Positions 1 through 64,000 of a DNA stretch of 64,000 nucleotides are shown here, one piece after another (the first letter of the stretch is position 1; the number at the start of each line of letters is the position of its first letter). The position numbers and the translations under genes are program-made. Origin of the DNA: Candidatus Hydrogenedentota bacterium (GTDB taxonomy: Bacteria > Hydrogenedentota > Hydrogenedentia > Hydrogenedentales > JAGMZX01). The DNA lies in assembly GCA_029556545.1 (NCBI GenBank), contig JAKQEQ010000069.1:29558-93557 (forward strand), in the 5' to 3' direction. The notes under the pieces were generated by a model. That model saw only the letters and a list, made by a program, of their open reading frames with translations. It searched no databases and was not told the origin of the DNA.

Positions 1-1226
1 GTGGGCAGCCCGATCATGAAGTAGGTCTTCACGTGGGTCCAGCCGCGCCGGAACGCCTCGGCGGCCATATCGAGCAGTTCCTCGTCCGGGATGAACTTGT
101 TGATGACCGCGCGCAGCCGCGGCGTGGCGGCCTCCGGCGCGAAGGTGAGCCCGCTGCGCCTTACGCCCGACACCATGTCGGCCATCTCGACGGCGAACGA
201 ATCGAGCCGCAGCGACGGCAACGCCACCGACACGTTGTCCTTGTGCGCCCGATCCGCGGCCTGCTTCACCAGCGTGCGTGGCCGCGAGAAGTCGCACGTG
301 GACAACGAGACGAGCGTGACGTGTTCGAGGCCGGTGTTGTCGAGGGTCTCGGCCATGATCCGGTCCACCTCGGGCAGGGTGCGCTCGCGGACGGGCCGCG
401 TCACCATGCCCGCCTGACAGAACCGGCAGCCTTGCGTGCAGCCGCGGAGCACTTCGAGCCCGACGCCGTCATGAACGAGCGACGCATACGGCACGATGTA
501 CCGCGTCGGAAACTTCGCCGCGTTCAGGTCGCGCGCGATGCGCTTCACGATCTTCGGCCCGTCCTCGCGCGGCACGATGCGCCCGTCATCGAGCGTCTCC
601 ATGGGATACAGCGCCGGCACGTAGAACCCGGGCAACTGCGCGAGCGCTTCGAGTTTCTCGGCGCGCGGCGCGCGCTTCAGCGGGCGCAACGTCTCGACGA
701 GGTCGACCACCGCGTCCTCGCCGTCGCCCACGACGAAGAAGTCCAGGAACGGCGCCAGCGGCTCCGGGTTGAACACCGTCGGCCCGCCCGCGAACAGGAG
801 CGGCGCGTCCTCGGGCCGGTCCGCGCTCCGCACCGGCAGCCCCGCGAGGTCAATCGCATTGAGAATGTTCGTGTACGTCAGTTCCGATTGCAGCGTGAAG
901 CCGATGAGGTCCGCCGCCGTCAGCGGGTCCTTCGACTCCTGCATAAACAGCGGCAACCCGCGCGCGCGCAGCGCCGCCTCCATGTCCGGCGCGGGCGAAT
1001 AGCCCCGCTCGCACCATACGTAATCGAGATCATTCAGGATCGCGTACAGGATATGCAACCCGAGATTCCCGAGCCCGAGCTCATACAAGTCCGGGAAAAA
1101 CAGACACACCCGCAGGTCCACGTCCGCCGCGCGCTTATGCACCGCGTTCCACTCCGTGCCGAGATACCGCGACGGCCTCTCGACCCGAGGCAGGATATCG
1201 TCTATCAATCTCGCGCTAAGGCTCAT
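1..1226 (-). CDS. B12-binding-type radical SAM protein (TIGR03960-like), C-terminus cut by window edge
   Basis: The minus strand encodes 408 codons from ATG at 1226 down to the window edge, with no stop. The radical SAM cluster motif CTQGCRFCQAG (CxxxCxxC) is intact and should bind a [4Fe-4S] cluster and S-adenosylmethionine. The N-terminal part has the FFPDLYELGLGNLG and LYAILN pattern of the B12-binding-like domain of TIGR03960. The last visible residues, GWTHVKTYFMIGLPT, are a hallmark of that family. The substrate of the family is not established. The missing part would normally complete the radical SAM barrel. Long open frames on the plus strand across this gene are shadows. Confidence 0.85.
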   Translation of the reverse strand, partial: MSLSARLIDDILPRVERPSRYLGTEWNAVHKRAADVDLRVCLFFPDLYELGLGNLGLHILYAILNDLDYVWCERGYSPAPDMEAALRARGLPLFMQESKDPLTAADLIGFTLQSELTYTNILNAIDLAGLPVRSADRPEDAPLLFAGGPTVFNPEPLAPFLDFFVVGDGEDAVVDLVETLRPLKRAPRAEKLEALAQLPGFYVPALYPMETLDDGRIVPREDGPKIVKRIARDLNAAKFPTRYIVPYASLVHDGVGLEVLRGCTQGCRFCQAGMVTRPVRERTLPEVDRIMAETLDNTGLEHVTLVSLSTCDFSRPRTLVKQAADRAHKDNVSVALPSLRLDSFAVEMADMVSGVRRSGLTFAPEAATPRLRAVINKFIPDEELLDMAAEAFRRGWTHVKTYFMIGLP

Positions 1227-1301
1227 TGCATGCCCTCTTCGTGTTCCATCATACAGAACACGCGGGCACGCGGCGAAATTCGGAGGGTGGCGACCGTTCA
1301 G

Positions 1302-2315
1302 TTAGTCTTGCTTGATCTTGAGTTCCTTTGTACTTAGACCAACTTCCCAGTAATCAATCGGGAAGCCCGCTTTCCGACTTAGAAACTGAAGAAAACCCCT
1401 TGAGTCGTCAGTCTCTGGAGCAGGGGAGCAAATAACGCATCGGGGAAGGCTCGTGCTCTCCGCAAAGTCTCTGTATACATATTCGAGTAGCTGTCCGACG
1501 CCTTCCCTGATCGCTTGCACTGCATTTGCGCAAGTCTTTACCTCGATGTATGCGTGGAATTCAGGATGCGTCACCATCACATCGACACAAGACCTCTCGA
1601 GAAAGACATGTTGACCAAATTCTCCTTCCAGCAGTTGGAAGAGGTGATTCTGGAGACGACGATGAGTAGGGTCATAGCATATCGAGGCCGTCCCTGCACG
1701 ATGGACACGCTCCACGGGAAGCGGTTTCTGTCGTCCCGATGGCAATCTTCGAAAGGCCTCTATATCCGCTGATTCCACCTTGTACAGCATGTATCTCGTT
1801 CGTTTCCAAACCCTGTCCTCTTCGTCCGCCAGACGGCCGGAGACATGGCATTCAGCATCCTCCGGTCGAAAGCGGATGTTGAAGATGCCCGTATTGTAGT
1901 CGGAATGTCCAGTCGTGATGCGGCTCGGATTTCCACCGATTGCACACACATCGTGGCGCATTTGCTGCAACCAACCCCTCCGCTCATATTCCTCTACCAC
2001 CCTCTGGCGATCTTCCTCCGTAAGTAACTCGCACTCACGAATCTCCCCGACGTAGTACCGCTGCCGGTCAGGGGAAATCGCATAAAGTAGAAGGTCTATG
2101 ACTTGCCCTGACTCAATCTGTCGGGTCCGGTTGAGGGCTTCCACAAAACCGTAATGATAACCGTCCAGTTGACGCGAGTAATCGAATAGCCACTCCTCAT
2201 GTCCGAAGCCCGTCTTACCCACATAGGCATCATTGCCTTCTAATTGACGCGCCTCGCCCGTTGGTCGCCGCCAACCTTGTGAATTCCAGCAAAGCCGTGC
2301 GAGATAGGACGCCAT
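1302..2315 (-). CDS. Putative PD-(D/E)XK nuclease with an unassigned N-terminal domain
   Basis: This 337-residue protein has an ideal AGGAGGT ribosome site 9 nt before its ATG. The C-terminal third shows a PD-(D/E)XK-like core: CVDVMVTHPEFHAYIEVKT (Asp, then Glu-x-Lys), followed by a helix REGVGQLLEYVY as in many restriction-type nucleases. The N-terminal part (WNSQGWRRPTGEA, then GFGHEEWLFDYS, then YYVGEIRECELL) recalls from memory PUA-like modules attached to restriction enzymes; this is a weak assignment. The DNA is visibly less GC-rich than its neighbours, suggesting transfer. It lies 183 bp downstream of the variable-repeat kinase on the same strand, so it could be that kinase's effector. 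No signal peptide or membrane segment is seen. Confidence 0.6.
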   Translation of the reverse strand: MASYLARLCWNSQGWRRPTGEARQLEGNDAYVGKTGFGHEEWLFDYSRQLDGYHYGFVEALNRTRQIESGQVIDLLLYAISPDRQRYYVGEIRECELLTEEDRQRVVEEYERRGWLQQMRHDVCAIGGNPSRITTGHSDYNTGIFNIRFRPEDAECHVSGRLADEEDRVWKRTRYMLYKVESADIEAFRRLPSGRQKPLPVERVHRAGTASICYDPTHRRLQNHLFQLLEGEFGQHVFLERSCVDVMVTHPEFHAYIEVKTCANAVQAIREGVGQLLEYVYRDFAESTSLPRCVICSPAPETDDSRGFLQFLSRKAGFPIDYWEVGLSTKELKIKQD

Positions 2316-2498
2316 GGCCTGGATACCTCCTGTTTATACTCACTGAGTACTCGGGCCTCACCTCGTAACACCGCGGTGCCATGCCGATGCCCCACGTCAC
2401 GAATACCCTGCACCACAGCCTTGCGTTTGCTTACGCGGCGAGAAGCATCGATGCGCCGCATCAAAGGATCAAAGAACCAAAGAATCAAATGACCTACA

Positions 2499-4724
2499 TC
2501 ATCTTCGCGAACGCGAACGCACCGCGAACACCCGGCCGTTGCCCGAGTAGTCCCGGTCGGCCCAGTCCTCGCCGCCGTTGCGGAAGCCGAAGCGCCACGC
2601 CGACGACGAATCGCGCGATTCCGCCCATACCCACCAGCCCGTGGTATTAAACACGGGGTCCATGTTCCGCCTGCCCACACCCGGCTGATACAGTCCGCGC
2701 AACTCCTCCCGGTTAGGCATGCGCCAGCCGCCGCCCGCCATCTTGCATGAGGCGACCCACTGTTCAGCCTCCTCGTAAGTGGTATCCCGGTCCGGCCCGA
2801 CCAGCCATTCGAGGCCGGTCTGGGCATCGAAAATCACGCCCTCCGCGGAAACGGTGAAGCGTGTTTTCTTATCCGCTGCCAGCGGCTTTTCCTCCAATGC
2901 CAACTGCTCTCCGTTGCCCGGCGCTACGGTCTGCGCCTGCTCCGAACGCGAACGCACCGCGAATACCCGGTGGTAGCGCAAGCCGTTCCGGTAGTCCCAG
3001 TCTTCGTTGCCGTTGTTGAAGAGGAAGTACCACGCCGACGACGGATCGCGCGATTCCGCCCATACCCACCATCCCTCGGTCGTGAATGCAGGGTCCATGT
3101 TCCGCCTGCCCACACCCGGCTGATACAGTCCGCGCAACTCCTTCCGGTTAGGCATGCGCCAGCCGCCGCCCGCCACCTTGCATGAGGCAACCCACTGTTC
3201 AGCCTGGTTGTAATCGGTATCCTGGTCCGGCCCGACCAGCCATTCAAGGTCGGTCTGGGAATCAGCTATAACGCCCTCCGCGGAAACGGTGAAGCGTGTC
3301 TTCTTATCCGCTGCCAGCGGCCTTTCCTCCAATGCCAACTGCTCTCCGTTGCCCGGCACTACGGTCTGCGCCTGCTTCGGACGCGAACGCACCGCGAACA
3401 CCCGGTTGTCGCTCGAGTCGTCCCGGTTGATCCAGTACTCGTCACCGTTGTGGAAGCGGAAGTCACTCGCCGACGACGAATCGCACGGTTCCGCCCATAC
3501 CCACCAGCCCCCGGTCTTGAACACAGGGTCCATGTTCCGCATGCCCGCACCCGGCTGATATAACCCACGCAATTCCTGCAGGTTAGGCATGCGCCAGCCG
3601 CCGCCCCCCACCTTGCATGAGGCAACCCACTGTTCAGCCTGGTCGTAATCGGTGTCCTGGTCCGGCCCGACCAGCCATTCAAGGCCGGTCTCGGAATCGA
3701 AAATCACGCCCTCTGCGGAAACGGTGAAGCGTGTCCTGCCGGGCGCGACGGCCATCGGCGGGGCTTCCACGCCGGGCGGGGGCGGGCCGGGTTTCGTGGC
3801 ACCTGGAACCGGCGCGGGCTTCTCGAAGCCGAGCATGAGAGGGTTCGGCTGGGGCTTGAGGCTTTCGCGGAGGGCGGCGGCCATGGCGCGGCCATCGAGA
3901 TAGCGATCGACGGGCCGCTTGCTCAGGGCCTTGAGGATGACGCGGCTGAGCGCCTCCGGGACGTTGACGTTGAGTTCGTGAGGCGGCGCGGGGTTCGCAT
4001 TGATGACATGATACATGACCGTGGTCAGGACCTCGCCCGTGAAAGGCTTCTCCCGCGTGAGCAGTTCGTACAGCATGACGGCGACGGAGAAGAGGTCGGA
4101 TCGCCCATCGACCTCCTGTCCCATGCACTGTTCGGGACTCATGTAAAACGGCGTGCCGATGAGGGCGCCCTCCTGCGTCAGCGTCGAGTCGGACATGTGG
4201 GCGATCCCGAAATCCGCCACCTTAATCGGTCCGCCCGGCGGCGTCATGATATTGGCCGGCTTGATGTCGCGATGAATGACACCCCGGTCATGCGCGCTGG
4301 CTAGGGCCTCGCAGATGGCCGCGCCCATCTCGGCGACGGTCTCGGGGTCTACGTGGCGCTTTTCCTCGATGACTTTGCGCAGATCGCCCCCTTCGAGAAA
4401 CTCCATGACAATGTAACCGATGCCATTCGCTTCGTCAGCGTCGTGGATGATGATAATGTTGGGATGGTTCAGCGCGCCTGCGGCGCGGGCCTCGCGCAGA
4501 AACCGCTTCATCATTTCATCAGCGTTCGGGGATGACTCGATCTTGTCACGGCGGACGGTCTTGATCGCGACGCGGCGCTCGATGTTCGGGTCGAGTCCCT
4601 CATAGACGACGCCCATCTCGCCTCTGCCAAGTTCGCGCACGATCCGGTAGCGCCCCAGGTGGTCCGGCATGTTCGTGGCGGTCACGCGCGTGGTTTTCTC
4701 CCCTTGATTACGATCACGGATCAT
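2499..4724 (-). CDS. Ser/Thr protein kinase with three DUF1566 repeats carrying DGR-like variable blocks
   Basis: A 741-residue protein from ATG 4724; TTG 4742 and GTG 4685 (12 nt after a GGGGAG) are alternative starts. The kinase domain (about residues 24-295) is complete: glycine loop GRGEMGVV, Lys55, HRDIKPAN at 151-158, DFG at 171-173 and GTPFYMSPEQ. A proline-rich linker follows, then three 145-residue DUF1566/Lcl-type repeats, each with GGGWRMPN, ELRGLYQP and GWWVWAE and ending in RVFAVRSR. No membrane segment is present, so kinase and repeats are probably cytosolic. In each repeat a 20-codon block (residues 421-440, 566-585, 711-730) varies almost only at NNC codons, as expected for adenine-directed DGR mutagenesis. 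DUF1566 is a C-type-lectin-like fold known among DGR targets. Likely role: ligand sensing coupled to phosphorylation. Confidence 0.85.
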   Translation of the reverse strand: MIRDRNQGEKTTRVTATNMPDHLGRYRIVRELGRGEMGVVYEGLDPNIERRVAIKTVRRDKIESSPNADEMMKRFLREARAAGALNHPNIIIIHDADEANGIGYIVMEFLEGGDLRKVIEEKRHVDPETVAEMGAAICEALASAHDRGVIHRDIKPANIMTPPGGPIKVADFGIAHMSDSTLTQEGALIGTPFYMSPEQCMGQEVDGRSDLFSVAVMLYELLTREKPFTGEVLTTVMYHVINANPAPPHELNVNVPEALSRVILKALSKRPVDRYLDGRAMAAALRESLKPQPNPLMLGFEKPAPVPGATKPGPPPPGVEAPPMAVAPGRTRFTVSAEGVIFDSETGLEWLVGPDQDTDYDQAEQWVASCKVGGGGWRMPNLQELRGLYQPGAGMRNMDPVFKTGGWWVWAEPCDSSSASDFRFHNGDEYWINRDDSSDNRVFAVRSRPKQAQTVVPGNGEQLALEERPLAADKKTRFTVSAEGVIADSQTDLEWLVGPDQDTDYNQAEQWVASCKVAGGGWRMPNRKELRGLYQPGVGRRNMDPAFTTEGWWVWAESRDPSSAWYFLFNNGNEDWDYRNGLRYHRVFAVRSRSEQAQTVAPGNGEQLALEEKPLAADKKTRFTVSAEGVIFDAQTGLEWLVGPDRDTTYEEAEQWVASCKMAGGGWRMPNREELRGLYQPGVGRRNMDPVFNTTGWWVWAESRDSSSAWRFGFRNGGEDWADRDYSGNGRVFAVRSRSRR
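2535..2594 (-). repeat. DGR-like variable block 3 (last DUF1566 repeat)
   Basis: This 20-codon block lies in the 3'-most repeat, 36 nt before the stop codon. Compared with the copies exactly 435 and 870 nt away, 13 codons differ. In each of them the third base is identical in all three copies (C in twelve, G in one), while bases one and two vary. The block is followed in coding direction by a shared segment encoding RVFAVRSR, which is where a DGR initiation-of-mutagenic-homing site would lie. Confidence 0.75.
2970..3029 (-). repeat. DGR-like variable block 2 (middle DUF1566 repeat)
   Basis: Aligned codon by codon with 2535-2594 and 3405-3464. It carries AAC at three of the variable positions (variable codons 3, 4 and 8 counted in coding direction), the codon expected in an unmutated DGR template. 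The other variable codons are NNC types such as TAC, CTC, GAC, GGC, CGC and CAC, plus one TTG. Confidence 0.7.
3405..3464 (-). repeat. DGR-like variable block 1 (first DUF1566 repeat)
   Basis: First of the three in coding order. Two variable codons are AAC (7 and 13). The others are GAC, CGC, CAC, TAC, ATC and AGC, plus one TCG. Non-variable codons between them (TTC, AAC, GGY, GAR, TGG, CGG) are kept in all three copies and show only synonymous third-base changes, the opposite of the variable codons. Confidence 0.7.
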
Positions 4725-5199
4725 GTTAGCACACCTGCGCAAGTAAGGAACTATGTCAGAATGTCATACGCCCGCAGCATCAAGTGATCCCCACCTCTTG
4801 GACACGCTCTTGGGGACGTTACTTGGTGATATCCACCCGTTACACCCATCCATTCGCCTTTTGTGACAGAAACGGACGCTCAGAACCCGGAGGTGTCGAC
4901 CACTCCCTTCCGTTCTCTGTTCATCCAACCCAAACTATCATGCTTGGCTTCTCCTGTCAACGGCCCGCGCCGGGTATGTCCCCGCCTCTGGGCTTCAGCA
5001 ACTATCCGGAACCCGTTTCCCGCAACGACTCGACCGACTCCGAAACGCGCTCTTGCCGTACGGGCGTCGACGCTTTGCGGACCTCAGATTTGCGTTCGAC
5101 CGTCATCATTCTGAACGCTCCTACGGTGCTTAGCGTGCCACCTCACGGCATCGGAGAGCATCGAGGCGACGCTGTGAATCTCCGTCGTCATTCGGCAAG
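4725..5199. other. Non-coding spacer upstream of the kinase
   Basis: 475 bp between the kinase start and the end of the PIN antitoxin gene. A 145-codon open frame on the plus strand has no recognisable protein character. One imperfect inverted repeat is visible: ATCAAGTGATCCCCA near 4779-4793 pairs with TGGGGACGTTACTTGGTGAT near 4811-4830. No DGR template repeat, reverse transcriptase fragment or tRNA is visible here. Confidence 0.5.
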
Positions 5200-5388
5200 T
5201 CAGTCCTGCCGCCTCTTGTGACCGCGCGGCGCGACTCCTGTAGGCACGGGAGGTCTGACCATGCGCTCTGGATGTTTCTTCGCGGCTTCGCGCAAATGAC
5301 GAAAGAGCTTTCCCACGTCGTTGCCAACGTCGCGCGCCAATCGGTCTTTCATTCGGTAGACTTCTCGTAGAATCGGATCGGGCTTCAT
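5200..5388 (-). CDS. Small protein paired with PIN toxin, probable antitoxin
   Basis: A 62-residue protein (MKPDPILREVYRMKDRLARD...) starting 3 nt after the stop of the PIN gene on the same strand, so the two are translationally coupled. The charged helical composition with REVYRMKDRLA and LFRHLREAAKKHPER resembles the short proteins commonly encoded just downstream of PIN-domain genes in cyanobacteria and PVC-type genomes. Here the toxin gene comes first, the reverse of classical vapBC. The antitoxin role is inferred from context. Longer overlapping frames in this stretch lack such composition. Confidence 0.6.
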   Translation of the reverse strand: MKPDPILREVYRMKDRLARDVGNDVGKLFRHLREAAKKHPERMVRPPVPTGVAPRGHKRRQD

Positions 5389-5391
5389 TCC

Positions 5392-5868
5392 TTAATCTCC
5401 CAGTAGCTCTTCCGGCGTACACACTTGTGGAGTAAACAATCCTCGCCTGTCATTCAGCGTCCTCAGGCGGCGGAGCGCAAATGCGTTTGCAAGGTGTTTG
5501 AGATTCCACGTACAGAGGAACTGCATCCGGTAGACGCTGGCAAAAGCCAGGTGCGCCGCGTCACCGGACCTATCTGATGGCACAATTCGCTCTCGAGCGT
5601 ATAGTTCGGTCAAGCGTTCCACCGCCGATGTCGCCTCCAGGACCGGGAACTGCGCGAGAAATTCATAGCGTCTGCCTGCTGCTTGGCTATCCCCTCGATT
5701 GGCCTCTTCCAGCACCACATCCGAAACAAACATCACGAAATGCCCGCGAGCGCGTCGCCACCAAGCGCGGGTTATCTCTTGTCTCGCAAGAGAAACGACA
5801 TCCCGCGATGGCGTTGCCAACAAATAGCTTGGGATTGTTGTTTCCAGGTATAGCGTCGGTTTTTCCAT
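5392..5868 (-). CDS. PIN-domain ribonuclease toxin (VapC-like)
   Basis: 158 residues from ATG 5868 (MEKPTLYLETTIPSYLLA). The frame stays open to 5916, but the family starts at this methionine. PIN acidic residues are visible: Glu in YLETTIPSYL, Glu in VVLEEANRG, Asp in GDAAHLAFA and Asn in CTWNLKHLAN. The ending CTPEELLGD is typical of the subgroup. PIN proteins are Mg2+-dependent RNases that act as type II toxins or regulatory nucleases. It is coupled to the small gene at 5200-5388. The region is less GC-rich than average, which fits a mobile toxin/antitoxin cassette. Confidence 0.8.
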   Translation of the reverse strand: MEKPTLYLETTIPSYLLATPSRDVVSLARQEITRAWWRRARGHFVMFVSDVVLEEANRGDSQAAGRRYEFLAQFPVLEATSAVERLTELYARERIVPSDRSGDAAHLAFASVYRMQFLCTWNLKHLANAFALRRLRTLNDRRGLFTPQVCTPEELLGD

Positions 5869-6219
5869 TACAAGTCCATGATCGCCTTGAGGTGGGCACA
5901 TTTTCAAGTCAGCCATTCACACAGTCATGCGCAGCCGCTGCCGCCTGCCTGCACCTCTTCATTCGTGAAATTCGTGTCATTCGTGCTCGATGCCCTGTTA
6001 TGGCCGGCTCCCTTCCGGCAAAAGCGACGCGGGTTTGACCCGCAAGTAAGCGTCGGTTATGCTCCGCTGGTTCGAGACAGGGACGGAATGAAGGGACTGC
6101 CCGACCATCCGGCGAGTCCTCTTCTCCCAAACGATGATGATGAAGAAGGACGCCGCCGTAGGCCGTACTCTTCGCTCCCGGTTTCTGTCCGACGATTAGG
6201 GAGGACTTCAAGACACGCC
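5869..6219. other. Divergent spacer between PIN toxin and permease
   Basis: 351 bp between two divergent genes. A small inverted repeat, GCGGGTTTGACCCGC, occurs near 6031-6045. Open frames run through from both sides but lack protein character, and a GGGAGG about 14 nt before 6220 marks the permease start. No clear sigma-70 promoter could be assigned. Confidence 0.4.
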
Positions 6220-7197
6220 ATGGTAACCCGCGCGACAACGAAGTGGACGGCTTTCGCGGCGCTGGTGGCGCTTTCCGCGCTCTTTCTGATGCCGTTCGTG
6301 TGGATGGTGTCGACTTCGCTCAAGCACGAGGCCCGCATCTTCTCGGGGCGGTGGATGCCCGAGACCGACGTGCGCGACGCCGAGGACCGCCCCATCGTGC
6401 GGTATCGCGGCGCGGACGCGGCCCTGCTCGGCGTCGCGGAAGATGGCCGCTACCGCGTGCTCGTCGGCAACACGGAGGCGCTGGCGTTCCAGGACGAAGT
6501 CGAGATGCGGCTCCGGCCCGGATTTCACTGGCGCAACTACACGCGCGCGTTCGAGATGATGCGCTTCACCCGCAACCTCCGCAATACGCTCTTCGTGTGC
6601 TTCACCACCGTCCTGGGGACCGTGCTGTCTTCGTCGTTGGCGGCCTATGGTCTGTCGCGCATCCCGTGGCGGGGCCGCGAATTCGTCTTCTGGCTTGTGC
6701 TCGCCACGATGATGGTCCCTTACCAGGTGACGCTTATCCCGCTTTTCGCGGTTTACGCCAAACTCGGCTGGATAGGCACGTTCAAGCCGCTTATCCTGCC
6801 GTATTTCTTCGGCGTGCCCTTCTATATCTTCCTCTTGCGCCAGTTCTTCAAGGGCATCCCCGAGGACCTCAGCGCCGCCGCGCGCATCGACGGCTGCACC
6901 GAGTTCGGCATATACGCGCGCATCATTCTGCCGCTGGCCAAGCCCGCCCTTGCCACGACGGCGCTCTTCATGTTCCTCTGGCAATGGGGCGACTTCCTGA
7001 GCCCGCTCGTCTACCTCCAGGACGACCGCCAATACACCCTCGCCGTGGCGCTCCAGCAGTTCCAGAGCCAGCACGAGAGCGCCTGGGGCCCGCTCATGGC
7101 CATGTCCACCGTCATCACCCTGCCCGTGATCGCCCTGTTCTTCTTCACGCAACGGACCTTCATCCAGGGCATCACGCTGACCGGCCTCAAGGGATAG
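6220..7197 (+). CDS. Carbohydrate ABC transporter permease (MalG type), orphan
   Basis: 325 residues from ATG 6220. Features are an N-terminal membrane segment (AALVALSALFLMPFVWMVSTSL), a periplasmic loop of about 70 residues, then five further hydrophobic segments. The EAA-type loop that contacts the ATPase is present: DLSAAARIDGCTEFGIYARIILPL. The C-terminus FFFTQRTFIQGITLTGLKG is classic for MalG-family permeases. It should form half of an inner-membrane sugar import channel. No MalF partner, solute-binding protein or ATPase lies in the window, so these must be elsewhere or lost. The loop after the first segment is longer than usual. Confidence 0.85.
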   Translation: MVTRATTKWTAFAALVALSALFLMPFVWMVSTSLKHEARIFSGRWMPETDVRDAEDRPIVRYRGADAALLGVAEDGRYRVLVGNTEALAFQDEVEMRLRPGFHWRNYTRAFEMMRFTRNLRNTLFVCFTTVLGTVLSSSLAAYGLSRIPWRGREFVFWLVLATMMVPYQVTLIPLFAVYAKLGWIGTFKPLILPYFFGVPFYIFLLRQFFKGIPEDLSAAARIDGCTEFGIYARIILPLAKPALATTALFMFLWQWGDFLSPLVYLQDDRQYTLAVALQQFQSQHESAWGPLMAMSTVITLPVIALFFFTQRTFIQGITLTGLKG

Positions 7198-7215
7198 GAC
7201 GCGGCGCATAGGAGG

Positions 7216-7256
7216 TGGGGCGTCCCGCCCCACACTACCGGGGGCAGGATGCCCCC
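7216..7256 (+). terminator. Tandem GC hairpins after the permease
   Basis: Two back-to-back inverted repeats (TGGGGCG-tcc-CGCCCCA and GGGGGCA-gga-TGCCCCC) follow the permease stop by about 20 nt. There is no T-run, so they are either structured 3' ends or members of the dispersed palindromic repeats seen elsewhere in the window, for example near 22583. Confidence 0.4.
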
Positions 7257-7350
7257 GCTCCTCTGCGCGAGGCGCGCGGGGCGTTTATGCGATAATGCCC
7301 GGGGCGTGTCTTGGGTCGTATTCTGGATCACGATTCTGGAGAAAAACGCC

Positions 7351-7908
7351 GTGACGCGACGCCGGAAACCGGGTATTTTCTGTTTCGAGGGCGACTGGTC
7401 GCCCGACCTGCGCACGCGCACCTCGGTGCGCCGCCTGCTCGAGTTCCTCAGCCAGGAGGAGCGTATCGATTTCATCTATCGCGACATCGGAACCCCCGAG
7501 GAACTGACGTACTACGTCAACCGGTGGCGATTACGTTCCTATGCGGCCTTCAACATCGGCTACTTCGCTTTTCACGGCGAACCCGACGCCATATTCATCG
7601 GGAAGAACCGTTTGAACTTGGTGGATATCGGCGAAATGCTGAACGGCGCATGCGCGGGAAAGGTCGTGTATTTCGGCAGTTGCTCGACGCTGGGCGCGTC
7701 GCCGAACGACGTGCGGCGCTTCAAGAGGATGACCAAGGCGAAGTGCGTGTGCGGTTACACGAAGGACGTCGAGTGGCTGCAATCGGCCTCCTTCGAACTG
7801 CTGCTGTTCGACGCGCTTACGTACTACCAGCGCATCGACGCCGTCGAAAACTACCTGCGGCGTTTCGAGGCCCTGAAACGCCAACTCGGGTTCAAGATGT
7901 ACCGCTGA
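7351..7908 (+). CDS. DUF6642-like protein with caspase-like His/Cys pair
   Basis: 185 residues from GTG 7351, preceded by GGAG at 7338. The sequence GIFCFEGDW at the start, then YFAFHGEPDAIFIG and VVYFGSCSTLGA, then CGYTKDVEWLQSASFELLLFDAL match my memory of DUF6642 proteins. The HG and SC motifs sit where caspase/CHAT-type cysteine peptidases carry their catalytic His and Cys, so a peptidase-like fold is plausible, though unproven. There is no signal peptide. It stands alone between an ABC permease and a secreted-protein operon, and its substrate cannot be inferred from context. Confidence 0.6.
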   Translation: MTRRRKPGIFCFEGDWSPDLRTRTSVRRLLEFLSQEERIDFIYRDIGTPEELTYYVNRWRLRSYAAFNIGYFAFHGEPDAIFIGKNRLNLVDIGEMLNGACAGKVVYFGSCSTLGASPNDVRRFKRMTKAKCVCGYTKDVEWLQSASFELLLFDALTYYQRIDAVENYLRRFEALKRQLGFKMYR

Positions 7909-7962
7909 CAAGCCCGCTGTGCTACCATCCGCACCTTACAACAACCACGAGGGCAATATCCG

Positions 7963-9762
7963 ATGAATACGGCGATCTTCTTCGCGTTGATCCTGGGCGC
8001 GGCGGGCGCGGCCGACGACCCGCACGCATTGACCGTCCAACCCACGGCCTTCTACGTCGCGCCCGACGGCAGCGACCATAACCCCGGCACACAGGAAGCG
8101 CCGTTCGCGACGCTCCACCGCGCGCGCGACGCGGTGCGCCATTGGGTCTACCAGGGGCTCGAAGCGGGCATCATGGTGTATATCCGCGGCGGCATGTATT
8201 GGCTGGATGCGCCGGTCGCCTTCGGGCCGCAGGACTCCGGGACAGACGCGCACCGCATCGCCTATCGCGCGTATGAGGATGAGACGCCCGTGTTCAGCGG
8301 CGGACGCCGCATCACCGGATGGGAAAAAGGCGCGGATGGGCGCTGGACGGTGACGCTGCCGGATGTCGCGTCGGGAACCTGGTATTTCCGGCAGTTGTTC
8401 CGCGGTGACGCGCGCCTGCCGCGCGGTCGCTTCCCGAACGGGGACGCGCTGCTGCGGGTAACGACGGTAAACCCGGAAGTCACCGAAATCACGCTGGGCG
8501 ACGCGCCGCCGGTCGCTGATCTCGCGGGGCGCGACGCGGAACTGGTCGTGTATCAGAACTGGTCAATCACGCGGGCGCGGATCGTGTCGAGCGCGGGGCC
8601 GACGCTCCGAACCAGTCATCCCGCGGGCTGGATCGGGCACGGCGACGCCACCACCACAAGCCCCGGCAAGCCCTGCTACCTCGAAAATGCCCTCGAATTC
8701 GTCGATGCGCCGGGCGAATGGCATCTCGATCGGCGCACCGGCGTACTGACGTATTACGCGGCGGAAGGCGAAGACCCGAACGCGACCGATATGATCGCGC
8801 CCCGGCTCGAGCGCCTGCTCATTGTCCGCGGCGCACCGGACGCGCCGGTGCGCAATCTGTATTTCGCCGGCCTGACCTTCGCTCACGCGGAGTGGCCCTT
8901 GCCCGAGTTCGGCTACGTCGGCATCCAGGCGGGGCATCACGGCACGACGATGGACGCGCCGACCTTCGTGCTGCCCGGCGCGCTCGAATTCAGCCACGCG
9001 ACGGGCTGCGGCCTGAAACGGTGCTGCGTCGCGCACGTGGGCGCGTGCGGCGTGGTTTTCGGCGCGGGCTGCCGCGACAACATCGTCGCGCACTGCATCC
9101 TCGAAGACATAGGCGGCAACGGCGTCATGGTGGGTTGGCGCGGCGACGAATTGCCCCGGCGCAAGGGACTCCTCGGCGACTACTCGCTCTCCGCGGATTG
9201 GACCGATCCGCGCTTCGTGCCGCGCAATAACGCGGTGACGGACTGCACGCTGCGGCGTTGCGGCGCGGTGAACCACGGGTGCGTCGGTATTTTCGACGCC
9301 TTCAGCGACGGCACGCGCATCGCGCACAATCTCGTGACGGATATGCCGTACACCGGTATCTCGATCGGCTTCCGCTGGGACGAATCCGAAACCAGCCAGC
9401 GCAATTGCCTCGTCGAATACAACAAGGTCCACGACGTGATGAAGATGCTGGCGGACGGCGGCGCAATCTACACGCTCGGGTTCCAGCCGGGCACGGTCCT
9501 GCGCGGGAACCTGTTGTACGACGTACACCGCAGCGCATTCGCCCACGGCGGCGCGCCGAACAACGGCATCTTCTTCGACCAGGGAAGCAAGGGTTACTTG
9601 GTGGAACAGAACATCATTTACGGCACGTCCGGTGAATCCGTCCGCTACAATCAGACGGGGCCCGACAACCTCAACCTGCGCGAGAATGTCTTCGGGGTAA
9701 CGCCCGAGAACCGCGCCTTCCCCCACGAGGCGGCGCGCAAGGCGGGGCCGCGCGACGAATGA
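7963..9762 (+). CDS. Secreted right-handed parallel beta-helix protein
   Basis: 599 residues with a short signal peptide (MNTAIFFALILGAAGA). FYVAPDGSDHNPGTQEAPFATLHRARDAV is the typical opening of DUF1565-type beta-helix proteins. Later stretches with repeated N, V and G rungs (NIVAHCILEDIGGNGVMVG, GTRIAHNLVTDMPYTGISIG) are the coils of the helix. Such folds occur in pectate lyases, alginate epimerases and glycoside hydrolases; the exact substrate is unknown. Its stop overlaps the next start by ATGA (9759-9762), so the two genes are co-translated. It is probably an extracellular polysaccharide-acting enzyme. Confidence 0.8.
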   Translation: MNTAIFFALILGAAGAADDPHALTVQPTAFYVAPDGSDHNPGTQEAPFATLHRARDAVRHWVYQGLEAGIMVYIRGGMYWLDAPVAFGPQDSGTDAHRIAYRAYEDETPVFSGGRRITGWEKGADGRWTVTLPDVASGTWYFRQLFRGDARLPRGRFPNGDALLRVTTVNPEVTEITLGDAPPVADLAGRDAELVVYQNWSITRARIVSSAGPTLRTSHPAGWIGHGDATTTSPGKPCYLENALEFVDAPGEWHLDRRTGVLTYYAAEGEDPNATDMIAPRLERLLIVRGAPDAPVRNLYFAGLTFAHAEWPLPEFGYVGIQAGHHGTTMDAPTFVLPGALEFSHATGCGLKRCCVAHVGACGVVFGAGCRDNIVAHCILEDIGGNGVMVGWRGDELPRRKGLLGDYSLSADWTDPRFVPRNNAVTDCTLRRCGAVNHGCVGIFDAFSDGTRIAHNLVTDMPYTGISIGFRWDESETSQRNCLVEYNKVHDVMKMLADGGAIYTLGFQPGTVLRGNLLYDVHRSAFAHGGAPNNGIFFDQGSKGYLVEQNIIYGTSGESVRYNQTGPDNLNLRENVFGVTPENRAFPHEAARKAGPRDE

Positions 9763-11795
9763 CGGGACGGCGCGTGTCGAAAGGCGGGCGAAGCGCGCCG
9801 CCGTTCCTGCCCATACTGGCGTTGCTCGTGTGCGCAACGGCGCTGTCCGCCGTTTCGCGGGAAGAAGACGCCGTGGATTTCCATGAGGTGGTCTCGGCGC
9901 CCGAGTTCGCCGCGCGGCGCGCGGCGTATGTCTCCCATATCGCCGAAAGCGAAGGCGGCGGCACGTTTGCGCAACTCGTGCGCATGGCCGCGGGCCGCGC
10001 GCCTGACTGGCGGCCCATCGAACGCAGCCTCGATAAGATCGACCATCGTCACGACTGCGCGGACTTCGATCTGCACGGGCTGCTTCGGCTCTTGTACCAG
10101 TTTTCCGGAAGTCCCGGGCTTTCCTCTGAACAGTGGGACCGCATCCGCCGCACGGTCCTCGGGTTCAAGTACTGGCCCGACGAACCGGGCGTGGATTCGA
10201 TGTGCACGTGGTCGGAAAATCACCACATCCTCTTCGCCTCGGCGGGGTACCTCGCGGGGCAGCGGTATCCCGACGCCGTATTCACAAACTCGGGCAAGAC
10301 GGGCCGCGACCAGATGGCGGTCATGCGGCCCCGCGTCATGCGCTGGCTCGAATTGCGCTTCCGCACCGGCTTCAGCGAGTGGCTCTCGAATGTCTACTAC
10401 GACGAGGACCTCGTCGCGCTCCTGAATCTCGTGGATTTCTGTGATGACGAAGAGATAGCGACGCGCGCCGCGATGGTGCTGGACCTTCTGTGCGCCGACA
10501 TCGCGTTGAATAGTTTTCGCGGCGTCTTCGGCGGCACGCATGGCCGCACCTACGAGAACGAACGTAAGTACGCCCGCCACGAAAACACCACCGCGACACA
10601 ATACCTCTTGTTTGGGCGCGGCGCGGCGCACGCCGGCGGCATCAGCGCGCCGTGCCTCGCGTTGAGCGAGCGCTACCGGCCGCCGCGCGTCCTCTTCGAG
10701 ATAGCGAACGACCTGCACGCCCGCGACACGGAAATCCGCCAGCGCATGGGCATCCGCGTCCGCGACGCCGCGCGCTGGGGACTCGGCTTCAAAAGTGTCG
10801 AGGACGGCATGACGTGGCTGAGTCTCGAAGCCTACGCGCACCCGCTGACGATAAATCTGTTCGTTGACATGCTCGATGCGTTCAATTGGTGGGAGAACGC
10901 CTTTTTTGAAGATGCGAAAGCCTTTCGGAGACTGCTTGGTTTCTGCCGTAACTGGCGTGTCCTCCCGCTGGTGGCCCTCTTCTTCCGACACGATGTCTGT
11001 CGCAACACGCGTGAAGAGGTCAACATATACACCTACCGCACGCCCGACTATATGCTCAGCACCGCGCAGGACTATCGCAAGGGCTATGGCGGCGATCAGC
11101 AGCACATCTGGCAAGCGACGCTCGGCCCCGACGCCGTCTGCTTCACGTCGCATCCGGCGCGCCGCCATGGCCGCTCGCCAAATTATTGGACGGGCTACGG
11201 CACGCTGCCGCGCGCGGCGCAGATCGAGAACGTCGTCATCGAAATCTACAACGTCGCGCGCAAGCCGAGCTTGTATGTCGCCAACGAGCTCTTCTTCACC
11301 CATGCGTGGTTGCCCCGCGACCGCTTCGAAGAATGCATCGAGCGCGACGGCTGGGTCTTCGCGCGGCGCGGCGACGGCTACCTCGCCTTCTACTCGCAGC
11401 ATCCCTATCGCTGGCAGACCGAGCGCGGCGACGATCAGGACCGCGAAATGATCGTGGACAGCCCGCGGAACGTCTTCATCTGCGAGATGGGCCGCCGCGC
11501 GACGGACGGCGAGTTCACGGAATTTGTCCGCCGCATCCTGGATGCGCCGGTCGTCATCGACGGCCTGCGCGTCACGTATCAGTCGCCGTCGCAGGGACAC
11601 ATTGCGTGGGATTGGACCGGCCCGCTGCTGCATAACGGCGCGCCAGTGGAATTGCGCGAATACCCGCGCTACGATAGCCCCTATGGACGCGTCGCGTTCC
11701 CGAATGACGCCGCCGTGTTTCGCTGCAACGGCCACTGGCTCGAACTCGAGTGGGCTGCCGCGCGGCGCGAAGCAAGCGCGTTTCTGGAACCCTAA
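9759..11795 (+). CDS. Large secreted protein of unknown function in glycan cluster
   Basis: 678 residues; the start overlaps the previous stop. An N-terminal hydrophobic stretch (FLPILALLVCATALSAVS) is a likely signal peptide or anchor. The middle is helix-rich with many aromatic and acidic residues (WSENHHILFASAGYLAG, GRTYENERKYARHENTT), reminiscent of alpha-toroid enzymes such as heparinase or alginate lyase families. The C-terminal part looks beta-rich. I cannot assign a family. Its position between a beta-helix protein and a sialidase suggests a role in degrading a complex glycan. It is clearly coding: uniform frame, conserved-looking motifs and tight coupling. Confidence 0.7.
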   Translation: MTGRRVSKGGRSAPPFLPILALLVCATALSAVSREEDAVDFHEVVSAPEFAARRAAYVSHIAESEGGGTFAQLVRMAAGRAPDWRPIERSLDKIDHRHDCADFDLHGLLRLLYQFSGSPGLSSEQWDRIRRTVLGFKYWPDEPGVDSMCTWSENHHILFASAGYLAGQRYPDAVFTNSGKTGRDQMAVMRPRVMRWLELRFRTGFSEWLSNVYYDEDLVALLNLVDFCDDEEIATRAAMVLDLLCADIALNSFRGVFGGTHGRTYENERKYARHENTTATQYLLFGRGAAHAGGISAPCLALSERYRPPRVLFEIANDLHARDTEIRQRMGIRVRDAARWGLGFKSVEDGMTWLSLEAYAHPLTINLFVDMLDAFNWWENAFFEDAKAFRRLLGFCRNWRVLPLVALFFRHDVCRNTREEVNIYTYRTPDYMLSTAQDYRKGYGGDQQHIWQATLGPDAVCFTSHPARRHGRSPNYWTGYGTLPRAAQIENVVIEIYNVARKPSLYVANELFFTHAWLPRDRFEECIERDGWVFARRGDGYLAFYSQHPYRWQTERGDDQDREMIVDSPRNVFICEMGRRATDGEFTEFVRRILDAPVVIDGLRVTYQSPSQGHIAWDWTGPLLHNGAPVELREYPRYDSPYGRVAFPNDAAVFRCNGHWLELEWAAARREASAFLEP

Positions 11796-11844
11796 TGGAC
11801 GGAATGGACCCGGCGAGAGGTCAAACCCATAGGAGCAACACGCC

Positions 11845-12984
11845 ATGCTGACGCTTGCGTGCTTCTTGCTTGCCGCACAGCCGGAGGCGGCTTTGGACAT
11901 GGTGGACCGGCACGTCATGGTTTACTACGAGCCGGGCCGCTTCGGCGGCTGGCCCGCGAACCACGGCATCTGGATTTGGGGCAACGAAATCCTGGTCGGC
12001 TTCTCGCGCGGGTATTACAAAGACCTCGGCCCGCATCGCCACCACATCGACCGCGAGAAGCCCGAGGAATTCTGCCTCGCGCGAAGCGTCGACGGCGGCG
12101 AAACGTGGGCCATCGAGCACCCGAACGACAAGGGGCATCTGCTGCCGCAAGGCAAGGCGCTCCACGGCGTCGAATTGCCCGGCGTCGCGATCAAGCCCGC
12201 GATACCCTGCCCCGGCGATGTCGATTTCACGCACCCCGACTTCGCCATGACGCTGCGCATGTCGGACATCAACGCCGGGCCCGCGCGCTTCTATTACTCC
12301 TATGATCGCGGGCACACCTGGGAGGGACCCTTCGCGTTTCCGAACTTCGACACGCCGGGCGTCGCCGCCCGCACGGACTATATCGTGGACGGCCCCCACG
12401 CTTGCACCGTCTTTCTCACCGCCGCCAAGCGCAACGGCACGGAGGGGCGTCCTTTTTGCGCGCGCACGACCGACGGCGCGAAGACGTGGGAATTCGTCTC
12501 CTGGATAGCGCCCGAGCATCTGGGCTTTGCGATCATGCCCGCCACCGTGCGGCTCTCCGACACGGACCTGATCACCGTCGTCCGCCGCCGCGAATGGTAT
12601 AAGCGCTGGCTCAACGCCTATGTCTCCCGCGACAACGGCGCAACGTGGGAACCCCTGAACGACCCCGTCGAGACCCTCGGCGAAGGAAACCCGCCCAGCC
12701 TTATCAAACTGCGCGACGGACGCCTCTGCCTCAATTACGGCTATCGCGCCGCGCCGTTCAGCATTTGCGCGAAATTGAGCGATGACGGCGGCCGGACCTG
12801 GAGCGACCCGATAGTCCTGCGCGACGACGGCGCGAACCGCGACATCGGCTACTGCCGCGCCGTACAGCGACCCGACGGCAAGGTCGTCACCCTCTACTAC
12901 TTCAATGACCTCAAAACGGGGCCCGAGCGCTACATCGCCGCCACCATCTGGCAGCCGCCGCCGCACGAAACCACTTCGGAATAG
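11845..12984 (+). CDS. Sialidase / BNR-repeat exo-glycosidase-like protein
   Basis: 379 residues with a short hydrophobic leader (MLTLACFLLAAQPEA). Five Asp-box motifs (S-x-D-x-G-x-T-W type) are visible in order: SVDGGETW, SYDRGHTW, TTDGAKTW, SRDNGATW and SDDGGRTW. These are the turns of a six-bladed sialidase propeller. Arg-rich segments such as LARSVDGG and VVRRREWYKRW could supply the carboxylate-binding triad, but I did not verify it. It follows the unknown secreted protein by 49 nt and probably belongs to the same operon. Sialidases release terminal sialic acids, though relatives act on other sugars. Confidence 0.8.
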   Translation: MLTLACFLLAAQPEAALDMVDRHVMVYYEPGRFGGWPANHGIWIWGNEILVGFSRGYYKDLGPHRHHIDREKPEEFCLARSVDGGETWAIEHPNDKGHLLPQGKALHGVELPGVAIKPAIPCPGDVDFTHPDFAMTLRMSDINAGPARFYYSYDRGHTWEGPFAFPNFDTPGVAARTDYIVDGPHACTVFLTAAKRNGTEGRPFCARTTDGAKTWEFVSWIAPEHLGFAIMPATVRLSDTDLITVVRRREWYKRWLNAYVSRDNGATWEPLNDPVETLGEGNPPSLIKLRDGRLCLNYGYRAAPFSICAKLSDDGGRTWSDPIVLRDDGANRDIGYCRAVQRPDGKVVTLYYFNDLKTGPERYIAATIWQPPPHETTSE

Positions 12985-13279
12985 GGCGGGCTATCACCAC
13001 AGAGGCACGGAGAACACGGAGGCAACTCAGAGATACAGTTTGCAGTTCAGGCTTCAGCCTGCGGCAAGCAGCGTGAGACCAACCACACCGTCCTATACTC
13101 CCTCTCCCCGAGAAAGAGGGTTGGGGTGAGGGTTCCAACGGGAGATCGGCCACAACAGCGTTGGCGCGATAACGCCGACCGATATCTGTATGTTATGATC
13201 AATTCGGCAAAGACGCGTGCGGCGGCGAGAGTGGTTTCCCGTACTCTACAACACATGCCGCGCGTGTGGAGACTTACAC
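12985..13279. repeat. Spacer with dispersed repeat relics
   Basis: The 295-bp gap contains CACCACAGAGGCACGGAGAA near 12994 and a palindromic CCCTCTCCCCGAGAAAGAGGG followed by TTGGGGTGAGGG near 13101-13133. Both look like dispersed repeats; the second resembles the segment absorbed into the PQQ-propeller gene near 56579. GGAG at 13268 is the ribosome site of the next gene. Confidence 0.5.
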
Positions 13280-13510
13280 ATGGAATATAAGGGCAAAGTA
13301 CAAGGGAATACCATAGTTTTGGATCACCCCACCGACATGCCTGACGGCGCGGTCGTCCGCGTCATCGTCTGCGAAAGCGAACCCAATATCGCGCCAAATT
13401 CACAAGCATTGTCCGATCTCCTGCTCCAATTCGCGGGGAAAGGGAGCGGTCTCCCCGATGATATGTCGGAGAACCACGACCATTATCTCTACGGAACACC
13501 GAAGCAATGA
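13280..13510 (+). CDS. AbrB/DUF104-like antitoxin of a broken PIN toxin pair
   Basis: 76 residues from ATG 13280 with GGAG 8 nt upstream. MEYKGKVQGNTIVLDHPTDMPDGAVVRVIV is the compact beta-rich opening shared by small antitoxins (DUF104 / AF2212-like) that precede PIN toxins. The C-terminal part (LLLQFAGKGSGLPDDMSENHDHYLYG) is the toxin-wrapping tail typical of the group. Its stop overlaps the ATG of the toxin remnant (ATGA). With the toxin destroyed it is an orphan antitoxin, possibly still a repressor of its own promoter or a defence against related toxins. Confidence 0.75.
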   Translation: MEYKGKVQGNTIVLDHPTDMPDGAVVRVIVCESEPNIAPNSQALSDLLLQFAGKGSGLPDDMSENHDHYLYGTPKQ

Positions 13511-13575
13511 ACGCCGTGTTCGCGGATGTTTCTTACCGACATTCTGGAGACCGGCCACAACATAAGTTGCGCTAG
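13507..13575 (+). pseudogene. Truncated PIN toxin (first 10 residues only)
   Basis: The frame starts inside the antitoxin stop and reads MNAVFADVSY, the canonical PIN start with its first catalytic Asp, then turns to unrelated residues and stops after 22 codons. Its stop runs into the 3' end of the convergent aldo/keto reductase gene (stop at 13572-13574). The rest of the toxin is absent. A deletion between the two genes is the simplest explanation. Confidence 0.65.
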
Positions 13576-14540
13576 CCGCGCGGGAACAGCGGGTTCATCC
13601 CCTGCGCCAAGGTTGCCAGCCGCTGCGTTTCTTCCTCGGTAATCGGCGCCAGATCGTCGCGCAGCGCGAGCGCATCGCGGTAAAGTTTCTCGTCGCCCGG
13701 CGGCAGCACGCTGACAATAGCCTGACTCAAGGCCCAGCGCAGCGCGAGCGACGCCTCCTCGGGCGATTCAATGGGTTCGTACCATCGCTTGCCCTGCCGC
13801 TTTTCCGGGGGCGTGCCTTCGGGCCATTTCTGGCGCGCGAGCGCCTTCAACGCGATACAGGGAACGCCCTTTTCCCGCGCTTTCGCCAGGACCGATGCGC
13901 CGAAGTCCGCCTTCAGCCACGGCGCATAGCTGACCGGGTAATAGAAGAAATCGAAGTCATGACGGTCCATTGCCACAAGCGCGGCTTCGTTCGAGTGCGC
14001 GGAAAACCCTAGCAGTCGTATCTGCCCCGCCTTCTTCCGCTCGAGCAGGAATTCCATCGCGCCACCCGCCGCGAATGCCGGGTCCACGTCCTTTTCCACA
14101 TGCTGAATGCCGTGCACGAGATACATGTCGAAGTAGTCCGTTCCCAGAATCGCGCAGGACCGCTCGAACTCGCGCCGCGCCCCTTCTTGCGTGCGTTCGC
14201 GGGTTTTCGTGGAAAGGACGATGTGGGCGCGGTGCGGCTTGAGGGCCGGCGCAAGCATCTCTTCCGAGTTGCCGTAGGAGGCCGCCGTGTCAAAGTAGTT
14301 CACGCCCGCGTCCAGTGAATCCCGCACGACGCGCGCCACGGCCTCCGGCGTGTTGTCCCGCGCGACAATCCCGCTGAACCCGATCACGGAAAGTTGCAGC
14401 CCGCTCTTGCCCAGCGGACGTTTCGGCAATGCGGTTTGCGCGACGACCTCGTGCCCGCCCGCGTCGCCTGACCACGCGCCGCGCGAAGCCACGAGCGCCG
14501 CCGTAGCCGCTACCTTCCCCATGAATTCGCGTCGTTTCAT
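13572..14540 (-). CDS. Tat-exported aldo/keto reductase
   Basis: 322 residues from ATG 14540 (GGGAG about 9 nt upstream); the frame stays open to 14618. The leader MKRREFMGKVAATAALVASRG has a twin-arginine motif and hydrophobic stretch, so export by Tat with bound cofactor is likely. AKR signatures: GFSGIVARD at the strand-1 loop, DAGVNYFDTAASYGNSEE (catalytic Asp and Tyr), VLSTKT (Lys) and MYLVHGIQ (His). The NAD(P)-binding C-terminus is present. Secreted AKRs of this type are frequent in PVC-like bacteria; the substrate is unknown, probably a sugar-derived carbonyl. Confidence 0.85.
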   Translation of the reverse strand: MKRREFMGKVAATAALVASRGAWSGDAGGHEVVAQTALPKRPLGKSGLQLSVIGFSGIVARDNTPEAVARVVRDSLDAGVNYFDTAASYGNSEEMLAPALKPHRAHIVLSTKTRERTQEGARREFERSCAILGTDYFDMYLVHGIQHVEKDVDPAFAAGGAMEFLLERKKAGQIRLLGFSAHSNEAALVAMDRHDFDFFYYPVSYAPWLKADFGASVLAKAREKGVPCIALKALARQKWPEGTPPEKRQGKRWYEPIESPEEASLALRWALSQAIVSVLPPGDEKLYRDALALRDDLAPITEEETQRLATLAQGMNPLFPRG

Positions 14541-14678
14541 CGCTGGCATCTCCCGCGCCGGATCATCGACATTGTCGGTCCGCGATGGTTTCGGTTGATC
14601 ACGACCATGCATCGACACGTTCTATTATGACATATTGAGTCCCGAAACGCGGGGTCTTGCAGAGCGAGGGACTGCATC

Positions 14679-15824
14679 ATGGCGATTACATGGAAATGGA
14701 TGGATGCGCTTTGGATCGGCGCGGTAGTGCTGCAAGCGGCGTCGCACGCAGCGGATGACATCGCCTCCCGGTCGTTGTTGCCGGTCTATATCGGCACGTA
14801 CACCAGCGGCGCGAGCGAAGGCATCTACCTCCTGCGCCTGCACACGGTGGAAGGCCGACTCGACAGCATCGGGCTCGTCGCGAGGATCGAGAATCCGTCG
14901 TTCCTGGCGCCACATCCGACGCGGCCATTGCTTTACGCCGTCGGCGAAACCGGGGACGGCGGCACGGTCAGCGCCTTCGCCATCGACCGCGACAGCGGCC
15001 GCCTCGAATTGCTGAACCGGGAGTCGTCGGTCGGCGCAGGGCCGTGCCATGTCGTCGTGGACCGCGCCGGAAGGCACGCGATCGTGGCCAACTACGGCGG
15101 CGGCAGCGTCGCCGTGCTGCCCATAGACGCGCAGGGCCGCCTCGGGCCCGCGTGCGCCTTCATCCAGCACGAGGGATCGAGCGTTCACCCGCAACGCCAG
15201 CAGGGTCCCCACGCCCATTCCGTGACGCTCGACGCCGCCGGACGCTTCGTATTCGCCGCGGACCTTGGCCTCGACAAGATAATGGTCTACCGCTATGACG
15301 ATGCGCGCGGGACAATCGAATCCAACGACCCGCCTTTCGCGGCAATCGCGCCCGGCGCGGGACCCCGTCACTTCGCGTTCCACCCAACCGGTCGCTTCGC
15401 ATATGTAGTCAACGAATTGGACAACACCGTGACGGCGTTCGCCTACGACGCCGCAAGCGGACGCCTCGATACGCTGCATTCGGTCACGACACTGCCGGAC
15501 GACTTCAAGGACGCAAACACCACCGCCGAGATTCGCGTGCATCCCTCGGGCCGCTTGGTCTATTGCTCGAATCGCGGCCACGACAGCATCGCGGCGTTCG
15601 CCGTCGACCTCGAAACCGGACGCCTCGCGCCGCTGGGGCGGACCGCCACTCAGGGCCGCACCCCGAGAAACTTCAACATCGACCCCTCGGGGCGCTTCCT
15701 GATCGCGGCCAACCAGGCCACCGACACCGTCGTGATCTTCCGCATCGATCCCGACACCGGCGGCCTCTCCCTCGCGGGCACACCGGTGTCCGTGCCCACG
15801 CCGGTTTGTGTGGCCTTCCCCTGA
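14679..15824 (+). CDS. Lactonase family seven-bladed propeller (YbhE/6-phosphogluconolactonase type)
   Basis: 381 residues with a hydrophobic N-terminus (LWIGAVVLQAASHA) that looks like a signal peptide. The characteristic opening LPVYIGTYTSGASEGIYLL and the blades LAPHPTRPLLYAVGE, VVDRAGRHAIVANYGGGSV, GPHAHSVTLDAAGRFVFAADLGLDKI, GAGPRHFAFHPTGRFAYVVNEL and GRTPRNFNIDPSGRFLIAANQ match Pgl-type lactonases throughout. Cytosolic members hydrolyse 6-phosphogluconolactone. An exported one more likely acts on sugar lactones outside the cell. It is divergent from the aldo/keto reductase gene, and a joint sugar-oxidation role is possible. Confidence 0.85.
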   Translation: MAITWKWMDALWIGAVVLQAASHAADDIASRSLLPVYIGTYTSGASEGIYLLRLHTVEGRLDSIGLVARIENPSFLAPHPTRPLLYAVGETGDGGTVSAFAIDRDSGRLELLNRESSVGAGPCHVVVDRAGRHAIVANYGGGSVAVLPIDAQGRLGPACAFIQHEGSSVHPQRQQGPHAHSVTLDAAGRFVFAADLGLDKIMVYRYDDARGTIESNDPPFAAIAPGAGPRHFAFHPTGRFAYVVNELDNTVTAFAYDAASGRLDTLHSVTTLPDDFKDANTTAEIRVHPSGRLVYCSNRGHDSIAAFAVDLETGRLAPLGRTATQGRTPRNFNIDPSGRFLIAANQATDTVVIFRIDPDTGGLSLAGTPVSVPTPVCVAFP

Positions 15825-15985
15825 GTGCGTCTGGCACTCGCGATAAATACGATGCCGCGGACACAGCAGTTCTGGTCGCAACAAACGACGTCCAATCCCA
15901 TTCATGCGCGGCGATACCCCGATAACTCTGCCTCCTCGCGCGGCGGCGCTGCTCATCCTTGCGCTGAGTTGCGTCGCGGGCGCGC

Positions 15986-16225
15986 CGTCGCGGGCGCGAG
16001 TACCACGACGCCATTACCGAGGCCATGGCGTCCGTTGGTCCCTCGATCACCGTCACGACCGTTACGGCGTGTATCGGTTTCTTCGCGCTGGGTCGCTCGA
16101 CCTTCCTCCCGTTGCGGTACTTCGGGAACCTCTCCGGCATCGCCATGGTCGTGGCGCTGGCGGCGGACCTCTTGCTCGTCCCCGCCGCGCTTGCCCTGCG
16201 CCGGACCGCGCGACCGCCCGGCTGA
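15986..16225 (+). pseudogene. C-terminal remnant of an RND/MMPL-family exporter
   Basis: The frame reads EYHDAITEAMASVGPSITVT, then TACIGFFALGRSTFLPLRYFG and ending in LLLVPAALALRR. This is the end of the second membrane bundle of an MMPL/RND 'predicted exporter' protein. Everything before it is missing. In another frame just upstream (from 15904) a leader-like MRGDTPITLPPRAAALLILA is seen, perhaps the original or an unrelated N-terminus. A short direct repeat, GTCGCGGGCGCG, occurs twice at the junction (15973 and 15988). No functional transporter can be made from this stretch. Confidence 0.6.
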
Positions 16226-16337
16226 GTACGTTTGAGATTTCAGATCGACGGCTGGAACCTGCAAGTTGAAGCGTACGCGCCTTTTTATTAACACTCTTAC
16301 TTCACACTTGCGGAAAGCAGTATCAGGAAGGAACAAT

Positions 16338-17072
16338 ATGCGTTTGTCGGTGCTATTGTGTTTGGCGGCATGCCTGACTTCATTGATCGCGGACGCGGCC
16401 GGTCTCGAAGATTACCGGGATCGGATCAACGCCCTGCGCCTGAGTTATGACGCGGAGGGCGCGGAAAAGCTGCTCCCCGAAGTCGTCCGTTTCGCGGCGG
16501 ATCACCCCGACGCCGAGGCGCGGGAACTCGTGGCGCGGCTCGGGCTCTTGGTCGCCGAATTGCTCCGGTACGAGCACGAGAAGGGGGATTTCAAGACCAG
16601 CGAGAAACGCGCCCTCGGCGATCGGATTGACGAGGCCGCCCGCGTCGCCCATGAAGCCCTCGACCAGCTCCCCGAGACGTCGGAGCACCTTCGCATGCGT
16701 GCGGACCTCTGGGCGACCATGATCCGCACCAATTATCAGGGTAAGCGGTTCAGCAGGCACATGGATAATGCCGCCGCAGCGGCTCTAGCCAAAGGGCCGG
16801 ACAACCCCCACGCCTATGTGACCGCGAGCAAGCGCCTCGTGTTCGCGGAGCGCAAGCACGGCGGCGATATCGACAAGGGAATGGCCATGCTCGACAAGGC
16901 GCTCGCGCTCGACCCGGCCTGCGAATCGGCGCTGGTTATTCGCGGTCTTGCCCACGAGGAAAAGGGCGACCTCGACAAGGCCCGGGAAGACTGGCGGCGT
17001 GTCCTCGAAATCAATCCCGCGTGCCGTCCCGCCCAGGAACACCTCGACCGGCTCAACACACGGGACAAGTAG
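16338..17072 (+). CDS. Secreted TPR-containing protein
   Basis: 244 residues from ATG 16338, with AGGAAGGA 5 nt upstream. Signal peptide MRLSVLLCLAACLTSLIADA. The body is helical, and the C-terminal portion has TPR-like repeats (GMAMLDKALALDPACESALVIRGLAHEEKGD and KAREDWRRVLEINPACRPAQEHLDRL). TPR domains mediate protein contacts; no catalytic motif is visible. Its last 20 nt overlap the 3' end of convergent miaB. An RND-exporter remnant lies directly upstream. The specific role is unknown. Confidence 0.75.
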   Translation: MRLSVLLCLAACLTSLIADAAGLEDYRDRINALRLSYDAEGAEKLLPEVVRFAADHPDAEARELVARLGLLVAELLRYEHEKGDFKTSEKRALGDRIDEAARVAHEALDQLPETSEHLRMRADLWATMIRTNYQGKRFSRHMDNAAAAALAKGPDNPHAYVTASKRLVFAERKHGGDIDKGMAMLDKALALDPACESALVIRGLAHEEKGDLDKAREDWRRVLEINPACRPAQEHLDRLNTRDK

Positions 17073-18420
17073 CCCGGGCCGCCTCGCGGCGCTCGCCGAT
17101 CAATGTCCCCTCGAGCCAGTGGCCCGCGTAGCCGGTGACGCGCACCGCGACAAGGTCGCCGATCTCGAGGTGCTCACCCCGGACGCTGATCGCGCGATAG
17201 CCGTCGGTGCGGCCGTTCATCACGTGCCGCTTGCGCGGGTGCGCCCCGTCGATGAGCACCTCTTGCGTCGCGCCGACGAGCGCCCGCTGGCTCTCTTCGT
17301 TGATGCGTTCCTGCAGCGCGATAACGCGCGCAAGGCGTTCCTCCTTCGCCTCCCGGGGCACGTCGTCCGGGAGGTCCGCGACAGGCGTGCCGGGGCGCGG
17401 GGAATACTTGAACGGATAGACCTGGCTGAACCGCGCCTGTTCGAGGCAATACAGGGTGCGCTCGAAATCCGCCTCCGTTTCGGTCGGAAAGCCGACGATG
17501 AGGTCCGTGGTAACCTCAACGCCCGGCGCGACCGACCGCAGATACCGCACCTTTGCGAGGTACTCGTCCAGCGTATGATTCCGCCGCATGATCTCGAGGA
17601 TGCGGTCCGAACCGGCCTGGAAGGGAAGATGGAGATGCTTGCAGATGCGCTTGCGCGACGCCATCAGGTCCGACAAGGCTTTGTTCCAGTCCTTCGGATG
17701 CGGCGCGGTGAAACGGATGCGTTCGAGGCCGTCGACCTGTGAGAGGTCGTCGAGCAACTGGTGGAAGCGGTAGTCGCGCGAAGCCTGATACGAATTGACG
17801 TTCTGCCCGAGCAGCCAGATTTCCTTAGCGCCGCGCGCCACCAGGCTCCGCGCCTCGCGCAAGATATTCTCCGCCTCGCGGCTCACCTCGCGGCCCCGCG
17901 TGTGCGGCACGATGCAGAACGCGCACATGTTGTTGCAGCCCTTCGTGATGGCGACGTACGCCTTCACGCCGTCCACGTGGCCGCGCTCGACCCACTCCTC
18001 CGGGATGAAGTTCTGTATCTTCCGCTCGCGCGGCAGCCACTGGGTCGCGCAGACGCGCTCGCCGCGCTTGACCGCCGCGATCATCTCCGGCAGCCGGAAC
18101 AGGTTGTCCGGGCCGAACACGAGGTCCAGCGTCTTCTCGCGTTCGAGAAGCCGCTCGCCCTCCTGCTGCGCCACGCAACCCGCCACACCGATGATCAGGT
18201 CTGGGCGCGCCGCCTTCCGCCGCCGCAGCGCCCCGAGCAGGCTGTAGACCTTATTCTCGGGGTTATGCCGCACCGAACACGTGTTCATGAGGACCAGCGA
18301 CGCGTCCTCAGGCGAGTCCGCGATGTCGTAACCGATTTCGCGCAGGAGGTCCATCATGCGGAAGCTGTCATGCTCGTTCATCTGACAGCCGAAGGTCTTA
18401 ATATAGGCTTTTTCCGGCAT
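17053..18420 (-). CDS. miaB: tRNA-2-methylthio-N6-dimethylallyladenosine synthase
   Basis: 455 residues from ATG 18420; the frame stays open to 18546 but MPEKAYIKTFGCQMNEHD is the family start. The three N-terminal cluster cysteines (TFGCQMN, MNTCSVR, VAGCVAQQ) and the radical SAM motif CNNMCAFC are intact, so both [4Fe-4S] clusters should form. The C-terminal TRAM domain, including DLVAVRVTGYAGHWLEGTLIGE, binds tRNA. The enzyme adds a methylthio group to i6A37 of tRNAs reading UNN codons. A second methylthiotransferase (rimO) lies at 47818. A candidate promoter is at 18517-18546. Confidence 0.95.
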   Translation of the reverse strand: MPEKAYIKTFGCQMNEHDSFRMMDLLREIGYDIADSPEDASLVLMNTCSVRHNPENKVYSLLGALRRRKAARPDLIIGVAGCVAQQEGERLLEREKTLDLVFGPDNLFRLPEMIAAVKRGERVCATQWLPRERKIQNFIPEEWVERGHVDGVKAYVAITKGCNNMCAFCIVPHTRGREVSREAENILREARSLVARGAKEIWLLGQNVNSYQASRDYRFHQLLDDLSQVDGLERIRFTAPHPKDWNKALSDLMASRKRICKHLHLPFQAGSDRILEIMRRNHTLDEYLAKVRYLRSVAPGVEVTTDLIVGFPTETEADFERTLYCLEQARFSQVYPFKYSPRPGTPVADLPDDVPREAKEERLARVIALQERINEESQRALVGATQEVLIDGAHPRKRHVMNGRTDGYRAISVRGEHLEIGDLVAVRVTGYAGHWLEGTLIGERREAARATCPVC

Positions 18421-18516
18421 CGCGTCGGTTCCACGGCGGGACTGATTCGGGAGTGCGCCAAGCGAGCGCTGTCTCACGGAAACCGGGGCGTCTCGTCCCG
18501 GCCTTCTCACGCGATC

Positions 18517-18546
18517 AGTATACCATCCCTCCACGCGGCCCGGCAA
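18517..18546 (-). promoter_or_regulatory. Candidate sigma-70 promoter for miaB
   Basis: On the minus strand TTGCCG (18546-18541) and TATACT (18522-18517) are separated by 18 bp. Transcription would start about 90 nt before the miaB ATG. Confidence 0.4.
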
Positions 18547-18573
18547 AGGGCGGCGCGACAGCGCCTCCCCTTC

Positions 18574-19509
18574 CTACGAGGCCCGCCCTCGCACACGCAC
18601 CTCAATCACTATCACAACGTCCCCTTTGCTCTCTTCGTCCGAGTCGATCGGTTCCACGTATTTCCTTACGCGGATGCGCCGTTGACCGTTGTGTACGCGC
18701 GTCCGCCGGCCGCGCGCCCCCCCTCTCCCGCCCGCCTCACGCGCCCCGCGCCTTGGCCGAATGCGGCGCAACCGGCCCGGCGCCCTCACTTCGCCGTCGT
18801 CGGTTTCGCGGTCCGTCGCGGCGGCGGCCACGTCCCGGGCCTGTTGTTCGAGTTCTTGAAGCAATGTTTCCGCTTCCATAAGCCGCTGTTCAGGCGCGGC
18901 GGTCTCGTCCACGACCCGAATCGCCAACCCGCGATCGACCGTGGGCAGCGGCGGCGAGGCCATGTCTTCCTCGCGCGAGATCTCGTCGATGAGACTATCG
19001 AGCGACTTCAGCGTTTGCGATGCATCCCCCAGTTCTTCCTCGCCGAAAAGCGCCGCGGTCCGTTCCACCGGCCTCGCTTCACGTTCGATGACTTCGTCGC
19101 CGTCGGCGAGCGTTCCGAACGCCGTGCTCCACGCGTTATCCCAAGGTGGCGGCGACTCCGCCGGAGTTTCGGACGCCTCCGCGGTTCGCGCCGTGGACGA
19201 CACTTCTCGCGTCAGGTCCGCAATCAATTCGCGCAGCGCATCCGCGGACCGCGACCGCGCGGAAGACGGCGCGGCGGTCGGCGGCATCGTCCCCTCGGAG
19301 AAGGCGGTCCGGTCCTTGGCGGGGCGTGTCAGCCCGGTCATCTGAATGAATTCAAGGTCTGTTGCGGAGTGCCGGCCAGGTATACCGCTGAGACACCGGC
19401 TATCCGTCAACCGCTCGTGCAGCGCGAGATCGATCGCGTCGATCCGTTCCTGGACGGCGCTGCTCTCCCAGCGCTCGCGCGCGGCCCGCGTTGTCCGGTT
19501 CATGGCCAT
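18574..19509 (-). CDS. Unknown protein co-encoded with ExeA-like ATPase
   Basis: 311 residues; ATG 19509 lies one base after the TGA of the ATPase gene, so the two are coupled. The protein has no membrane segment. Its middle is acidic and helical (SADALRELIADLTREV, SLDSLIDEISREED, LMEAETLLQELEQQARDVAAAA) and suggests a coiled coil near residues 215-245. It ends with a very basic Arg/Gly-rich stretch before a short VVIVIEVRVRGRAS. No family is recognised. By position it may be an adaptor or regulator for the ATPase. A longer open frame on the opposite strand is a GC-driven shadow. Confidence 0.6.
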   Translation of the reverse strand: MAMNRTTRAARERWESSAVQERIDAIDLALHERLTDSRCLSGIPGRHSATDLEFIQMTGLTRPAKDRTAFSEGTMPPTAAPSSARSRSADALRELIADLTREVSSTARTAEASETPAESPPPWDNAWSTAFGTLADGDEVIEREARPVERTAALFGEEELGDASQTLKSLDSLIDEISREEDMASPPLPTVDRGLAIRVVDETAAPEQRLMEAETLLQELEQQARDVAAAATDRETDDGEVRAPGRLRRIRPRRGAREAGGRGGARGRRTRVHNGQRRIRVRKYVEPIDSDEESKGDVVIVIEVRVRGRAS

Positions 19510-19510
19510 C

Positions 19511-20530
19511 TCAGCGCGGCCCTTGTCGCGACCGGGCGCCGCGCAGCAGGAGTTGCGTGGCCCGCTGATCGCGCGACCAGCGGTCCCATTGCGCGTCATC
19601 GCCCGCATCGTTCGCGGGTTCGAAAGACTTCGCGGCCGGGGCGCGCCCCTTGAACTCTTCCATCACGGCCGCGGCGACCCGCGCCCGCTTATCCGGATTG
19701 GGAACGGTCGTCTTCTCGATAGTGTGCAAGATTAGGTCGGGGTTCACGCGGCGCGCGTTGAGCTGCGCGGCAAGGAGCAGCGCGTTGCGACACAGCGTGA
19801 CGATAAGCCGGGGGTTCCCTTCGGCGTAGGCGTGAATTGCCCGCAGCGCCGCTTCGTCGAACTCCGGCCCCGCGCCGGGCCGCGCGCCCGCGCATTCGAG
19901 CCGATACTCGATGAACCGCCGCATCTCCTCGAAATGGATGGGCTGGAGGGTGTAGCTCATGTCGATCCGCTGCTCGAAGTTGGGCGCCGCGCGCAATACC
20001 CGCACCCACTCGATCTGGGCGAACAGGACCAGGTTGAGCAGTTTGTGTTGCTGGGTCTCGATATTCTGGATCAGGCGCAGCAATTCGATCTGCCCGCGCT
20101 TGTTCAGGTTCTGGCTGTCGTCGATAATGAGCGTGTTGATCTGGTCCCGGTGCGCCAGGAGATACTGGTACAGCGCATCCATGCCGGCGCCTATCGAGGG
20201 CGTCTCGCTCCGCAGACCGAACTGCGTCACAATCGCGTCCAACAGCGCGAGACTCGTCCACGAGGGAATGGGCGAACCGACCACCGCCGTGTTGTAGCGC
20301 CGGGGATCGGCTCGCATCCCGACAAGCAGCTTGCGCAACAGGGTCGTCTTGCCGGTTCCATATCCCCCCAGGACCACCGCGATGCCCTGACGGGAGTCAA
20401 TGCTGTTCCAGAGGCGGAAAAGACACTCCTTGTGCTCCCGCGTCGCATAGAAATAGGCCGGATCCGCCGTCGGCGCGAAGGGCTGCTCGCGCAGACCGAA
20501 TGGTGTCAGATATGTCTGGGACTCGTCCAT
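19511..20530 (-). CDS. ExeA/GspA-like AAA ATPase
   Basis: 339 residues from ATG 20530. MDESQTYLTPFGLREQPFAPTADPAYFY is the standard opening of ExeA/GspA ATPases ('FGL...PF....DP.y...s..h'). Walker A GGYGTGKTT and Walker B NTLIIDDSQNLN are intact, with the sensor region RAAPNFEQRID and the winged-helix part GNPRLIVTLCRNALLLAA. Relatives assemble type II secretion pores with a peptidoglycan-binding domain, or act in MSHA pili or transposition (TniB). Here the peptidoglycan-binding domain is absent, and the partner gene at 18574 is unknown. It is divergent from the FHA-HD-GYP gene. Confidence 0.8.
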   Translation of the reverse strand: MDESQTYLTPFGLREQPFAPTADPAYFYATREHKECLFRLWNSIDSRQGIAVVLGGYGTGKTTLLRKLLVGMRADPRRYNTAVVGSPIPSWTSLALLDAIVTQFGLRSETPSIGAGMDALYQYLLAHRDQINTLIIDDSQNLNKRGQIELLRLIQNIETQQHKLLNLVLFAQIEWVRVLRAAPNFEQRIDMSYTLQPIHFEEMRRFIEYRLECAGARPGAGPEFDEAALRAIHAYAEGNPRLIVTLCRNALLLAAQLNARRVNPDLILHTIEKTTVPNPDKRARVAAAVMEEFKGRAPAAKSFEPANDAGDDAQWDRWSRDQRATQLLLRGARSRQGPR

Positions 20531-20745
20531 GCACTGGAGCCGCGCCGCCATCAAACCCGCCGCGAGGTCTGCGCGCCGCTGTTTCGCCGGGAAGATCAGC
20601 CGACGGCCTCTTGTTTTCTCTCGGCAATTCTCATTCTAGTCGAGTTCTTCATTTCTGTCAACAGATTAGCGGCGTTCCGCGCCGTTGCATGGAGGTAGGG
20701 ACGGTATGGACAACCCCATCGGCTATGCGCTTTTGCTGCCGGTTC

Positions 20746-20775
20746 TTGGTTTCCCGTTTCCTTGCATGGTATAAC
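20746..20775 (+). promoter_or_regulatory. Candidate sigma-70 promoter for FHA-HD-GYP gene
   Basis: TTGGTT (20746-20751) and TATAAC (20770-20775) are spaced by 18 bp, placing the start of transcription about 35 nt upstream of the ATG at 20818. Confidence 0.5.
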
Positions 20776-20817
20776 TTCACCGAGTTTCAGCCTGCGTTTG
20801 ACTGGAGCATGGACCAC

Positions 20818-22530
20818 ATGGCGCAAGAACAACTGGTTGCCCTGACCGGCCCTGAAGCGGGGAAGGCCTTCCCAATCAACGGTGCCCTGACCATCGGGAG
20901 AAATCCGGACAGTTCGGTGCAACTCGAGGACCTTCAGGTCTCGCGCCGCCACGCCAAGATCGAGCAGACCGACCGCGGAACCATCCTCCGAGACCTCGGC
21001 AGCGGCAACGGGACCTACGTCGGCAACCGTCGCATCCTCGAATATCGGCTGTCCCATGGGGACGTCATCCGGATTGGCGAACAGGAATTCCGCTATGAAG
21101 GCGCCGTGACGCGGGACGCCGCGGAGCCCAAGGTGGACAGCGGCGTGCGCTTCGAGACAGGCGGCAACAAGCAGGTGTCGGCGAGCAGCGCGGACCATCT
21201 CTTCGAGACCTTCTTCCAGGCGCCGCGCGAGGCGCCCAGTCAGGAGCAACTGCGGGAAGCGCAGCAGCGGCTTCAGGCGGTATACGCCGCAAACCAGGTG
21301 ATTACGAGCGAGCGCGACCTGCACCGCGTTTTCGCAGTTATCATGGACCAGATTTTCGGCCTGGTTCCCGCCCACAACGGCGTGATCCTCCTGCGCGACA
21401 AGGACAGCGGCGAACTGGTGACGGAATACGTCAAGACCGGCCGCGCCGCCGCTGAAGTCGTCATAAGTTCATCCATCGTCCAGCGGGCCGCGGAGCGGGG
21501 CGAGGCGGTTATCACCCGCGACGCGGCGGACGATTCCCGCTTTGAGGCCGGCATGAGCATCATCGCCCAGAACATCTCGTCCGCCATGTGCGCGCCCCTG
21601 CGGCACCAGGACGAGACGCTCGGGGTGATCTACGTCGATACCCGCGGCACGACCAACGCCTTCGTCCAGAGTGACCTGCAACTGCTCGTCGCCCTGGCGG
21701 GCCCGGCGGCCAGCGCCATCAAGAACGCCCAGTACGTCCACATGCTGGAGAAGGCTTACGCGGACACCCTCGTCGTCCTCGCCGACACCATCGAGATGCG
21801 GGACAAATACACCGTGGGCCACACGTGGCGCGTCACCAATTTCGCCATGGCCATTGCGCGGGAAATCGGGTGGAGCGAAGAGAAAATCCGAGAATGCGAA
21901 ATGGGCGGCGTGCTGCACGATATCGGCAAGATCGCTATCGAGGACGCCATCCTCGGGAAGCCGGGCCGCCTTACCGAAGAGGAATTCGCAAAGATCAAGG
22001 TGCATCCCGAGCGCGGCGCGCGGCTGTTGCAGGACGTCGAGCGCCTGCACCCGCTGATCCCGTATTGCCTGTACCATCATGAGCGCTATGACGGGCACGG
22101 CTACCCTTACGGACTATCCGGCGAGGAGATTCCCATCGAGGGACGCGTAGTCGCCGTGGCCGATACGTTCGACGCGCTCACGAGCAACCGCCCTTACCGC
22201 AAGGGGCTTGACCCCGATTTCGCGCTTGGCGAGATCGAGAAGGGGCGGAGCACGCAGTTCGATCCCGAGGTAGTGGATGCCTTTGTCCGCGCCTATCGCG
22301 CCGGCGGCATCAACCGTGTGTTGCAGGACTTCCTGAAAAAGGACGAGAAGAGCATCGTCTGTCCCTTCTGTAGCACTTATATCCAGGTACCGGACGGCAC
22401 GCAGGCGGGCGACAAGTTCGACTGTGGCGTCTGCCATCGGCGTATCGGGTTGCGAGAACAGAACGGCGCGTACTTCGGCGAACTCATGCCCCAGAGCAGC
22501 GCGATGATGCAGCCCCACCTCAACGCGTAA
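20818..22530 (+). CDS. FHA-GAF-HD-GYP signalling protein with C-terminal zinc ribbon
   Basis: 570 residues; ATG 20818 is preferred over ATG 20809 because GGAG lies 11 nt before it. Residues 1-100 are an FHA domain (TIGRNPDSSVQLEDLQVSRRHA, GSGNGTYVGNRRI), which reads phosphothreonine. A GAF domain follows (about 145-300). An HD-GYP domain (about 310-495) has HDIGK near 367, HHERYDGHGYPYGLSGEEIP and the metal-binding VADTFDALTSNRPYR, and should hydrolyse cyclic di-GMP. The C-terminus has a CPFC...CGVC ribbon. This links Ser/Thr kinase signalling to c-di-GMP turnover. It is soluble, with no membrane segment. Confidence 0.9.
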   Translation: MAQEQLVALTGPEAGKAFPINGALTIGRNPDSSVQLEDLQVSRRHAKIEQTDRGTILRDLGSGNGTYVGNRRILEYRLSHGDVIRIGEQEFRYEGAVTRDAAEPKVDSGVRFETGGNKQVSASSADHLFETFFQAPREAPSQEQLREAQQRLQAVYAANQVITSERDLHRVFAVIMDQIFGLVPAHNGVILLRDKDSGELVTEYVKTGRAAAEVVISSSIVQRAAERGEAVITRDAADDSRFEAGMSIIAQNISSAMCAPLRHQDETLGVIYVDTRGTTNAFVQSDLQLLVALAGPAASAIKNAQYVHMLEKAYADTLVVLADTIEMRDKYTVGHTWRVTNFAMAIAREIGWSEEKIRECEMGGVLHDIGKIAIEDAILGKPGRLTEEEFAKIKVHPERGARLLQDVERLHPLIPYCLYHHERYDGHGYPYGLSGEEIPIEGRVVAVADTFDALTSNRPYRKGLDPDFALGEIEKGRSTQFDPEVVDAFVRAYRAGGINRVLQDFLKKDEKSIVCPFCSTYIQVPDGTQAGDKFDCGVCHRRIGLREQNGAYFGELMPQSSAMMQPHLNA

Positions 22531-22569
22531 GGACGCGCATGCTCGTGGATTCCTCGGCTGGCCGTATGC

Positions 22570-22601
22570 GCCACGTACGTGGCACGGGCATCTTGCCCGT
22601 G
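22570..22601. terminator. Palindromic repeats between convergent genes
   Basis: A perfect 14-bp palindrome (GCCACGTACGTGGC, 22570-22583) adjoins a hairpin CACGGGC-atctt-GCCCGTG (22583-22601). A related arm, GGGCGGTGACGCCC, follows near 22614. Located between two converging genes, they may act as bidirectional terminators. No T-run is present. Confidence 0.45.
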
Positions 22602-22637
22602 ATGACAGACCAAGGGCGGTGACGCCCGTGCCACCCT

Positions 22638-23567
22638 TTATCGCACCGTCACGCGCCATTCGCAACGATAATAGCCGGCTCTTGTCCCGCCTTGCGGCAT
22701 GCGGGCCACGCACTCGACTTTATAGACGCCGGGCTGATCGAAACGGTGACTGTATCGCGTCCCTGTACCGACGGACGCCCCGCCCAGCCGCCATTCGTAG
22801 TCCCCGTAGCCGGTCGGTCCCTCGCACGTGAGGGTGGTCCCCACGGCAACCGTCGTCTCCTGCGCCGGATAAGTCCGCACCGTTGACGCACCGCTCCACG
22901 GAATCGCAGGGGTACCCTGCCCGCGGCGCGCCTCCAGGCGCACCCGTAATTCCCCGGGCTGATCCAGGACGTGACGCAAGCGGCTCTCGCCGATGCCTTC
23001 GAGCACCTCGCGGTCGTTGACGCGCCACGAATACCAGGTATCCGATCTCAACTCGGCGAAATCCAGATCCAGCACCTGGCCTTCATAATAATATGGCGGC
23101 AGCGCCTTCGATACCACGGTATAGCCGCCGCTCGACGTGCCCGGAGGCAACCCCGCCATCTCGTGTTCGAGGGTGACGATCACGCGCGCGCGCCGCTCCT
23201 CCTTGCCGACGCGAAACACCAGGTCGTAGGTCCCGCGCTCCGTGTTGCCGGGTCGGGCGCGCAGCACGACCTGCCCCGGTTCCCCGGCCGATTTCAGTAT
23301 CTCGAACATCCAGCCGTAGCCGCCGGCAATCTCCGCCTTGATCTCCGACGCGGGAACGGGAACGCTGCTCCGGGTCACGCTAAATCGGACCTCGCCGACC
23401 GTGGAAGGAAAAATCACCTCGACTGGGCTCACATGTAAGGCGCCTAGGGGCGGCGCCGGCTCGATACGCACGACTTCCGCGGCCCCTGCGCCGAGGCAGG
23501 CGGCCAGCGCGCAACACCACAGAACCGTGATCCCGCTGCGATGCCCTCGATTTCCAGCTGTGTTCAT
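22638..23567 (-). CDS. Secreted protein with PKD/Ig-like C-terminal domain
   Basis: 309 residues from ATG 23567; ATG 23582 is an alternative. The leader ITVLWCCALAACLGAGAAE is a signal peptide. The N-terminal domain (SPVEVIFPSTVGEVRFSVTR... GTYDLVFRVGKEERRARVIVTLEHE) looks like a beta-sandwich, followed by AELRSDTWYSWRVNDREVLEG and a C-terminal PKD-type domain (GYGDYEWRLGGASVGTGTRYSHRFDQPGVYKVEC). No catalytic motif is visible. Probably an extracellular adhesion or structural protein. The divergent neighbour at 23827 is also exported. Confidence 0.75.
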   Translation of the reverse strand: MNTAGNRGHRSGITVLWCCALAACLGAGAAEVVRIEPAPPLGALHVSPVEVIFPSTVGEVRFSVTRSSVPVPASEIKAEIAGGYGWMFEILKSAGEPGQVVLRARPGNTERGTYDLVFRVGKEERRARVIVTLEHEMAGLPPGTSSGGYTVVSKALPPYYYEGQVLDLDFAELRSDTWYSWRVNDREVLEGIGESRLRHVLDQPGELRVRLEARRGQGTPAIPWSGASTVRTYPAQETTVAVGTTLTCEGPTGYGDYEWRLGGASVGTGTRYSHRFDQPGVYKVECVARMPQGGTRAGYYRCEWRVTVR

Positions 23568-23826
23568 GGCATTCCACTCCATCTATCGAGACCCTGTCGC
23601 GCGCCGCGCCGTCCCGGCGGGCAAAGCACGGTGCGTCCCGGGCGTCGACGTTCTTCAGCCTGCCTATACAAACACCCCGAGGCGCGCATGCGCTTCCTTC
23701 CTTGATCCGCCCTCTCCGACGGAGGTTCCCGGCAAGAACCTTCACCGGCCCCGCCCGATGCAACGCGCGCCTCCGTCTATGTTACACTCGATGCCGCGCG
23801 CTATTGCGCCGACATGGAGCATTCCC

Positions 23827-24381
23827 ATGTACGCCTCAATTCCAGCATCCAATCGCCGACCACGCATCAAGGCCGGCGCGGTCCTGGCGCTGGGCCTTGC
23901 GCTAATCATATACGCGCCCGGTTGCGCGAAGGACTTGCAGCCCACGCCGTCGCCCACCGCCCCTGTCACCCTTGAAACGCCGCAGGGGCCGACGCCGCAC
24001 GCAGGCGGCTTCGCCACGCCGCGCCAGACCCTCGACACGCTCCAGGCGGCCGTACACGCGAGAGATCTCGGGCGCGTCGCGAGCGCCTTCACCGCCGCCT
24101 TTCGCCCGCAAATCGATCAATGGGTGCGGGACGCCGGCGCGGACACGGTACTGGACTTTTTGCGCCAGGGCCTCGACGCGCGCCCCAGAATCGAGGAATA
24201 CGTCATTGTGGCGCACCAACCGCCCCACGGCGTGCAATGGACCGTCGTAACGGACAACTGGCCCGAGGCCGCCGCCGCCTATGATGCCGCTCTGCGAGAT
24301 TATGGCGCCTCTGTGGAACTGTTCCACGCCGGTCTCCCTTGGCGGTGTGAACAGGAGGGGTGGCTGCTGACCGCGTGGTAA
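23827..24381 (+). CDS. Small lipoprotein of unknown function
   Basis: 184 residues from ATG 23827. AVLALGLALIIYAPGC gives a plausible lipobox with acylated Cys, followed by a Thr/Pro-rich linker (DLQPTPSPTAPVTLETPQGP). The rest resembles small NTF2/SnoaL-like periplasmic domains (TPRQTLDTLQAAVHARDLGRVASAFTAAFRPQIDQWV ... WRCEQEGWLLTAW); that comparison is weak. It lies 84 bp upstream of the sigma-54 activator gene on the same strand. Confidence 0.65.
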   Translation: MYASIPASNRRPRIKAGAVLALGLALIIYAPGCAKDLQPTPSPTAPVTLETPQGPTPHAGGFATPRQTLDTLQAAVHARDLGRVASAFTAAFRPQIDQWVRDAGADTVLDFLRQGLDARPRIEEYVIVAHQPPHGVQWTVVTDNWPEAAAAYDAALRDYGASVELFHAGLPWRCEQEGWLLTAW

Positions 24382-24426
24382 TTCGGCCCCGCGATTACTC
24401 GTTTTCGGTCCGGAATCTCGCCACCC

Positions 24427-24455
24427 TTGTCTTGCCTGCTTCGTCTTGATACAAT
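24427..24455 (+). promoter_or_regulatory. Strong candidate sigma-70 promoter, near-leaderless start
   Basis: TTGTCT (24427-24432), a 17-bp spacer and TACAAT (24450-24455). Transcription would begin near 24462, only about 4 nt before ATG 24466, and no Shine-Dalgarno sequence precedes that ATG. The mRNA may be leaderless. Confidence 0.5.
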
Positions 24456-24465
24456 ACGCAACACC

Positions 24466-25872
<1,407 letters not shown>

Positions 25873-25963
25873 TCTCCGGTCCGGCCATTCCCCCGAGAAA
25901 CACCGAGCCGCCGATCCCTTCGACCGGCGGCCCGGAAAAAGCCTGACTATTTCGCTGATCCGC

Positions 25964-27208
25964 TTACTTCTTGCGACGGATGCTCACCGCGCCGGCAAAC
26001 GCACACAATCCCGCGAGCAACGCAACACCGATGCCGCCCGCGACGGGCAGTTCCGTGACCACTTGCAGATAGAACGGCGCGGAACCCGCCTCGACCACCG
26101 CTTTCGTGCCGTCATCATAGGTGATCACGACCTTGTACCAACCCCCGTTCTGCAATTCCACCGGATCGAAGACCAGCGAGGAGCCGATCTCATCGGGAAT
26201 CTCGACGAAGGCCGTGCCTTCCGAGTTCAGCCGGCTCCACTGATAAGTGAGCGCCGTAATCCCCTGCACCACGCGCGCGCGCAACTCGACGCGCGACCCC
26301 ACCTGGACCGGCGTCGTGCCGAGAATCCGCACCAATTCACCCTCCCCTTCGCCTTCGCCTTCGCCTTCGCCTTCACCTTCGCCTTCGCCTTCCGCGCCGG
26401 GCTGCAGCGGGTCCAACACCGCGTCGATATAGTCTTCCGCGGTCTTCGCGAGCGCGTACAGGTCATATTCCTGCCGATTCGTGAAGCCGTCGCCGTCCGC
26501 GTCGCCGTCAGGGCTCAAAGCCCCAGGCGGGACCGTGTTGGTGAAGGCTGCGGGGTCTGTAGGCAGGATGGCCAACTTCAGCGCCGCATTCACGACCCCT
26601 CCCAGCCAGATTACCGTAGCCACCGAGTCTTCATCGCCAATCGTGGCGTAGGTGGAGACTACCTTGACCAAGTTCGTAAGGAGGACGGTAATCTTATCTT
26701 TCTGCACCTGAGTCAACAGTGGAAGTTCCTGCTCGGCAAGTTCCACGTCGATGAGGTTGAACGCGATGGTGAGAACGGCGGGACTGAGCAATATCCCTCC
26801 CACAGCCGTGAAGTTTGCCTCGTTGGCCGTCGCTACCGACGCCGCCGTGACGCCCGCTACAGTCTGGCCCGGGAGCGTGCCCGAGGCAAGACCGGTATAG
26901 GCAGTGGGGTTGTTGATCAGTTCGTCGATTACTCCGAACTCGAACGCGCCGTCCAACATGCCGTTGGGGTGCGGCAGGTCTTCCCCTTCTCCCGGGGGCC
27001 CTCCGTTGAAATCGGCCACCGCGCACGCGAAGGCCTCGATGAGCCCGACCGTGTCCCCGAGCAGCGCCACCAACGGCAACAAATCGGGGTCACCGGTCAA
27101 GGCAACCATGTCGTCCATGAGTTGGCACGTGTTCTGGCCTTGCGCATACACCGGGCCCGTGAACATCATGCTTGCCCCTACGGCACACAACACAAGAAGC
27201 TTTTTCAT
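25964..27208 (-). CDS. Surface protein with EF-hand-like motif, Gly-Glu stalk and C-terminal sorting tail
   Basis: 414 residues with a signal peptide MKKLLVLCAVGASMMFTGPVYA. A helical N-terminal domain is followed by a calcium-loop motif (SPDGDADGDGFTNRQEYD, about residue 232), as in dockerin or type-3-thrombospondin repeats. Then comes a (Gly-Glu)n stalk (about 271-289) and an Ig-like domain (TPVQVGSRVELRARVV ... GGWYKVVITYDDG). The tail LPVAGGIGVALLAGLCAFAGA followed by SIRRKK is a PEP-CTERM-like sorting signal: short motif, membrane helix, basic end. The protein is probably processed and displayed on the cell surface. Its ligand is unknown. Confidence 0.8.
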   Translation of the reverse strand: MKKLLVLCAVGASMMFTGPVYAQGQNTCQLMDDMVALTGDPDLLPLVALLGDTVGLIEAFACAVADFNGGPPGEGEDLPHPNGMLDGAFEFGVIDELINNPTAYTGLASGTLPGQTVAGVTAASVATANEANFTAVGGILLSPAVLTIAFNLIDVELAEQELPLLTQVQKDKITVLLTNLVKVVSTYATIGDEDSVATVIWLGGVVNAALKLAILPTDPAAFTNTVPPGALSPDGDADGDGFTNRQEYDLYALAKTAEDYIDAVLDPLQPGAEGEGEGEGEGEGEGEGEGELVRILGTTPVQVGSRVELRARVVQGITALTYQWSRLNSEGTAFVEIPDEIGSSLVFDPVELQNGGWYKVVITYDDGTKAVVEAGSAPFYLQVVTELPVAGGIGVALLAGLCAFAGAVSIRRKK

Positions 27209-27372
27209 GACTCATGTTCCTTCTTGCCGCGGATCACGCGGCATCGCGGTCACTCGGCCCGCAGCCTTTGACCCAGCCTCACACTATAAAGCCTCGTCTC
27301 CTCCGGTCGCCTGAGGGCCTCTTCCCAGATATACACTTACTCCGACGAGAGACCTTCAACGCCGACACCCTA

Positions 27373-27402
27373 ATCGTAAGCTAAGCACCCTCTCTCTGTC
27401 AA
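27373..27402 (-). promoter_or_regulatory. Candidate sigma-70 promoter of the stalk protein gene
   Basis: On the minus strand TTGACA (27402-27397), an 18-bp spacer and TACGAT (27378-27373). The local sequence is AT-rich. It implies a 5' leader of about 160 nt before ATG 27208. Confidence 0.45.
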
Positions 27403-27707
27403 CCTTTTTTTGCATCCGTCTTCCTGGTCTTGCGGGAGTACCCGGTCGATGATACGGGAATCCGCGTGAGTCCTGCTTTCATCGAGCGGAAAATCGGCGA
27501 CTCACGCAAAGGCCCCGTCGCCAATGCCCCGGTGCCCCCCACCGCGAGGGTCTCGCAATCCAACGCGGCCTTGGCCTATAAGAGCAATAACGGCAGATAC
27601 TTACGGTGCGTTTATCACCCAAGGTGCCAGTGGGGAGAAAGAGGACCTAAAGGACCGAAACGACCCAAAGGACGACCACCGCCGAAGGTTGGAGGCGAAG
27701 TGGAAGG

Positions 27708-27797
27708 CCTTGATCTCCGCGCGGGCGGGCGGCACGATGGGCGTGCTAACGCTCAAAAGCGGGGCGACCCTTGATCTCCGCGCGGGCGGGCGGCACG
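27708..27797. repeat. 29-bp direct repeat
   Basis: Two identical 29-bp copies, 61 bp apart start to start, immediately before the pyrimidine tract. No spacer pattern suggests CRISPR. Confidence 0.7.
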
Positions 27798-27939
27798 GTC
27801 CTTGTCCCTTGTCCCTTCCCCCTTCCCCCTTCTCCCTTCCCCCTTTCCCCTGCACGGCTCGCACACAGAAAACTGAATGAAACGTTCGTCGTGTCGTCTG
27901 GTACGATGAATGGTGAACTACTTGGGAAAGGAGACCCAT

Positions 27940-28065
27940 ATGAAGCACCTGAAACGGATCACCTTGCAGCAGGCCCAGGCAAAGGACGGCGAGGAGATAA
28001 TCTTCTTCCAGCTTTACTTTACAGTCTTGGCGTTCATGATTTCAGCCGCCTTGGGCGACAAGTAG
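27940..28065 (+). CDS. 41-residue membrane peptide, unknown
   Basis: ATG 27940 has an excellent ribosome site (AAAGGAGA, 6 nt away). The peptide starts MKHLKRITLQQAQAKDGEEI and continues IIFFQLYFTVLAFMISAALG then DK: a basic amphipathic N-terminus followed by one hydrophobic helix. A perfect 11-bp GC hairpin follows at 28109. Gene-like spacing (ribosome site, short frame, terminator) argues that it is real. It could be a small membrane regulator, a type I toxin or a secreted peptide. No family name is known to me. Confidence 0.6.
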   Translation: MKHLKRITLQQAQAKDGEEIIFFQLYFTVLAFMISAALGDK

Positions 28066-28066
28066 C

Positions 28067-28126
28067 ATGAAGACGACGTCGCGGGAGTTTGCGACGAAGC
28101 TCGAGGACGCGGCCGCCTCGCGGTGA
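28067..28126 (+). CDS. Possible 19-residue peptide after the membrane peptide
   Basis: ATG 28067 lies one base after the previous stop, and the frame (MKTTSREFATKLEDAAASR) ends inside the hairpin at 28109-28135. A ribosome could reinitiate here, but length and lack of a separate ribosome site make this weak. Confidence 0.2.
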   Translation: MKTTSREFATKLEDAAASR

Positions 28127-28135
28127 GGCGGCCGC
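28109..28135 (+). terminator. Rho-independent-like terminator
   Basis: Perfect inverted repeat GCGGCCGCCTC-gcggt-GAGGCGGCCGC (11-bp stem, 5-nt loop), followed by CGCGCATTTT. The T-run is short (four T) but the stem is very stable. It would end the transcript of the small peptide gene. Confidence 0.6.
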
Positions 28136-28180
28136 CGCGCATTTTCCGCCAAACGGAAACGTTGCGCGACTCCTGATCGG

Positions 28181-29488
28181 TCAGGCGCTCCCTTGTTCGG
28201 GCACGGCGACGGGGTGGTAGAGCACTTCGCTGACCTGGAGGCGATGAGAGTAGCGGCCACGCAGCCGGCCCACAACATGGACCGCCCACCATTCGAAACT
28301 GTACTTGAACTCGACCTTCTCCCACAGGCGCAGCAGGCCGTGCCATAGCGCGATCTGCATGCCGCCGAACAGGAACAGCCCAAGATAGCGCGCGGGCAGC
28401 GGCGCGCCCGCGAAGAGGGGCAGGTACCAGGTCAGGTTTATCACGCACAGCACGCTTTCGCAGATGTAGGCCGTCATGCCCATCAAACCGAAGCGGCGGA
28501 CGCCCGTGGTGCGCTGCGCAATGGCGGCGCGCCGGGCCGCGTCCTGATACTCGAATCGCCCGATGAAATAGGTCAGAACCATGAGCATCAGGCCGAGGTT
28601 CAGGAAGTGCAGTTGCACCGGTAGCGCCGTACCCACCCGCTCGGGACCGATCGGCACGCCCGCATACAGGAGGATAAGCCCGCCCACGGCCACGCAGAAA
28701 ACGCCGAATCCGTAGCCGAAACGACGCAGATGCGCCAACGCCTCATGCCGCGCGAGGGCAATCCCCAGTACCGCGCCGAACAACGAGAACCCCGCGTTCG
28801 GGAAGGTGCTGTGCGGAGGACCGATGATCAGTTTCAACGCGAGGGCCGTCGGTACGTCGCGGTCGGTAACCGCGGCGAAGAACGAGGTGTCAAGCGCCTT
28901 GTGCAGCCACGGCGCCGCCAGGAACCACAGCAGGCCCAACGTCACCAGAACGGCATAGTTGCGCCGCGCGTGCGCGAATCCGTCGCCGCGCCAAAGCAGC
29001 CACAGCACGCTCGCCACGATTACCCCCGCCATGGCGACAAGCGCCACCGCATCCGTGAAGAACAGGAGGTCCACGTCGGCCTTCGCCAGGCGGCCCTGTT
29101 CCAGGGAGCCCGTGACAAAGGAGAACCGTTCCGCACCGTTGAAAACGACGCGGAAGTGCAGCATCGACATGTGAATCAGCGAGCATACGTAGAGGAAGGC
29201 GCTATTGTAGTATACGCCGCGCACATGCGCGCCCAAAGCGTGTCCCCGGCCCTGCGCCATGAGGTAGTGCAACACGTAGGCCGTGGCCGCGCCGCTGATC
29301 AGCGCGAACACGGGCGCCCACGTGCCCAGAAGGATCAGGGGCGAAAACAGGACCATGGTCCACGTCTGAATTTCCTGCCGCTCGATGAGCGCGCCGTTCC
29401 AGAGCATCACGTGGCCGAGCGCGTGGAACAAGATAACGAATATGATGAAAAATCCTCGAAGCGCATCCAGTACCAATAGACGTTTCAT
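28181..29488 (-). CDS. Polytopic membrane protein, DUF418/HGSNAT-like acyltransferase fold
   Basis: 435 residues with about 10 hydrophobic segments. It opens MKRLLVLDALRGFFIIFVILFH, the 'R-x-x-x-LDxLRG' start shared by DUF418, DUF1624 and HGSNAT-type membrane acyltransferases. A late segment, GLMGMTAYICESVLCVIN followed by FGGMQIALWHGLLRLWEKVEFKYSFEWW, matches the conserved DUF418 C-terminus in character. Catalytic residues are not defined well enough in the family to check. It probably acylates a cell-surface sugar or lipid. It stands alone, convergent with the small peptide gene. Confidence 0.7.
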   Translation of the reverse strand: MKRLLVLDALRGFFIIFVILFHALGHVMLWNGALIERQEIQTWTMVLFSPLILLGTWAPVFALISGAATAYVLHYLMAQGRGHALGAHVRGVYYNSAFLYVCSLIHMSMLHFRVVFNGAERFSFVTGSLEQGRLAKADVDLLFFTDAVALVAMAGVIVASVLWLLWRGDGFAHARRNYAVLVTLGLLWFLAAPWLHKALDTSFFAAVTDRDVPTALALKLIIGPPHSTFPNAGFSLFGAVLGIALARHEALAHLRRFGYGFGVFCVAVGGLILLYAGVPIGPERVGTALPVQLHFLNLGLMLMVLTYFIGRFEYQDAARRAAIAQRTTGVRRFGLMGMTAYICESVLCVINLTWYLPLFAGAPLPARYLGLFLFGGMQIALWHGLLRLWEKVEFKYSFEWWAVHVVGRLRGRYSHRLQVSEVLYHPVAVPEQGSA

Positions 29489-29836
29489 GCGGCGTGACCT
29501 CTGGGCCTTCGCCGGAAGGCCGGCGGTTGCGGTTGTCTCCCGTTCGAAATCAATGCGGACACGATGTGCGGGCTACGGTCCCTCCCAGGTCCGTACTGCG
29601 CCCTCGCGGACGCATAGAGATACCGCCACGGCAGGATTTTGTTACAAACGCCCGGGGAAGCCCGTGGAAATCAGCGACAAGCCGCTCGTCTTGGGGTTTG
29701 TGCGAGGATTCCGTCCGGCAACTTGCGCCGAAGGCGGGCGTCAACCTGCCCGGAGGCGACCCAACCCACGCGCGGGCCCCTCAATCGGGCCCGGACCACG
29801 CCGGGAATCGTCGGGGAGTCTTTGAAAGGCAACCTG
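29489..29836. other. Spacer without recognised features
   Basis: 348 bp between two minus-strand genes. It should carry the promoter of the acyltransferase-like gene, but I see no clear -35/-10 pair, hairpin or repeat, and open frames here lack protein character. Confidence 0.4.
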
Positions 29837-30874
29837 TTACGGCAACGCCTTGATCTCGACACGGCGGTTCAATTGCCGGTTTGCCGGGGTATCGTTGGGC
29901 GCAGCGGGTTGCGACTCGCCGAAGCCCTGGGTTCGCATTCGCGCGGGGGCGACGCCGCGCTGTTCGAGGGCGTCGCGGACCGCGTCGCTGCGCTTCTCGG
30001 ACAGGGTCTGATTGTAGGATTCCGCCCCACGCGCGTCGGTGTGGCCATCGAGGGACACCGTCATTTGGGGATCGGCGTTCACGGTGGCGGCAGCGGCGTC
30101 AATTACCGGAACGGCGTCCGGGCGGATGTCGCACTTGTCGAAATTGAAGTACACCGTTCCGAGATGGCGCCCTCCCGCCGGATACGGCGCGACACCCTGG
30201 GCTAGAAACACTTCGCGTACAAACTGTTGCATCCCTTCGTCGGTGACGATATGGGACGCCGGACGGAACATGCCGCAAGCGCTCAATACCGCCATGTTTT
30301 CGAGCAGCGTGCCGCCCGCCGGGTCATCGCCGAACTGGACGGTGTGAATGCAAATCTTCGCCGGATAGCTGTTGACAATGGCCGTGCATACGTCAAGCAC
30401 GGCGGACGTGTCGGACCTGCCGTCGGAGAAGATCACGAGCGCCGTGTTGCCGGTCGTTTCGTCGAGGCCGGGTTTGAGCCGTTCGAGCACGAGGGCGAGC
30501 GGGGTCGAGCCCTTGAGCCAGTACAACTGCGAGACGGCGTGCAGGAACCCGGCGCGATCAAAGCGGTCGGGATTGTGTTTGATCCAGCGCGCGGTGGTTT
30601 CGCCGCCGAAGGCGAGCATGGCCGCGGTGTAGTCGCCGGACGGCATGGCGGTGGCGAAGGAGCGCGCCAACTCCTTTGCAAGGGGGAACTTGTCGGCGCC
30701 GCACATCGAGCCGGAGGCGTCGACAATGAGAATCACGTTGTCAATCTTGATGTATTCGTTCGGCTGCGGCAGGACTTGCGCCGCGAGACTCGCTTCCGGG
30801 CCGCGCATCGATTGGCAACCGCCGGCGATCACGTTAACCGACAGAACCACCGCGACAAGAAAACCCCGACTCAT
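29837..30874 (-). CDS. Lipoprotein with vWA and OmpA-like peptidoglycan-binding domains
   Basis: 345 residues from ATG 30874 with AGGAG upstream; the frame stays open to 30934. The lipobox is NVIAGGC. A vWA domain follows with the metal site DASGSM and the strands NTALVIFSDGRSDTSAV and ICIHTVQFGDDP. The C-terminal OmpA domain (VYFNFDKCDIRPDAVPVID, LDGHTDARGAESYNQTLSEKRSDAVRDAL, GFGESQPAAPNDTPANRQLNRRVEI) binds diaminopimelate in peptidoglycan. It likely anchors in the outer membrane and tethers to the wall, using vWA for a protein contact. Residues for both domains look intact. Confidence 0.9.
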   Translation of the reverse strand: MSRGFLVAVVLSVNVIAGGCQSMRGPEASLAAQVLPQPNEYIKIDNVILIVDASGSMCGADKFPLAKELARSFATAMPSGDYTAAMLAFGGETTARWIKHNPDRFDRAGFLHAVSQLYWLKGSTPLALVLERLKPGLDETTGNTALVIFSDGRSDTSAVLDVCTAIVNSYPAKICIHTVQFGDDPAGGTLLENMAVLSACGMFRPASHIVTDEGMQQFVREVFLAQGVAPYPAGGRHLGTVYFNFDKCDIRPDAVPVIDAAAATVNADPQMTVSLDGHTDARGAESYNQTLSEKRSDAVRDALEQRGVAPARMRTQGFGESQPAAPNDTPANRQLNRRVEIKALP

Positions 30875-30970
30875 GGCGCACTCCTTTCGCATCGGAAACT
30901 CCGCACTGCTCGTTCCCATCAACGACCAACCCATATCATAAGCGGATGTGCTGAAGAACGCAATTCCATG

Positions 30971-32599
30971 TTACACGCCCGCAACGGATTCCCACTTTTC
31001 GGCCCAATCGGGACGAAGCCGCGCCTGGACTTCCCAGATGTCGAGCATGGTCAGCGCGGCCATGCTCTCGACGACGGGAATCGCGCGGGGCACGATGCAG
31101 GGATCATGGCGGCCATGTACTTCGATATCGCGCTCATGGCCCGCTTCGTCGATGGTGCGCTGCGGTTTGGCGATGGACGACGTGGGTTTGACGACGAGGC
31201 GCAGCATGATCGGCTCGCCCGTGCTGATGCCGCCGAGAATGCCGCCGCAGTGGTTGCTGAGGAAGCCGGTCTTGTCCATGTTGTCGTTCGATTCACTGCC
31301 GCGCAGCCGCGCCAGTCGGAAACCAAGCCCCACCTCGACGCCTTTGACCGCGCCAATGGTCATGAGCCCGGCGGCCAGGCGCGCATCGAGCTTCGCGAAG
31401 ACCGGATCGCCGAGGCCGGGCGGCACGCCGAGAATATCGAGCTGGATAATCCCGCCGACGGAGTCGCAATCCTTTCGCGCGGCAACGATGGCCTCGGCCA
31501 TCTTCTCCGCCGCCGCGGCGTCCGCGCACCGGACCGGGTTTTGCTCGATGACGTCGTAGTCGCAGGTCTCGGCGGGAATGCCGGCGACTTCGACGGCGTG
31601 CGCGACGATGCGGACGCCGCGCTTGGCGAGAATGTCGCGCGCGACCGCGCCGCAGGCGACGCGGCAGGCCGTTTCGCGGCCCGAGGACCGCCCGCCGCCG
31701 CGATAGTCGCGCAGGCCGTACTTGCGGTAGAAGGTGAAGTCGGCGTGGCCGGGCCGGAAGAGGTCCTTGATGTTGTCGTAACTGCCTGACTTCTGGTCTT
31801 CGTTGTAGATGATCATGCAAATGGGCGCGCCGGTGCTCTTGCCCTCGAAGACGCCGGAAAGAATGCGCACCTTGTCGCTCTCTTTGCGGCGGGTGACGAG
31901 ATTGCTCTGGCCGGGGCGGCGCCGGTCGAGTTCCCGCTGGATGAGTTCCTCGTTGATCTCGATGCCGGGCCGGACGCCGTCGAGGACCGCGCCGATGGCG
32001 GGGCCGTGGCTCTCGCCGAAGGTGGTCACGCGAATAATCTCGCCATAGGTGTTCGCCGACCGACAATGGATCGCCAGTTCCTCGCTAATGCGGTCGAGCA
32101 CCTGCGCCGCGAGTTGCTCGGGCGCGCCGTCGGTCGTATCGATCACGATGTCCGCATAGGGCCGCAGCACGTCCTCCCGAATCGCGGCCTGATCCTCGTA
32201 CTTCTTGCGGCCCTCCGGGCCGACAAGCCACGGAGGGACGCCGTCCTTTATCGCCCGCTCCCAGAGCACGGCGGGGTTCGCGGTGAGGTAGACCAGCAGC
32301 GCGTTATTGCGGAGCGTGCGGCGCGAGTCGGGGTCCATCATGATCGAGCCGCCGGTGATGATGATATGCCAGTCTTTATCGGCGCATTGATGGGCCGCGT
32401 CGCGTTCGAGTTGGCGGAAGAAGGCCTCGCCGTGCTCGGCGAAAATCTCGCGGTAGCGCATCCGGTGGCCGTCGCGCTGCTCGTGGAGGTCCTCGATGAG
32501 GCGATCGGTCTCGACGGTGCGAAAGCCCGTCCTTTCCGACAGGATCCCGCCTATCGCGCTCTTGCCCGCGCCCTTGGGCCCTGCCAATACGATCTTCAT
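30971..32599 (-). CDS. aroKC: Shikimate kinase-chorismate synthase fusion
   Basis: 542 residues from ATG 32599 (AGGA upstream). Residues 1-180 are a shikimate kinase domain: P-loop GPKGAGKS, VETDRLIED, FFRQLERDAA and the GG motif ITGGSIMMD. Its lid reads GVPPWLVGPEGRKK instead of the usual RPLL, so the canonical lid Arg is missing. From about residue 185 a complete chorismate synthase follows: TFGESHGPAIGAVLDGVRPG, DRRRPGQSNLVTRR, RPGHADFTFYRKYG, DYRGGGRSSGRETACRVA and VPRAIPVVESMAALT. One protein would phosphorylate shikimate and convert EPSP to chorismate; aroA, the middle step, is 108 bp upstream. The fusion order is unusual. Confidence 0.88.
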   Translation of the reverse strand: MKIVLAGPKGAGKSAIGGILSERTGFRTVETDRLIEDLHEQRDGHRMRYREIFAEHGEAFFRQLERDAAHQCADKDWHIIITGGSIMMDPDSRRTLRNNALLVYLTANPAVLWERAIKDGVPPWLVGPEGRKKYEDQAAIREDVLRPYADIVIDTTDGAPEQLAAQVLDRISEELAIHCRSANTYGEIIRVTTFGESHGPAIGAVLDGVRPGIEINEELIQRELDRRRPGQSNLVTRRKESDKVRILSGVFEGKSTGAPICMIIYNEDQKSGSYDNIKDLFRPGHADFTFYRKYGLRDYRGGGRSSGRETACRVACGAVARDILAKRGVRIVAHAVEVAGIPAETCDYDVIEQNPVRCADAAAAEKMAEAIVAARKDCDSVGGIIQLDILGVPPGLGDPVFAKLDARLAAGLMTIGAVKGVEVGLGFRLARLRGSESNDNMDKTGFLSNHCGGILGGISTGEPIMLRLVVKPTSSIAKPQRTIDEAGHERDIEVHGRHDPCIVPRAIPVVESMAALTMLDIWEVQARLRPDWAEKWESVAGV

Positions 32600-32707
32600 G
32601 CTGGTCCTTTCTCGATAACGGGGACAGTCCCCGGCTTCGGAAACGTGCGGGTACGGCGACCCATTCCCACGCGGCACACGGACAAACACGGACGAACACG
32701 GACACCC
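32600..32707. repeat. Short repeats between aroA and the fusion gene
   Basis: Contains GGGGACAGTCCCC (32620-32632), a compact member of the GGGGACAGG...AGTCCCC repeat family also at 42178 and 44164. Three near-tandem ACACGGAC units lie at about 32675-32704. Confidence 0.55.
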
Positions 32708-33985
32708 TCAAGTGATAAGACGCGTCTTTGCGCCGAGTGCGTTCAACGACTCAATGAATGTCGGAAAGGTCACATTGACCGCCTCGAAGCCGTGGATGGT
32801 CGTCACGCCGGGCAGCCCCGTCGCGGCGACGGCCAAGGCCATTACAATCCGATGGTCGCCGCGGCCGTCGACCTCAGCGGGGCGCAACGCGCTCTCGTGG
32901 ACCACCAGGCCGTCCTCGAGTTCCTCGATGCGCGCGCCGAGTCTTGTCAGTTCTTCGCGCATGGCGGTGATGCGGTCCGTCTCCTTGAACCGCGCCTGCG
33001 GCACGTTGACGAGCCGCGTCTCACCCCGTGCGAAGCAGCCCAGGACGGCCATCATCGGCAGCGCGTCCGGCGTTGCGTTCAGGTCGATTTCGCGGCCATC
33101 GAGGCGGCCCGCAGCCACACGGATGCCGTCTTCCGCGACATGCACCGCCGCGCCCATCGCGCGCAGATAATCCACCACCGCCTTGTCGCCCTGCGGGTCG
33201 CCCATGTCGAGGCCGAGGGCCGTCACCTCATTCTCCGGCAGCGCGCCCGCCGCGAGGAAGAACGTCGCCGACGAGAAGTCCGCCGGAATCACGCAATCGA
33301 CGGGCGGGTACGCCTGACCGCCCGGAATATGAAATTCGCTCAGGTCTTCCGCGTGCTCGACGCGGATGCCCGCGCGGCGCAGCCACGCCAGGGTCATGTG
33401 TACGTAAGGGACTTCGTGCAGCACCGGCACGCGCAGCCGCGTATCGCCGTCGCCGAGCGGCGCGTTGATCAACAGCGACGTGACGTATTGGCTGCTCATG
33501 GCCTCCATGGTCGTGTCGCCGCCGCGCAGGCGGCCCTGGACCACGAAGGGCGGGCAGCCGTTGCCGCGCGTCGCGCGCACGGTCGCGCCCAAGTCGTTCA
33601 GGGACGCTTCGAGGACGCCGCAGGGCCGCCGCCGCACCTGTTCGTCGCCCGTCAATACGGCCGTTCCCGAGGTGAGCAAGGCCGCGCTGCCGAGGGCGAC
33701 ATTCATCGTCGTGCCCGAGTTCGCCACGTCGATCACGTCGTCGGGAACGCGCAATGCGCCGCCCGTGCCGTGCACCCGCCACAACTCGCCTGCATCCTCG
33801 ATGGCCGCGCCAAGGCCGCGATAGGCGCGAAACGCCGCGCGGGCGTCCGCCGAATCGAGCGGCTGGCGAATGACACTGACGCCGTCGGCCAGGGCGCTGA
33901 TTGCGACCGCGCGAATAGTGTGCGACTTCGACCCGGGAATCCGGACCGCGCCGCGAAGATTCGAGCCTTCCACCAGCAATTTCAC
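32708..33985 (-). CDS. aroA: 3-phosphoshikimate 1-carboxyvinyltransferase (EPSP synthase)
   Basis: 425 residues, full length for the family. Signatures: IPGSKSHTIRAVAIS (substrate Lys and Ser), DVANSGTTMNVALGSAALL, GDEQVRRRPCGVL, SSQYVTSLLINAPL and, in the second half, PDALPMMAVLGCFARGETRLVNVPQARFKETDRI with the DHRIVMALAVAA motif. It transfers enolpyruvate from PEP to shikimate 3-phosphate in the cytosol. The adjacent downstream gene supplies the steps before and after it. The GTTMN and RFKETDR segments are intact, so the enzyme should be active. Confidence 0.95.
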   Translation of the reverse strand: MKLLVEGSNLRGAVRIPGSKSHTIRAVAISALADGVSVIRQPLDSADARAAFRAYRGLGAAIEDAGELWRVHGTGGALRVPDDVIDVANSGTTMNVALGSAALLTSGTAVLTGDEQVRRRPCGVLEASLNDLGATVRATRGNGCPPFVVQGRLRGGDTTMEAMSSQYVTSLLINAPLGDGDTRLRVPVLHEVPYVHMTLAWLRRAGIRVEHAEDLSEFHIPGGQAYPPVDCVIPADFSSATFFLAAGALPENEVTALGLDMGDPQGDKAVVDYLRAMGAAVHVAEDGIRVAAGRLDGREIDLNATPDALPMMAVLGCFARGETRLVNVPQARFKETDRITAMREELTRLGARIEELEDGLVVHESALRPAEVDGRGDHRIVMALAVAATGLPGVTTIHGFEAVNVTFPTFIESLNALGAKTRLIT

Positions 33986-34023
33986 AAGAACGTCTCCTGA
34001 GACCGCGCGCGCCGCTCATAATT

Positions 34024-34097
34024 GGACGATATGGACGGGATGGACGGCATGGACACCCGGCAACCGGCCGCATTCGTCCAACCCGTCCATATCGTCC
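34024..34097. repeat. Large inverted repeat between aroA and the efflux operon
   Basis: GGACGATATGGACGGGATGG(A) at 34024-34044 pairs with TCCAACCCGTCCATATCGTC(C) at 34077-34097 (20 of 21 positions). The arms belong to the ATGGACGG-type repeats scattered between genes here (for example 11795, 52605, 60900). It lies in a divergent promoter region. Confidence 0.7.
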
Positions 34098-34190
34098 GTG
34101 GGAATACTTGCTGTCCATGCGCAGTGTTTATTAGAATGCATCATATTAGGCACGCAAGTATGCGTGCAAACCGTCCAGGATGATTCAAGC

Positions 34191-34637
34191 ATGCGGGAAC
34201 AGCGAGACAAACAGACGCAAGCGCCCCTCGCGCGCGGCGCGGCGCTCGTGTTTCTGGCGTGTCTCCTGGCACTGCCGCCGGGCGTGGCGGGCGCGGTGAT
34301 CTGCATCTGCCACGATGGCCACATGGCTTTCGAGACCGCGTGCGAACCGGCGAATTGCTGCCCGGACGTCGAGTCGGCGGCCGACGCCGGCCCGAAAGCG
34401 CCTTGCAAGGACCCCGAGAGTCACTCCTGTTCCGACATTCCACTGCCGGCCCACGGGCAGGTATTTGACGCGGCAAAGTGGAAGGTTTCCGATTCGATGA
34501 AACGGGCGGTGGCGCAGGCAATTCCCGCGTCGCGTGCCGCATTCGTCCCGGCCTCCAACGAACTCACCGCTGAACCCGCCGCGTTCACGGTTCGGGCCAC
34601 GCCGCCGCATGTGCGGACCGTCGTGATCCGCATCTAG
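34191..34637 (+). CDS. Cys-rich secreted protein at head of metal efflux operon
   Basis: 148 residues from ATG 34191. Signal peptide GAALVFLACLLALPPGVAGA is followed by a Cys/His-rich segment: VICICHDGHMAFETACEPANCC, then CKDPESHSCSDIPLP. The paired cysteines and histidines could bind a soft metal or be disulfide-linked. The rest is low in features. It directly precedes czcC, czcB and czcA on the same strand, so a role as periplasmic metal chaperone or sensor is plausible by context only. Confidence 0.65.
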   Translation: MREQRDKQTQAPLARGAALVFLACLLALPPGVAGAVICICHDGHMAFETACEPANCCPDVESAADAGPKAPCKDPESHSCSDIPLPAHGQVFDAAKWKVSDSMKRAVAQAIPASRAAFVPASNELTAEPAAFTVRATPPHVRTVVIRI

Positions 34638-34711
34638 TCCCCTCTCCCCTTTCCGATTTCCCTGCAATCGCAAGACACGTGCATCCCTTCGCGGGAATTG
34701 GAGTCGCGTGC

Positions 34712-36229
34712 ATGATCTACTCGCTAATCCTATCTCTGGTTCTCTCCGCTTCGGCGGAACCGTCGCTCCGACTCGAGGAACCGACGGGAACCGTTACCCT
34801 GTCCGAGGCGTTGAGCGCGGCCTTGCTGGGCAATCCCGGCCTCGCGGCCTACGCCTGGGAACTGCGCGTTACGGAAGCCCTCACGCTCCAGGCGGGGCTG
34901 CGCCCGAATCCGGAGTCGTCCTTCGAGGTCGAAGGGCTGCGCTTTCGGGATGCGCCATCGAGCACGACGCGGTCTCGCGCGATCGGACTCGAAATCGACG
35001 GCATGGCGCTTTCTCCAGCGTGGGAGATCGGGCGCGAGCGCGGCGCGGGCGCGAGCGGCGCGTTCGACGACGCGGACCTCCGGCTGGCGCTGTCACAACG
35101 CATCGAGACCGGCGCGAAACGCGCGCGGCGGGTGCGTCTGGCGCGCGCGGAGGAGGACCTCGCGCGTTGGGACTACGAGGCCGCGCGGGCGGACGTGCTC
35201 GCGGAGACGGCGCGGCGGTTCATTGCCGTGGTCGTGACGCAGGAACAGGTCGCACTCGCCACAGACCTGCACCGGCTCGCCGAGGCCGTGCGCGACGCGG
35301 TGGCGGCGCAGGTCGAGGCGGGCAAGGTCGCGCCGCTGGACCTGCAACGGGCGCGCACGGAAGCCGATCTGGCCGCCATCGACATGCGGACGGCTCAACG
35401 TCTGCTCGACGCGCGGCGCGCGGCGTTGGCGGCGACCTGGGGCGCGACGGAGGCCCGCTTCGAGCGGGCGGATGCTGTGCTCGACGCGCCGCCGCCGCTC
35501 CCCGACCTCGACTCCTTGCGGACAGGCGCTCGCGCCCCGTCCGTGCCGCCCATCACCGACTCTTCGTCGCATCGCGGCTTAAACCCCGACGTGGCGCGAT
35601 GGCGGAGCGAAATCGCGCGGCGCGAGGCGGCGCTTGCCTTGGCGCGAGCGCAGCGCGCGCCCGACCTGACCGTGTCGCTCGGCCTGCGGGTCACCCCGAT
35701 CGGATCGGAGCGGCATTCCGGCATCGCGTGGGGCAGTTCCGGCGTCGCGTTCACGCGCGAGCGGACCGTCTACGATCGCGACGCCGATACGACGATCACG
35801 CTCGGAGTATCTGTGCCGTTACCGTTGTTCGACCGCAATCAAGGCAACATTCGCGCCGAGGAACATCGCGTGGCGCAGGCGTCCGCTCAAGAACGTGCCG
35901 CGCGGGTGGATGCCGCCGGCGGGATTGCCTCGGCCCACCACGAAGCCGCGGCGCGGCGGGACGAATTCACGGGCTTGCGCGACGCGGTCCTGCCGGAACT
36001 CGAACGAATTCGCGCGCTGACCGTCGAGGGCTATGAGGCGGGCAAGTTCGGTTATCTCGACCTGGTGGGCGTCGAGCGCGACCTGTTCGCGTCCCGCGCG
36101 CGGGCCCTCGATGCGCTCGCCGCCTATCACGAAGCGGCTATCACGCTCGAGCGACTCTCCGGTTTGGCGATCGTCTCGGAAGACTCCAACAACACATTGC
36201 CGTCAGAGGAGGCATCTCATGCGGAATAG
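34712..36229 (+). CDS. czcC: TolC-family outer membrane factor (CzcC type)
   Basis: 505 residues from ATG 34712 (signal peptide MIYSLILSLVLSASA); ATG 34679 is an alternative start. TVTLSEALSAALLGNPGLAAYAWELRVTEA and a second copy-like region (LNPDVARWRSEIARREAALALARAQRAPDLTVSLG) are the two OEP repeats, each ending in long coiled-coil helices. GVSVPLPLFDRNQGNIRAEEHRV is the hallmark of the CzcC/CusC branch. It forms the outer-membrane exit duct for the CzcBA pump encoded downstream, and overlaps czcB by 11 nt. Confidence 0.88.
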   Translation: MIYSLILSLVLSASAEPSLRLEEPTGTVTLSEALSAALLGNPGLAAYAWELRVTEALTLQAGLRPNPESSFEVEGLRFRDAPSSTTRSRAIGLEIDGMALSPAWEIGRERGAGASGAFDDADLRLALSQRIETGAKRARRVRLARAEEDLARWDYEAARADVLAETARRFIAVVVTQEQVALATDLHRLAEAVRDAVAAQVEAGKVAPLDLQRARTEADLAAIDMRTAQRLLDARRAALAATWGATEARFERADAVLDAPPPLPDLDSLRTGARAPSVPPITDSSSHRGLNPDVARWRSEIARREAALALARAQRAPDLTVSLGLRVTPIGSERHSGIAWGSSGVAFTRERTVYDRDADTTITLGVSVPLPLFDRNQGNIRAEEHRVAQASAQERAARVDAAGGIASAHHEAAARRDEFTGLRDAVLPELERIRALTVEGYEAGKFGYLDLVGVERDLFASRARALDALAAYHEAAITLERLSGLAIVSEDSNNTLPSEEASHAE

Positions 36230-37586
36230 AACAAGAATACGCGGCTTGCTGAACACGCTGGCCCTCAGCCTGGGCGCGGCGGCCGCGGTCCTAGTGATGC
36301 TGAACGGGTTTCTGCCGCACGGCGCGGCTTCGCTGTCGTCGGTCGCGGCGTCGGATGCCGCGGGCGAGCACGAATCCGCCGAGAGCGGATCGGGCGACAC
36401 ATGCTGTCCCGTCGAGGCGGGCCGTGACTGGTGCGGCGAGCACGACTTGGCCGAGAACGAGTGCGCGGTCTGTCATCCCGAGCGGGCCGCGACGCTCGCG
36501 CCCGGCGAGAGTCTTAAACTGCGTTTGCCGTCCCGCGCGTCCGCCGCCAAGGCGGGCGTGGCCACCGACGCGCCCGTCGCGATGATCAGCGCGGCGACGG
36601 CGCGGGCCGTGTGCCGGGTCGCGTACAACGAGACAAGACTGGCGCGCGTAACGCCGCTGGTCTCGGGCGTGGTGACTGAGGTACTCGTCGATCTCGGGGC
36701 CGAGGTCGCGGCGGGCCAGGCGCTCGCGCGGCTCGTGTCGCCGGAACTCGCCGATCGGGTCCGCGCCTATCGCGAGGCGCAGGCGCAGCGGGACCTCGCG
36801 GCATCGGTCTATCAGCGGGAGAAGGGTCTGCACGAGAAGGGCATCAGCAGCGGCCAGGACTTCCAGCAAGCGGCCGCGGAACAGCGCCGCGCCCAGGCCG
36901 CCGTCGAAGCGGCGCGACAGGAGCTTGAACTGCTCGGGCTGGACGACGCCCCGAACGCCAAGACCAACGGAGCGTCCGCCTCGTCCGTTTCGTCCATCGT
37001 GGTGTTGCGCGCGCCCTTTGCCGGCACAATCATCGAGCGGCGCGCCGTCGCGGGCGAAGCGGTCGAACGCGGCGCGGCCCTGTTCACCGTCGCGGACCTT
37101 TCCGAGATGTGGCTCGATATCGCTCTTCCGCAGGCGCTGATGTCGGCGGCGCGCGTGGCCGACGTCGTACGGGCGCGCTTCGACGGACTCGGCGACCGCG
37201 TCGTCGAAGCGCGCATCGATTGGGTGGCCCCGTTTCTCGAGGAGGGCAGCCGGACGCTCAAGGCGCGGGCCGTCGCGGCGAATCCCGAACGCTTGCTCAA
37301 GCACGGGATGTACGGCGAGGTCTCGGTGAACAACGGCGCGGCGGCGCCCGCGTTTCAATTGCCCGCCGACGCGGTCCACCACTACGACGGCCACCCCTTC
37401 GTGTTCGTGCAAGTGGCGGAGGACCTGTTCGACGTGCGCCGCGTGGCCGTGGGCGCGACGCGGGGAACCGCCTTCGAGATCACGGCGGGCCTCGCCCCCG
37501 AAGAGCGCGTCGTGACCGCGCGCAGCCACGTGGTGAAGTCGGAATTCCTCAAGTCGCGGCTCGGCGCGGGCTGCGTGGACGATTAG
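36219..37586 (+). CDS. czcB: RND efflux periplasmic adaptor with metal-binding N-terminus (CzcB type)
   Basis: 455 residues from ATG 36219; AGAGGAGG lies 6 nt before it. After a membrane-anchoring helix (LNTLALSLGAAAAVLVMLNGFL) comes a Cys/His cluster (CCPVEAGRDWCGEHDLAENECAVCHPE), a heavy-metal binding module common in this subfamily. The adaptor core follows: VTPLVSGVVTEVLVDLGAEVAAGQALARLVSPEL (lipoyl half), a hairpin, APFAGTIIERRAVAGEAVERGAALFTVADLSEMWLD (second half) and the barrel. It couples czcA to czcC and may hand over the ion. Confidence 0.9.
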   Translation: MRNRTRIRGLLNTLALSLGAAAAVLVMLNGFLPHGAASLSSVAASDAAGEHESAESGSGDTCCPVEAGRDWCGEHDLAENECAVCHPERAATLAPGESLKLRLPSRASAAKAGVATDAPVAMISAATARAVCRVAYNETRLARVTPLVSGVVTEVLVDLGAEVAAGQALARLVSPELADRVRAYREAQAQRDLAASVYQREKGLHEKGISSGQDFQQAAAEQRRAQAAVEAARQELELLGLDDAPNAKTNGASASSVSSIVVLRAPFAGTIIERRAVAGEAVERGAALFTVADLSEMWLDIALPQALMSAARVADVVRARFDGLGDRVVEARIDWVAPFLEEGSRTLKARAVAANPERLLKHGMYGEVSVNNGAAAPAFQLPADAVHHYDGHPFVFVQVAEDLFDVRRVAVGATRGTAFEITAGLAPEERVVTARSHVVKSEFLKSRLGAGCVDD

Positions 37587-37595
37587 GAGGCGGTT

Positions 37596-40500
37596 ATGCT
37601 TGAACGATGGGTTCACGGGGCGCTCGAACGGCGCTTTCTCGTGGTGTGCGCCTTTGCCGCCCTAGCGGGACTGGGCCTGTGGGCGCTCACGCGATTGCCG
37701 GTGGATGCCTTCCCTGACACGTCGAATATCCAGGTGCAGATCAACACCGTTGCGCCCGCGCTGAATGGCGAGGAAATCGAGCAACAAATCACGCAGCCGG
37801 TCGAACTCGCGTTGGGCGGCTTGCCGGGCCTCGTCGAGGTGCGGTCGATCTCGAAGTTCGGCCTGTCGCAGGTGGTGGCGGTCTTCTCGGACGATACGAA
37901 CGTCTACGACGCGCGCCAGTTCATCCTCGAGCGGCTCGCGGGCGTCGCGATGCCGGACGGGGTCGAATCGCCGCAATTGGGCCCGATATCGAGCGGTTTG
38001 GGCGAAATCTTCGCGTATGTCCTGCGCTCGGAGGACGGAGCGCATACCATCGAGGAATTGCGCACGCTCCACGATTGGGTAATCAAGCCGCAACTGATCA
38101 AGACGCCCGGCGTGGCGGAAGTGACGGCGTGGGGCGGCTTCGAGAAGCAATACCAAGTCATCGCGAATCCCGAGCGGCTCCGCGAGTACGGGATCACGCT
38201 CGACCGGCTCATCGAGGCGCTCGAACGCAATAACGCGAACGTGGGCGGCGGCCAACTTACGACGAGCGGGCAAGCCGTGCTGATCCACGGTCTGGGCCGC
38301 GCGCGGAGCCTCGAGGAAATCGCGGACATCGTCGTCACCGCCGTGGAGGGCGTTCCGGTCCACGTCGCGGACTTGGCCGACGTCGCCATCGGCCACGAGA
38401 TACGGCGGGGCGCGGTCACCTTCGGCGGCCAAGGCGAGGCGGTGCTCGGGCTGGGCTACATGCTTCAGGGCGGGAACAGTCGCGAGGTGGCCTCCGCGCT
38501 GCGCCGCCAACTCGAACAGGCAAAGGCCGCGTTGCCGCCGGGCGTTGCGGTCGAGGTCGTCTATGATCGCACCGAACTGGTCGAGCACGTGCTCGAAACG
38601 GTGCGGGAAAACCTCATGACGGGGGCCGTTCTGGTCATCGTCGTGCTCTTTCTCATGTTTGGCAGCGTTCGCGGCGGGCTGCTGGTCGCGGTCACGATCC
38701 CGATGGCGATGGTGTGCGCCGTACTCGGCATGCACGGCGCGGCGATCGCCGCGAGTCTGCTGAGTCTCGGCGCGATGGACTTCGGCATTCTCGTGGACGG
38801 GTCGGTGATCATGACGGACGCGCATCTGCGCGGACTACGCGCGTTTCGCGCCGGCCGGGGCCGCAAGCCGACCTGGCGCGAGCGGCTCGGGATCATGGCG
38901 GCGTCCGCCCGCGAGGTCGCGCGGCCGATAGCGTTCGGCATGGGCATCATTCTTATCGTGTTCCTGCCGATCCTGACCCTCGAAGGGGCGGAGGGCAAGA
39001 TGTTTCGGCCCATGGCGTTCACGTTCATCTTCGCGTTGATCGGCGCGGGCGCCATCGCGCTGTTTCTTACACCCGTGCTTTCGTATTACCTGCTGCCCAC
39101 GCCGAGGCGAGACCGGGAGGGCCTCCTCCTGCGCGGCGCGAAGCGACTCTACGGCGGCCTGCTGCGGGGCACGCTCGCATGGCGCGGCGCGGTGCTGGGC
39201 GTAGTGCTCATGGTCGGTGCGGTGGTCTTGACGCTGGCGCCCAGGCTGGGCGGTGAGTTCTTGCCGCGCTTGAGCGAAGGGGCCATCGTCATCAACGTGA
39301 TTCGTCTGCCGGGCGTCGCGCTCGAGGAATCCACGGCGTACAACACGCGTATCGAGCAGTTGCTGATCGAGGAATTCCCCGACGAAATCGAGGCGGTCTG
39401 GTCGCGCGTCGGCACGGCGGAAGTCGCCACCGACCCGATGGGCATCGAGCTGACCGACGTCTTCATCACGCTCAAGCCGCGGGACCAATGGGCCCGCGCG
39501 AAAACCCAGGCGGCGCTCAGCGCCGCGATTCAAGAGACGCTTCACGATCTGCCGGGACAGAACATGGTCTTCACCCAGCCCATCGAGTTACGCATGAACG
39601 AATTGACCGCGGGGATTCGCTCAGACGTGGGCGTCAAGATCGTCGGCGACGACTTCGAGGAACTGGCGCGCCTTGCCGAACAGGTCCAAGCGGTCCTGGC
39701 GGGCGTTCCGGGCGCGGCGGACCTTTCGACGGACCAAGTCACGGGGTTGCCCACGCTTCAGGTGCGCGTGAACCCGGCGGTGACCGCGCGGCACGGTATT
39801 CCCACGCGCGAGGTGCTGACCATGATCGAGGCGCTGGGCAATAGGCCCGTCGGCGATGTCCTCGAGGGACAGCGCCGCTTTCCGCTGACCGTGCGGCTGC
39901 CGGACGCGCTGCGCACGAACCGGCAGGCGCTTGCGGAAATGATTCTGCCGACCAGCGCGGGCGCGGAACTGCCACTGGGCGCGCTGACCGAGATGCGCGA
40001 GGCGGAGGGGCTCGCCAACATCAACCGCGAGTGGGGCCGGCGGCTCATCCGCGTGCAGGCGAACGTCCGCGACCGCGACATCCTGTCCTTCGTCCGCGAC
40101 GCGGGACAGCGGATCGCGGAGGCGGTCCCGTTGCCCGAAGGCTACCTTATCGAGTGGGGCGGCCAGTTCGAGCACCTCGTGCGCGCGCGCCAGCGGCTGA
40201 TGATCGTCGTGCCGCTCGCGCTCGTGCTCGTGTTCTTCTTGCTCTACGCGAGTCTCAACAACCTCAAGGACGTGCTTATCGTGTACACCGGCATCCCCTT
40301 TGCGGCCTTGGGCGGCGTGCTCGGCCTGTACTACCGGGGGATACCGTTCAGCGTCAGCGCGGCCATCGGGTTCATCGCGCTGACGGGCATCGCCGTGCTC
40401 GACGGACAGGTCATGATCGCCGCGATACGGGGGTATCGGAAGAAGAGGCGCGGCGACGAGCCGACGGACGGACAGGATGAACGGGATGGACAGGATGGAC

Positions 40501-40835
40501 AAGACGAAGACACAGCCATGCCCGCCCCCACCGTCATTCCCGCCCCCACCGTCATTCCCGCGAAAACGGGAATCCAGCAACCTTTGCGCGCCGGTTATTC
40601 CCTGTACGATGCCGTGATTCAAGGCGCGAGGGAGCGGCTCGTGCCCGTGCTGGCGACGTCGATCACCGATGCGCTCGGCTTCCTGCCCATGATGCTCTCG
40701 ACAGGCGTGGGCGCGGAGGTGCAACGCCCCCTCGCGACCGTCGTCGTCTGCGGCGTCATGTCCTGCACCGTGCTGACCCTGTTTCTCCTGCCGATCTTGT
40801 ACTATATGACCTCGCGCGAGGAGACGGAGGGCTGA
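37596..40835 (+). CDS. czcA: Heavy-metal efflux RND pump (CzcA/CusA type) with repeat-derived insertion
   Basis: 1079 residues; AGGAGG precedes the ATG. Two membrane bundles of six helices each surround large periplasmic loops. The heavy-metal RND signature LGAMDFGILVDGSVIMTD carries the proton-relay acidic residues, and the start (FPDTSNIQVQINTVAPALNGEEIEQQIT) is typical. It should export divalent or monovalent metal ions using protons. The cytosolic loop between helices 10 and 11 (residues about 950-1000) contains an unusual insert: an Asp/Gln/Gly-rich stretch and PAPTVIPAPTVIPAKTGI, the in-frame translation of dispersed repeats. The frame stays intact, and canonical sequence resumes at LYDAVIQGARERLVPVLAT. 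Confidence 0.93.
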   Translation: MLERWVHGALERRFLVVCAFAALAGLGLWALTRLPVDAFPDTSNIQVQINTVAPALNGEEIEQQITQPVELALGGLPGLVEVRSISKFGLSQVVAVFSDDTNVYDARQFILERLAGVAMPDGVESPQLGPISSGLGEIFAYVLRSEDGAHTIEELRTLHDWVIKPQLIKTPGVAEVTAWGGFEKQYQVIANPERLREYGITLDRLIEALERNNANVGGGQLTTSGQAVLIHGLGRARSLEEIADIVVTAVEGVPVHVADLADVAIGHEIRRGAVTFGGQGEAVLGLGYMLQGGNSREVASALRRQLEQAKAALPPGVAVEVVYDRTELVEHVLETVRENLMTGAVLVIVVLFLMFGSVRGGLLVAVTIPMAMVCAVLGMHGAAIAASLLSLGAMDFGILVDGSVIMTDAHLRGLRAFRAGRGRKPTWRERLGIMAASAREVARPIAFGMGIILIVFLPILTLEGAEGKMFRPMAFTFIFALIGAGAIALFLTPVLSYYLLPTPRRDREGLLLRGAKRLYGGLLRGTLAWRGAVLGVVLMVGAVVLTLAPRLGGEFLPRLSEGAIVINVIRLPGVALEESTAYNTRIEQLLIEEFPDEIEAVWSRVGTAEVATDPMGIELTDVFITLKPRDQWARAKTQAALSAAIQETLHDLPGQNMVFTQPIELRMNELTAGIRSDVGVKIVGDDFEELARLAEQVQAVLAGVPGAADLSTDQVTGLPTLQVRVNPAVTARHGIPTREVLTMIEALGNRPVGDVLEGQRRFPLTVRLPDALRTNRQALAEMILPTSAGAELPLGALTEMREAEGLANINREWGRRLIRVQANVRDRDILSFVRDAGQRIAEAVPLPEGYLIEWGGQFEHLVRARQRLMIVVPLALVLVFFLLYASLNNLKDVLIVYTGIPFAALGGVLGLYYRGIPFSVSAAIGFIALTGIAVLDGQVMIAAIRGYRKKRRGDEPTDGQDERDGQDGQDEDTAMPAPTVIPAPTVIPAKTGIQQPLRAGYSLYDAVIQGARERLVPVLATSITDALGFLPMMLSTGVGAEVQRPLATVVVCGVMSCTVLTLFLLPILYYMTSREETEG
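40470..40580 (+). repeat. Dispersed repeats absorbed in czcA
   Basis: Contains ATGGACAGGATGGAC-type repeats (about 40470-40502), two 18-bp tandem units (CCCGCCCCCACCGTCATT) and a palindrome ATTCCCG-cgaaaa-CGGGAAT (40554-40573). All look like intergenic elements rather than coding sequence, yet keep the frame. Confidence 0.75.
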
Positions 40836-41039
40836 CCATTTCCGCCGAGCAACCGGCAGGTACGCAAGGAACACAAGGGACCAAAGGAACCGCCGCGATC
40901 TCAGTTGCGGCAAGGACTACAGGCACCGCGATACTCGCCGCAGCCGCAGGGACTTCGAGAAACGGAGAGGATTTCGACACAATTGTCCTATGTCGTGCTA
41001 TATACTGTCTAAGTTTGCATATCGTATAAACCCTAAACT

Positions 41040-42161
41040 CTATCCCTCATCCCGCGCCCACGCCTCGGTAATCTCGTGCAAGAGGTCGGCTATCGCAGTC
41101 CTGTCCGCGATCTCGGGCAGGGTCGAGTTGTCGCGCAAAGCCGCCAGTTCCTCGACTTCCGCCTCGGCGCGGGCGATGAGGTCGTCATAGGCGAATTCCC
41201 CGGCGCGGACGCGGCGCAGAAACTCGAGGGTCTCGCCCTCGAAACGCACCAGCGGCGCGCCTTCGCGGAAGATGTGCTTTCCGGAAAAGAGCAGCCGGAA
41301 CGTGTGCATCATGTTCTTCGCGTCGTAATCGATTTCGCCGCGTTCCTGGTCGAGCCAGCGGGCCTCGTTGCGCTCCCGGCGCCAGGTCCGGTAGTCGCGG
41401 TGCTCCCGCAGCGCCTTCTCGAAGTCCGCGCGGTTGTACACGAGCAGCCCGATGCAACGGCGCGCTTCGTCCTCCTCGGGGATGGATTCGCACACGAGGC
41501 TGTCGCCCCGGAAGACGCCGCGCGCATCCGCGCCGTAATGATAGAGGCGATAGATGCCGGAACAGTGTTCGACCGCCGCGGCGTGGCATTCCGCGAGGTC
41601 AATGCGGGCCTCCGCCAACGGAATGGGCCGGTACGGCGGCGCGCCTGCCGTTTCTCGGGAAGCCTCGCGCGGCATGAACCAGCAGAACGCCTCCTTGCGC
41701 GGCGGCGACTCGGGTTTGGGATTGTTCACCCACTTGTTCCGGCCCCGGGCGCGCTTGATTTGCGCCAGCGCATAACCGACGTGCGAGTCGTAGGCGCGCT
41801 TCGTAATGAACAGGCCGCGCGCCGCAATCAGGCGGTCCGCGCAGGGCGTGCGCAGCGTGACGCAGTCGGGGGGCATATACAGCAGCTCGACGATGTTCGG
41901 ATTCGCGTCGACGGCCAGTTCCAGAAAACGCCGCAGCGCGTAATAGATTTCGTTGCTTCGCTCGTCGGCCACCTGCTCGACAGGCCGCGCAATCGCGAGG
42001 TACGACGCGGCGGGCAGCACGTAGACGCCGCGCAGGTCGATGTCGCTGCCGGGGATGGCGGTGCCGTAGGCGTGGCTCCCGGCGACACAACGATAAATCA
42101 GCGCATCCGCGTTCCGCGAGAGCAGGTCGCGCAGGTTCCTGATCGATTGACGCTGAGGCAT
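41040..42161 (-). CDS. Nucleotidyltransferase-fold protein (RlaP/COG3541-like)
   Basis: 373 residues from ATG 42161; the frame continues to 42245. The polymerase-beta-like motif GSHAYGTAIPGSDIDLRGVYVLP gives the GS and D-x-D metal ligands. Later segments LELAVDANPNIVELLYMPPD and NNPKPESPPRKEAFCWF, then YDAKNMMHTFRLLFSGKHIF, match predicted nucleotidyltransferases of the YcgL/RlaP group, whose substrate is poorly known (some are linked to RNA). There is no membrane segment. It is the last gene of a run that includes PfkB and ROK kinases, but a 52-bp gap with a dispersed repeat separates them. Confidence 0.75.
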   Translation of the reverse strand: MPQRQSIRNLRDLLSRNADALIYRCVAGSHAYGTAIPGSDIDLRGVYVLPAASYLAIARPVEQVADERSNEIYYALRRFLELAVDANPNIVELLYMPPDCVTLRTPCADRLIAARGLFITKRAYDSHVGYALAQIKRARGRNKWVNNPKPESPPRKEAFCWFMPREASRETAGAPPYRPIPLAEARIDLAECHAAAVEHCSGIYRLYHYGADARGVFRGDSLVCESIPEEDEARRCIGLLVYNRADFEKALREHRDYRTWRRERNEARWLDQERGEIDYDAKNMMHTFRLLFSGKHIFREGAPLVRFEGETLEFLRRVRAGEFAYDDLIARAEAEVEELAALRDNSTLPEIADRTAIADLLHEITEAWARDEG

Positions 42162-42177
42162 ATTGAGGTCTCGATGT

Positions 42178-42211
42178 GGGGACAGGCACGTCGGTGCTTG
42201 TGCTAGTCCCC
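42178..42211. repeat. Dispersed GGGGACAGGCAC...AGTCCCC element
   Basis: A 34-bp inverted-repeat-like element (GGGGACAGGCACGTCGGTGC... ending AGTCCCC) fills the gap between the PfkB stop and the nucleotidyltransferase start. The same ends occur at 44280-44320 with a different middle. Confidence 0.65.
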
Positions 42212-42213
42212 GT

Positions 42214-43146
42214 CTATGCTCGCACGATGCGGACTTCCGCGGCAATCCGCTCGACTAGGGCGCGGCTCAAGTGACCGATGTCCCAGCTCATGGCGTTGGC
42301 CGCCCCCGCCGCGACGCCCATCCGGGCCATTTCTTCCAAGGGCCAATCTTCCTCGATGCCGATGGCGAACGCGGCCACGAGCGCGTCGCCGGAGCCGACG
42401 GCGTTCACTTCCTCGATGGCGGGCGGGGTCGCCAGCAACCGCTCCCCGTCTCGCGAAATCAGCGCGCCATCCTTCCCCAGCGACAGCACGACCAACGTCA
42501 CGCCGCGCTCGTGAAAGAAATCGATGGCGCGCCGCCGCGCGCCGGGAGTGTCCAACGGAAACCCGAGCAGCCCTTCCGCCTCGGTCTGGTTGGGTTTCAC
42601 CATGTAGGGATGGGCGGACAGGCCCGAGGCGAGTTCCGCGCCGTAGGTATCGAGAATGGGCACGACCTCCGCGTCCCACGCAATCCGAATCAACCGCGCA
42701 TACAGCGAGCGGAGGGCCGGGTCGGGAACGGTGCCGTTGAACGTGACTACGCGCGCCCGCGGCGCGGCCTCTTCGAACGTGGCGACGATCTGCTCGATCT
42801 CCGCCTTGGACACACGCGGGCCCGGTTCGAAGAAGGCGGTCTGCCGGTGCGCCGGTTCCTCGAGGACAGTCGTGATCGTGCGGGTCATGCCCTCGACCCA
42901 CAACGGGATGCAGGGCAGCCCGTCCTGACGCTCGATCATGTCAACGACGTGGCGGCCCGTCGGGCCGCCGACAATGACCATGGCCTCGGATTCGTGGCCG
43001 AGCGCCTTGACGGCGCGCGACACGTTGGTCCCCTTGCCGCCGGGGATACAGGTGTACTTCGAGGACCGGATTTTTGCGCCGGGTTCGAGCCGGTCGATGA
43101 AGACCGTCTTGTCGACGCAAGGGTTTGGCGTGAACGTGAGGATCAC
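42214..43146 (-). CDS. PfkB-family sugar kinase (1-phosphofructokinase/tagatose-6-phosphate kinase like)
   Basis: 310 residues from GTG 43146, whose GTGA overlaps the stop of the ROK gene; ATG 43179 would overlap more. The start ILTFTPNPCVDKTVFIDRL, the glycine-rich IPGGKGTNVSRAVKALG, and the C-terminal EEVNAVGSGDALVAAFAIGIE with catalytic Asp match FruK/LacC-type kinases. They phosphorylate a sugar phosphate with ATP in the cytosol. Coupling to a ROK kinase suggests a shared sugar pathway, but the exact substrate cannot be told from sequence. Confidence 0.85.
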   Translation of the reverse strand: MILTFTPNPCVDKTVFIDRLEPGAKIRSSKYTCIPGGKGTNVSRAVKALGHESEAMVIVGGPTGRHVVDMIERQDGLPCIPLWVEGMTRTITTVLEEPAHRQTAFFEPGPRVSKAEIEQIVATFEEAAPRARVVTFNGTVPDPALRSLYARLIRIAWDAEVVPILDTYGAELASGLSAHPYMVKPNQTEAEGLLGFPLDTPGARRRAIDFFHERGVTLVVLSLGKDGALISRDGERLLATPPAIEEVNAVGSGDALVAAFAIGIEEDWPLEEMARMGVAAGAANAMSWDIGHLSRALVERIAAEVRIVRA

Positions 43147-44135
43147 GCGAGCCGTTCCCGCGTTTCGGTTTCGAGGCATCGATCAAGGGCGCAGCCGGCG
43201 GCCCCGATGACGCCCGCGTCGCCGCCAAGGCCGGCGGGCACAATCTCACAACGCGCGCCCGGCACGGGGAAACAGTTCGCCTTCGCGACCTCGCGGACAG
43301 TGTCAAGCAACAGTTCGCCCGCCGCGATCATGCCGCCGCACAGCACGACCTTCTCCGGGTTCTGGTAGTTGATGATGCTGCCGATGCCGATGCCCAGCCA
43401 CGTCGCGGTCTCGCGAAACGTCCACAGGGCGAGCGCGTCGCCCTCCTGCGCGGCCTCGAAGACCATCCGGCCGTCGAGTTGTTCGAGATCGCCGTCGCAC
43501 AGTTCGACGAGCCGCGAGGTATTGTGCGTTTCGAGCCCCTCGATGGCCGTCTTCACCATGCCCGTGACGGACGCATACGCTTCGAGGCAGCCGCGCGCGC
43601 CGCAGCCGCACAGCCGGCCATTGCGGAGCACCTTCAGGTGCCCCAGTTCCGCCGCCGTGCCGTCGATGCCCCGCAGCAGCTTGCCGAACACCACAACGCC
43701 GCCGCCCACGCCGGTCCCGAGCGTGAGCACCGCCATGTTGTCGACGCCCTGCCCGGCCCCGAGCCAATACTCGCCGTAACACGCCGCGTTCGCGTCGTTT
43801 TCCAGGAAGCACGGCGTTCCGAGCCGCTCAGCGAGAATGCGCGCCAGCGGCACGTCGCGCCAACCTGGCATATTCGTCAGGCTGTACACAATGCCCGACT
43901 GCCAGTTGAGCGGCCCCGGCGCGCCCACGCCGACGGCGATGACGCGATCCAGGGGCGCCTCCGCCGCCGCGGCCACGTCGCGCGCCGCCTGCTCCATCGC
44001 GTCGATGACCGCGTCCGGCCCGGACTCCGCGTCGGTCGGCCGGGAATCCTTCGCGAGCAGTGTCTTGTCCCGCGATAGAATGGCCGTCTTGAGATTCGTT
44101 CCCCCGAGATCGATTCCGATGATGAAGTCGTTCAC
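43143..44135 (-). CDS. ROK-family glucokinase-like sugar kinase
   Basis: 330 residues from GTG 44135 (GGGGAG just upstream). Phosphate-1 loop IIGIDLGGTNLKTAIL, phosphate-2 LTLGTGVGGGVVV, sugar-binding GTAAELGHLKV (ExGH) and the zinc site CGCGARGCLEAYAS are all present. No N-terminal helix-turn-helix exists, so it is a kinase, not a repressor. Glucose, N-acetylmannosamine or another hexose could be the substrate; ROK kinases often act near sialidases, one of which is at 11845, though far away. Frames that extend upstream run into the repeat region and are not coding. Confidence 0.88.
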   Translation of the reverse strand: MNDFIIGIDLGGTNLKTAILSRDKTLLAKDSRPTDAESGPDAVIDAMEQAARDVAAAAEAPLDRVIAVGVGAPGPLNWQSGIVYSLTNMPGWRDVPLARILAERLGTPCFLENDANAACYGEYWLGAGQGVDNMAVLTLGTGVGGGVVVFGKLLRGIDGTAAELGHLKVLRNGRLCGCGARGCLEAYASVTGMVKTAIEGLETHNTSRLVELCDGDLEQLDGRMVFEAAQEGDALALWTFRETATWLGIGIGSIINYQNPEKVVLCGGMIAAGELLLDTVREVAKANCFPVPGARCEIVPAGLGGDAGVIGAAGCALDRCLETETRERLA

Positions 44136-44163
44136 GGCTCCCCGCGTCCTTCTTGAATCACAG

Positions 44164-44320
44164 GGGGACTGCCACAAGCGAGCGCGTCCTCGCGCGAGAC
44201 GTGGCTGTCCCTGTCCACGTTGGGGACTGCCACAAGCGAGCGTGTCCTCGCGCGAGACGTGGCTGTCCCCGTCCACATTGGGGACAGGCACGTCTCGAAG
44301 ACTCGCTTGTGCCAGTCCCC
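44164..44320. repeat. Tandem 58-bp repeat plus inverted copy
   Basis: Two 58-bp units (44164-44221 and 44222-44279) differ at only a few bases; both begin GGGGACTGCCACAAGCGAGC. They are followed by an inverted, partly deleted copy (44280-44320, GGGGACAGGCACGTCTCGAA ... AGTCCCC). The whole lies between gltX and the ROK gene. It is a locally amplified member of the family at 42178 and 32620. No spacer diversity exists, so it is not CRISPR. Confidence 0.8.
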
Positions 44321-44358
44321 GGGTAGCTCGCAGTATACGTGTTCCCGCACGCGGCGGG

Positions 44359-45819
44359 CTACAATTCGTCAAGTGCGGCGATGTACGCGAGCGCGTCCTC
44401 GATGCGTTCGAGGCAGGTCTTCTTCCCGAGCAGTTCGGCCAGTTCGAACAGGCCGGGGCCGACGGTCTTCCCCGTGAGCGCGAGCCGGATAGGATGCACC
44501 AGCTTGCGCAAGCCGGTCCCCATGCGGTCGGCAAGCGCCTGGACTGCGTCGTGCAGCGTCTTGCTCGTCCAGTCGTCCGTGCTCGCAAAGACACCGAGCA
44601 CGGCTTCGAGGCACAAACGGCCGTCCATATGGAAATGCTTCTTAACGCCGGCCTCCTCATACGGCGTGACCGGACGGAAGAAGAAGTCCGTCTGCTGCAC
44701 GATCTGGTTCAGCGTCGGGATCTTTCCCTGGCAGATTTCCGCGACGCGGGTGAGCCATTCCGGCGTTCGGGCGCGGACGTCGAACCCCTGCGCTTCGAGG
44801 ATCGGGAGGATACGGTCGCGGAAATCCTCGACGGACAACCTGCGGATGTGCTGGCCGTTGAGCCAATCGAGTTTCTTGCGATCGAAGCGCGCCGCCGACT
44901 TGGTGAGCCGTTCGAGCGTGAAATGATCCTTCAACTCATCGAGCGTGAAGAACTCGCGGTTTTCCTCCTCCGAGGTCCAGCCGAGCAGCGCAATGTAATT
45001 GATGATCGCCTCGGGCAGGTACCCGTCGTCCCGCCAGTCGAGCACGTTCGCGCCGTGCATGCGCTTGCTCAGTTTGCGGCCCTGCTCGTCGTGGACTAGC
45101 GGATGATGCGCGTATTGCGGCAACGGGAACCCGAGCGCCTCGAACAGCATGACATGCCGCGCCGCGTTCGTGAGGTGGTCGTCCCCGCGGATGACATGCG
45201 TAATCTTCATGTGCGCGTCGTCGACCACCACGGCGAGATGAAAGATCGGGTCGCCGTTCGGCTTCAGGATGACGAAGTCGTCGTACTCGCGATTGTTCCA
45301 GCGCACCTCGCCCTGAATGACGTCGTGGAGCACGGTTTCGCCCTCGGGCACCTTGAAGCGCACCGCGGAGGGCGCGTCGCCCATGGCGGCAACTTTGCTC
45401 GGGGCGGCGTCGCGCCATGGGCTCATAAACCGATCGTGCGGACGGTCTTTACGGAAGGCGTCGATCTCTTCCTTTGTGCAGAAGCACTTGTACGCCTTGC
45501 CCTCGTCGAGGAGGCGCAGCGCCTCCGCGCGGTACAGTTCGCGGCGCTGCGACTGCCGATACGGGCCGTAAGCGCCCTTCTCAGGGACGCCGCCGAACTC
45601 GGGGCCCTCGTCCCACTCGATGCCGAGCCACCGGAAGCCCTCGCACATGCCGTGGACATACTGCTCGTCGGTGCGTTCCGCGTCCGTGTCCTCGAGGCGC
45701 AGGATGAATACCCCGCCGGTTTTCTTAGCGAAAAGCCAGTTATAGAGGGCCGTTTTCGCCGTTCCGATGTGCAGAAACCCGGAGGGCGAGGGCGCGATGC
45801 GACAACGTGTGTTGCTCAT
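44359..45819 (-). CDS. gltX: Glutamyl-tRNA synthetase
   Basis: 486 residues. The class I signature HIGT (RIAPSPSGFLHIGTAKTAL) and the KMSKS-type loop GRKLSKR are present, as are LRLEDTDAERTDEQY and the tRNA-binding RFKVPEGETVLHDVIQGEV. Length and C-terminal helical anticodon domain are normal. It charges tRNA-Glu with glutamate. Whether it is discriminating (Glu only) cannot be told by eye. The divergent gene is the fumarylacetoacetase-family enzyme. Confidence 0.95.
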   Translation of the reverse strand: MSNTRCRIAPSPSGFLHIGTAKTALYNWLFAKKTGGVFILRLEDTDAERTDEQYVHGMCEGFRWLGIEWDEGPEFGGVPEKGAYGPYRQSQRRELYRAEALRLLDEGKAYKCFCTKEEIDAFRKDRPHDRFMSPWRDAAPSKVAAMGDAPSAVRFKVPEGETVLHDVIQGEVRWNNREYDDFVILKPNGDPIFHLAVVVDDAHMKITHVIRGDDHLTNAARHVMLFEALGFPLPQYAHHPLVHDEQGRKLSKRMHGANVLDWRDDGYLPEAIINYIALLGWTSEEENREFFTLDELKDHFTLERLTKSAARFDRKKLDWLNGQHIRRLSVEDFRDRILPILEAQGFDVRARTPEWLTRVAEICQGKIPTLNQIVQQTDFFFRPVTPYEEAGVKKHFHMDGRLCLEAVLGVFASTDDWTSKTLHDAVQALADRMGTGLRKLVHPIRLALTGKTVGPGLFELAELLGKKTCLERIEDALAYIAALDEL

Positions 45820-45956
45820 GTGTACTTCCCGCGAAAAAATAAACGAGTTGAAGAATCGAAGGATAGCACGGCCTGTGTCGCGATTTCACACGACGCGCGT
45901 ATGGTAGTATGGTATCCTATGCGTTGCGCCAGTAGCGGCCAAGGGAGCGGAGAATC

Positions 45957-46757
45957 ATGAAGCTAGCGCACATTCAACTTGCCGATGGTTCGACGAGTCT
46001 CGCCGTACAGGGCGAAGAAGGCCGGTTATTCCGCGCGCTGGGAGATCCGTTAGCCGGCAATGTCGCGTGCACGGATGAAGTGCTGCGCCCCGTGCGCTGG
46101 CTGCCCCCCGTCGCGCCGCGCCTCATCATGTGCATCGGGCGGAATTACGCGGAACACGCGGCGGAAAGCGGCGCGCCCTTGCCCGAGTACCCGGTGCTCT
46201 TCATGAAGAACCTGAGCGCCGCGAACGGCCACGAGCAGCCCATCCGCATCCCGAAAGTGTGCAGCGACGAAATCGATTACGAGGGCGAACTGGCCGTCGT
46301 CCTCAAGCACGCCGCCCGCGACGTGTCCCCCGAGGCCGCGCTCGAGTACGTGCTCGGCTACATGGCCGCCAACGACGTGTCCGCCCGCATCTGGCAGTCG
46401 GAGAAGGGCGGCTCGCAATGGAATCGCGGCAAGGGCTTCGACACCTTCGCGCCCCTCGGGCCCGTACTCGTGACCGCGGATGAAATCCCCGATCCGCAGA
46501 CGTTGAACATCCGCACGATGCTCAATGGCCGCGAGGTCCAGCACAGCAACACGCGCCACATGATCTTCGACGTGGCGACGCTTATCAGCTTCCTTTCCCA
46601 GGACACGACGCTGTTGCCGGGCACGGTCATTCTCACCGGCACGCCGGAGGGCGTCGGCTGGGCCCGCGATCCGAAGCTCACGATGCATCCGGGCGATACC
46701 GTCAGCGTCGAGATCGAGAAGATCGGTTGCCTGAGCAACCCCGTCGTCGCGGGATAG
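45957..46757 (+). CDS. Fumarylacetoacetate hydrolase family protein
   Basis: 266 residues from ATG 45957. RLIMCIGRNYAEHAAESG, PVLFMKNLSAANGHEQPI, DYEGELAVVLKHAARDVSPE (metal-binding Glu pair and Asp), GYMAANDVSAR, GKGFDTFAPLGPVLV and ILTGTPEGVGWARDP are the canonical motifs. Members open or decarboxylate beta-keto acids in aromatic and sugar-acid catabolism. No pathway neighbours help to choose the substrate. Its stop is only 4 bp from the stop of the convergent GT2 gene. Confidence 0.9.
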   Translation: MKLAHIQLADGSTSLAVQGEEGRLFRALGDPLAGNVACTDEVLRPVRWLPPVAPRLIMCIGRNYAEHAAESGAPLPEYPVLFMKNLSAANGHEQPIRIPKVCSDEIDYEGELAVVLKHAARDVSPEAALEYVLGYMAANDVSARIWQSEKGGSQWNRGKGFDTFAPLGPVLVTADEIPDPQTLNIRTMLNGREVQHSNTRHMIFDVATLISFLSQDTTLLPGTVILTGTPEGVGWARDPKLTMHPGDTVSVEIEKIGCLSNPVVAG

Positions 46758-46761
46758 GGCC

Positions 46762-47487
46762 TCAGCGATAGGCCCCGGTCAGCGCGCGCAGGCGAATCAG
46801 CACCATGTCCCAGAACATGCGCGTGGCGTCCGTGATCGGGTGCACCCGGGAGAGCGGCGAATTCAACCATCGTACGGGAACCTCCGCGATGCGCAGACCG
46901 CGCTTCTCGGCGATATAGAGCAGTTCCGCGTCGAAACTGAAGCGCATAACCGTCTGGCGCGGGAAGACGGTCTCACACGCGCGGGCCGTGAACCCCTTGA
47001 AGCCGCACTGGGTGTCGCGGAACCGCGTCAAGCGAAACAGCCTCAACAACGCGTTAAAGACCTTGCCCATCGACTCGCGTGCCCGGGACTGCCGCACCTC
47101 GACGTCCGCGCCGGGAATCGATCGCGACCCGATCACGATATCCGCCCCCGACTCGAAGCACGGCCAGAGCTTGTCCACCTCCTCGATCGGCGTGGACCCG
47201 TCCGCGTCGAAGAAGACGCGATACGCGCCGCGGGCGTATTCGAGCATGCCGGCACGTACGGCATGGCCCTTGCCGCGGTTCTCCGGGTGCTCGATATAGC
47301 GCACCACGGTCGGCGCGTGACCGACATATCGCCGCACCACGTCACCCGTCGCGTCGGCGCTGCCGTCATTGACGATCACCACCTCCGAGACATACTCCCG
47401 CGCGTCCAGATACGCCAACACGTGTTCCAGCGTGGCGGCGATGCGGGCTTCCTCGTTATACGCCGGTATGACCAGAGACAACTGCAC
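46762..47487 (-). CDS. GT2 glycosyltransferase (dolichyl-phosphate glucosyltransferase-like)
   Basis: 241 residues from GTG 47487 (AAGGG upstream); GTG 47526 is an alternative. LSLVIPAYNEEARIAATL, VVIVNDGSADATGDVV, NRGKGHAVRAGML, RVFFDADGST (DxD metal ligand) and QCGFKGFTARACETVFP are typical of the ALG5/DPM1-like branch. It transfers a sugar from a nucleotide donor to polyprenyl phosphate at the cytosolic face. No C-terminal membrane segment is seen, so it would be peripheral. Confidence 0.88.
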   Translation of the reverse strand: MQLSLVIPAYNEEARIAATLEHVLAYLDAREYVSEVVIVNDGSADATGDVVRRYVGHAPTVVRYIEHPENRGKGHAVRAGMLEYARGAYRVFFDADGSTPIEEVDKLWPCFESGADIVIGSRSIPGADVEVRQSRARESMGKVFNALLRLFRLTRFRDTQCGFKGFTARACETVFPRQTVMRFSFDAELLYIAEKRGLRIAEVPVRWLNSPLSRVHPITDATRMFWDMVLIRLRALTGAYR

Positions 47488-47651
47488 GAAGCGGACCCTT
47501 GTGCACGCCGGCCCTGACGCGAGCACCAGGGCGTTAATGAACGATCGTCTTCAGAGACCTGACTCATCCTATCCCACCCAGACGGAACCGGACAAATGCC
47601 GCGGCGTCGGTGGGAAGAGGGGCCTCGTCCCTCGACCAAAGGAACGTTTCC

Positions 47652-47786
47652 GACTGATCCGACCGATCCGACCGATCCGACTGATCCGACCGATCAGACC
47701 GATCCGACTGATCCGACCGATCAGACCGATCCGACTGATCCGACCGATCAGACCGATCAGACCGATCAGACCGATCAGACCGATCC
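47652..47786. repeat. 9-bp minisatellite, 15 units
   Basis: Tandem 9-mers GACTGATCC, GACCGATCC and GACCGATCA fill 135 bp between the GT2 start and the end of rimO. A 27-bp higher-order unit (GACTGATCC-GACCGATCA-GACCGATCC) recurs three times. Both strands are open in several frames (poly-Thr-Asp-Pro and Ser-Asp-Arg), a by-product of a period divisible by three. Confidence 0.9.
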
Positions 47787-47817
47787 CACGACTCCGCCGT
47801 GGCCGCCGGTCCGGCCA

Positions 47818-49194
47818 TCATCTCCCTTCCGACCTCTCGGGGTGACGCGAGGCTTGCACGCGGCCCGAAACATCAAACACGTCCGCATCGACAATCTCGA
47901 TTTCGACGAACTCGCCGACGCGGAGCGGTTCCGGCGAGTGGACGTAAACGCAGCCGTCGATCTCGGGCGCTTCTCCGGCGGTGCGCCCAATCCATTGCCC
48001 GCGCTCGGGGTCGAATCGCTCGACCAGCACACGCGCGCGACCCCTTACGCGATCGCGGTTGTACATGGCGGTGATCTGCGCCTGGAGTTCGAGCACCGCC
48101 TCCTTGCGCCGCGCCCGCGTCGCGTCCCGGGTCTGATGCGGCATGGTTGCGGCGGGCGTATCCTCCTCGCGCGAATAGGCGAAGACGCCAACCCAGTTGA
48201 AGGCCAGTTCGCCCAACCCTTCGAGCATGCGATCATGGGCGCGCGCCGTCTCGCCGGGAAACCCGACAATCATCGTGGTCCGCAGCGCGATGCCCGGTAC
48301 GGCGTCCCGCAACCGCCCCACGAGTTCGAAGGTGTTCACCGCGCGGTAGGGCCGCTTCATCAGCCGCAGCATGGTCGGGTCCAGATGCTGGAGGGGCATG
48401 TCGAGATAAGGGACTATCTTCGGACAATCGCGCAGCGTTTCGAGGAACTCGTCGGTCACGCCCCCCGGATAGCAGTAAAGACAGCGAATCCAGAAGTCCC
48501 CGTCGATCGCATCGAGGTCGCGCAGGAGCGCGGGCAGCCGAAGCGCCTTGTCCCCCGTGTCACGCCCGTAGGCCGTCAAATCCTGCGCGATCAGATTGAT
48601 CTCGCGCACGCCTTGGGCAATCAACTGCTCCGCCTCGCGCAAGAGAGTATCCCGGTCGACCGAGCGCAGTTTCCCCTTCATCAACGGGATCGAGCAGAAC
48701 GTGCAGGCGTGGTTACAGCCGTCCGAGATTTTGAGAAATGCGTGTGGCGCGCCGCCGAGGTGCTTGCGCCGCAGGAAGGGGTAAATAGCGACCGATGGGA
48801 CTTCGTGGACGTCCTTGCGCGGCGCGTCCTCGTCCGCGCCGACCATGCGCGCGATCTCGCGGAACTGGCCTACGCCGACGATGCCGTCGATCTCGGGGAT
48901 TTCCTTCAGCAAATCGTCCGCGTAGCGCTGCGCGAGGCACCCGGCCACCAAGAGCCGCTTGGGCGAGCCCGCCTCGCGCTTGCGTTCCGCCCAATCGACC
49001 ACGGCCTGCACCGACTGCCGCTTCGCGTCCGCGATGAACCCGCACGTCGTGATAACCACCGCGTCCAGCGCGCCGGTAGCGTCCGGTTCAGGGTCCAGGG
49101 ACAGTTCATGCCCCGCGTCCTCGAGCAGCGCGGCGAGATATTCGGTATCGACGCTGTTCTTATCGCAACCCAATGTGACAAGGCCTACACGCAT
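47818..49194 (-). CDS. rimO: Ribosomal protein S12 methylthiotransferase
   Basis: 458 residues from ATG 49194 (GGGAG 6 nt upstream); the frame stays open to 49359. N-terminal cluster cysteines are in VTLGCDKNSVD, ITTCGFIADAK and VAGCLAQRYADD, with the radical SAM motif CNHACTFCSIP. INLIAQDLTAYGRDTG and RCLYCYPGGVTDEFLE are RimO hallmarks. It methylthiolates Asp89 (E. coli numbering) of S12. The last residues QASRHPERSEGR are not RimO-like: they are the translation of a dispersed CACCCCGAGAGGTCGG-type repeat that supplies the stop codon. Confidence 0.93.
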   Translation of the reverse strand: MRVGLVTLGCDKNSVDTEYLAALLEDAGHELSLDPEPDATGALDAVVITTCGFIADAKRQSVQAVVDWAERKREAGSPKRLLVAGCLAQRYADDLLKEIPEIDGIVGVGQFREIARMVGADEDAPRKDVHEVPSVAIYPFLRRKHLGGAPHAFLKISDGCNHACTFCSIPLMKGKLRSVDRDTLLREAEQLIAQGVREINLIAQDLTAYGRDTGDKALRLPALLRDLDAIDGDFWIRCLYCYPGGVTDEFLETLRDCPKIVPYLDMPLQHLDPTMLRLMKRPYRAVNTFELVGRLRDAVPGIALRTTMIVGFPGETARAHDRMLEGLGELAFNWVGVFAYSREEDTPAATMPHQTRDATRARRKEAVLELQAQITAMYNRDRVRGRARVLVERFDPERGQWIGRTAGEAPEIDGCVYVHSPEPLRVGEFVEIEIVDADVFDVSGRVQASRHPERSEGR

Positions 49195-49396
49195 GATGAT
49201 GCTCCCGGGCGAATCCTGTGTCAGCGAGCCAATCGCCGCGTATTGTACCCGACACGGACGGATCGCCGCCGGGGGAGGCATGCCGGTATCGGACATTTCG
49301 GTTGGCGGGGAGACGAGGACAGGAGTAGGAATTCGAGTACGAGTGCGAGCAAGAGGCAAGGCAGGCGTATGGCGGCGGGAAGCGCCGAGGGGCGCG

Positions 49397-49918
49397 CTAC
49401 GCGACCAGCGCGGCGCGCGTCTCGAGACAGGCGGCTAACTCGATATGGCCCATTACCTCGGCGACTTCTACGGGCCGCATGCCGTCCAGCACGTCGTTGT
49501 GAATTCCAGGGTCCGCGCCGTTCGCCAGCAGCACCGCGGCGACGTTGGTCCGGCCCGTCAGCGCGGCCCAGTGCAGCGGCGTCATGCCCATGTTGCTCTT
49601 GATGTTTACGTCCGCTAACGCGGCCAGTTCACGCACAACCGCGAGGTGGCCTTCGCGCGCCGCCTTGTGAAGCGGCGTTTCGCCCAGCGAGTCCGGCGCA
49701 TCCACGTCCGCACCGTAGTGCACCAGCGACCGCACGGCGTCCGTCAGTCCCAGCAGCGCCGCCCGATGGAGCGGTGACATGGACTTGACGTTGCTCTCAG
49801 CGCCTTCATTTTCGAGACGCAGGATCATTTCCGCGATGCCCATGTACCGACTCGAATACGCTCGGTCCAGGGGGGTGCGGCCCGCATCGTCCAGCGTATG
49901 CATCCATTCAGCGACCAT
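49397..49918 (-). CDS. Ankyrin-repeat protein
   Basis: 173 residues from ATG 49918 with AAGGAGG 7 nt upstream. Four to five ankyrin repeats are visible (DDAGRTPLDRAYSSRY, MSPLHRAALLGLTDAVRSLVHYGADVD, GETPLHKAAREGHLAVVRELAALADVN, MTPLHWAALTGRTNVAAVLLANGADP). There is no signal peptide or catalytic domain, so it is a cytosolic protein-binding module. It lies 202 bp upstream of rimO on the same strand. Confidence 0.85.
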   Translation of the reverse strand: MVAEWMHTLDDAGRTPLDRAYSSRYMGIAEMILRLENEGAESNVKSMSPLHRAALLGLTDAVRSLVHYGADVDAPDSLGETPLHKAAREGHLAVVRELAALADVNIKSNMGMTPLHWAALTGRTNVAAVLLANGADPGIHNDVLDGMRPVEVAEVMGHIELAACLETRAALVA

Positions 49919-50312
49919 AAGTTGCCTCCTTACTTCAAACTGTTCACCAAGGCCAAACCCACCTGAGACCAAGCAAGCCTTGTGCCGACAAGACGATTGA
50001 CCAGTCCCGAACCGCGCACATCGGCCCTAAGCCACTGAAATTGAATTGCTTACATGACCTAAACGCCGGAAAGCGCCGACCAATTTCTCCCACCGTGCAG
50101 CCAGCCGCAAGATAGCGATCTGTCAGTCTGACGAATTCCTGCCGCCCGAAGTTCAGCAGGCGCTCGTCGCGCGGCGATTTCGGACGCCACCGAACAGTCT
50201 GATCGGTCCGACAAATCCGACGAACTGACGGTCATCGCTTTTGCGCGGTCCGGGTGCGCCTGTGGTATGCTTACGGCGAACCACAACACGCTGCAACGGG
50301 AAACCCGGCATC
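49919..50312. other. Divergent spacer between ankyrin and HEAT genes
   Basis: 394 bp. It has a degenerate GTCTGATCGGTCCGAC stretch near 50197 that resembles the 9-bp minisatellite at 47652. A weak -10-like TATGCT occurs near 50267 with no convincing -35. No gene is apparent. Confidence 0.4.
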
Positions 50313-51137
50313 ATGAGGCACAAACACGTTTTCGCGCTCTACTCGGCAGTGTGCTTGCTCGTGCTCGCGGGATGCCGTCCCGACGTGCAACCGCCGACGG
50401 AATCATCCCCGGAGGAGGTGTACCGGCAGTGGCTGGCGCTAGCGGACGCGCCGGTGGACCGCATCGATTTCAGTGCGGCGGTCATGCTTGGCGAGCAGCT
50501 GGCGGCGGCGGACCGTATGGACTTGGTGCTCGACGCCTTGGGCAGTCCGGAAGCCAATCCGAAAGTGAAAGTACTCGCCGTGGTAACGTTGACACCCTTG
50601 GTGCGCCCCGAGATGGAGTCGCGACTGGCCGAATTGACGGCGGCCGCCAACGAGGCCACGACGCGCGCCTGCGCGGTCAAACTGCTCGGGTTCATCGACA
50701 GCGACACCGCCCGGGCACGTCTGCGCGAACTCATGGGTGACGCCGAGCATCGGACGCGCGTGACAGCGACGCTCATGCTGGCCCGCGCGCGAGACGCCGA
50801 GGCGCTTGATGCGCTGCCCGCGCTCTGGGCGGACCCTGAGACGGGCACTTCAGAACGCATCGAATTGGTGTGGTCCCTGCCGGACGAGGCATCCGAGCGT
50901 TTTGCCCCAATTTACAAGGAAGCGGCGCTGGACCTTGAACTGGACCCGGAGGTTCGCATTCGAGCGGTAACGGCCCTTGGCAAGATCGGCGATGCGGACG
51001 CCGCCGAGATACTGGATCGGTGCAGCGTGGACGATCCCGTGCCCGCCATGCGGGAGATGGCCCGCGCGGCCCTCGCGGCCCTGCACGCGCGCACGGCAAG
51101 CAGCGAGGAGAACGCGCCGGAGACGGGTGAGGAGTAG
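50313..51137 (+). CDS. HEAT-repeat lipoprotein
   Basis: 274 residues from ATG 50313. The lipobox LLVLAGC predicts lipid anchoring. The body is a run of HEAT-like helical pairs with regular Ala/Leu patterns (ATTRACAVKLLGFIDSDTARARLRELMGD, HRTRVTATLMLARARDAEALDAL, DPEVRIRAVTALGKIGDADAAEIL, AMREMARAALAAL). Such solenoids scaffold proteins; no catalytic motif is seen. The next gene starts 5 nt after its stop, so they form an operon. Confidence 0.8.
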   Translation: MRHKHVFALYSAVCLLVLAGCRPDVQPPTESSPEEVYRQWLALADAPVDRIDFSAAVMLGEQLAAADRMDLVLDALGSPEANPKVKVLAVVTLTPLVRPEMESRLAELTAAANEATTRACAVKLLGFIDSDTARARLRELMGDAEHRTRVTATLMLARARDAEALDALPALWADPETGTSERIELVWSLPDEASERFAPIYKEAALDLELDPEVRIRAVTALGKIGDADAAEILDRCSVDDPVPAMREMARAALAALHARTASSEENAPETGEE

Positions 51138-51142
51138 TAACG

Positions 51143-51484
51143 GTGTTATTCGGCAGGCAGCGTAAACACGGGGGACCGCACCCGTCGCAACAGGGACGGG
51201 ACGCGGATGAGTCCGGTATATGGCCTCGGCGCCGCCAGACGGGCGGTGGTTCTGAGATGGTCCGCATTGACTTCGACATGATGCTGAAGGGCCATATCAT
51301 CCAGCGCGGTAGAATGAAGTGCCGGCAATGCGGCGTCACCGTCGCCGGGTCGACGCGCCTGGTGACGAGCGGTGACGTGGTGGACCGGGAGACCTACGAG
51401 GCGCTTCTGGCTTCCGGGATTGTTCGCCCGCCGGACCTCGCTCCGCCCGAGTCTCCGGAACGGCGCGCCATGACCGATGAATAG
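51143..51484 (+). CDS. Small cytosolic protein with single CxxC motif, unknown
   Basis: 113 residues from GTG 51143 with GAGGAG 8 nt upstream. A Gly/Arg-rich N-terminus is followed by MVRIDFDMMLKGHIIQRGRMKCRQCGVTVAG and STRLVTSGDVVDRETYEALLASGIVRPP. Only one CxxC is present, so a zinc site would need a second chain or a redox role. The middle ATG at about 51257 could be the true start (VRIDFDMMLKG). It is placed in an operon between the HEAT lipoprotein and the GT2-TPR gene. Confidence 0.6.
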   Translation: MLFGRQRKHGGPHPSQQGRDADESGIWPRRRQTGGGSEMVRIDFDMMLKGHIIQRGRMKCRQCGVTVAGSTRLVTSGDVVDRETYEALLASGIVRPPDLAPPESPERRAMTDE

Positions 51485-51523
51485 TCGCGCCCGAGACTCC
51501 GGCGTGACGCCAGGGAGAAGCCT

Positions 51524-52594
51524 ATGGCCGCGCCCGCCCTTTCCGTGGCAATGATCGTGCGCAATGAGGCGGCCCTGCTCCCCGAGTTTCTGGAATCCGT
51601 GAAGCCGTGGGCCGACGAGGTATGCGTGGTCGATACGGGCAGCGACGACAGCACGCCGGAACTGGCTGCAGACGCCGGCTGTAAGGTCGCGCATTTCGCG
51701 TGGTGCGACGACTTCGCCGCCGCGCGAAACGAATCGCTCGCGCTGTGCGGCGGCGACTGGGTCCTGGTGCTGGACGCGGACGAACGGATAGCGCCCGAGG
51801 ACGGGCTGCGACTCCGGGAACTCGTGGCGGGGCCGCGCGACGCCTGCTACCGCTTCACCACGCGCAACTATACGAACACGGCGCACCTCAGCGGGTTTGT
51901 GCCGTGCGCGCCGGGCGATCCCTGGGCGCGCGGGTTTCTGGGTTGGTCGCCAAGCACGAAGGTCCGCCTCTTTCCGCACGGTGTCGGGGCGCGTTTCGAG
52001 GGATGCATTCACGAACTGGTCAATGAGTCCCTCGCGCGCGCGGGCATCCGCATCACGCATGCGGATATGCTCATTCACCATTATCCGCTGCTGTGTCCGC
52101 CCGAGCGGATCCGCGCCAAAGAGGCGCTCTACCTCAGACTCGGCCGCGACAAAGTCGCCGCGTGTCCCGATGACCCGCAGGCGCACGTCGAACTGGGACG
52201 CCAGTTGGTCGATATGGGCGACCATGGGGCTGCGGCGGCGGCCTATCGCGACGCCCTGCGACTCGCACCCGAGAATGCCGAGATACTCCGCGAGCTAGGC
52301 GCGACGCTGTTCCTCATCGGCAGGCATGACGAGGCGCGGCGCGCCCTCGAACTGGCGCTGCGACGCGACGCGGGCATGGCGGACGCCTGGCGAAACCTCG
52401 GGGTGATCCACGCTTATGCGGGTGCGTGGATAGAGGCCTTGCCCTGCTTCGAAGAGGCCGCGCGCCTCGACCCGGCAAACCCGGTGCTCTTCGAGTATCT
52501 CGGGGAGGCGCTGCATCAATCGGGCCGCGCTGACGAGGCCGCGCGGGCGCGCGAACGGGCGCGAGCGCTGCGCGGCGGGCGCGACGAGGCTTGA
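51524..52594 (+). CDS. GT2 glycosyltransferase fused to TPR repeats
   Basis: 356 residues. The N-terminal GT2 domain (LSVAMIVRNEAALLPEFLESV, EVCVVDTGSDDSTPELA, FAAARNESLALCGGDWVLVLDADER) is of the SunS/TPR-glycosyltransferase type with DxD at VLDADE. FEGCIHELVNESLARAG marks the acceptor half. From about residue 225 three TPR units follow (PQAHVELGRQLVDMGDHGAAAAAYRDALRLAPEN and so on). Relatives glycosylate peptides or surface polymers. The TPR part may hold the acceptor. It is the third gene of the HEAT operon. Confidence 0.88.
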   Translation: MAAPALSVAMIVRNEAALLPEFLESVKPWADEVCVVDTGSDDSTPELAADAGCKVAHFAWCDDFAAARNESLALCGGDWVLVLDADERIAPEDGLRLRELVAGPRDACYRFTTRNYTNTAHLSGFVPCAPGDPWARGFLGWSPSTKVRLFPHGVGARFEGCIHELVNESLARAGIRITHADMLIHHYPLLCPPERIRAKEALYLRLGRDKVAACPDDPQAHVELGRQLVDMGDHGAAAAAYRDALRLAPENAEILRELGATLFLIGRHDEARRALELALRRDAGMADAWRNLGVIHAYAGAWIEALPCFEEAARLDPANPVLFEYLGEALHQSGRADEAARARERARALRGGRDEA

Positions 52595-52639
52595 ACCGGG
52601 ATCATATGGACGGAATGGAGTTGTGCCGACACCGTTTCC

Positions 52640-53758
52640 TCAGCGCGTGGCCAGCCTGTGGATTTCCCAGGCAATCGCGCCGTTCACGATGCCGGAGGGG
52701 GCCAGCAGCGGCACGTCGTAGCCCTCGATCGGCACACATGCGTCCCGCCACTCCCACATGGGATCGATCCAGACGACTTCCGGGTCGTTCATGTAGTCGC
52801 GGTGGGGATGCACCGTCACGTAGGCCACGCGCGCGCCCGCGGGCCGCGCGCGCGCCAAGAGCACGTCCGGCGCGTGTTGATAGCCGATGAGGACGATGCA
52901 GTCGCCCGGGCCGAACGGGTCGTCCGGCTTCGGATGCCGCCGGAACCCGGCGTTCCACACGTCCGAATGAAAGACCTCGCCGATGGCCGTCTTGCCGACC
53001 TCGTCGGGGAACAGGTGGCCCATGCTGTACATGACGACCCGCTTGCCCGCCGCGCGTGCCTCCCGCGCCCACGCGCCCGCCCGTTCGAGATCCGCCGCTT
53101 CCTCGCGCGCGACGCGCCGCAGCATGGCGGTGATAGTATCCACGAAGCGACTGCCGGTGACGCCGTGGGCCACGGGCGGCACGGTCAAATCGTCGTGGAA
53201 CGCGATTTCGCCGTTCTTGTACTGCTGCATGCGCGCGTGGCCGTCATACATGCCGATGCTCTCGTAGATCACGGGCATCTTGCCGATCCGCGTGAGCGCC
53301 GCAATCAGTTCGCCGGTGAATATCCACCCTGGAATCGCGTTCGCGAGCGTGGGCGAAATGCCGCACGCCGCCGCGTGATGCCGGAAGCAGGGCGCGTCCC
53401 CCGCTTCGCCGCCGAAGAAGACCACGTAGCCGCCGAGCGCCGACCGCGCCGGAATGGCGGCATCGGGCTCGATGAAGTACAACACCACGTCGTTCTCGGC
53501 GGCGGGCGTCTCGGGCAACCCACGCGCCATCATGAAGCCGCCCGCGCGACCCGTGAGTTCGCTGATCATCGACGGCTGCCCGGCAATCCAGAGCTTGTCG
53601 CCGTCCGCGAGCAGGGCCGCGGCCGTCTCGGCGGGTCCCCGCATGGCCGGGATATCCGCGTGACACGCTTCGAGGGCCAGCGCCACGCGCTCGAAATAGG
53701 AGTCCGGCAACCCGCCCACGGTCGCGGCGCCGATCAAGACAGCCAGCATCTGCATCAT
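52640..53758 (-). CDS. Unknown protein with SIS-like features
   Basis: 372 residues from ATG 53758 (GAGGGG upstream). A hydrophobic start (MMQMLAVLIGAATVGGLP) may be a weak signal peptide. The middle (FVDTITAMLRRVAREEAADLERAGAWAREARAAGKRVVMYSMGHLF) and the earlier AAALLADGDKLWIAG look like a sugar-isomerase (SIS) type phosphosugar-binding layout, but the canonical Ser/Thr-rich loops are not clear. GDCIVLIGYQHAPDVLLARARPAGARVAYVTV could be a second lobe. Function unknown. It is convergent with the GT2-TPR gene. Confidence 0.55.
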   Translation of the reverse strand: MMQMLAVLIGAATVGGLPDSYFERVALALEACHADIPAMRGPAETAAALLADGDKLWIAGQPSMISELTGRAGGFMMARGLPETPAAENDVVLYFIEPDAAIPARSALGGYVVFFGGEAGDAPCFRHHAAACGISPTLANAIPGWIFTGELIAALTRIGKMPVIYESIGMYDGHARMQQYKNGEIAFHDDLTVPPVAHGVTGSRFVDTITAMLRRVAREEAADLERAGAWAREARAAGKRVVMYSMGHLFPDEVGKTAIGEVFHSDVWNAGFRRHPKPDDPFGPGDCIVLIGYQHAPDVLLARARPAGARVAYVTVHPHRDYMNDPEVVWIDPMWEWRDACVPIEGYDVPLLAPSGIVNGAIAWEIHRLATR

Positions 53759-53847
53759 ACGCCCCTCGATTCGGGCGGGATTAGACCGCCCCCTCGTTGT
53801 TCGCGCAATCTCGCACGGCCGTACGCCGGCCAACACGGACTACTTGT

Positions 53848-54951
53848 CTACGGAAGACGCTCGAAACGCCGAATCACAACCTCGACCGCCTGTCCGTCCG
53901 TGGGAGGCGTGCCGTTGATCAGCCACAGGTTCATGCGCGCGTTCTCGCCGCCCGGCGCCGGGATGTCGGGGCCCGTATAGCGCCACAGGGCGAGAAGGTC
54001 CTCCTCGTCCGGCGCCACGAATTCGACGCCGCGCACGCTGCTGAATTCGATAAAGGTGCGCCGCCACGTGAAACCGTGCGCGGTGGGCAAGTCCGGGCCG
54101 ATCTCGAATCGGAACATGTTGCCTGCGCGGTCATAAGGCTGCACCACATACTGGGCGTTCTCAAGCAGCGGGTCGCCCCATCGTGCGAACTCGATGTCGA
54201 TTTCCCGATGGTTATAGGCAGCTTCGTCGCTCCACGTGAACAGCCCGAGCACCGCGTTCAGGTCCAGCGCGTCCACGGCGCTGTCCAGATGAAAGACATA
54301 GGCGCCATAGCCGAAACTTTCGAGCGAAATGACCTCGGCGCACCGAAACACGCCCCCCTCGTTGCCGATCCGCAGGTGCAGCCGACCCGCGCGGTCGAGC
54401 CACACGTTGTCGAGGCCGTCGGAGAACAGGTTGGGGCCCGGCCCGACCGGCGCGGCCGCGCGCTTGACACGCCATTCCCGGCCCGAGAAGAACAGCAGCC
54501 GCTCGGTGGTCTGTTGCGTCCGCATCACGCCGGTATGCGCCACGGCCCGCGCAAAGATCGCGTCGGGAAGCGTGGCCGTGCCGCCCAGGAGATACGCCCC
54601 GTTCTTCTTCGGAAGCAAGAACGCGGCCAACTTCGTCGCCGTCTGGTCGATGCCTCCCGTCACCACGGCGGCGGACCATGTCCCATCATCGTTAATGGGG
54701 GTCAGAGGCTCGACAAACGTGGGCTTGGTCCACCAGCCGCCGGCGTCCTCGACGTAGATGTAGACGGCAACCCGATAGTCGCACGGGACCACGTGGAGCA
54801 CACGCCCCCGGAGTTGCCCGCTCGATCCCCAGGCGGGGACCTCGGTAATCTCGATCTGCGGGTCGCCCGGACCGCCGACGGGCGGGCAACTGGAGAGCGA
54901 CAGCACAGTCAGGGCCAGAAACGGCCACGCGATCACGAATAGACGGCTCAT
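53848..54951 (-). CDS. GH16-like lipoprotein
   Basis: 367 residues from ATG 54951 (GGGAGGT upstream). Lipobox VLSLSSC. An N-terminal beta domain (about 25-110) is followed by a concanavalin-like domain with the GH16 signature YNHREIDIEFARWGD (E-x-D-x-E catalytic pair) and a preceding SFGYGAYVFHLDS. GH16 enzymes cleave beta-1,3- or beta-1,4-glucans and galactans; many PVC relatives are uncharacterised. It is divergent from the PQQ-propeller gene. The catalytic Glu residues look intact. Confidence 0.75.
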   Translation of the reverse strand: MSRLFVIAWPFLALTVLSLSSCPPVGGPGDPQIEITEVPAWGSSGQLRGRVLHVVPCDYRVAVYIYVEDAGGWWTKPTFVEPLTPINDDGTWSAAVVTGGIDQTATKLAAFLLPKKNGAYLLGGTATLPDAIFARAVAHTGVMRTQQTTERLLFFSGREWRVKRAAAPVGPGPNLFSDGLDNVWLDRAGRLHLRIGNEGGVFRCAEVISLESFGYGAYVFHLDSAVDALDLNAVLGLFTWSDEAAYNHREIDIEFARWGDPLLENAQYVVQPYDRAGNMFRFEIGPDLPTAHGFTWRRTFIEFSSVRGVEFVAPDEEDLLALWRYTGPDIPAPGGENARMNLWLINGTPPTDGQAVEVVIRRFERLP

Positions 54952-55083
54952 GGCAATCGCACCTCCCAGGGTCGCGGCTTGTCCTTCTCGCCGCGGAAAG
55001 GTAGAGTACTCGAACGGGCGCCGCCGCACAACCGGCGGCCACAGGCGAGGCCCCGCGGGATGCCGGGCCGGGGAGAACGCTTA

Positions 55084-58000
55084 ATGCACGATTTTGCACG
55101 CACCCACGCTTGGTCCCTCTCGTCGACTCCGTCTGCGCCGTGGCGACCGTTTCGCGTCGGCTGGATCGCCTGCGTCGTTGCCCTATGGGCTTCGAGCGTA
55201 ACAGCGGCGGACTGGCCCACTTACCGGCACGATATCGCGCGCAGCGCGCGGACGGACGAGGCCCTTGAACTGCCCCTCGCACGCGCCTGGACCTTCACGC
55301 CGCCGCACCCGCCCGCGCCCGCCTGGCCGGACCCGGTGAAGGAGAAGGCGCGCGACCGCTTCGACGAGGCGTATCACGTCGCCGTTGCGGGCGACGCGCT
55401 GTACTTCGCCACCTCTTCGGACTGCAAGGTCTATTGCCTTGACGCGAACACGGGCGACGTCCGCTGGAGTTTTCTCGCGGGCGGGCCGATGCGCGTCGCG
55501 CCGATGGTCAGCGACGGGCGTATCTACGTCGGCTCAGACGACGGCTGCGCCTACGCCTTGCGCGCGGAAGACGGGGCGCTGGTGTGGCGCGTGCGCGCGG
55601 CCCACCGCGATGAAAGGGTGCTCGGCAACGGCAAAATGATCTCGTTGTGGCCGGTGCGCACCGGCGTCATCGTGGACGATGGCACGGCGTATTTCGGCGC
55701 GGGCGTGTTTTCTCACGAAGGGTTGTTCTTGTGCGCGGCGCGCGCGGAGGACGGCGCGCTGCTGTGGCGCAACGACACCTGCGGTAACGTGGACTTCCGG
55801 GTGGACTTTGGGGGCATGACGCTGCAAGGGCCGCTGCTCGCGTCGGCCACGCAGGTGTTCACGCCCGCCGGACGCGCAATGCCGGCGGTGTTCCGGCGCG
55901 ACGACGGCGCGTTCCACTCGTGGCTGTCGCCGGGCGGCAAGTTCGGCGGTACGTGGGCCTTGCTCGCGGATGACAAACTGGTGGCGGGAATCGACGGGAA
56001 AAAGACCTATTCGCCCGAGGCGGACAATCGCGTGCAGGACGCGCCGTACGCCTGGTTCCCCGGTCAGGACCTCGTGGTCGATGCGGACACGGCCTATCTG
56101 CTCGCCGTGAGTCAACTCGTTGCCCTGGATCGCCCGGCCTTCGCCGAGGCGACACGGCAACGGGGCGTCTTAATGAAGCAAATCGACGAACTCACCAAGA
56201 AGCGCGACAATTTGAACCAACTCCAGCGCCTTTCCGGCAGGGACGCGCCGGAATCCGTGAAACAGGAACTGGCCGCGCTTAACGATCAACTGGCCGCGCT
56301 GTACGAGCAGGAGCGGGCGGTGGTCTCGTCCGTCTGTCACTGGAGGAATCCCTGCTCTTACACCGAGAGCATCATCCTCGCGGGCGATACGCTTTACCTC
56401 GGCGGACAGGACGCCGTGGCGGCCATCGATGCGTTCACCGGCGAAGAGGTCTGGCGCGCGAACGTACCGGGGCGCGCCCTCGGCCTCGCCGCCGCGAACG
56501 GGCGGCTGTACGTCAGCACCCAGACCGGTGAGATTCACTGCTTCGCCCCCGGTATCGGGAATGACGCTGTTTCCTCCACCCCGGGGGAGAGGGATAGGGT
56601 GAGGGCCGATACCTCGGCTTCGGCTTCGGCTTCGACAACCCGCGCGGAAACCATCATACAGACCTCCAGCGTAACGCGCGGCTATACCCTCGTGCTCGGC
56701 AGCCGGACCGGCGCGCTCGCGGCGGCATTGGCGCGCCGCACCGACCTCCACGTCGTTGCCGTCGATACGGATGCGGACAATGTGGCGCGAGTACGGGAAG
56801 CTTCGGATGCGGAAGGACTGTACGGCGTGCGGGTGCAGGTGGACGCGGAAGACGCGAAGCGCCTGCCCTATGCCGACTATTTCGCCAATCTGATCGTCTG
56901 CGAAGGCGACGCGCTTCCCGATACCTCAGAGCCCGCCCGCGAGGAACTCGCGCGCCTCTTGAAGCCCTGCGGCGGCGTCCTGTGCATCCCGGCGCACCCG
57001 GACAACGACGCCGCAGCGGCGTGGATCGGGGCGCAAGAGGGCTTCAGCGCGCGTCGCGTCGACCGCGATGGCGTCGCGTGGCACGTCATCACCCGCGGAC
57101 CGCTCCCCGGCGCGGGCCAATGGACGCATCAGTACGCGGAGCCCGGGAACTCGGCGTGTTCGGACGACCTGCGCGTGCGCGGGGCGCTTGGCGTGCTGTG
57201 GTTTGGCCTGCCCGGTCCGGGCGAGATGGTCGAGCGGCACGCGCGCGCCGCCGCGCCGCTCGCGAAGGACGGGCGCATGTTCGTGCAGGGCGAGAACGTC
57301 GTCATGGCCTACGATTCTTACAACGGCCTCGAACTGTGGCGGCGCGAGATTCCCGGCGCGGTGCGGGTGCGCGTCGACTCCGACATGAGCAACTTCGTGC
57401 TTGGTGAGGACAGCGTCTTTGTCGCGGCGGAGGACCAGTGCTATCGGCTCGACGCCGCGACAGGCGAGACTGTCCGCGCCTACCCGCTGCCGGATCACAA
57501 CGAGACCGCCGCCCGCTGGGGCTATCTCGCGTGTACCGGCAGCGTCCTCCTGGGTTCGATCGCGCCGCCGCTGACGACCCGCTACAGCGCCCTGTGGGAC
57601 CTCATGGTCGGCGAAGACGGGCGCTGGCGCGACGTCGACGCCGTGGCGACTGAGCAAGGCTGGTCGGCTTCCGAGCGCGACGAGATGCGACGCTTCCTCC
57701 AGGAGTTCCGGGAACCGGACAGGCGGGCGTACGAGCGGGCGCAGCAGGCGGGGTTGCTGTGGCGGGCTATGTCTCCTTGGCCCGCGTGGGGCAGCGTCGA
57801 GTCGCCGGTGGGCGCGGTAACCGAGCGGATTATGGCATCGAAAACGCTCTTCGCTCTCGACGTCAAGACGGGCGCGCTGCTCTGGCGCTATGACGGCGAG
57901 GCCATCGCCCATCCCGCCATTGCGATCGCCGAAGACCCCGCGGGCGGCACGGTCTTCCTCGCGGACTGCAACGTCAGCGACGCCGATCGCGATGCCGCCA

Positions 58001-59307
58001 TGAAGGAACGGGCCGCGCTTATCGCGCAGGGGGTCTGGGAAGAGGACCCCGTCGCCTATGAACCGCGGCACGCGGACGTGCGCCGCGTCATCGCGACGGA
58101 CGCACGCACGGGCGACACGCGATGGGAACGGGTCATGGACCTCACCGGCTGCGGGGGCGACCGCCTCGGCCTCGCGTATGCCGACGGCGTCCTTTGCTTC
58201 TTCGGCTGTTTCAGCAACCATGACCGCCAGTTGTTTAGGGACGGAAGGTTCCGCTGGCGGCGCGTGACGGCGGTCGCCGCCGAGGATTGCTCGGACATGT
58301 GGTCGCGGCCGCTCAATTATCTCCGGCGGCCCGTCATCGTGGGCGACCAGATTCTTATCGAGCCGCGCGCGTGCGACCTGCGCACCGGCGCGATCATCCC
58401 GCGGCCACATCCGCTCACGGGCGCGGAGTCCGAGTGGGAATTCGTGCGGCCCGGCCACTGTTGCAGCGTGACCAGTGCCTGCCCGAACATGTTCTTCCTG
58501 CGAGGGTACTTCCTCTGGTATTACGACCTCGAACAAGACCTGGGCATGCTCCCCTTCGCGGGAATTCGGCCCGGCTGCTGGATCAACACGATTCCGGCCA
58601 ACGGGGTGGTCCTGTTCCCCGAGGCGAGCGCCGGCTGCACCTGCTCGTACCCCGTGCGATCCACCGTCGTACTAGTGCCGAAAACACGGGAACACGCTTG
58701 GGCCTTGTTTGTGCAACATGGCGCCATGACCCCCGTGCGTCACATGGCCGTCAATTTCGGCGCACCCGGCGACCGGCGCGACGCCGACGGCACGCTCTGG
58801 TTCGCCTACCCTCATCCAGCCAGCACGCAATGGTACGAGTACGGGACCGATTTCCGACTGAACGAGAAATTTGGAGACCGCGATGGGAGCTTCTTCACGC
58901 GCGCTCCCGAGGCTCTGGCCTTCGAGAACACCGATAAGCCGTGGCTGTTCGCTTCCGGCTGCCGCGGGATGTACCGTTGCACGCTGCCGTTGCTTGACGA
59001 GGGGCAGGGGCCGGCGCGCTATACCGTGCGCCTCTACTTCGCGGAACCCGACGACGCCCCCGCCGGCGCGCGCGTCTTCGACGTAGCGTTGCAGGGCGAG
59101 ACCGTCCTGGCCGGCTTCGACATCCGGCGCGAGACGGACGGCGCGAACGCGGCGGTGGTAAAGGAATTCCGCGGCGTCACAGTCAAGGACAGCCTCGTAA
59201 TAGAACTCACCGCCGACGGCGCGCCGGAAACACCGGAGCGCATGCCGGTCCTGAACGCTGTCGAGGCCATACGCGAAGATGCCCCCGCGGCCTCGACTGC
59301 CGCTTAA
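55084..59307 (+). CDS. Giant secreted PQQ-type propeller protein with embedded methyltransferase fold and malectin domain
   Basis: 1407 residues from ATG 55084 (GGGGAG 7 nt upstream). A hydrophobic leader (VGWIACVVALWASSVTAADW) starts PQQ/BamB-type blades (VYCLDANTGDVRWSFLAGG, YALRAEDGALVWRVRA). A coiled linker and a Ser/Ala-rich, repeat-derived stretch (about 495-520) lead to a Rossmann methyltransferase-like fold (532-665: LVLGSRTGALAAALA, VVAVDTDADNVARVRE, LPYADYFANLIVCEGD). More propeller blades follow, and a C-terminal malectin-like domain (about 1312-1395, VRLYFAEPDDAPAGARVFDV). Domains of this kind bind carbohydrates or cofactors; whether SAM is bound outside the cytoplasm is doubtful. 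Two other secreted proteins surround it. Confidence 0.85.
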   Translation: MHDFARTHAWSLSSTPSAPWRPFRVGWIACVVALWASSVTAADWPTYRHDIARSARTDEALELPLARAWTFTPPHPPAPAWPDPVKEKARDRFDEAYHVAVAGDALYFATSSDCKVYCLDANTGDVRWSFLAGGPMRVAPMVSDGRIYVGSDDGCAYALRAEDGALVWRVRAAHRDERVLGNGKMISLWPVRTGVIVDDGTAYFGAGVFSHEGLFLCAARAEDGALLWRNDTCGNVDFRVDFGGMTLQGPLLASATQVFTPAGRAMPAVFRRDDGAFHSWLSPGGKFGGTWALLADDKLVAGIDGKKTYSPEADNRVQDAPYAWFPGQDLVVDADTAYLLAVSQLVALDRPAFAEATRQRGVLMKQIDELTKKRDNLNQLQRLSGRDAPESVKQELAALNDQLAALYEQERAVVSSVCHWRNPCSYTESIILAGDTLYLGGQDAVAAIDAFTGEEVWRANVPGRALGLAAANGRLYVSTQTGEIHCFAPGIGNDAVSSTPGERDRVRADTSASASASTTRAETIIQTSSVTRGYTLVLGSRTGALAAALARRTDLHVVAVDTDADNVARVREASDAEGLYGVRVQVDAEDAKRLPYADYFANLIVCEGDALPDTSEPAREELARLLKPCGGVLCIPAHPDNDAAAAWIGAQEGFSARRVDRDGVAWHVITRGPLPGAGQWTHQYAEPGNSACSDDLRVRGALGVLWFGLPGPGEMVERHARAAAPLAKDGRMFVQGENVVMAYDSYNGLELWRREIPGAVRVRVDSDMSNFVLGEDSVFVAAEDQCYRLDAATGETVRAYPLPDHNETAARWGYLACTGSVLLGSIAPPLTTRYSALWDLMVGEDGRWRDVDAVATEQGWSASERDEMRRFLQEFREPDRRAYERAQQAGLLWRAMSPWPAWGSVESPVGAVTERIMASKTLFALDVKTGALLWRYDGEAIAHPAIAIAEDPAGGTVFLADCNVSDADRDAAMKERAALIAQGVWEEDPVAYEPRHADVRRVIATDARTGDTRWERVMDLTGCGGDRLGLAYADGVLCFFGCFSNHDRQLFRDGRFRWRRVTAVAAEDCSDMWSRPLNYLRRPVIVGDQILIEPRACDLRTGAIIPRPHPLTGAESEWEFVRPGHCCSVTSACPNMFFLRGYFLWYYDLEQDLGMLPFAGIRPGCWINTIPANGVVLFPEASAGCTCSYPVRSTVVLVPKTREHAWALFVQHGAMTPVRHMAVNFGAPGDRRDADGTLWFAYPHPASTQWYEYGTDFRLNEKFGDRDGSFFTRAPEALAFENTDKPWLFASGCRGMYRCTLPLLDEGQGPARYTVRLYFAEPDDAPAGARVFDVALQGETVLAGFDIRRETDGANAAVVKEFRGVTVKDSLVIELTADGAPETPERMPVLNAVEAIREDAPAASTAA

Positions 59308-59383
59308 CTTTGCCCGGGGTTTCGTGTCATAGTATGCGGGACCGTGACTAATCAGGAACGCAGCCGAGGGAGACTCGAAGACC

Positions 59384-60835
59384 ATGAAGAACATAGTGTG
59401 CGTATGCCTGTTGGGAGCTTTGGGAATCGTCGCCGCGGCCGGCCCCGGCGACGGCCCGCTCGGCGATCTGCCGAATGCGAAGGCGTTTCGCGCCGCGCGG
59501 CAATCGAGTTTCGACCCGAGCGGCGGTAATGCCGATGGCCGCCAGGACTGGCCTATCGCGCCGGGCGAGACGCGGAACATGGCGGTCATCGAAGGACCGG
59601 GCGCGATCACCCACATCTGGGTCACCATCTCGTCGGAGGACCGTCACCACTTGCGCAATCTGGTGCTGCGCATGTACTGGGACGGCGAGGAAACGCCGTC
59701 GATCGAGACGCCAATCGGCGATTTCTTCGGCCTCGGCTGGGCAAAGTATTACCACTATAGCAGCATGCCCATTCAGATCGGCACGCGGAACGCCTTGAAC
59801 TGCTTCTGGCGCATGCCCTTCGCCACCGGCGCGCGCATCAGCGTAACCAACGACGGGCCGGTCCAGGTAGGTGCGTTCTACTACTATGTGGATTACCAGG
59901 TCTACGACGCGCCGCCCGAGAACGCGCTTCGCTTCCATGCGCAATATCGCCAGGAATACCCCTGCACGCCGGGACAAAACTACATTCTCCTCGAAGCCGA
60001 GGGGCGCGGCCACTACGTCGGCTGCAATCAGTCCATCCACAATCGAGACGACGGCTGGTGGGGCGAAGGCGACGATATGATCTACGTGGACGGCGAGGAG
60101 TTCCCCTCGCTGCACGGCACCGGCTCCGAGGACTACTACTGCGGCGCCTGGTGTTACGGCGAGGCGTTCAGCCGGCCCTATTTCGGGTGTCCGTTGCGGG
60201 GCGAGCATAAGGCCGGCGAATTCTGGAACGTGTACCGGTATCACATCGAGGACCCCGTTCCATTCACGAAATCGATCCGTGTCACCATCGAGCACGGCCA
60301 CGCGAACGACCGCAACGACAACTTCAGTTCCGTGGCGTACTGGTACCAGGAAGAGCCGCATGCGCCGTCCCCGTCGTTGCCGCCCGCGGACGCGCGGATG
60401 CCCGACGCTCCCGAGACGTTCGTCGAGAAAGGCGCGCTCGAGGCGGAGTCGCTGGCGCTTGAATTCACCGGCGGGCCGCTCGAGGCGCAGGACATGGACG
60501 AGTATGGGAAATGGAGCGATAATCGCCAACTCTGGTTCCGCGCCGAAGCGCCCACAACGTACACCCTGCGATTCAACATGCCGGAGCCGCTCGCCGGCGC
60601 CAAGCATTGCGAAGTGTGGTACACCCAGGCGCCGGACTACGGCCAGGTCGAAATCTGGCTCAACGGCGAGCACGTGGGCGGCTGGGACGGCTTCAACGCG
60701 GACGGCGTCGTGCGCGCCAAGACCGAAGCCGACGTGACCCTGCTCGCAGGCGAGAACGCGATCGAAGTGCGGATTACGGGCAAGAACGAGAACGCCGCCG
60801 GCTACCTCGCGGGTATCGATTGCCTGCGCCTCTAG
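59384..60835 (+). CDS. DUF2961 (GH172-like) secreted protein
   Basis: 483 residues with signal peptide MKNIVCVCLLGALGIVAAA. FDPSGGNADGRQDWPIAPGETR, EGPGAITHIWVTISSED, PIGDFFGLGW, LNCFWRMPFATGARISVTNDG and HGTGSEDYYCGAWCYG are the conserved DUF2961 motifs; the family contains GH172 enzymes acting on difructose dianhydride and arabinofuranosyl glycans. A C-terminal beta domain of about 130 residues (TYTLRFNMPEPL ... NEHVG-like) may bind sugar. The catalytic Glu residues of GH172 lie in such motifs, but I did not place them. It follows the propeller gene by 76 bp and may share its transcript. Confidence 0.88.
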   Translation: MKNIVCVCLLGALGIVAAAGPGDGPLGDLPNAKAFRAARQSSFDPSGGNADGRQDWPIAPGETRNMAVIEGPGAITHIWVTISSEDRHHLRNLVLRMYWDGEETPSIETPIGDFFGLGWAKYYHYSSMPIQIGTRNALNCFWRMPFATGARISVTNDGPVQVGAFYYYVDYQVYDAPPENALRFHAQYRQEYPCTPGQNYILLEAEGRGHYVGCNQSIHNRDDGWWGEGDDMIYVDGEEFPSLHGTGSEDYYCGAWCYGEAFSRPYFGCPLRGEHKAGEFWNVYRYHIEDPVPFTKSIRVTIEHGHANDRNDNFSSVAYWYQEEPHAPSPSLPPADARMPDAPETFVEKGALEAESLALEFTGGPLEAQDMDEYGKWSDNRQLWFRAEAPTTYTLRFNMPEPLAGAKHCEVWYTQAPDYGQVEIWLNGEHVGGWDGFNADGVVRAKTEADVTLLAGENAIEVRITGKNENAAGYLAGIDCLRL

Positions 60836-61015
60836 CCCGGTCCCCGCGCGCCAAGCACAGCATCTGTACTCGTAATCGCCCATCGGGAATCGGACCACAT
60901 GGACTATATGGACGATATGGACCAACTTCGCATGAACCCATGCCCGGCGCCCCGGCTAAGAGCGGACAGAAGCGCCTGCCCCGCGCACTGTTCCTCGCGT
61001 TAAGGAAACCAACCC

Positions 61016-61750
61016 TTGGAAGTGTACCTGTTCGGCGCGGTGGTGGCGTTTGTCGCGGGCATGGTTCAGGGCTGCGCGGGGTTCGGTCTCGGCATGACGA
61101 GCGCCCCGTGCCTCATGCTCATCACCACGCCCGCCGTGGCCGTGCCCACCATCCTGAGCCTGAGTCTCGTCAACAGCCTCGTCGTCACGTTGCACGCGCG
61201 GCGGCATCTGCTGTGGCGGCTGGTCGGTCCCCTTGCCCTCGGGAGCATCTTGGGCGCACCGCTCGGCATTTACGCCCTGCGCGTGCTTGATCCGAATCTG
61301 CTGAAATGTTGCGTCGCCGTGCTTATCCTGCTCTTTGCCGCGGCGCTGCTCGCGGGGTGGAGCCGGCCCCTGCGGCGGCCACACCGCGCCTTGCTGCCCC
61401 TCGGCTTTTTCAGCGGCATTCTCGGCGGCAGCACCTCGATGAGCGGCCCGCCCGTCATCCTCTTCCTCACCAATCAGGACACGCCGAAGGACGTCTTCCG
61501 CGCCAATCTGATCACCTATTTCTTCATCGAGGGCGTGTTCACCCTGATCATCTACCTCGCCTGGGGCATGTACACCCTCGACGTCGCGCGCTTCGCCGTC
61601 GCGCTCGTCCCGGCGATGCTCCTCGGCACGGTCGCAGGCATCCACCTGTCCTCGCGCGTCCCCGAGCAAACCTTCCGCCGCGTTGTCCTCGTGGGCATCA
61701 CCCTCATGGGCGTGCTACTGCTCATCACCAGTTTGCGCGCACTGGCGTGA
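61016..61750 (+). CDS. TauE/SafE-family sulfite/organosulfonate exporter-like permease
   Basis: 244 residues from TTG 61016 with AAGGA 9 nt upstream; GTG 61022 is an alternative. Six to eight hydrophobic helices are present in the family pattern. FVAGMVQGCAGFGLGMTSAP and the second-half counterpart GFFSGILGGSTSMSGPPVILFL are the two conserved TauE/SafE half-repeats. It probably exports sulfite, sulfoacetate or a related anion. Desulfation of sulfated glycans would create such a need, but no sulfatase is present in this window. Confidence 0.85.
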   Translation: MEVYLFGAVVAFVAGMVQGCAGFGLGMTSAPCLMLITTPAVAVPTILSLSLVNSLVVTLHARRHLLWRLVGPLALGSILGAPLGIYALRVLDPNLLKCCVAVLILLFAAALLAGWSRPLRRPHRALLPLGFFSGILGGSTSMSGPPVILFLTNQDTPKDVFRANLITYFFIEGVFTLIIYLAWGMYTLDVARFAVALVPAMLLGTVAGIHLSSRVPEQTFRRVVLVGITLMGVLLLITSLRALA

Positions 61751-61912
61751 CATCCAGCGAGTCTCCGTCCATCGGACACGTCCAGCCCCGCAAGACATTC
61801 CGTGCGGGCTGAATATTTTCCTTGCCACGGTGTTTACTCTATGGTGGCCCCGGCGACGGGCTCGAGAGGTGGCCCCCGCGCGCCGCCACGGGACAAGCCG
61901 GGGAGGACGAGG

Positions 61913-63994
61913 ATGACAGGGCAAGAACGGGCATATACACGACTGGTCGCAGGACTCTGCTGTGGTCTGTTGCTGTCGGCGGAAGCCGTTTTCGCCCAAC
62001 CCGGCGAGGGGGAATCCGCCGAAGGCGGAGAAGGCGAGTCCGTCGAAATCTGCGCGCCCCAGTGCGACGTCGGGTGTGCCGGGGATGCGCTCGAGGTCCG
62101 ATTCGAGGCGGCGCTGCGGCGCGTCTTTGAACTCATGGACGCCCTGATCGGCGGATACCCGGCGGAAACCACCGACTTCGACGGCAACGGCATTATCGAC
62201 GTGCATCACGCGCGCCTCCTGGACCGCGTCCTGGCCAACCCGGTGCTGCCCGCCCATTGCTGCGTGCGTGTCGCGTGGGAGATTAATCGGCCCATTGCGC
62301 AGGCATACGTGGACCAGCTCAGCGCGCATCCCGAAGGGTCCATTGTCGTATTTCTCATAACCGCGGAACTCTTGCTCGATCTCTTCACGGGCCTCGGCAC
62401 CGGCGGCGAGGACAGCACGATTGCCGCGATTCTCGCGCTCCTCGAAGAGGCCGACCTCGGTATTCCGCTGCCGGACCTTTCCCAAGTCAACCGCACGGCG
62501 CTGCCGTATCTCGCGTCGGACGGCGACCTCGACCGCGACGGCGTCTGCAATCTGGCGGAGTTCAACGCGCACCCCGGCGACCCGGACGCCGCAATCGAGG
62601 CCGCCATGAATCCGGCCGTAACGGAAGACGGCGGCGGCTGCCCCGAGGAATGCCCGGTCTACGAGGACTTCGAGCCCGCCGAGGGTGAGGGTGAAGGCGA
62701 AGGCGAGCCGACGGGATGCGCCGGCATCTGCGTTCGCGACTGGTCCATGGGCTGCTCCGCCGACGACGATCCGCCGGTCCAGAATTGGTGGGCCGGCGCC
62801 GGCGTGACGGACGTGACCTTCATCGCATTCGGGGACTGCCAGACCGACAGCGGCGCGCCGGACAAGAACGATCTCCATGCGCTGGCCATCAATGGCGTGG
62901 ACCAGGGACTGCACTGGCCCGAGGTTCCCTTCGGCTTCCACGAGCCCGTTAGCCGCGTGCGCGGGGTCCTTATGGCGGGCGACATCACCCACCATGGCCG
63001 CGACGGGCGCTACGGCACGCCCGACAATGTCAAGGAGTTCACGGATATCTACGGCCTGTGCGGCAACCAGATCATGAAGTTCCCCATATTCGAGGGTTAC
63101 GGCAACCATGACTACTTCGTCTATGACCACCTCGGGTACCGTATCCCGGAAGACCACCCGGCGGCGGACATGGTCGCGCTGCGCAACCCCTATCGCGTGG
63201 GCCTCGTCAACGTCGCCCCCGATATGGACGGGCACTATTCCTGGGACTGGGACAACGTTCATCTTGTGCAAGTCAACTTGTGTCCCTCCGACGTCGTGCC
63301 CGTCAGCGACGTTCCCGGCAAGAATGACCCGCGCAGTGCGCTGACCTTCCTGCGCGAAGACCTCGAAACCCACGTGAAGGGCACGAACAAGCGTGTCATC
63401 GTCATTTCCCATTACGGCTTCTATGCGGGCTGGGACTTCAGCGGCTGGTGGACGGTCGACGAGGCGAACGAGTACCTCGACGCGATTCAGGATTACGACG
63501 TGATCGCCCATATTCACGGGCACGCGCACAACACCGACTACTACCTTTGGAACGGGCTCCACGTGTTCAATGTCGGTTCGCCATATTACGCCACCCCCCG
63601 GTGGAACCCCGACGGTCGAGGCCGCTTCGCCATCTTTCGAATTACGAACGACACGCTGTATGCGGGCGACGCCGCGTGGCATCCGAGCGCGCCGGGAACC
63701 GACATCCTTTTTCCGTCGCGCTGGTGGGCGGTCATCCCCCTGAACGAGTTGTCGGGCGAAGGTGAGGGCGAAGGCGAAGGCGAAGGCGAAGGGGAAGGCG
63801 AAGGTGAGGGTGAAGGCGAAGGCGAGGGCGAAGGCGAGGGCGAGGGCGAAGGCGAGGGCGAGGGCGAGGGCGAGGGCGAAATCGATTGTCGCGGCGAAAC
63901 CGGCAAAGTCGGTGCAGCCGGATCGTCAATCGCGGCCGCGCCGATGGCATCGACATTGCTCTTGCTGTTGCTGTTTATGCGGCCGCGCCGATGA
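61913..63994 (+). CDS. Secreted metallophosphoesterase with long Gly-Glu stalk and membrane tail
   Basis: 693 residues from ATG 61913 (GGGGAGG upstream). Signal peptide RLVAGLCCGLLLSAEAVFA. Two calcium-loop motifs (TDFDGNGIIDVHHARLL near 89, DGDLDRDGVCNLAEFN near 203) are dockerin-like. A calcineurin-type phosphoesterase domain (about 295-600) has FGDCQTD, MAGDITHHG, YGNHDYF, ISHYGF and HIHGHAHN, so both metal sites are intact. A (Gly-Glu)n stalk (about 614-657) leads to a short C-terminal helix ending RPRR, a GlyGly-CTERM-like sorting signal. It is likely displayed on the surface and cleaves phosphate esters. Confidence 0.88.
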   Translation: MTGQERAYTRLVAGLCCGLLLSAEAVFAQPGEGESAEGGEGESVEICAPQCDVGCAGDALEVRFEAALRRVFELMDALIGGYPAETTDFDGNGIIDVHHARLLDRVLANPVLPAHCCVRVAWEINRPIAQAYVDQLSAHPEGSIVVFLITAELLLDLFTGLGTGGEDSTIAAILALLEEADLGIPLPDLSQVNRTALPYLASDGDLDRDGVCNLAEFNAHPGDPDAAIEAAMNPAVTEDGGGCPEECPVYEDFEPAEGEGEGEGEPTGCAGICVRDWSMGCSADDDPPVQNWWAGAGVTDVTFIAFGDCQTDSGAPDKNDLHALAINGVDQGLHWPEVPFGFHEPVSRVRGVLMAGDITHHGRDGRYGTPDNVKEFTDIYGLCGNQIMKFPIFEGYGNHDYFVYDHLGYRIPEDHPAADMVALRNPYRVGLVNVAPDMDGHYSWDWDNVHLVQVNLCPSDVVPVSDVPGKNDPRSALTFLREDLETHVKGTNKRVIVISHYGFYAGWDFSGWWTVDEANEYLDAIQDYDVIAHIHGHAHNTDYYLWNGLHVFNVGSPYYATPRWNPDGRGRFAIFRITNDTLYAGDAAWHPSAPGTDILFPSRWWAVIPLNELSGEGEGEGEGEGEGEGEGEGEGEGEGEGEGEGEGEGEGEGEGEIDCRGETGKVGAAGSSIAAAPMASTLLLLLLFMRPRR
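63753..63882 (+). repeat. Hexanucleotide minisatellite encoding Gly-Glu stalk
   Basis: About 130 bp of GGCGAA / GGCGAG / GGTGAG units. The period of six keeps Gly-Glu in frame whatever the copy number, so stalk length can change without frameshift. A shorter tract of the same type lies at about 26340-26393 in the stalk protein gene. Confidence 0.85.
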
Positions 63995-64000
63995 TTTTTA

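Follow-up and report, generated by a model that had tools for sequence, protein, structure and literature searches.

The locus studied here raises the question of whether three repeated blocks in a bacterial Ser/Thr kinase gene were written by a diversity-generating retroelement (DGR) and, if they were, from where such an element would have acted and whether it acts still.

A Ser/Thr kinase with three tandem Lcl_C domains

The gene lies on the reverse strand of the window, by which we mean the whole 64,000-nucleotide stretch that was analysed, and is made up as follows.

2499..4742, reverse strand: whole ORF, 747 aa; Ser/Thr kinase, linker and three Lcl_C domains
3900..4649, reverse strand: protein kinase domain (Pkinase, residues 32-281; Pfam E=3e-48)
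3381..3731, reverse strand: Lcl_C (DUF1566) domain, copy 1 (Pfam)
3297..3380, reverse strand: linker between copies 1 and 2, 28 residues, within the 435-nt tandem unit
2946..3296, reverse strand: Lcl_C domain, copy 2 (Pfam)
2862..2945, reverse strand: linker between copies 2 and 3, 28 residues, nearly the sequence of the linker between copies 1 and 2
2511..2861, reverse strand: Lcl_C domain, copy 3 (Pfam and predicted C-type lectin fold)

The mechanical start of the ORF is a TTG; the ATG at about 4670, which opens the sequence MPDHLGRY common to the paralogue described below, is the likelier start. The catalytic motifs are intact (GRGEMGVV glycine loop, VAIK lysine, HRD and DFG), and judged by them the protein is a Hanks-type Ser/Thr kinase. 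No membrane segment was found in it (the top 19-residue hydropathy mean was 0.81), and a Pfam search found no vWA domain, the domain that, along with MoxR ATPase and peptidase neighbours, marks the tandem lectin targets of ternary (VMAP) conflict systems. The initial annotation had described an intact kinase lacking a membrane segment, and the motifs, the Pkinase match and the hydropathy bear this out. PADLOC matches to PD-T4-6 and mad6 fell on the kinase domain only, as expected of any Ser/Thr kinase, and were not read as defence. Behind the kinase gene, after a gap of 184 nt, comes a similarly oriented gene at 1302-2315 (reverse strand, 337 aa); it matched nothing in Pfam or PADLOC, and its product is a possible partner of the kinase.

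The C-terminal part of the protein scored 115.8 bits for Lcl_C (PF07603), against a Pfam cut-off of 34.9, in three stretches, each 435-nt tandem unit being composed of a 117-codon Lcl_C domain and a 28-codon linker. A sequence search of solved structures with the domain returned nothing significant, and it was the fold comparison that settled the assignment to the C-type lectins. A structure model of copy 3, built from 66 aligned domains (mean pLDDT 95), was nearest to the C-terminal domain of Bdellovibrio Bd2740 (Z 12.7, rmsd 2.5, 100 aligned), followed by that of Legionella Lcl (Z 12.2, rmsd 2.6, 107 aligned; Foldseek E=2e-5) and then by many C-type lectins; the closest solved entries were 8oks and 8q4e (Legionella Lcl C-terminal domain). 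Copy 3 is thus predicted to adopt a C-type lectin fold, and the DUF1566, C-type-lectin-like identity first proposed for these domains agrees with both Pfam and the fold comparison.

Variation in the blocks follows the first two codon positions

Each Lcl_C domain contains one variable block, in the C-terminal third of the domain.

3405..3464, reverse strand: variable block of copy 1, domain codons 90-109
2970..3029, reverse strand: variable block of copy 2, domain codons 90-109
2535..2594, reverse strand: variable block of copy 3, domain codons 90-109, with no substitutions of its own at non-adenine sites

By analogy with known C-type-lectin targets of DGRs, the varied residues would form the ligand face. 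Thirteen codons differ non-synonymously among the three 60-nt blocks, and in 13/13 the third base is constant, being C in 12 codons and G in one (TCG/TTG/TCG). At six positions (domain codons 94, 97, 102, 104, 108 and 109) one copy retains AAC, and the remaining differences are synonymous third bases (GGT/GGC, GAG/GAA). This pattern had been reported from the letters alone, and our codon-by-codon check reproduced it in every number, including the 435-nt spacing, the six retained AAC codons and the synonymous character of the intervening changes. An invariant third C was seen in 12/13 of the non-synonymously variable codons within the blocks and in 3/21 of those elsewhere in the domains (Fisher p=9e-6), so the block pattern is not due to chance.

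Intact DGR cassettes in Desulfobacterota carry the matching template

A profile built from the Lcl_C domains recovered 76 loci in bacterial genomes, and in two of them, L080 (Desulfobulbaceae, DOZO01000045) and L109 (Desulfoarculaceae, JAHYIV010000001), both Desulfobacterota, a complete DGR lies directly behind the target in the order target, avd, template, reverse transcriptase (RT). The RT, at L080:11050-12585 and L109:11080-12624, consists of RVT_1 and a C-terminal MutS_I; the match to MutS domain I was tested in L080. The accessory protein corresponds to bAvd (PF22296) and to phrog_3206, 'Avd protein of DGR'. The template of L080 has the sequence DSSSAWNFNFNNGNENWNNRNNSNNNRVFGVRSRPR. In L080 and L109 alike, the template lying beside the RT and Avd has WNFNFNNGNENWNNR(N/D)NSNNN at the positions of the array's varying codons, written with AAC or AAT, and its 3' end encodes RVFGVRSR. 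A template predicted beforehand from the array blocks was the same as that of L080 in the residues of all varied codons.

We then scored the repeats against the L080 template, with the caveat that the statistics treat sites as independent and that the reference template comes from a relative. The three copies differ from one another at 19/29 template A sites and at 6/49 other sites (p=2e-6). Compared with the template itself, copy 3 was changed at 20/29 A sites and 4/49 other sites (p=3e-8), copy 1 at 13/29 and 7/49, and copy 2 at 14/29 and 7/49, while the L080 target differed from its adjoining template at 13/29 A sites and 0/49 others. The template match and the adenine-site bias together argue for a DGR origin, and at the level of sequence, short of homing observed directly, they identify the blocks of the kinase array as DGR variable repeats. 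The DGR origin proposed in the initial annotation is in this way upheld by an AAC template lying next to a DGR RT in relatives.

The targets in L080 and L109 have an Lcl_C domain 62-66% identical to copy 3 and a similar 3' flank. Unlike the triple kinase array, however, they are lipoprotein-like proteins with a single Lcl_C domain, and they sit beside an intact avd, template and RT. One type of template in Desulfobacterota and matching repeats in Hydrogenedentota point to transfer of targets between phyla.

Remnants of the machinery in the source genome and its relatives

The source genome is a draft of 6.1 Mb in 195 contigs, 96% complete. No RT was found in it, either by PF00078 or with the L080 RT as query, which as a positive control matched in three genomes designated G001, G060 and G018 and in the genome of L080. 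Nor did a DNA search of the draft find a template; only four variable repeats were recovered. The fourth of these, at G000:C57:24477-24581 (loci L004 and L146), belongs to a lipoprotein-like Lcl_C target of the L080 kind and has a three-codon deletion. The draft contains no whole avd, residues 2-41 of 114 being left on the same contig, C57; this 40-residue remnant stands 0.8 kb behind the C57 repeat in the same orientation, with unrelated sequence beyond, so that target and avd follow each other as in the intact L080 and L109 cassettes. The tail of an msrB-like gene (identified by eye) is present twice around the C57 repeat. Lcl_C copies on contig C161 gave no template match in the DNA search and were set aside. 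A search for an RT and an AAC template had been proposed, and its outcome was divided: neither was found in the organism's own draft, and both were found in relatives, where the 3' end encodes RVFGVRSR in place of the anticipated RVFAVRSR.

A template of the L080 type was likewise found in none of 68 genomes of the phylum, all drafts, even though G018 and G060 carry variable repeats (L075 and L071, respectively, from Hydrogenedentota of the same order as the source genome). The NNC pattern recurs in the C57 repeat, in G018 and in the triple-domain protein of L071. The latter (L071:3116-5524, in G060:C129) is not a kinase: it combines a carboxypeptidase-regulatory domain, three Lcl_C domains and a TonB C-terminal domain, with NNC-type blocks in at least two of the domains. 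Elsewhere, in Desulfobacterota and Planctomycetota, the Lcl_C domain is joined to caspase-family peptidases (Peptidase_C14; L072, L078, L084, L087, L090 and L093), and the protein of L087 has three Lcl_C domains.

Pieces of cassettes were also found behind the targets of relatives: the start of an RT in L073, avd and the tail of an RT in both L085 and L086, and RT pieces in L110. Together with C57, these remnants indicate that loss of the machinery with retention of the targets recurs among Lcl_C targets. In L085 the RT core has been lost and the MutS_I part is fused to avd. Phage and plasmid records in two collections contained no match to the Lcl_C domain. A phage-like contig, L144 (IMGVR_UViG_3300025317_000053), with terminase-like and portal-like ORFs recognized by eye, has three separate Lcl_C proteins of the array's repeat type, and no RT was found on its 18 kb. 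The RT of L058, in the congeneric genome G001 (contig C154), belongs to another DGR with a NNNPRNCRSANRNN-type template; since G001 is also without a related Lcl_C domain, L058 is no model for the source of the array's repeats. Repeated target-like genes are present at L058 too.

The array stands where a paralogous kinase has its membrane segment

A paralogue of the kinase is encoded on contig C100 of the source genome, 83% identical over 298 residues in the kinase.

3815..4706, reverse strand: stretch 82% DNA-identical to the transmembrane kinase paralogue on C100

In the linker the similarity fades out ahead of the membrane segment of the paralogue (IVAAATAALLVVALVIALS, with a mean hydropathy of 2.74), and a further C-terminal domain comes after that segment. 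The array kinase retains the kinase domain and part of the proline-rich linker, and then Lcl_C begins. Given the layout of the C100 paralogue, the array replaced both the membrane segment and the other C-terminal domain, making the kinase cytosolic. Kinases of the C100 layout also occur in G001 (75%) and in G018 and G060 (61%), and we infer from its presence in four genomes that the transmembrane form is the older one.

The last copy carries the 3' flank

Two further features lie beyond the third domain.

2465..2504, reverse strand: conserved 3' flank (AGATGATGTAGGTCATTTGATTCTTTG...), after copy 3
2448..2464, reverse strand: weak inverted repeat TTGATGC-GGC-GCATCGA, at the site of the relatives' stem-loop

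The AGATGATGTAGGTCATTTGATTCTTTG flank, slightly altered, follows the targets beside intact DGRs and is absent after copies 1 and 2. An IMH has been described at the corresponding position in BPP-1 (PMC12875486), and by analogy the homing signal of copy 3 would lie in its flank. A stem-loop of 9-10 bp is found some 50-80 nt further along in intact relatives; behind copy 3 such a structure is absent or weak, and the flank has no advantage in folding over shuffled sequence. In BPP-1 the stem-loop boosts homing, and its loss impairs homing severely, not wholly (PMC12875486).

Outside the blocks, pairwise differences of 28, 29 and 27 of 264 gave roughly equal branch lengths of 15, 13 and 14 for the copies. 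Within the repeat, the 58 non-adenine sites show 3 ordinary substitutions in copy 1, 3 in copy 2 and 0 in copy 3, where about 3 would be expected from its own flank (Poisson p = 0.046). The lack of ordinary substitutions and the sole 3' flank weakly suggest, on the strength of few substitutions, that rewriting reached copy 3 most recently, in which case copies 1 and 2 would retain older specificities. This order is in line with Thiohalocapsa, in which, at some sites of a single target, variation was more frequent in the third repeat than in the first two (PMC10907252).

How the array probably arose

We consider it highly probable that the gene is a remote target of the DGR type that is intact in Desulfobacterota, produced by fusion of a kinase copy with an Lcl_C domain and by tandem triplication, with the RT elsewhere, decayed or dormant, or unassembled. 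A copy of the resident transmembrane Ser/Thr kinase would have been joined, minus its membrane segment and C-terminal domain, to the Lcl_C domain of a DGR target, after which the unit of linker and Lcl_C would have been duplicated in tandem until there were three. A DGR RT acting from elsewhere would have retrohomed its template, with random bases at the adenines, into the repeats; in this strain that DGR may since have decayed or become dormant, or its RT may lie in the unassembled part. As for function, binding of a ligand would set the activity of the cytosolic kinase or pick its substrates, and most likely three lectin-fold domains of differing specificity would steer the one or the other. 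Weighing against this explanation are the want of an RT, a template and a whole avd in the draft, the 68 genomes of the phylum in which no template was found, and the weak stem-loop behind copy 3.

Could the blocks have arisen with no DGR at all, by positive selection on the binding face of duplicated lectin domains under a preference for C or G in third positions? Binding faces are often seen to evolve fast, and 79% of the third positions of the ORF are C or G; nevertheless, this account, already disfavoured, is very improbable, since codons ending in C in every copy are so much commoner among those that vary within the blocks than elsewhere (12/13 against 3/21) and since an actual DGR template has AAC or AAT where these codons vary. 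A DGR lost long ago, with the array now evolving as an ordinary protein, is nearly an even bet: the avd remnant, the missing RT and template, the weak stem-loop and the recurrence of cassette remnants in L073, L085, L086 and L110 all fit it, and what it leaves unexplained is the third repeat, with 0 ordinary substitutions in 58 sites.

That same repeat speaks in favour of an active DGR, one whose RT and template would be in the cell but outside the draft (on a phage or a plasmid, or within the 4% not assembled) and would rewrite the three repeats in trans. A 195-contig draft leaves room for it, degenerate loci of Thiohalocapsa are reported to be acted on in trans (PMC10907252), and the phage-like L144 bears three targets of the array's type. 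We regard it as rather unlikely, however: the draft lacks RT and template, its avd is cut short where it stands, copies 1 and 2 have acquired ordinary substitutions and are not followed by the 3' flank, and neither collection of phage and plasmid records yielded a match to the domain. We judge a decayed or dormant state likelier than active rewriting, and the initial description of three surfaces mutable at present is not sustained.

Relation to known systems and significance

The components of this arrangement are already published, separately. DGR targets with a Ser/Thr kinase are known from cyanobacteria, where DGR targets are mostly predicted to be cytosolic (PMC7517822); those kinases share with the array a variable repeat within a C-type lectin domain at the C terminus and a position remote from the machinery, and differ from it in that the array is of the Lcl_C/DUF1566 type, in three tandem copies, in Hydrogenedentota and with no RT found. 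From Thiohalocapsa, targets with three lectin domains in tandem have been described that sit at degenerate loci and are diversified in trans (PMC10907252). Like the array protein, the targets of DGR 4 and 5 of strain PB-PSB1 have three tandem C-type-lectin domains per protein and have lost the RT at the locus, but they bear an N-terminal vWA domain and are part of a ternary conflict system, where the array protein has a kinase instead; moreover, the Thiohalocapsa genome, unlike our draft, has a trans-acting RT and template, and variation among reads was shown. DUF1566 is reportedly the commonest Pfam domain of DGR targets, and 31 DGRs have several repeats per ORF (PMC6642488); the main text of that survey, which has DUF1566 targets and multi-repeat ORFs as here, does not use the word kinase. 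Our literature search found no publication naming both Hydrogenedentes and diversity-generating retroelement, and no published case of a triple tandem lectin and a DGR-targeted kinase in one protein. The view that the triple arrangement is unusual therefore holds for this combination and fails for the parts, given the Thiohalocapsa triples and the cyanobacterial kinases.

What is new is the kinase and the triple array in one protein, the transmembrane counterpart in that genome, and the division of targets and machinery between phyla. The locus illustrates how a DGR can recruit a target: a hypermutable array has taken the place of the membrane and C-terminal part of a resident receptor-like kinase. 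With the ancestral and derived forms in one genome, the effect of the array on signalling is directly testable. Tandem duplication might even serve as an archive, the flank-bearing last copy alone being rewritten and each duplication freezing an older specificity upstream, so that the kinase gathers past recognitions. We think this unlikely, but if the last repeat alone is rewritten, tandem arrays of this kind would be records of past specificities.
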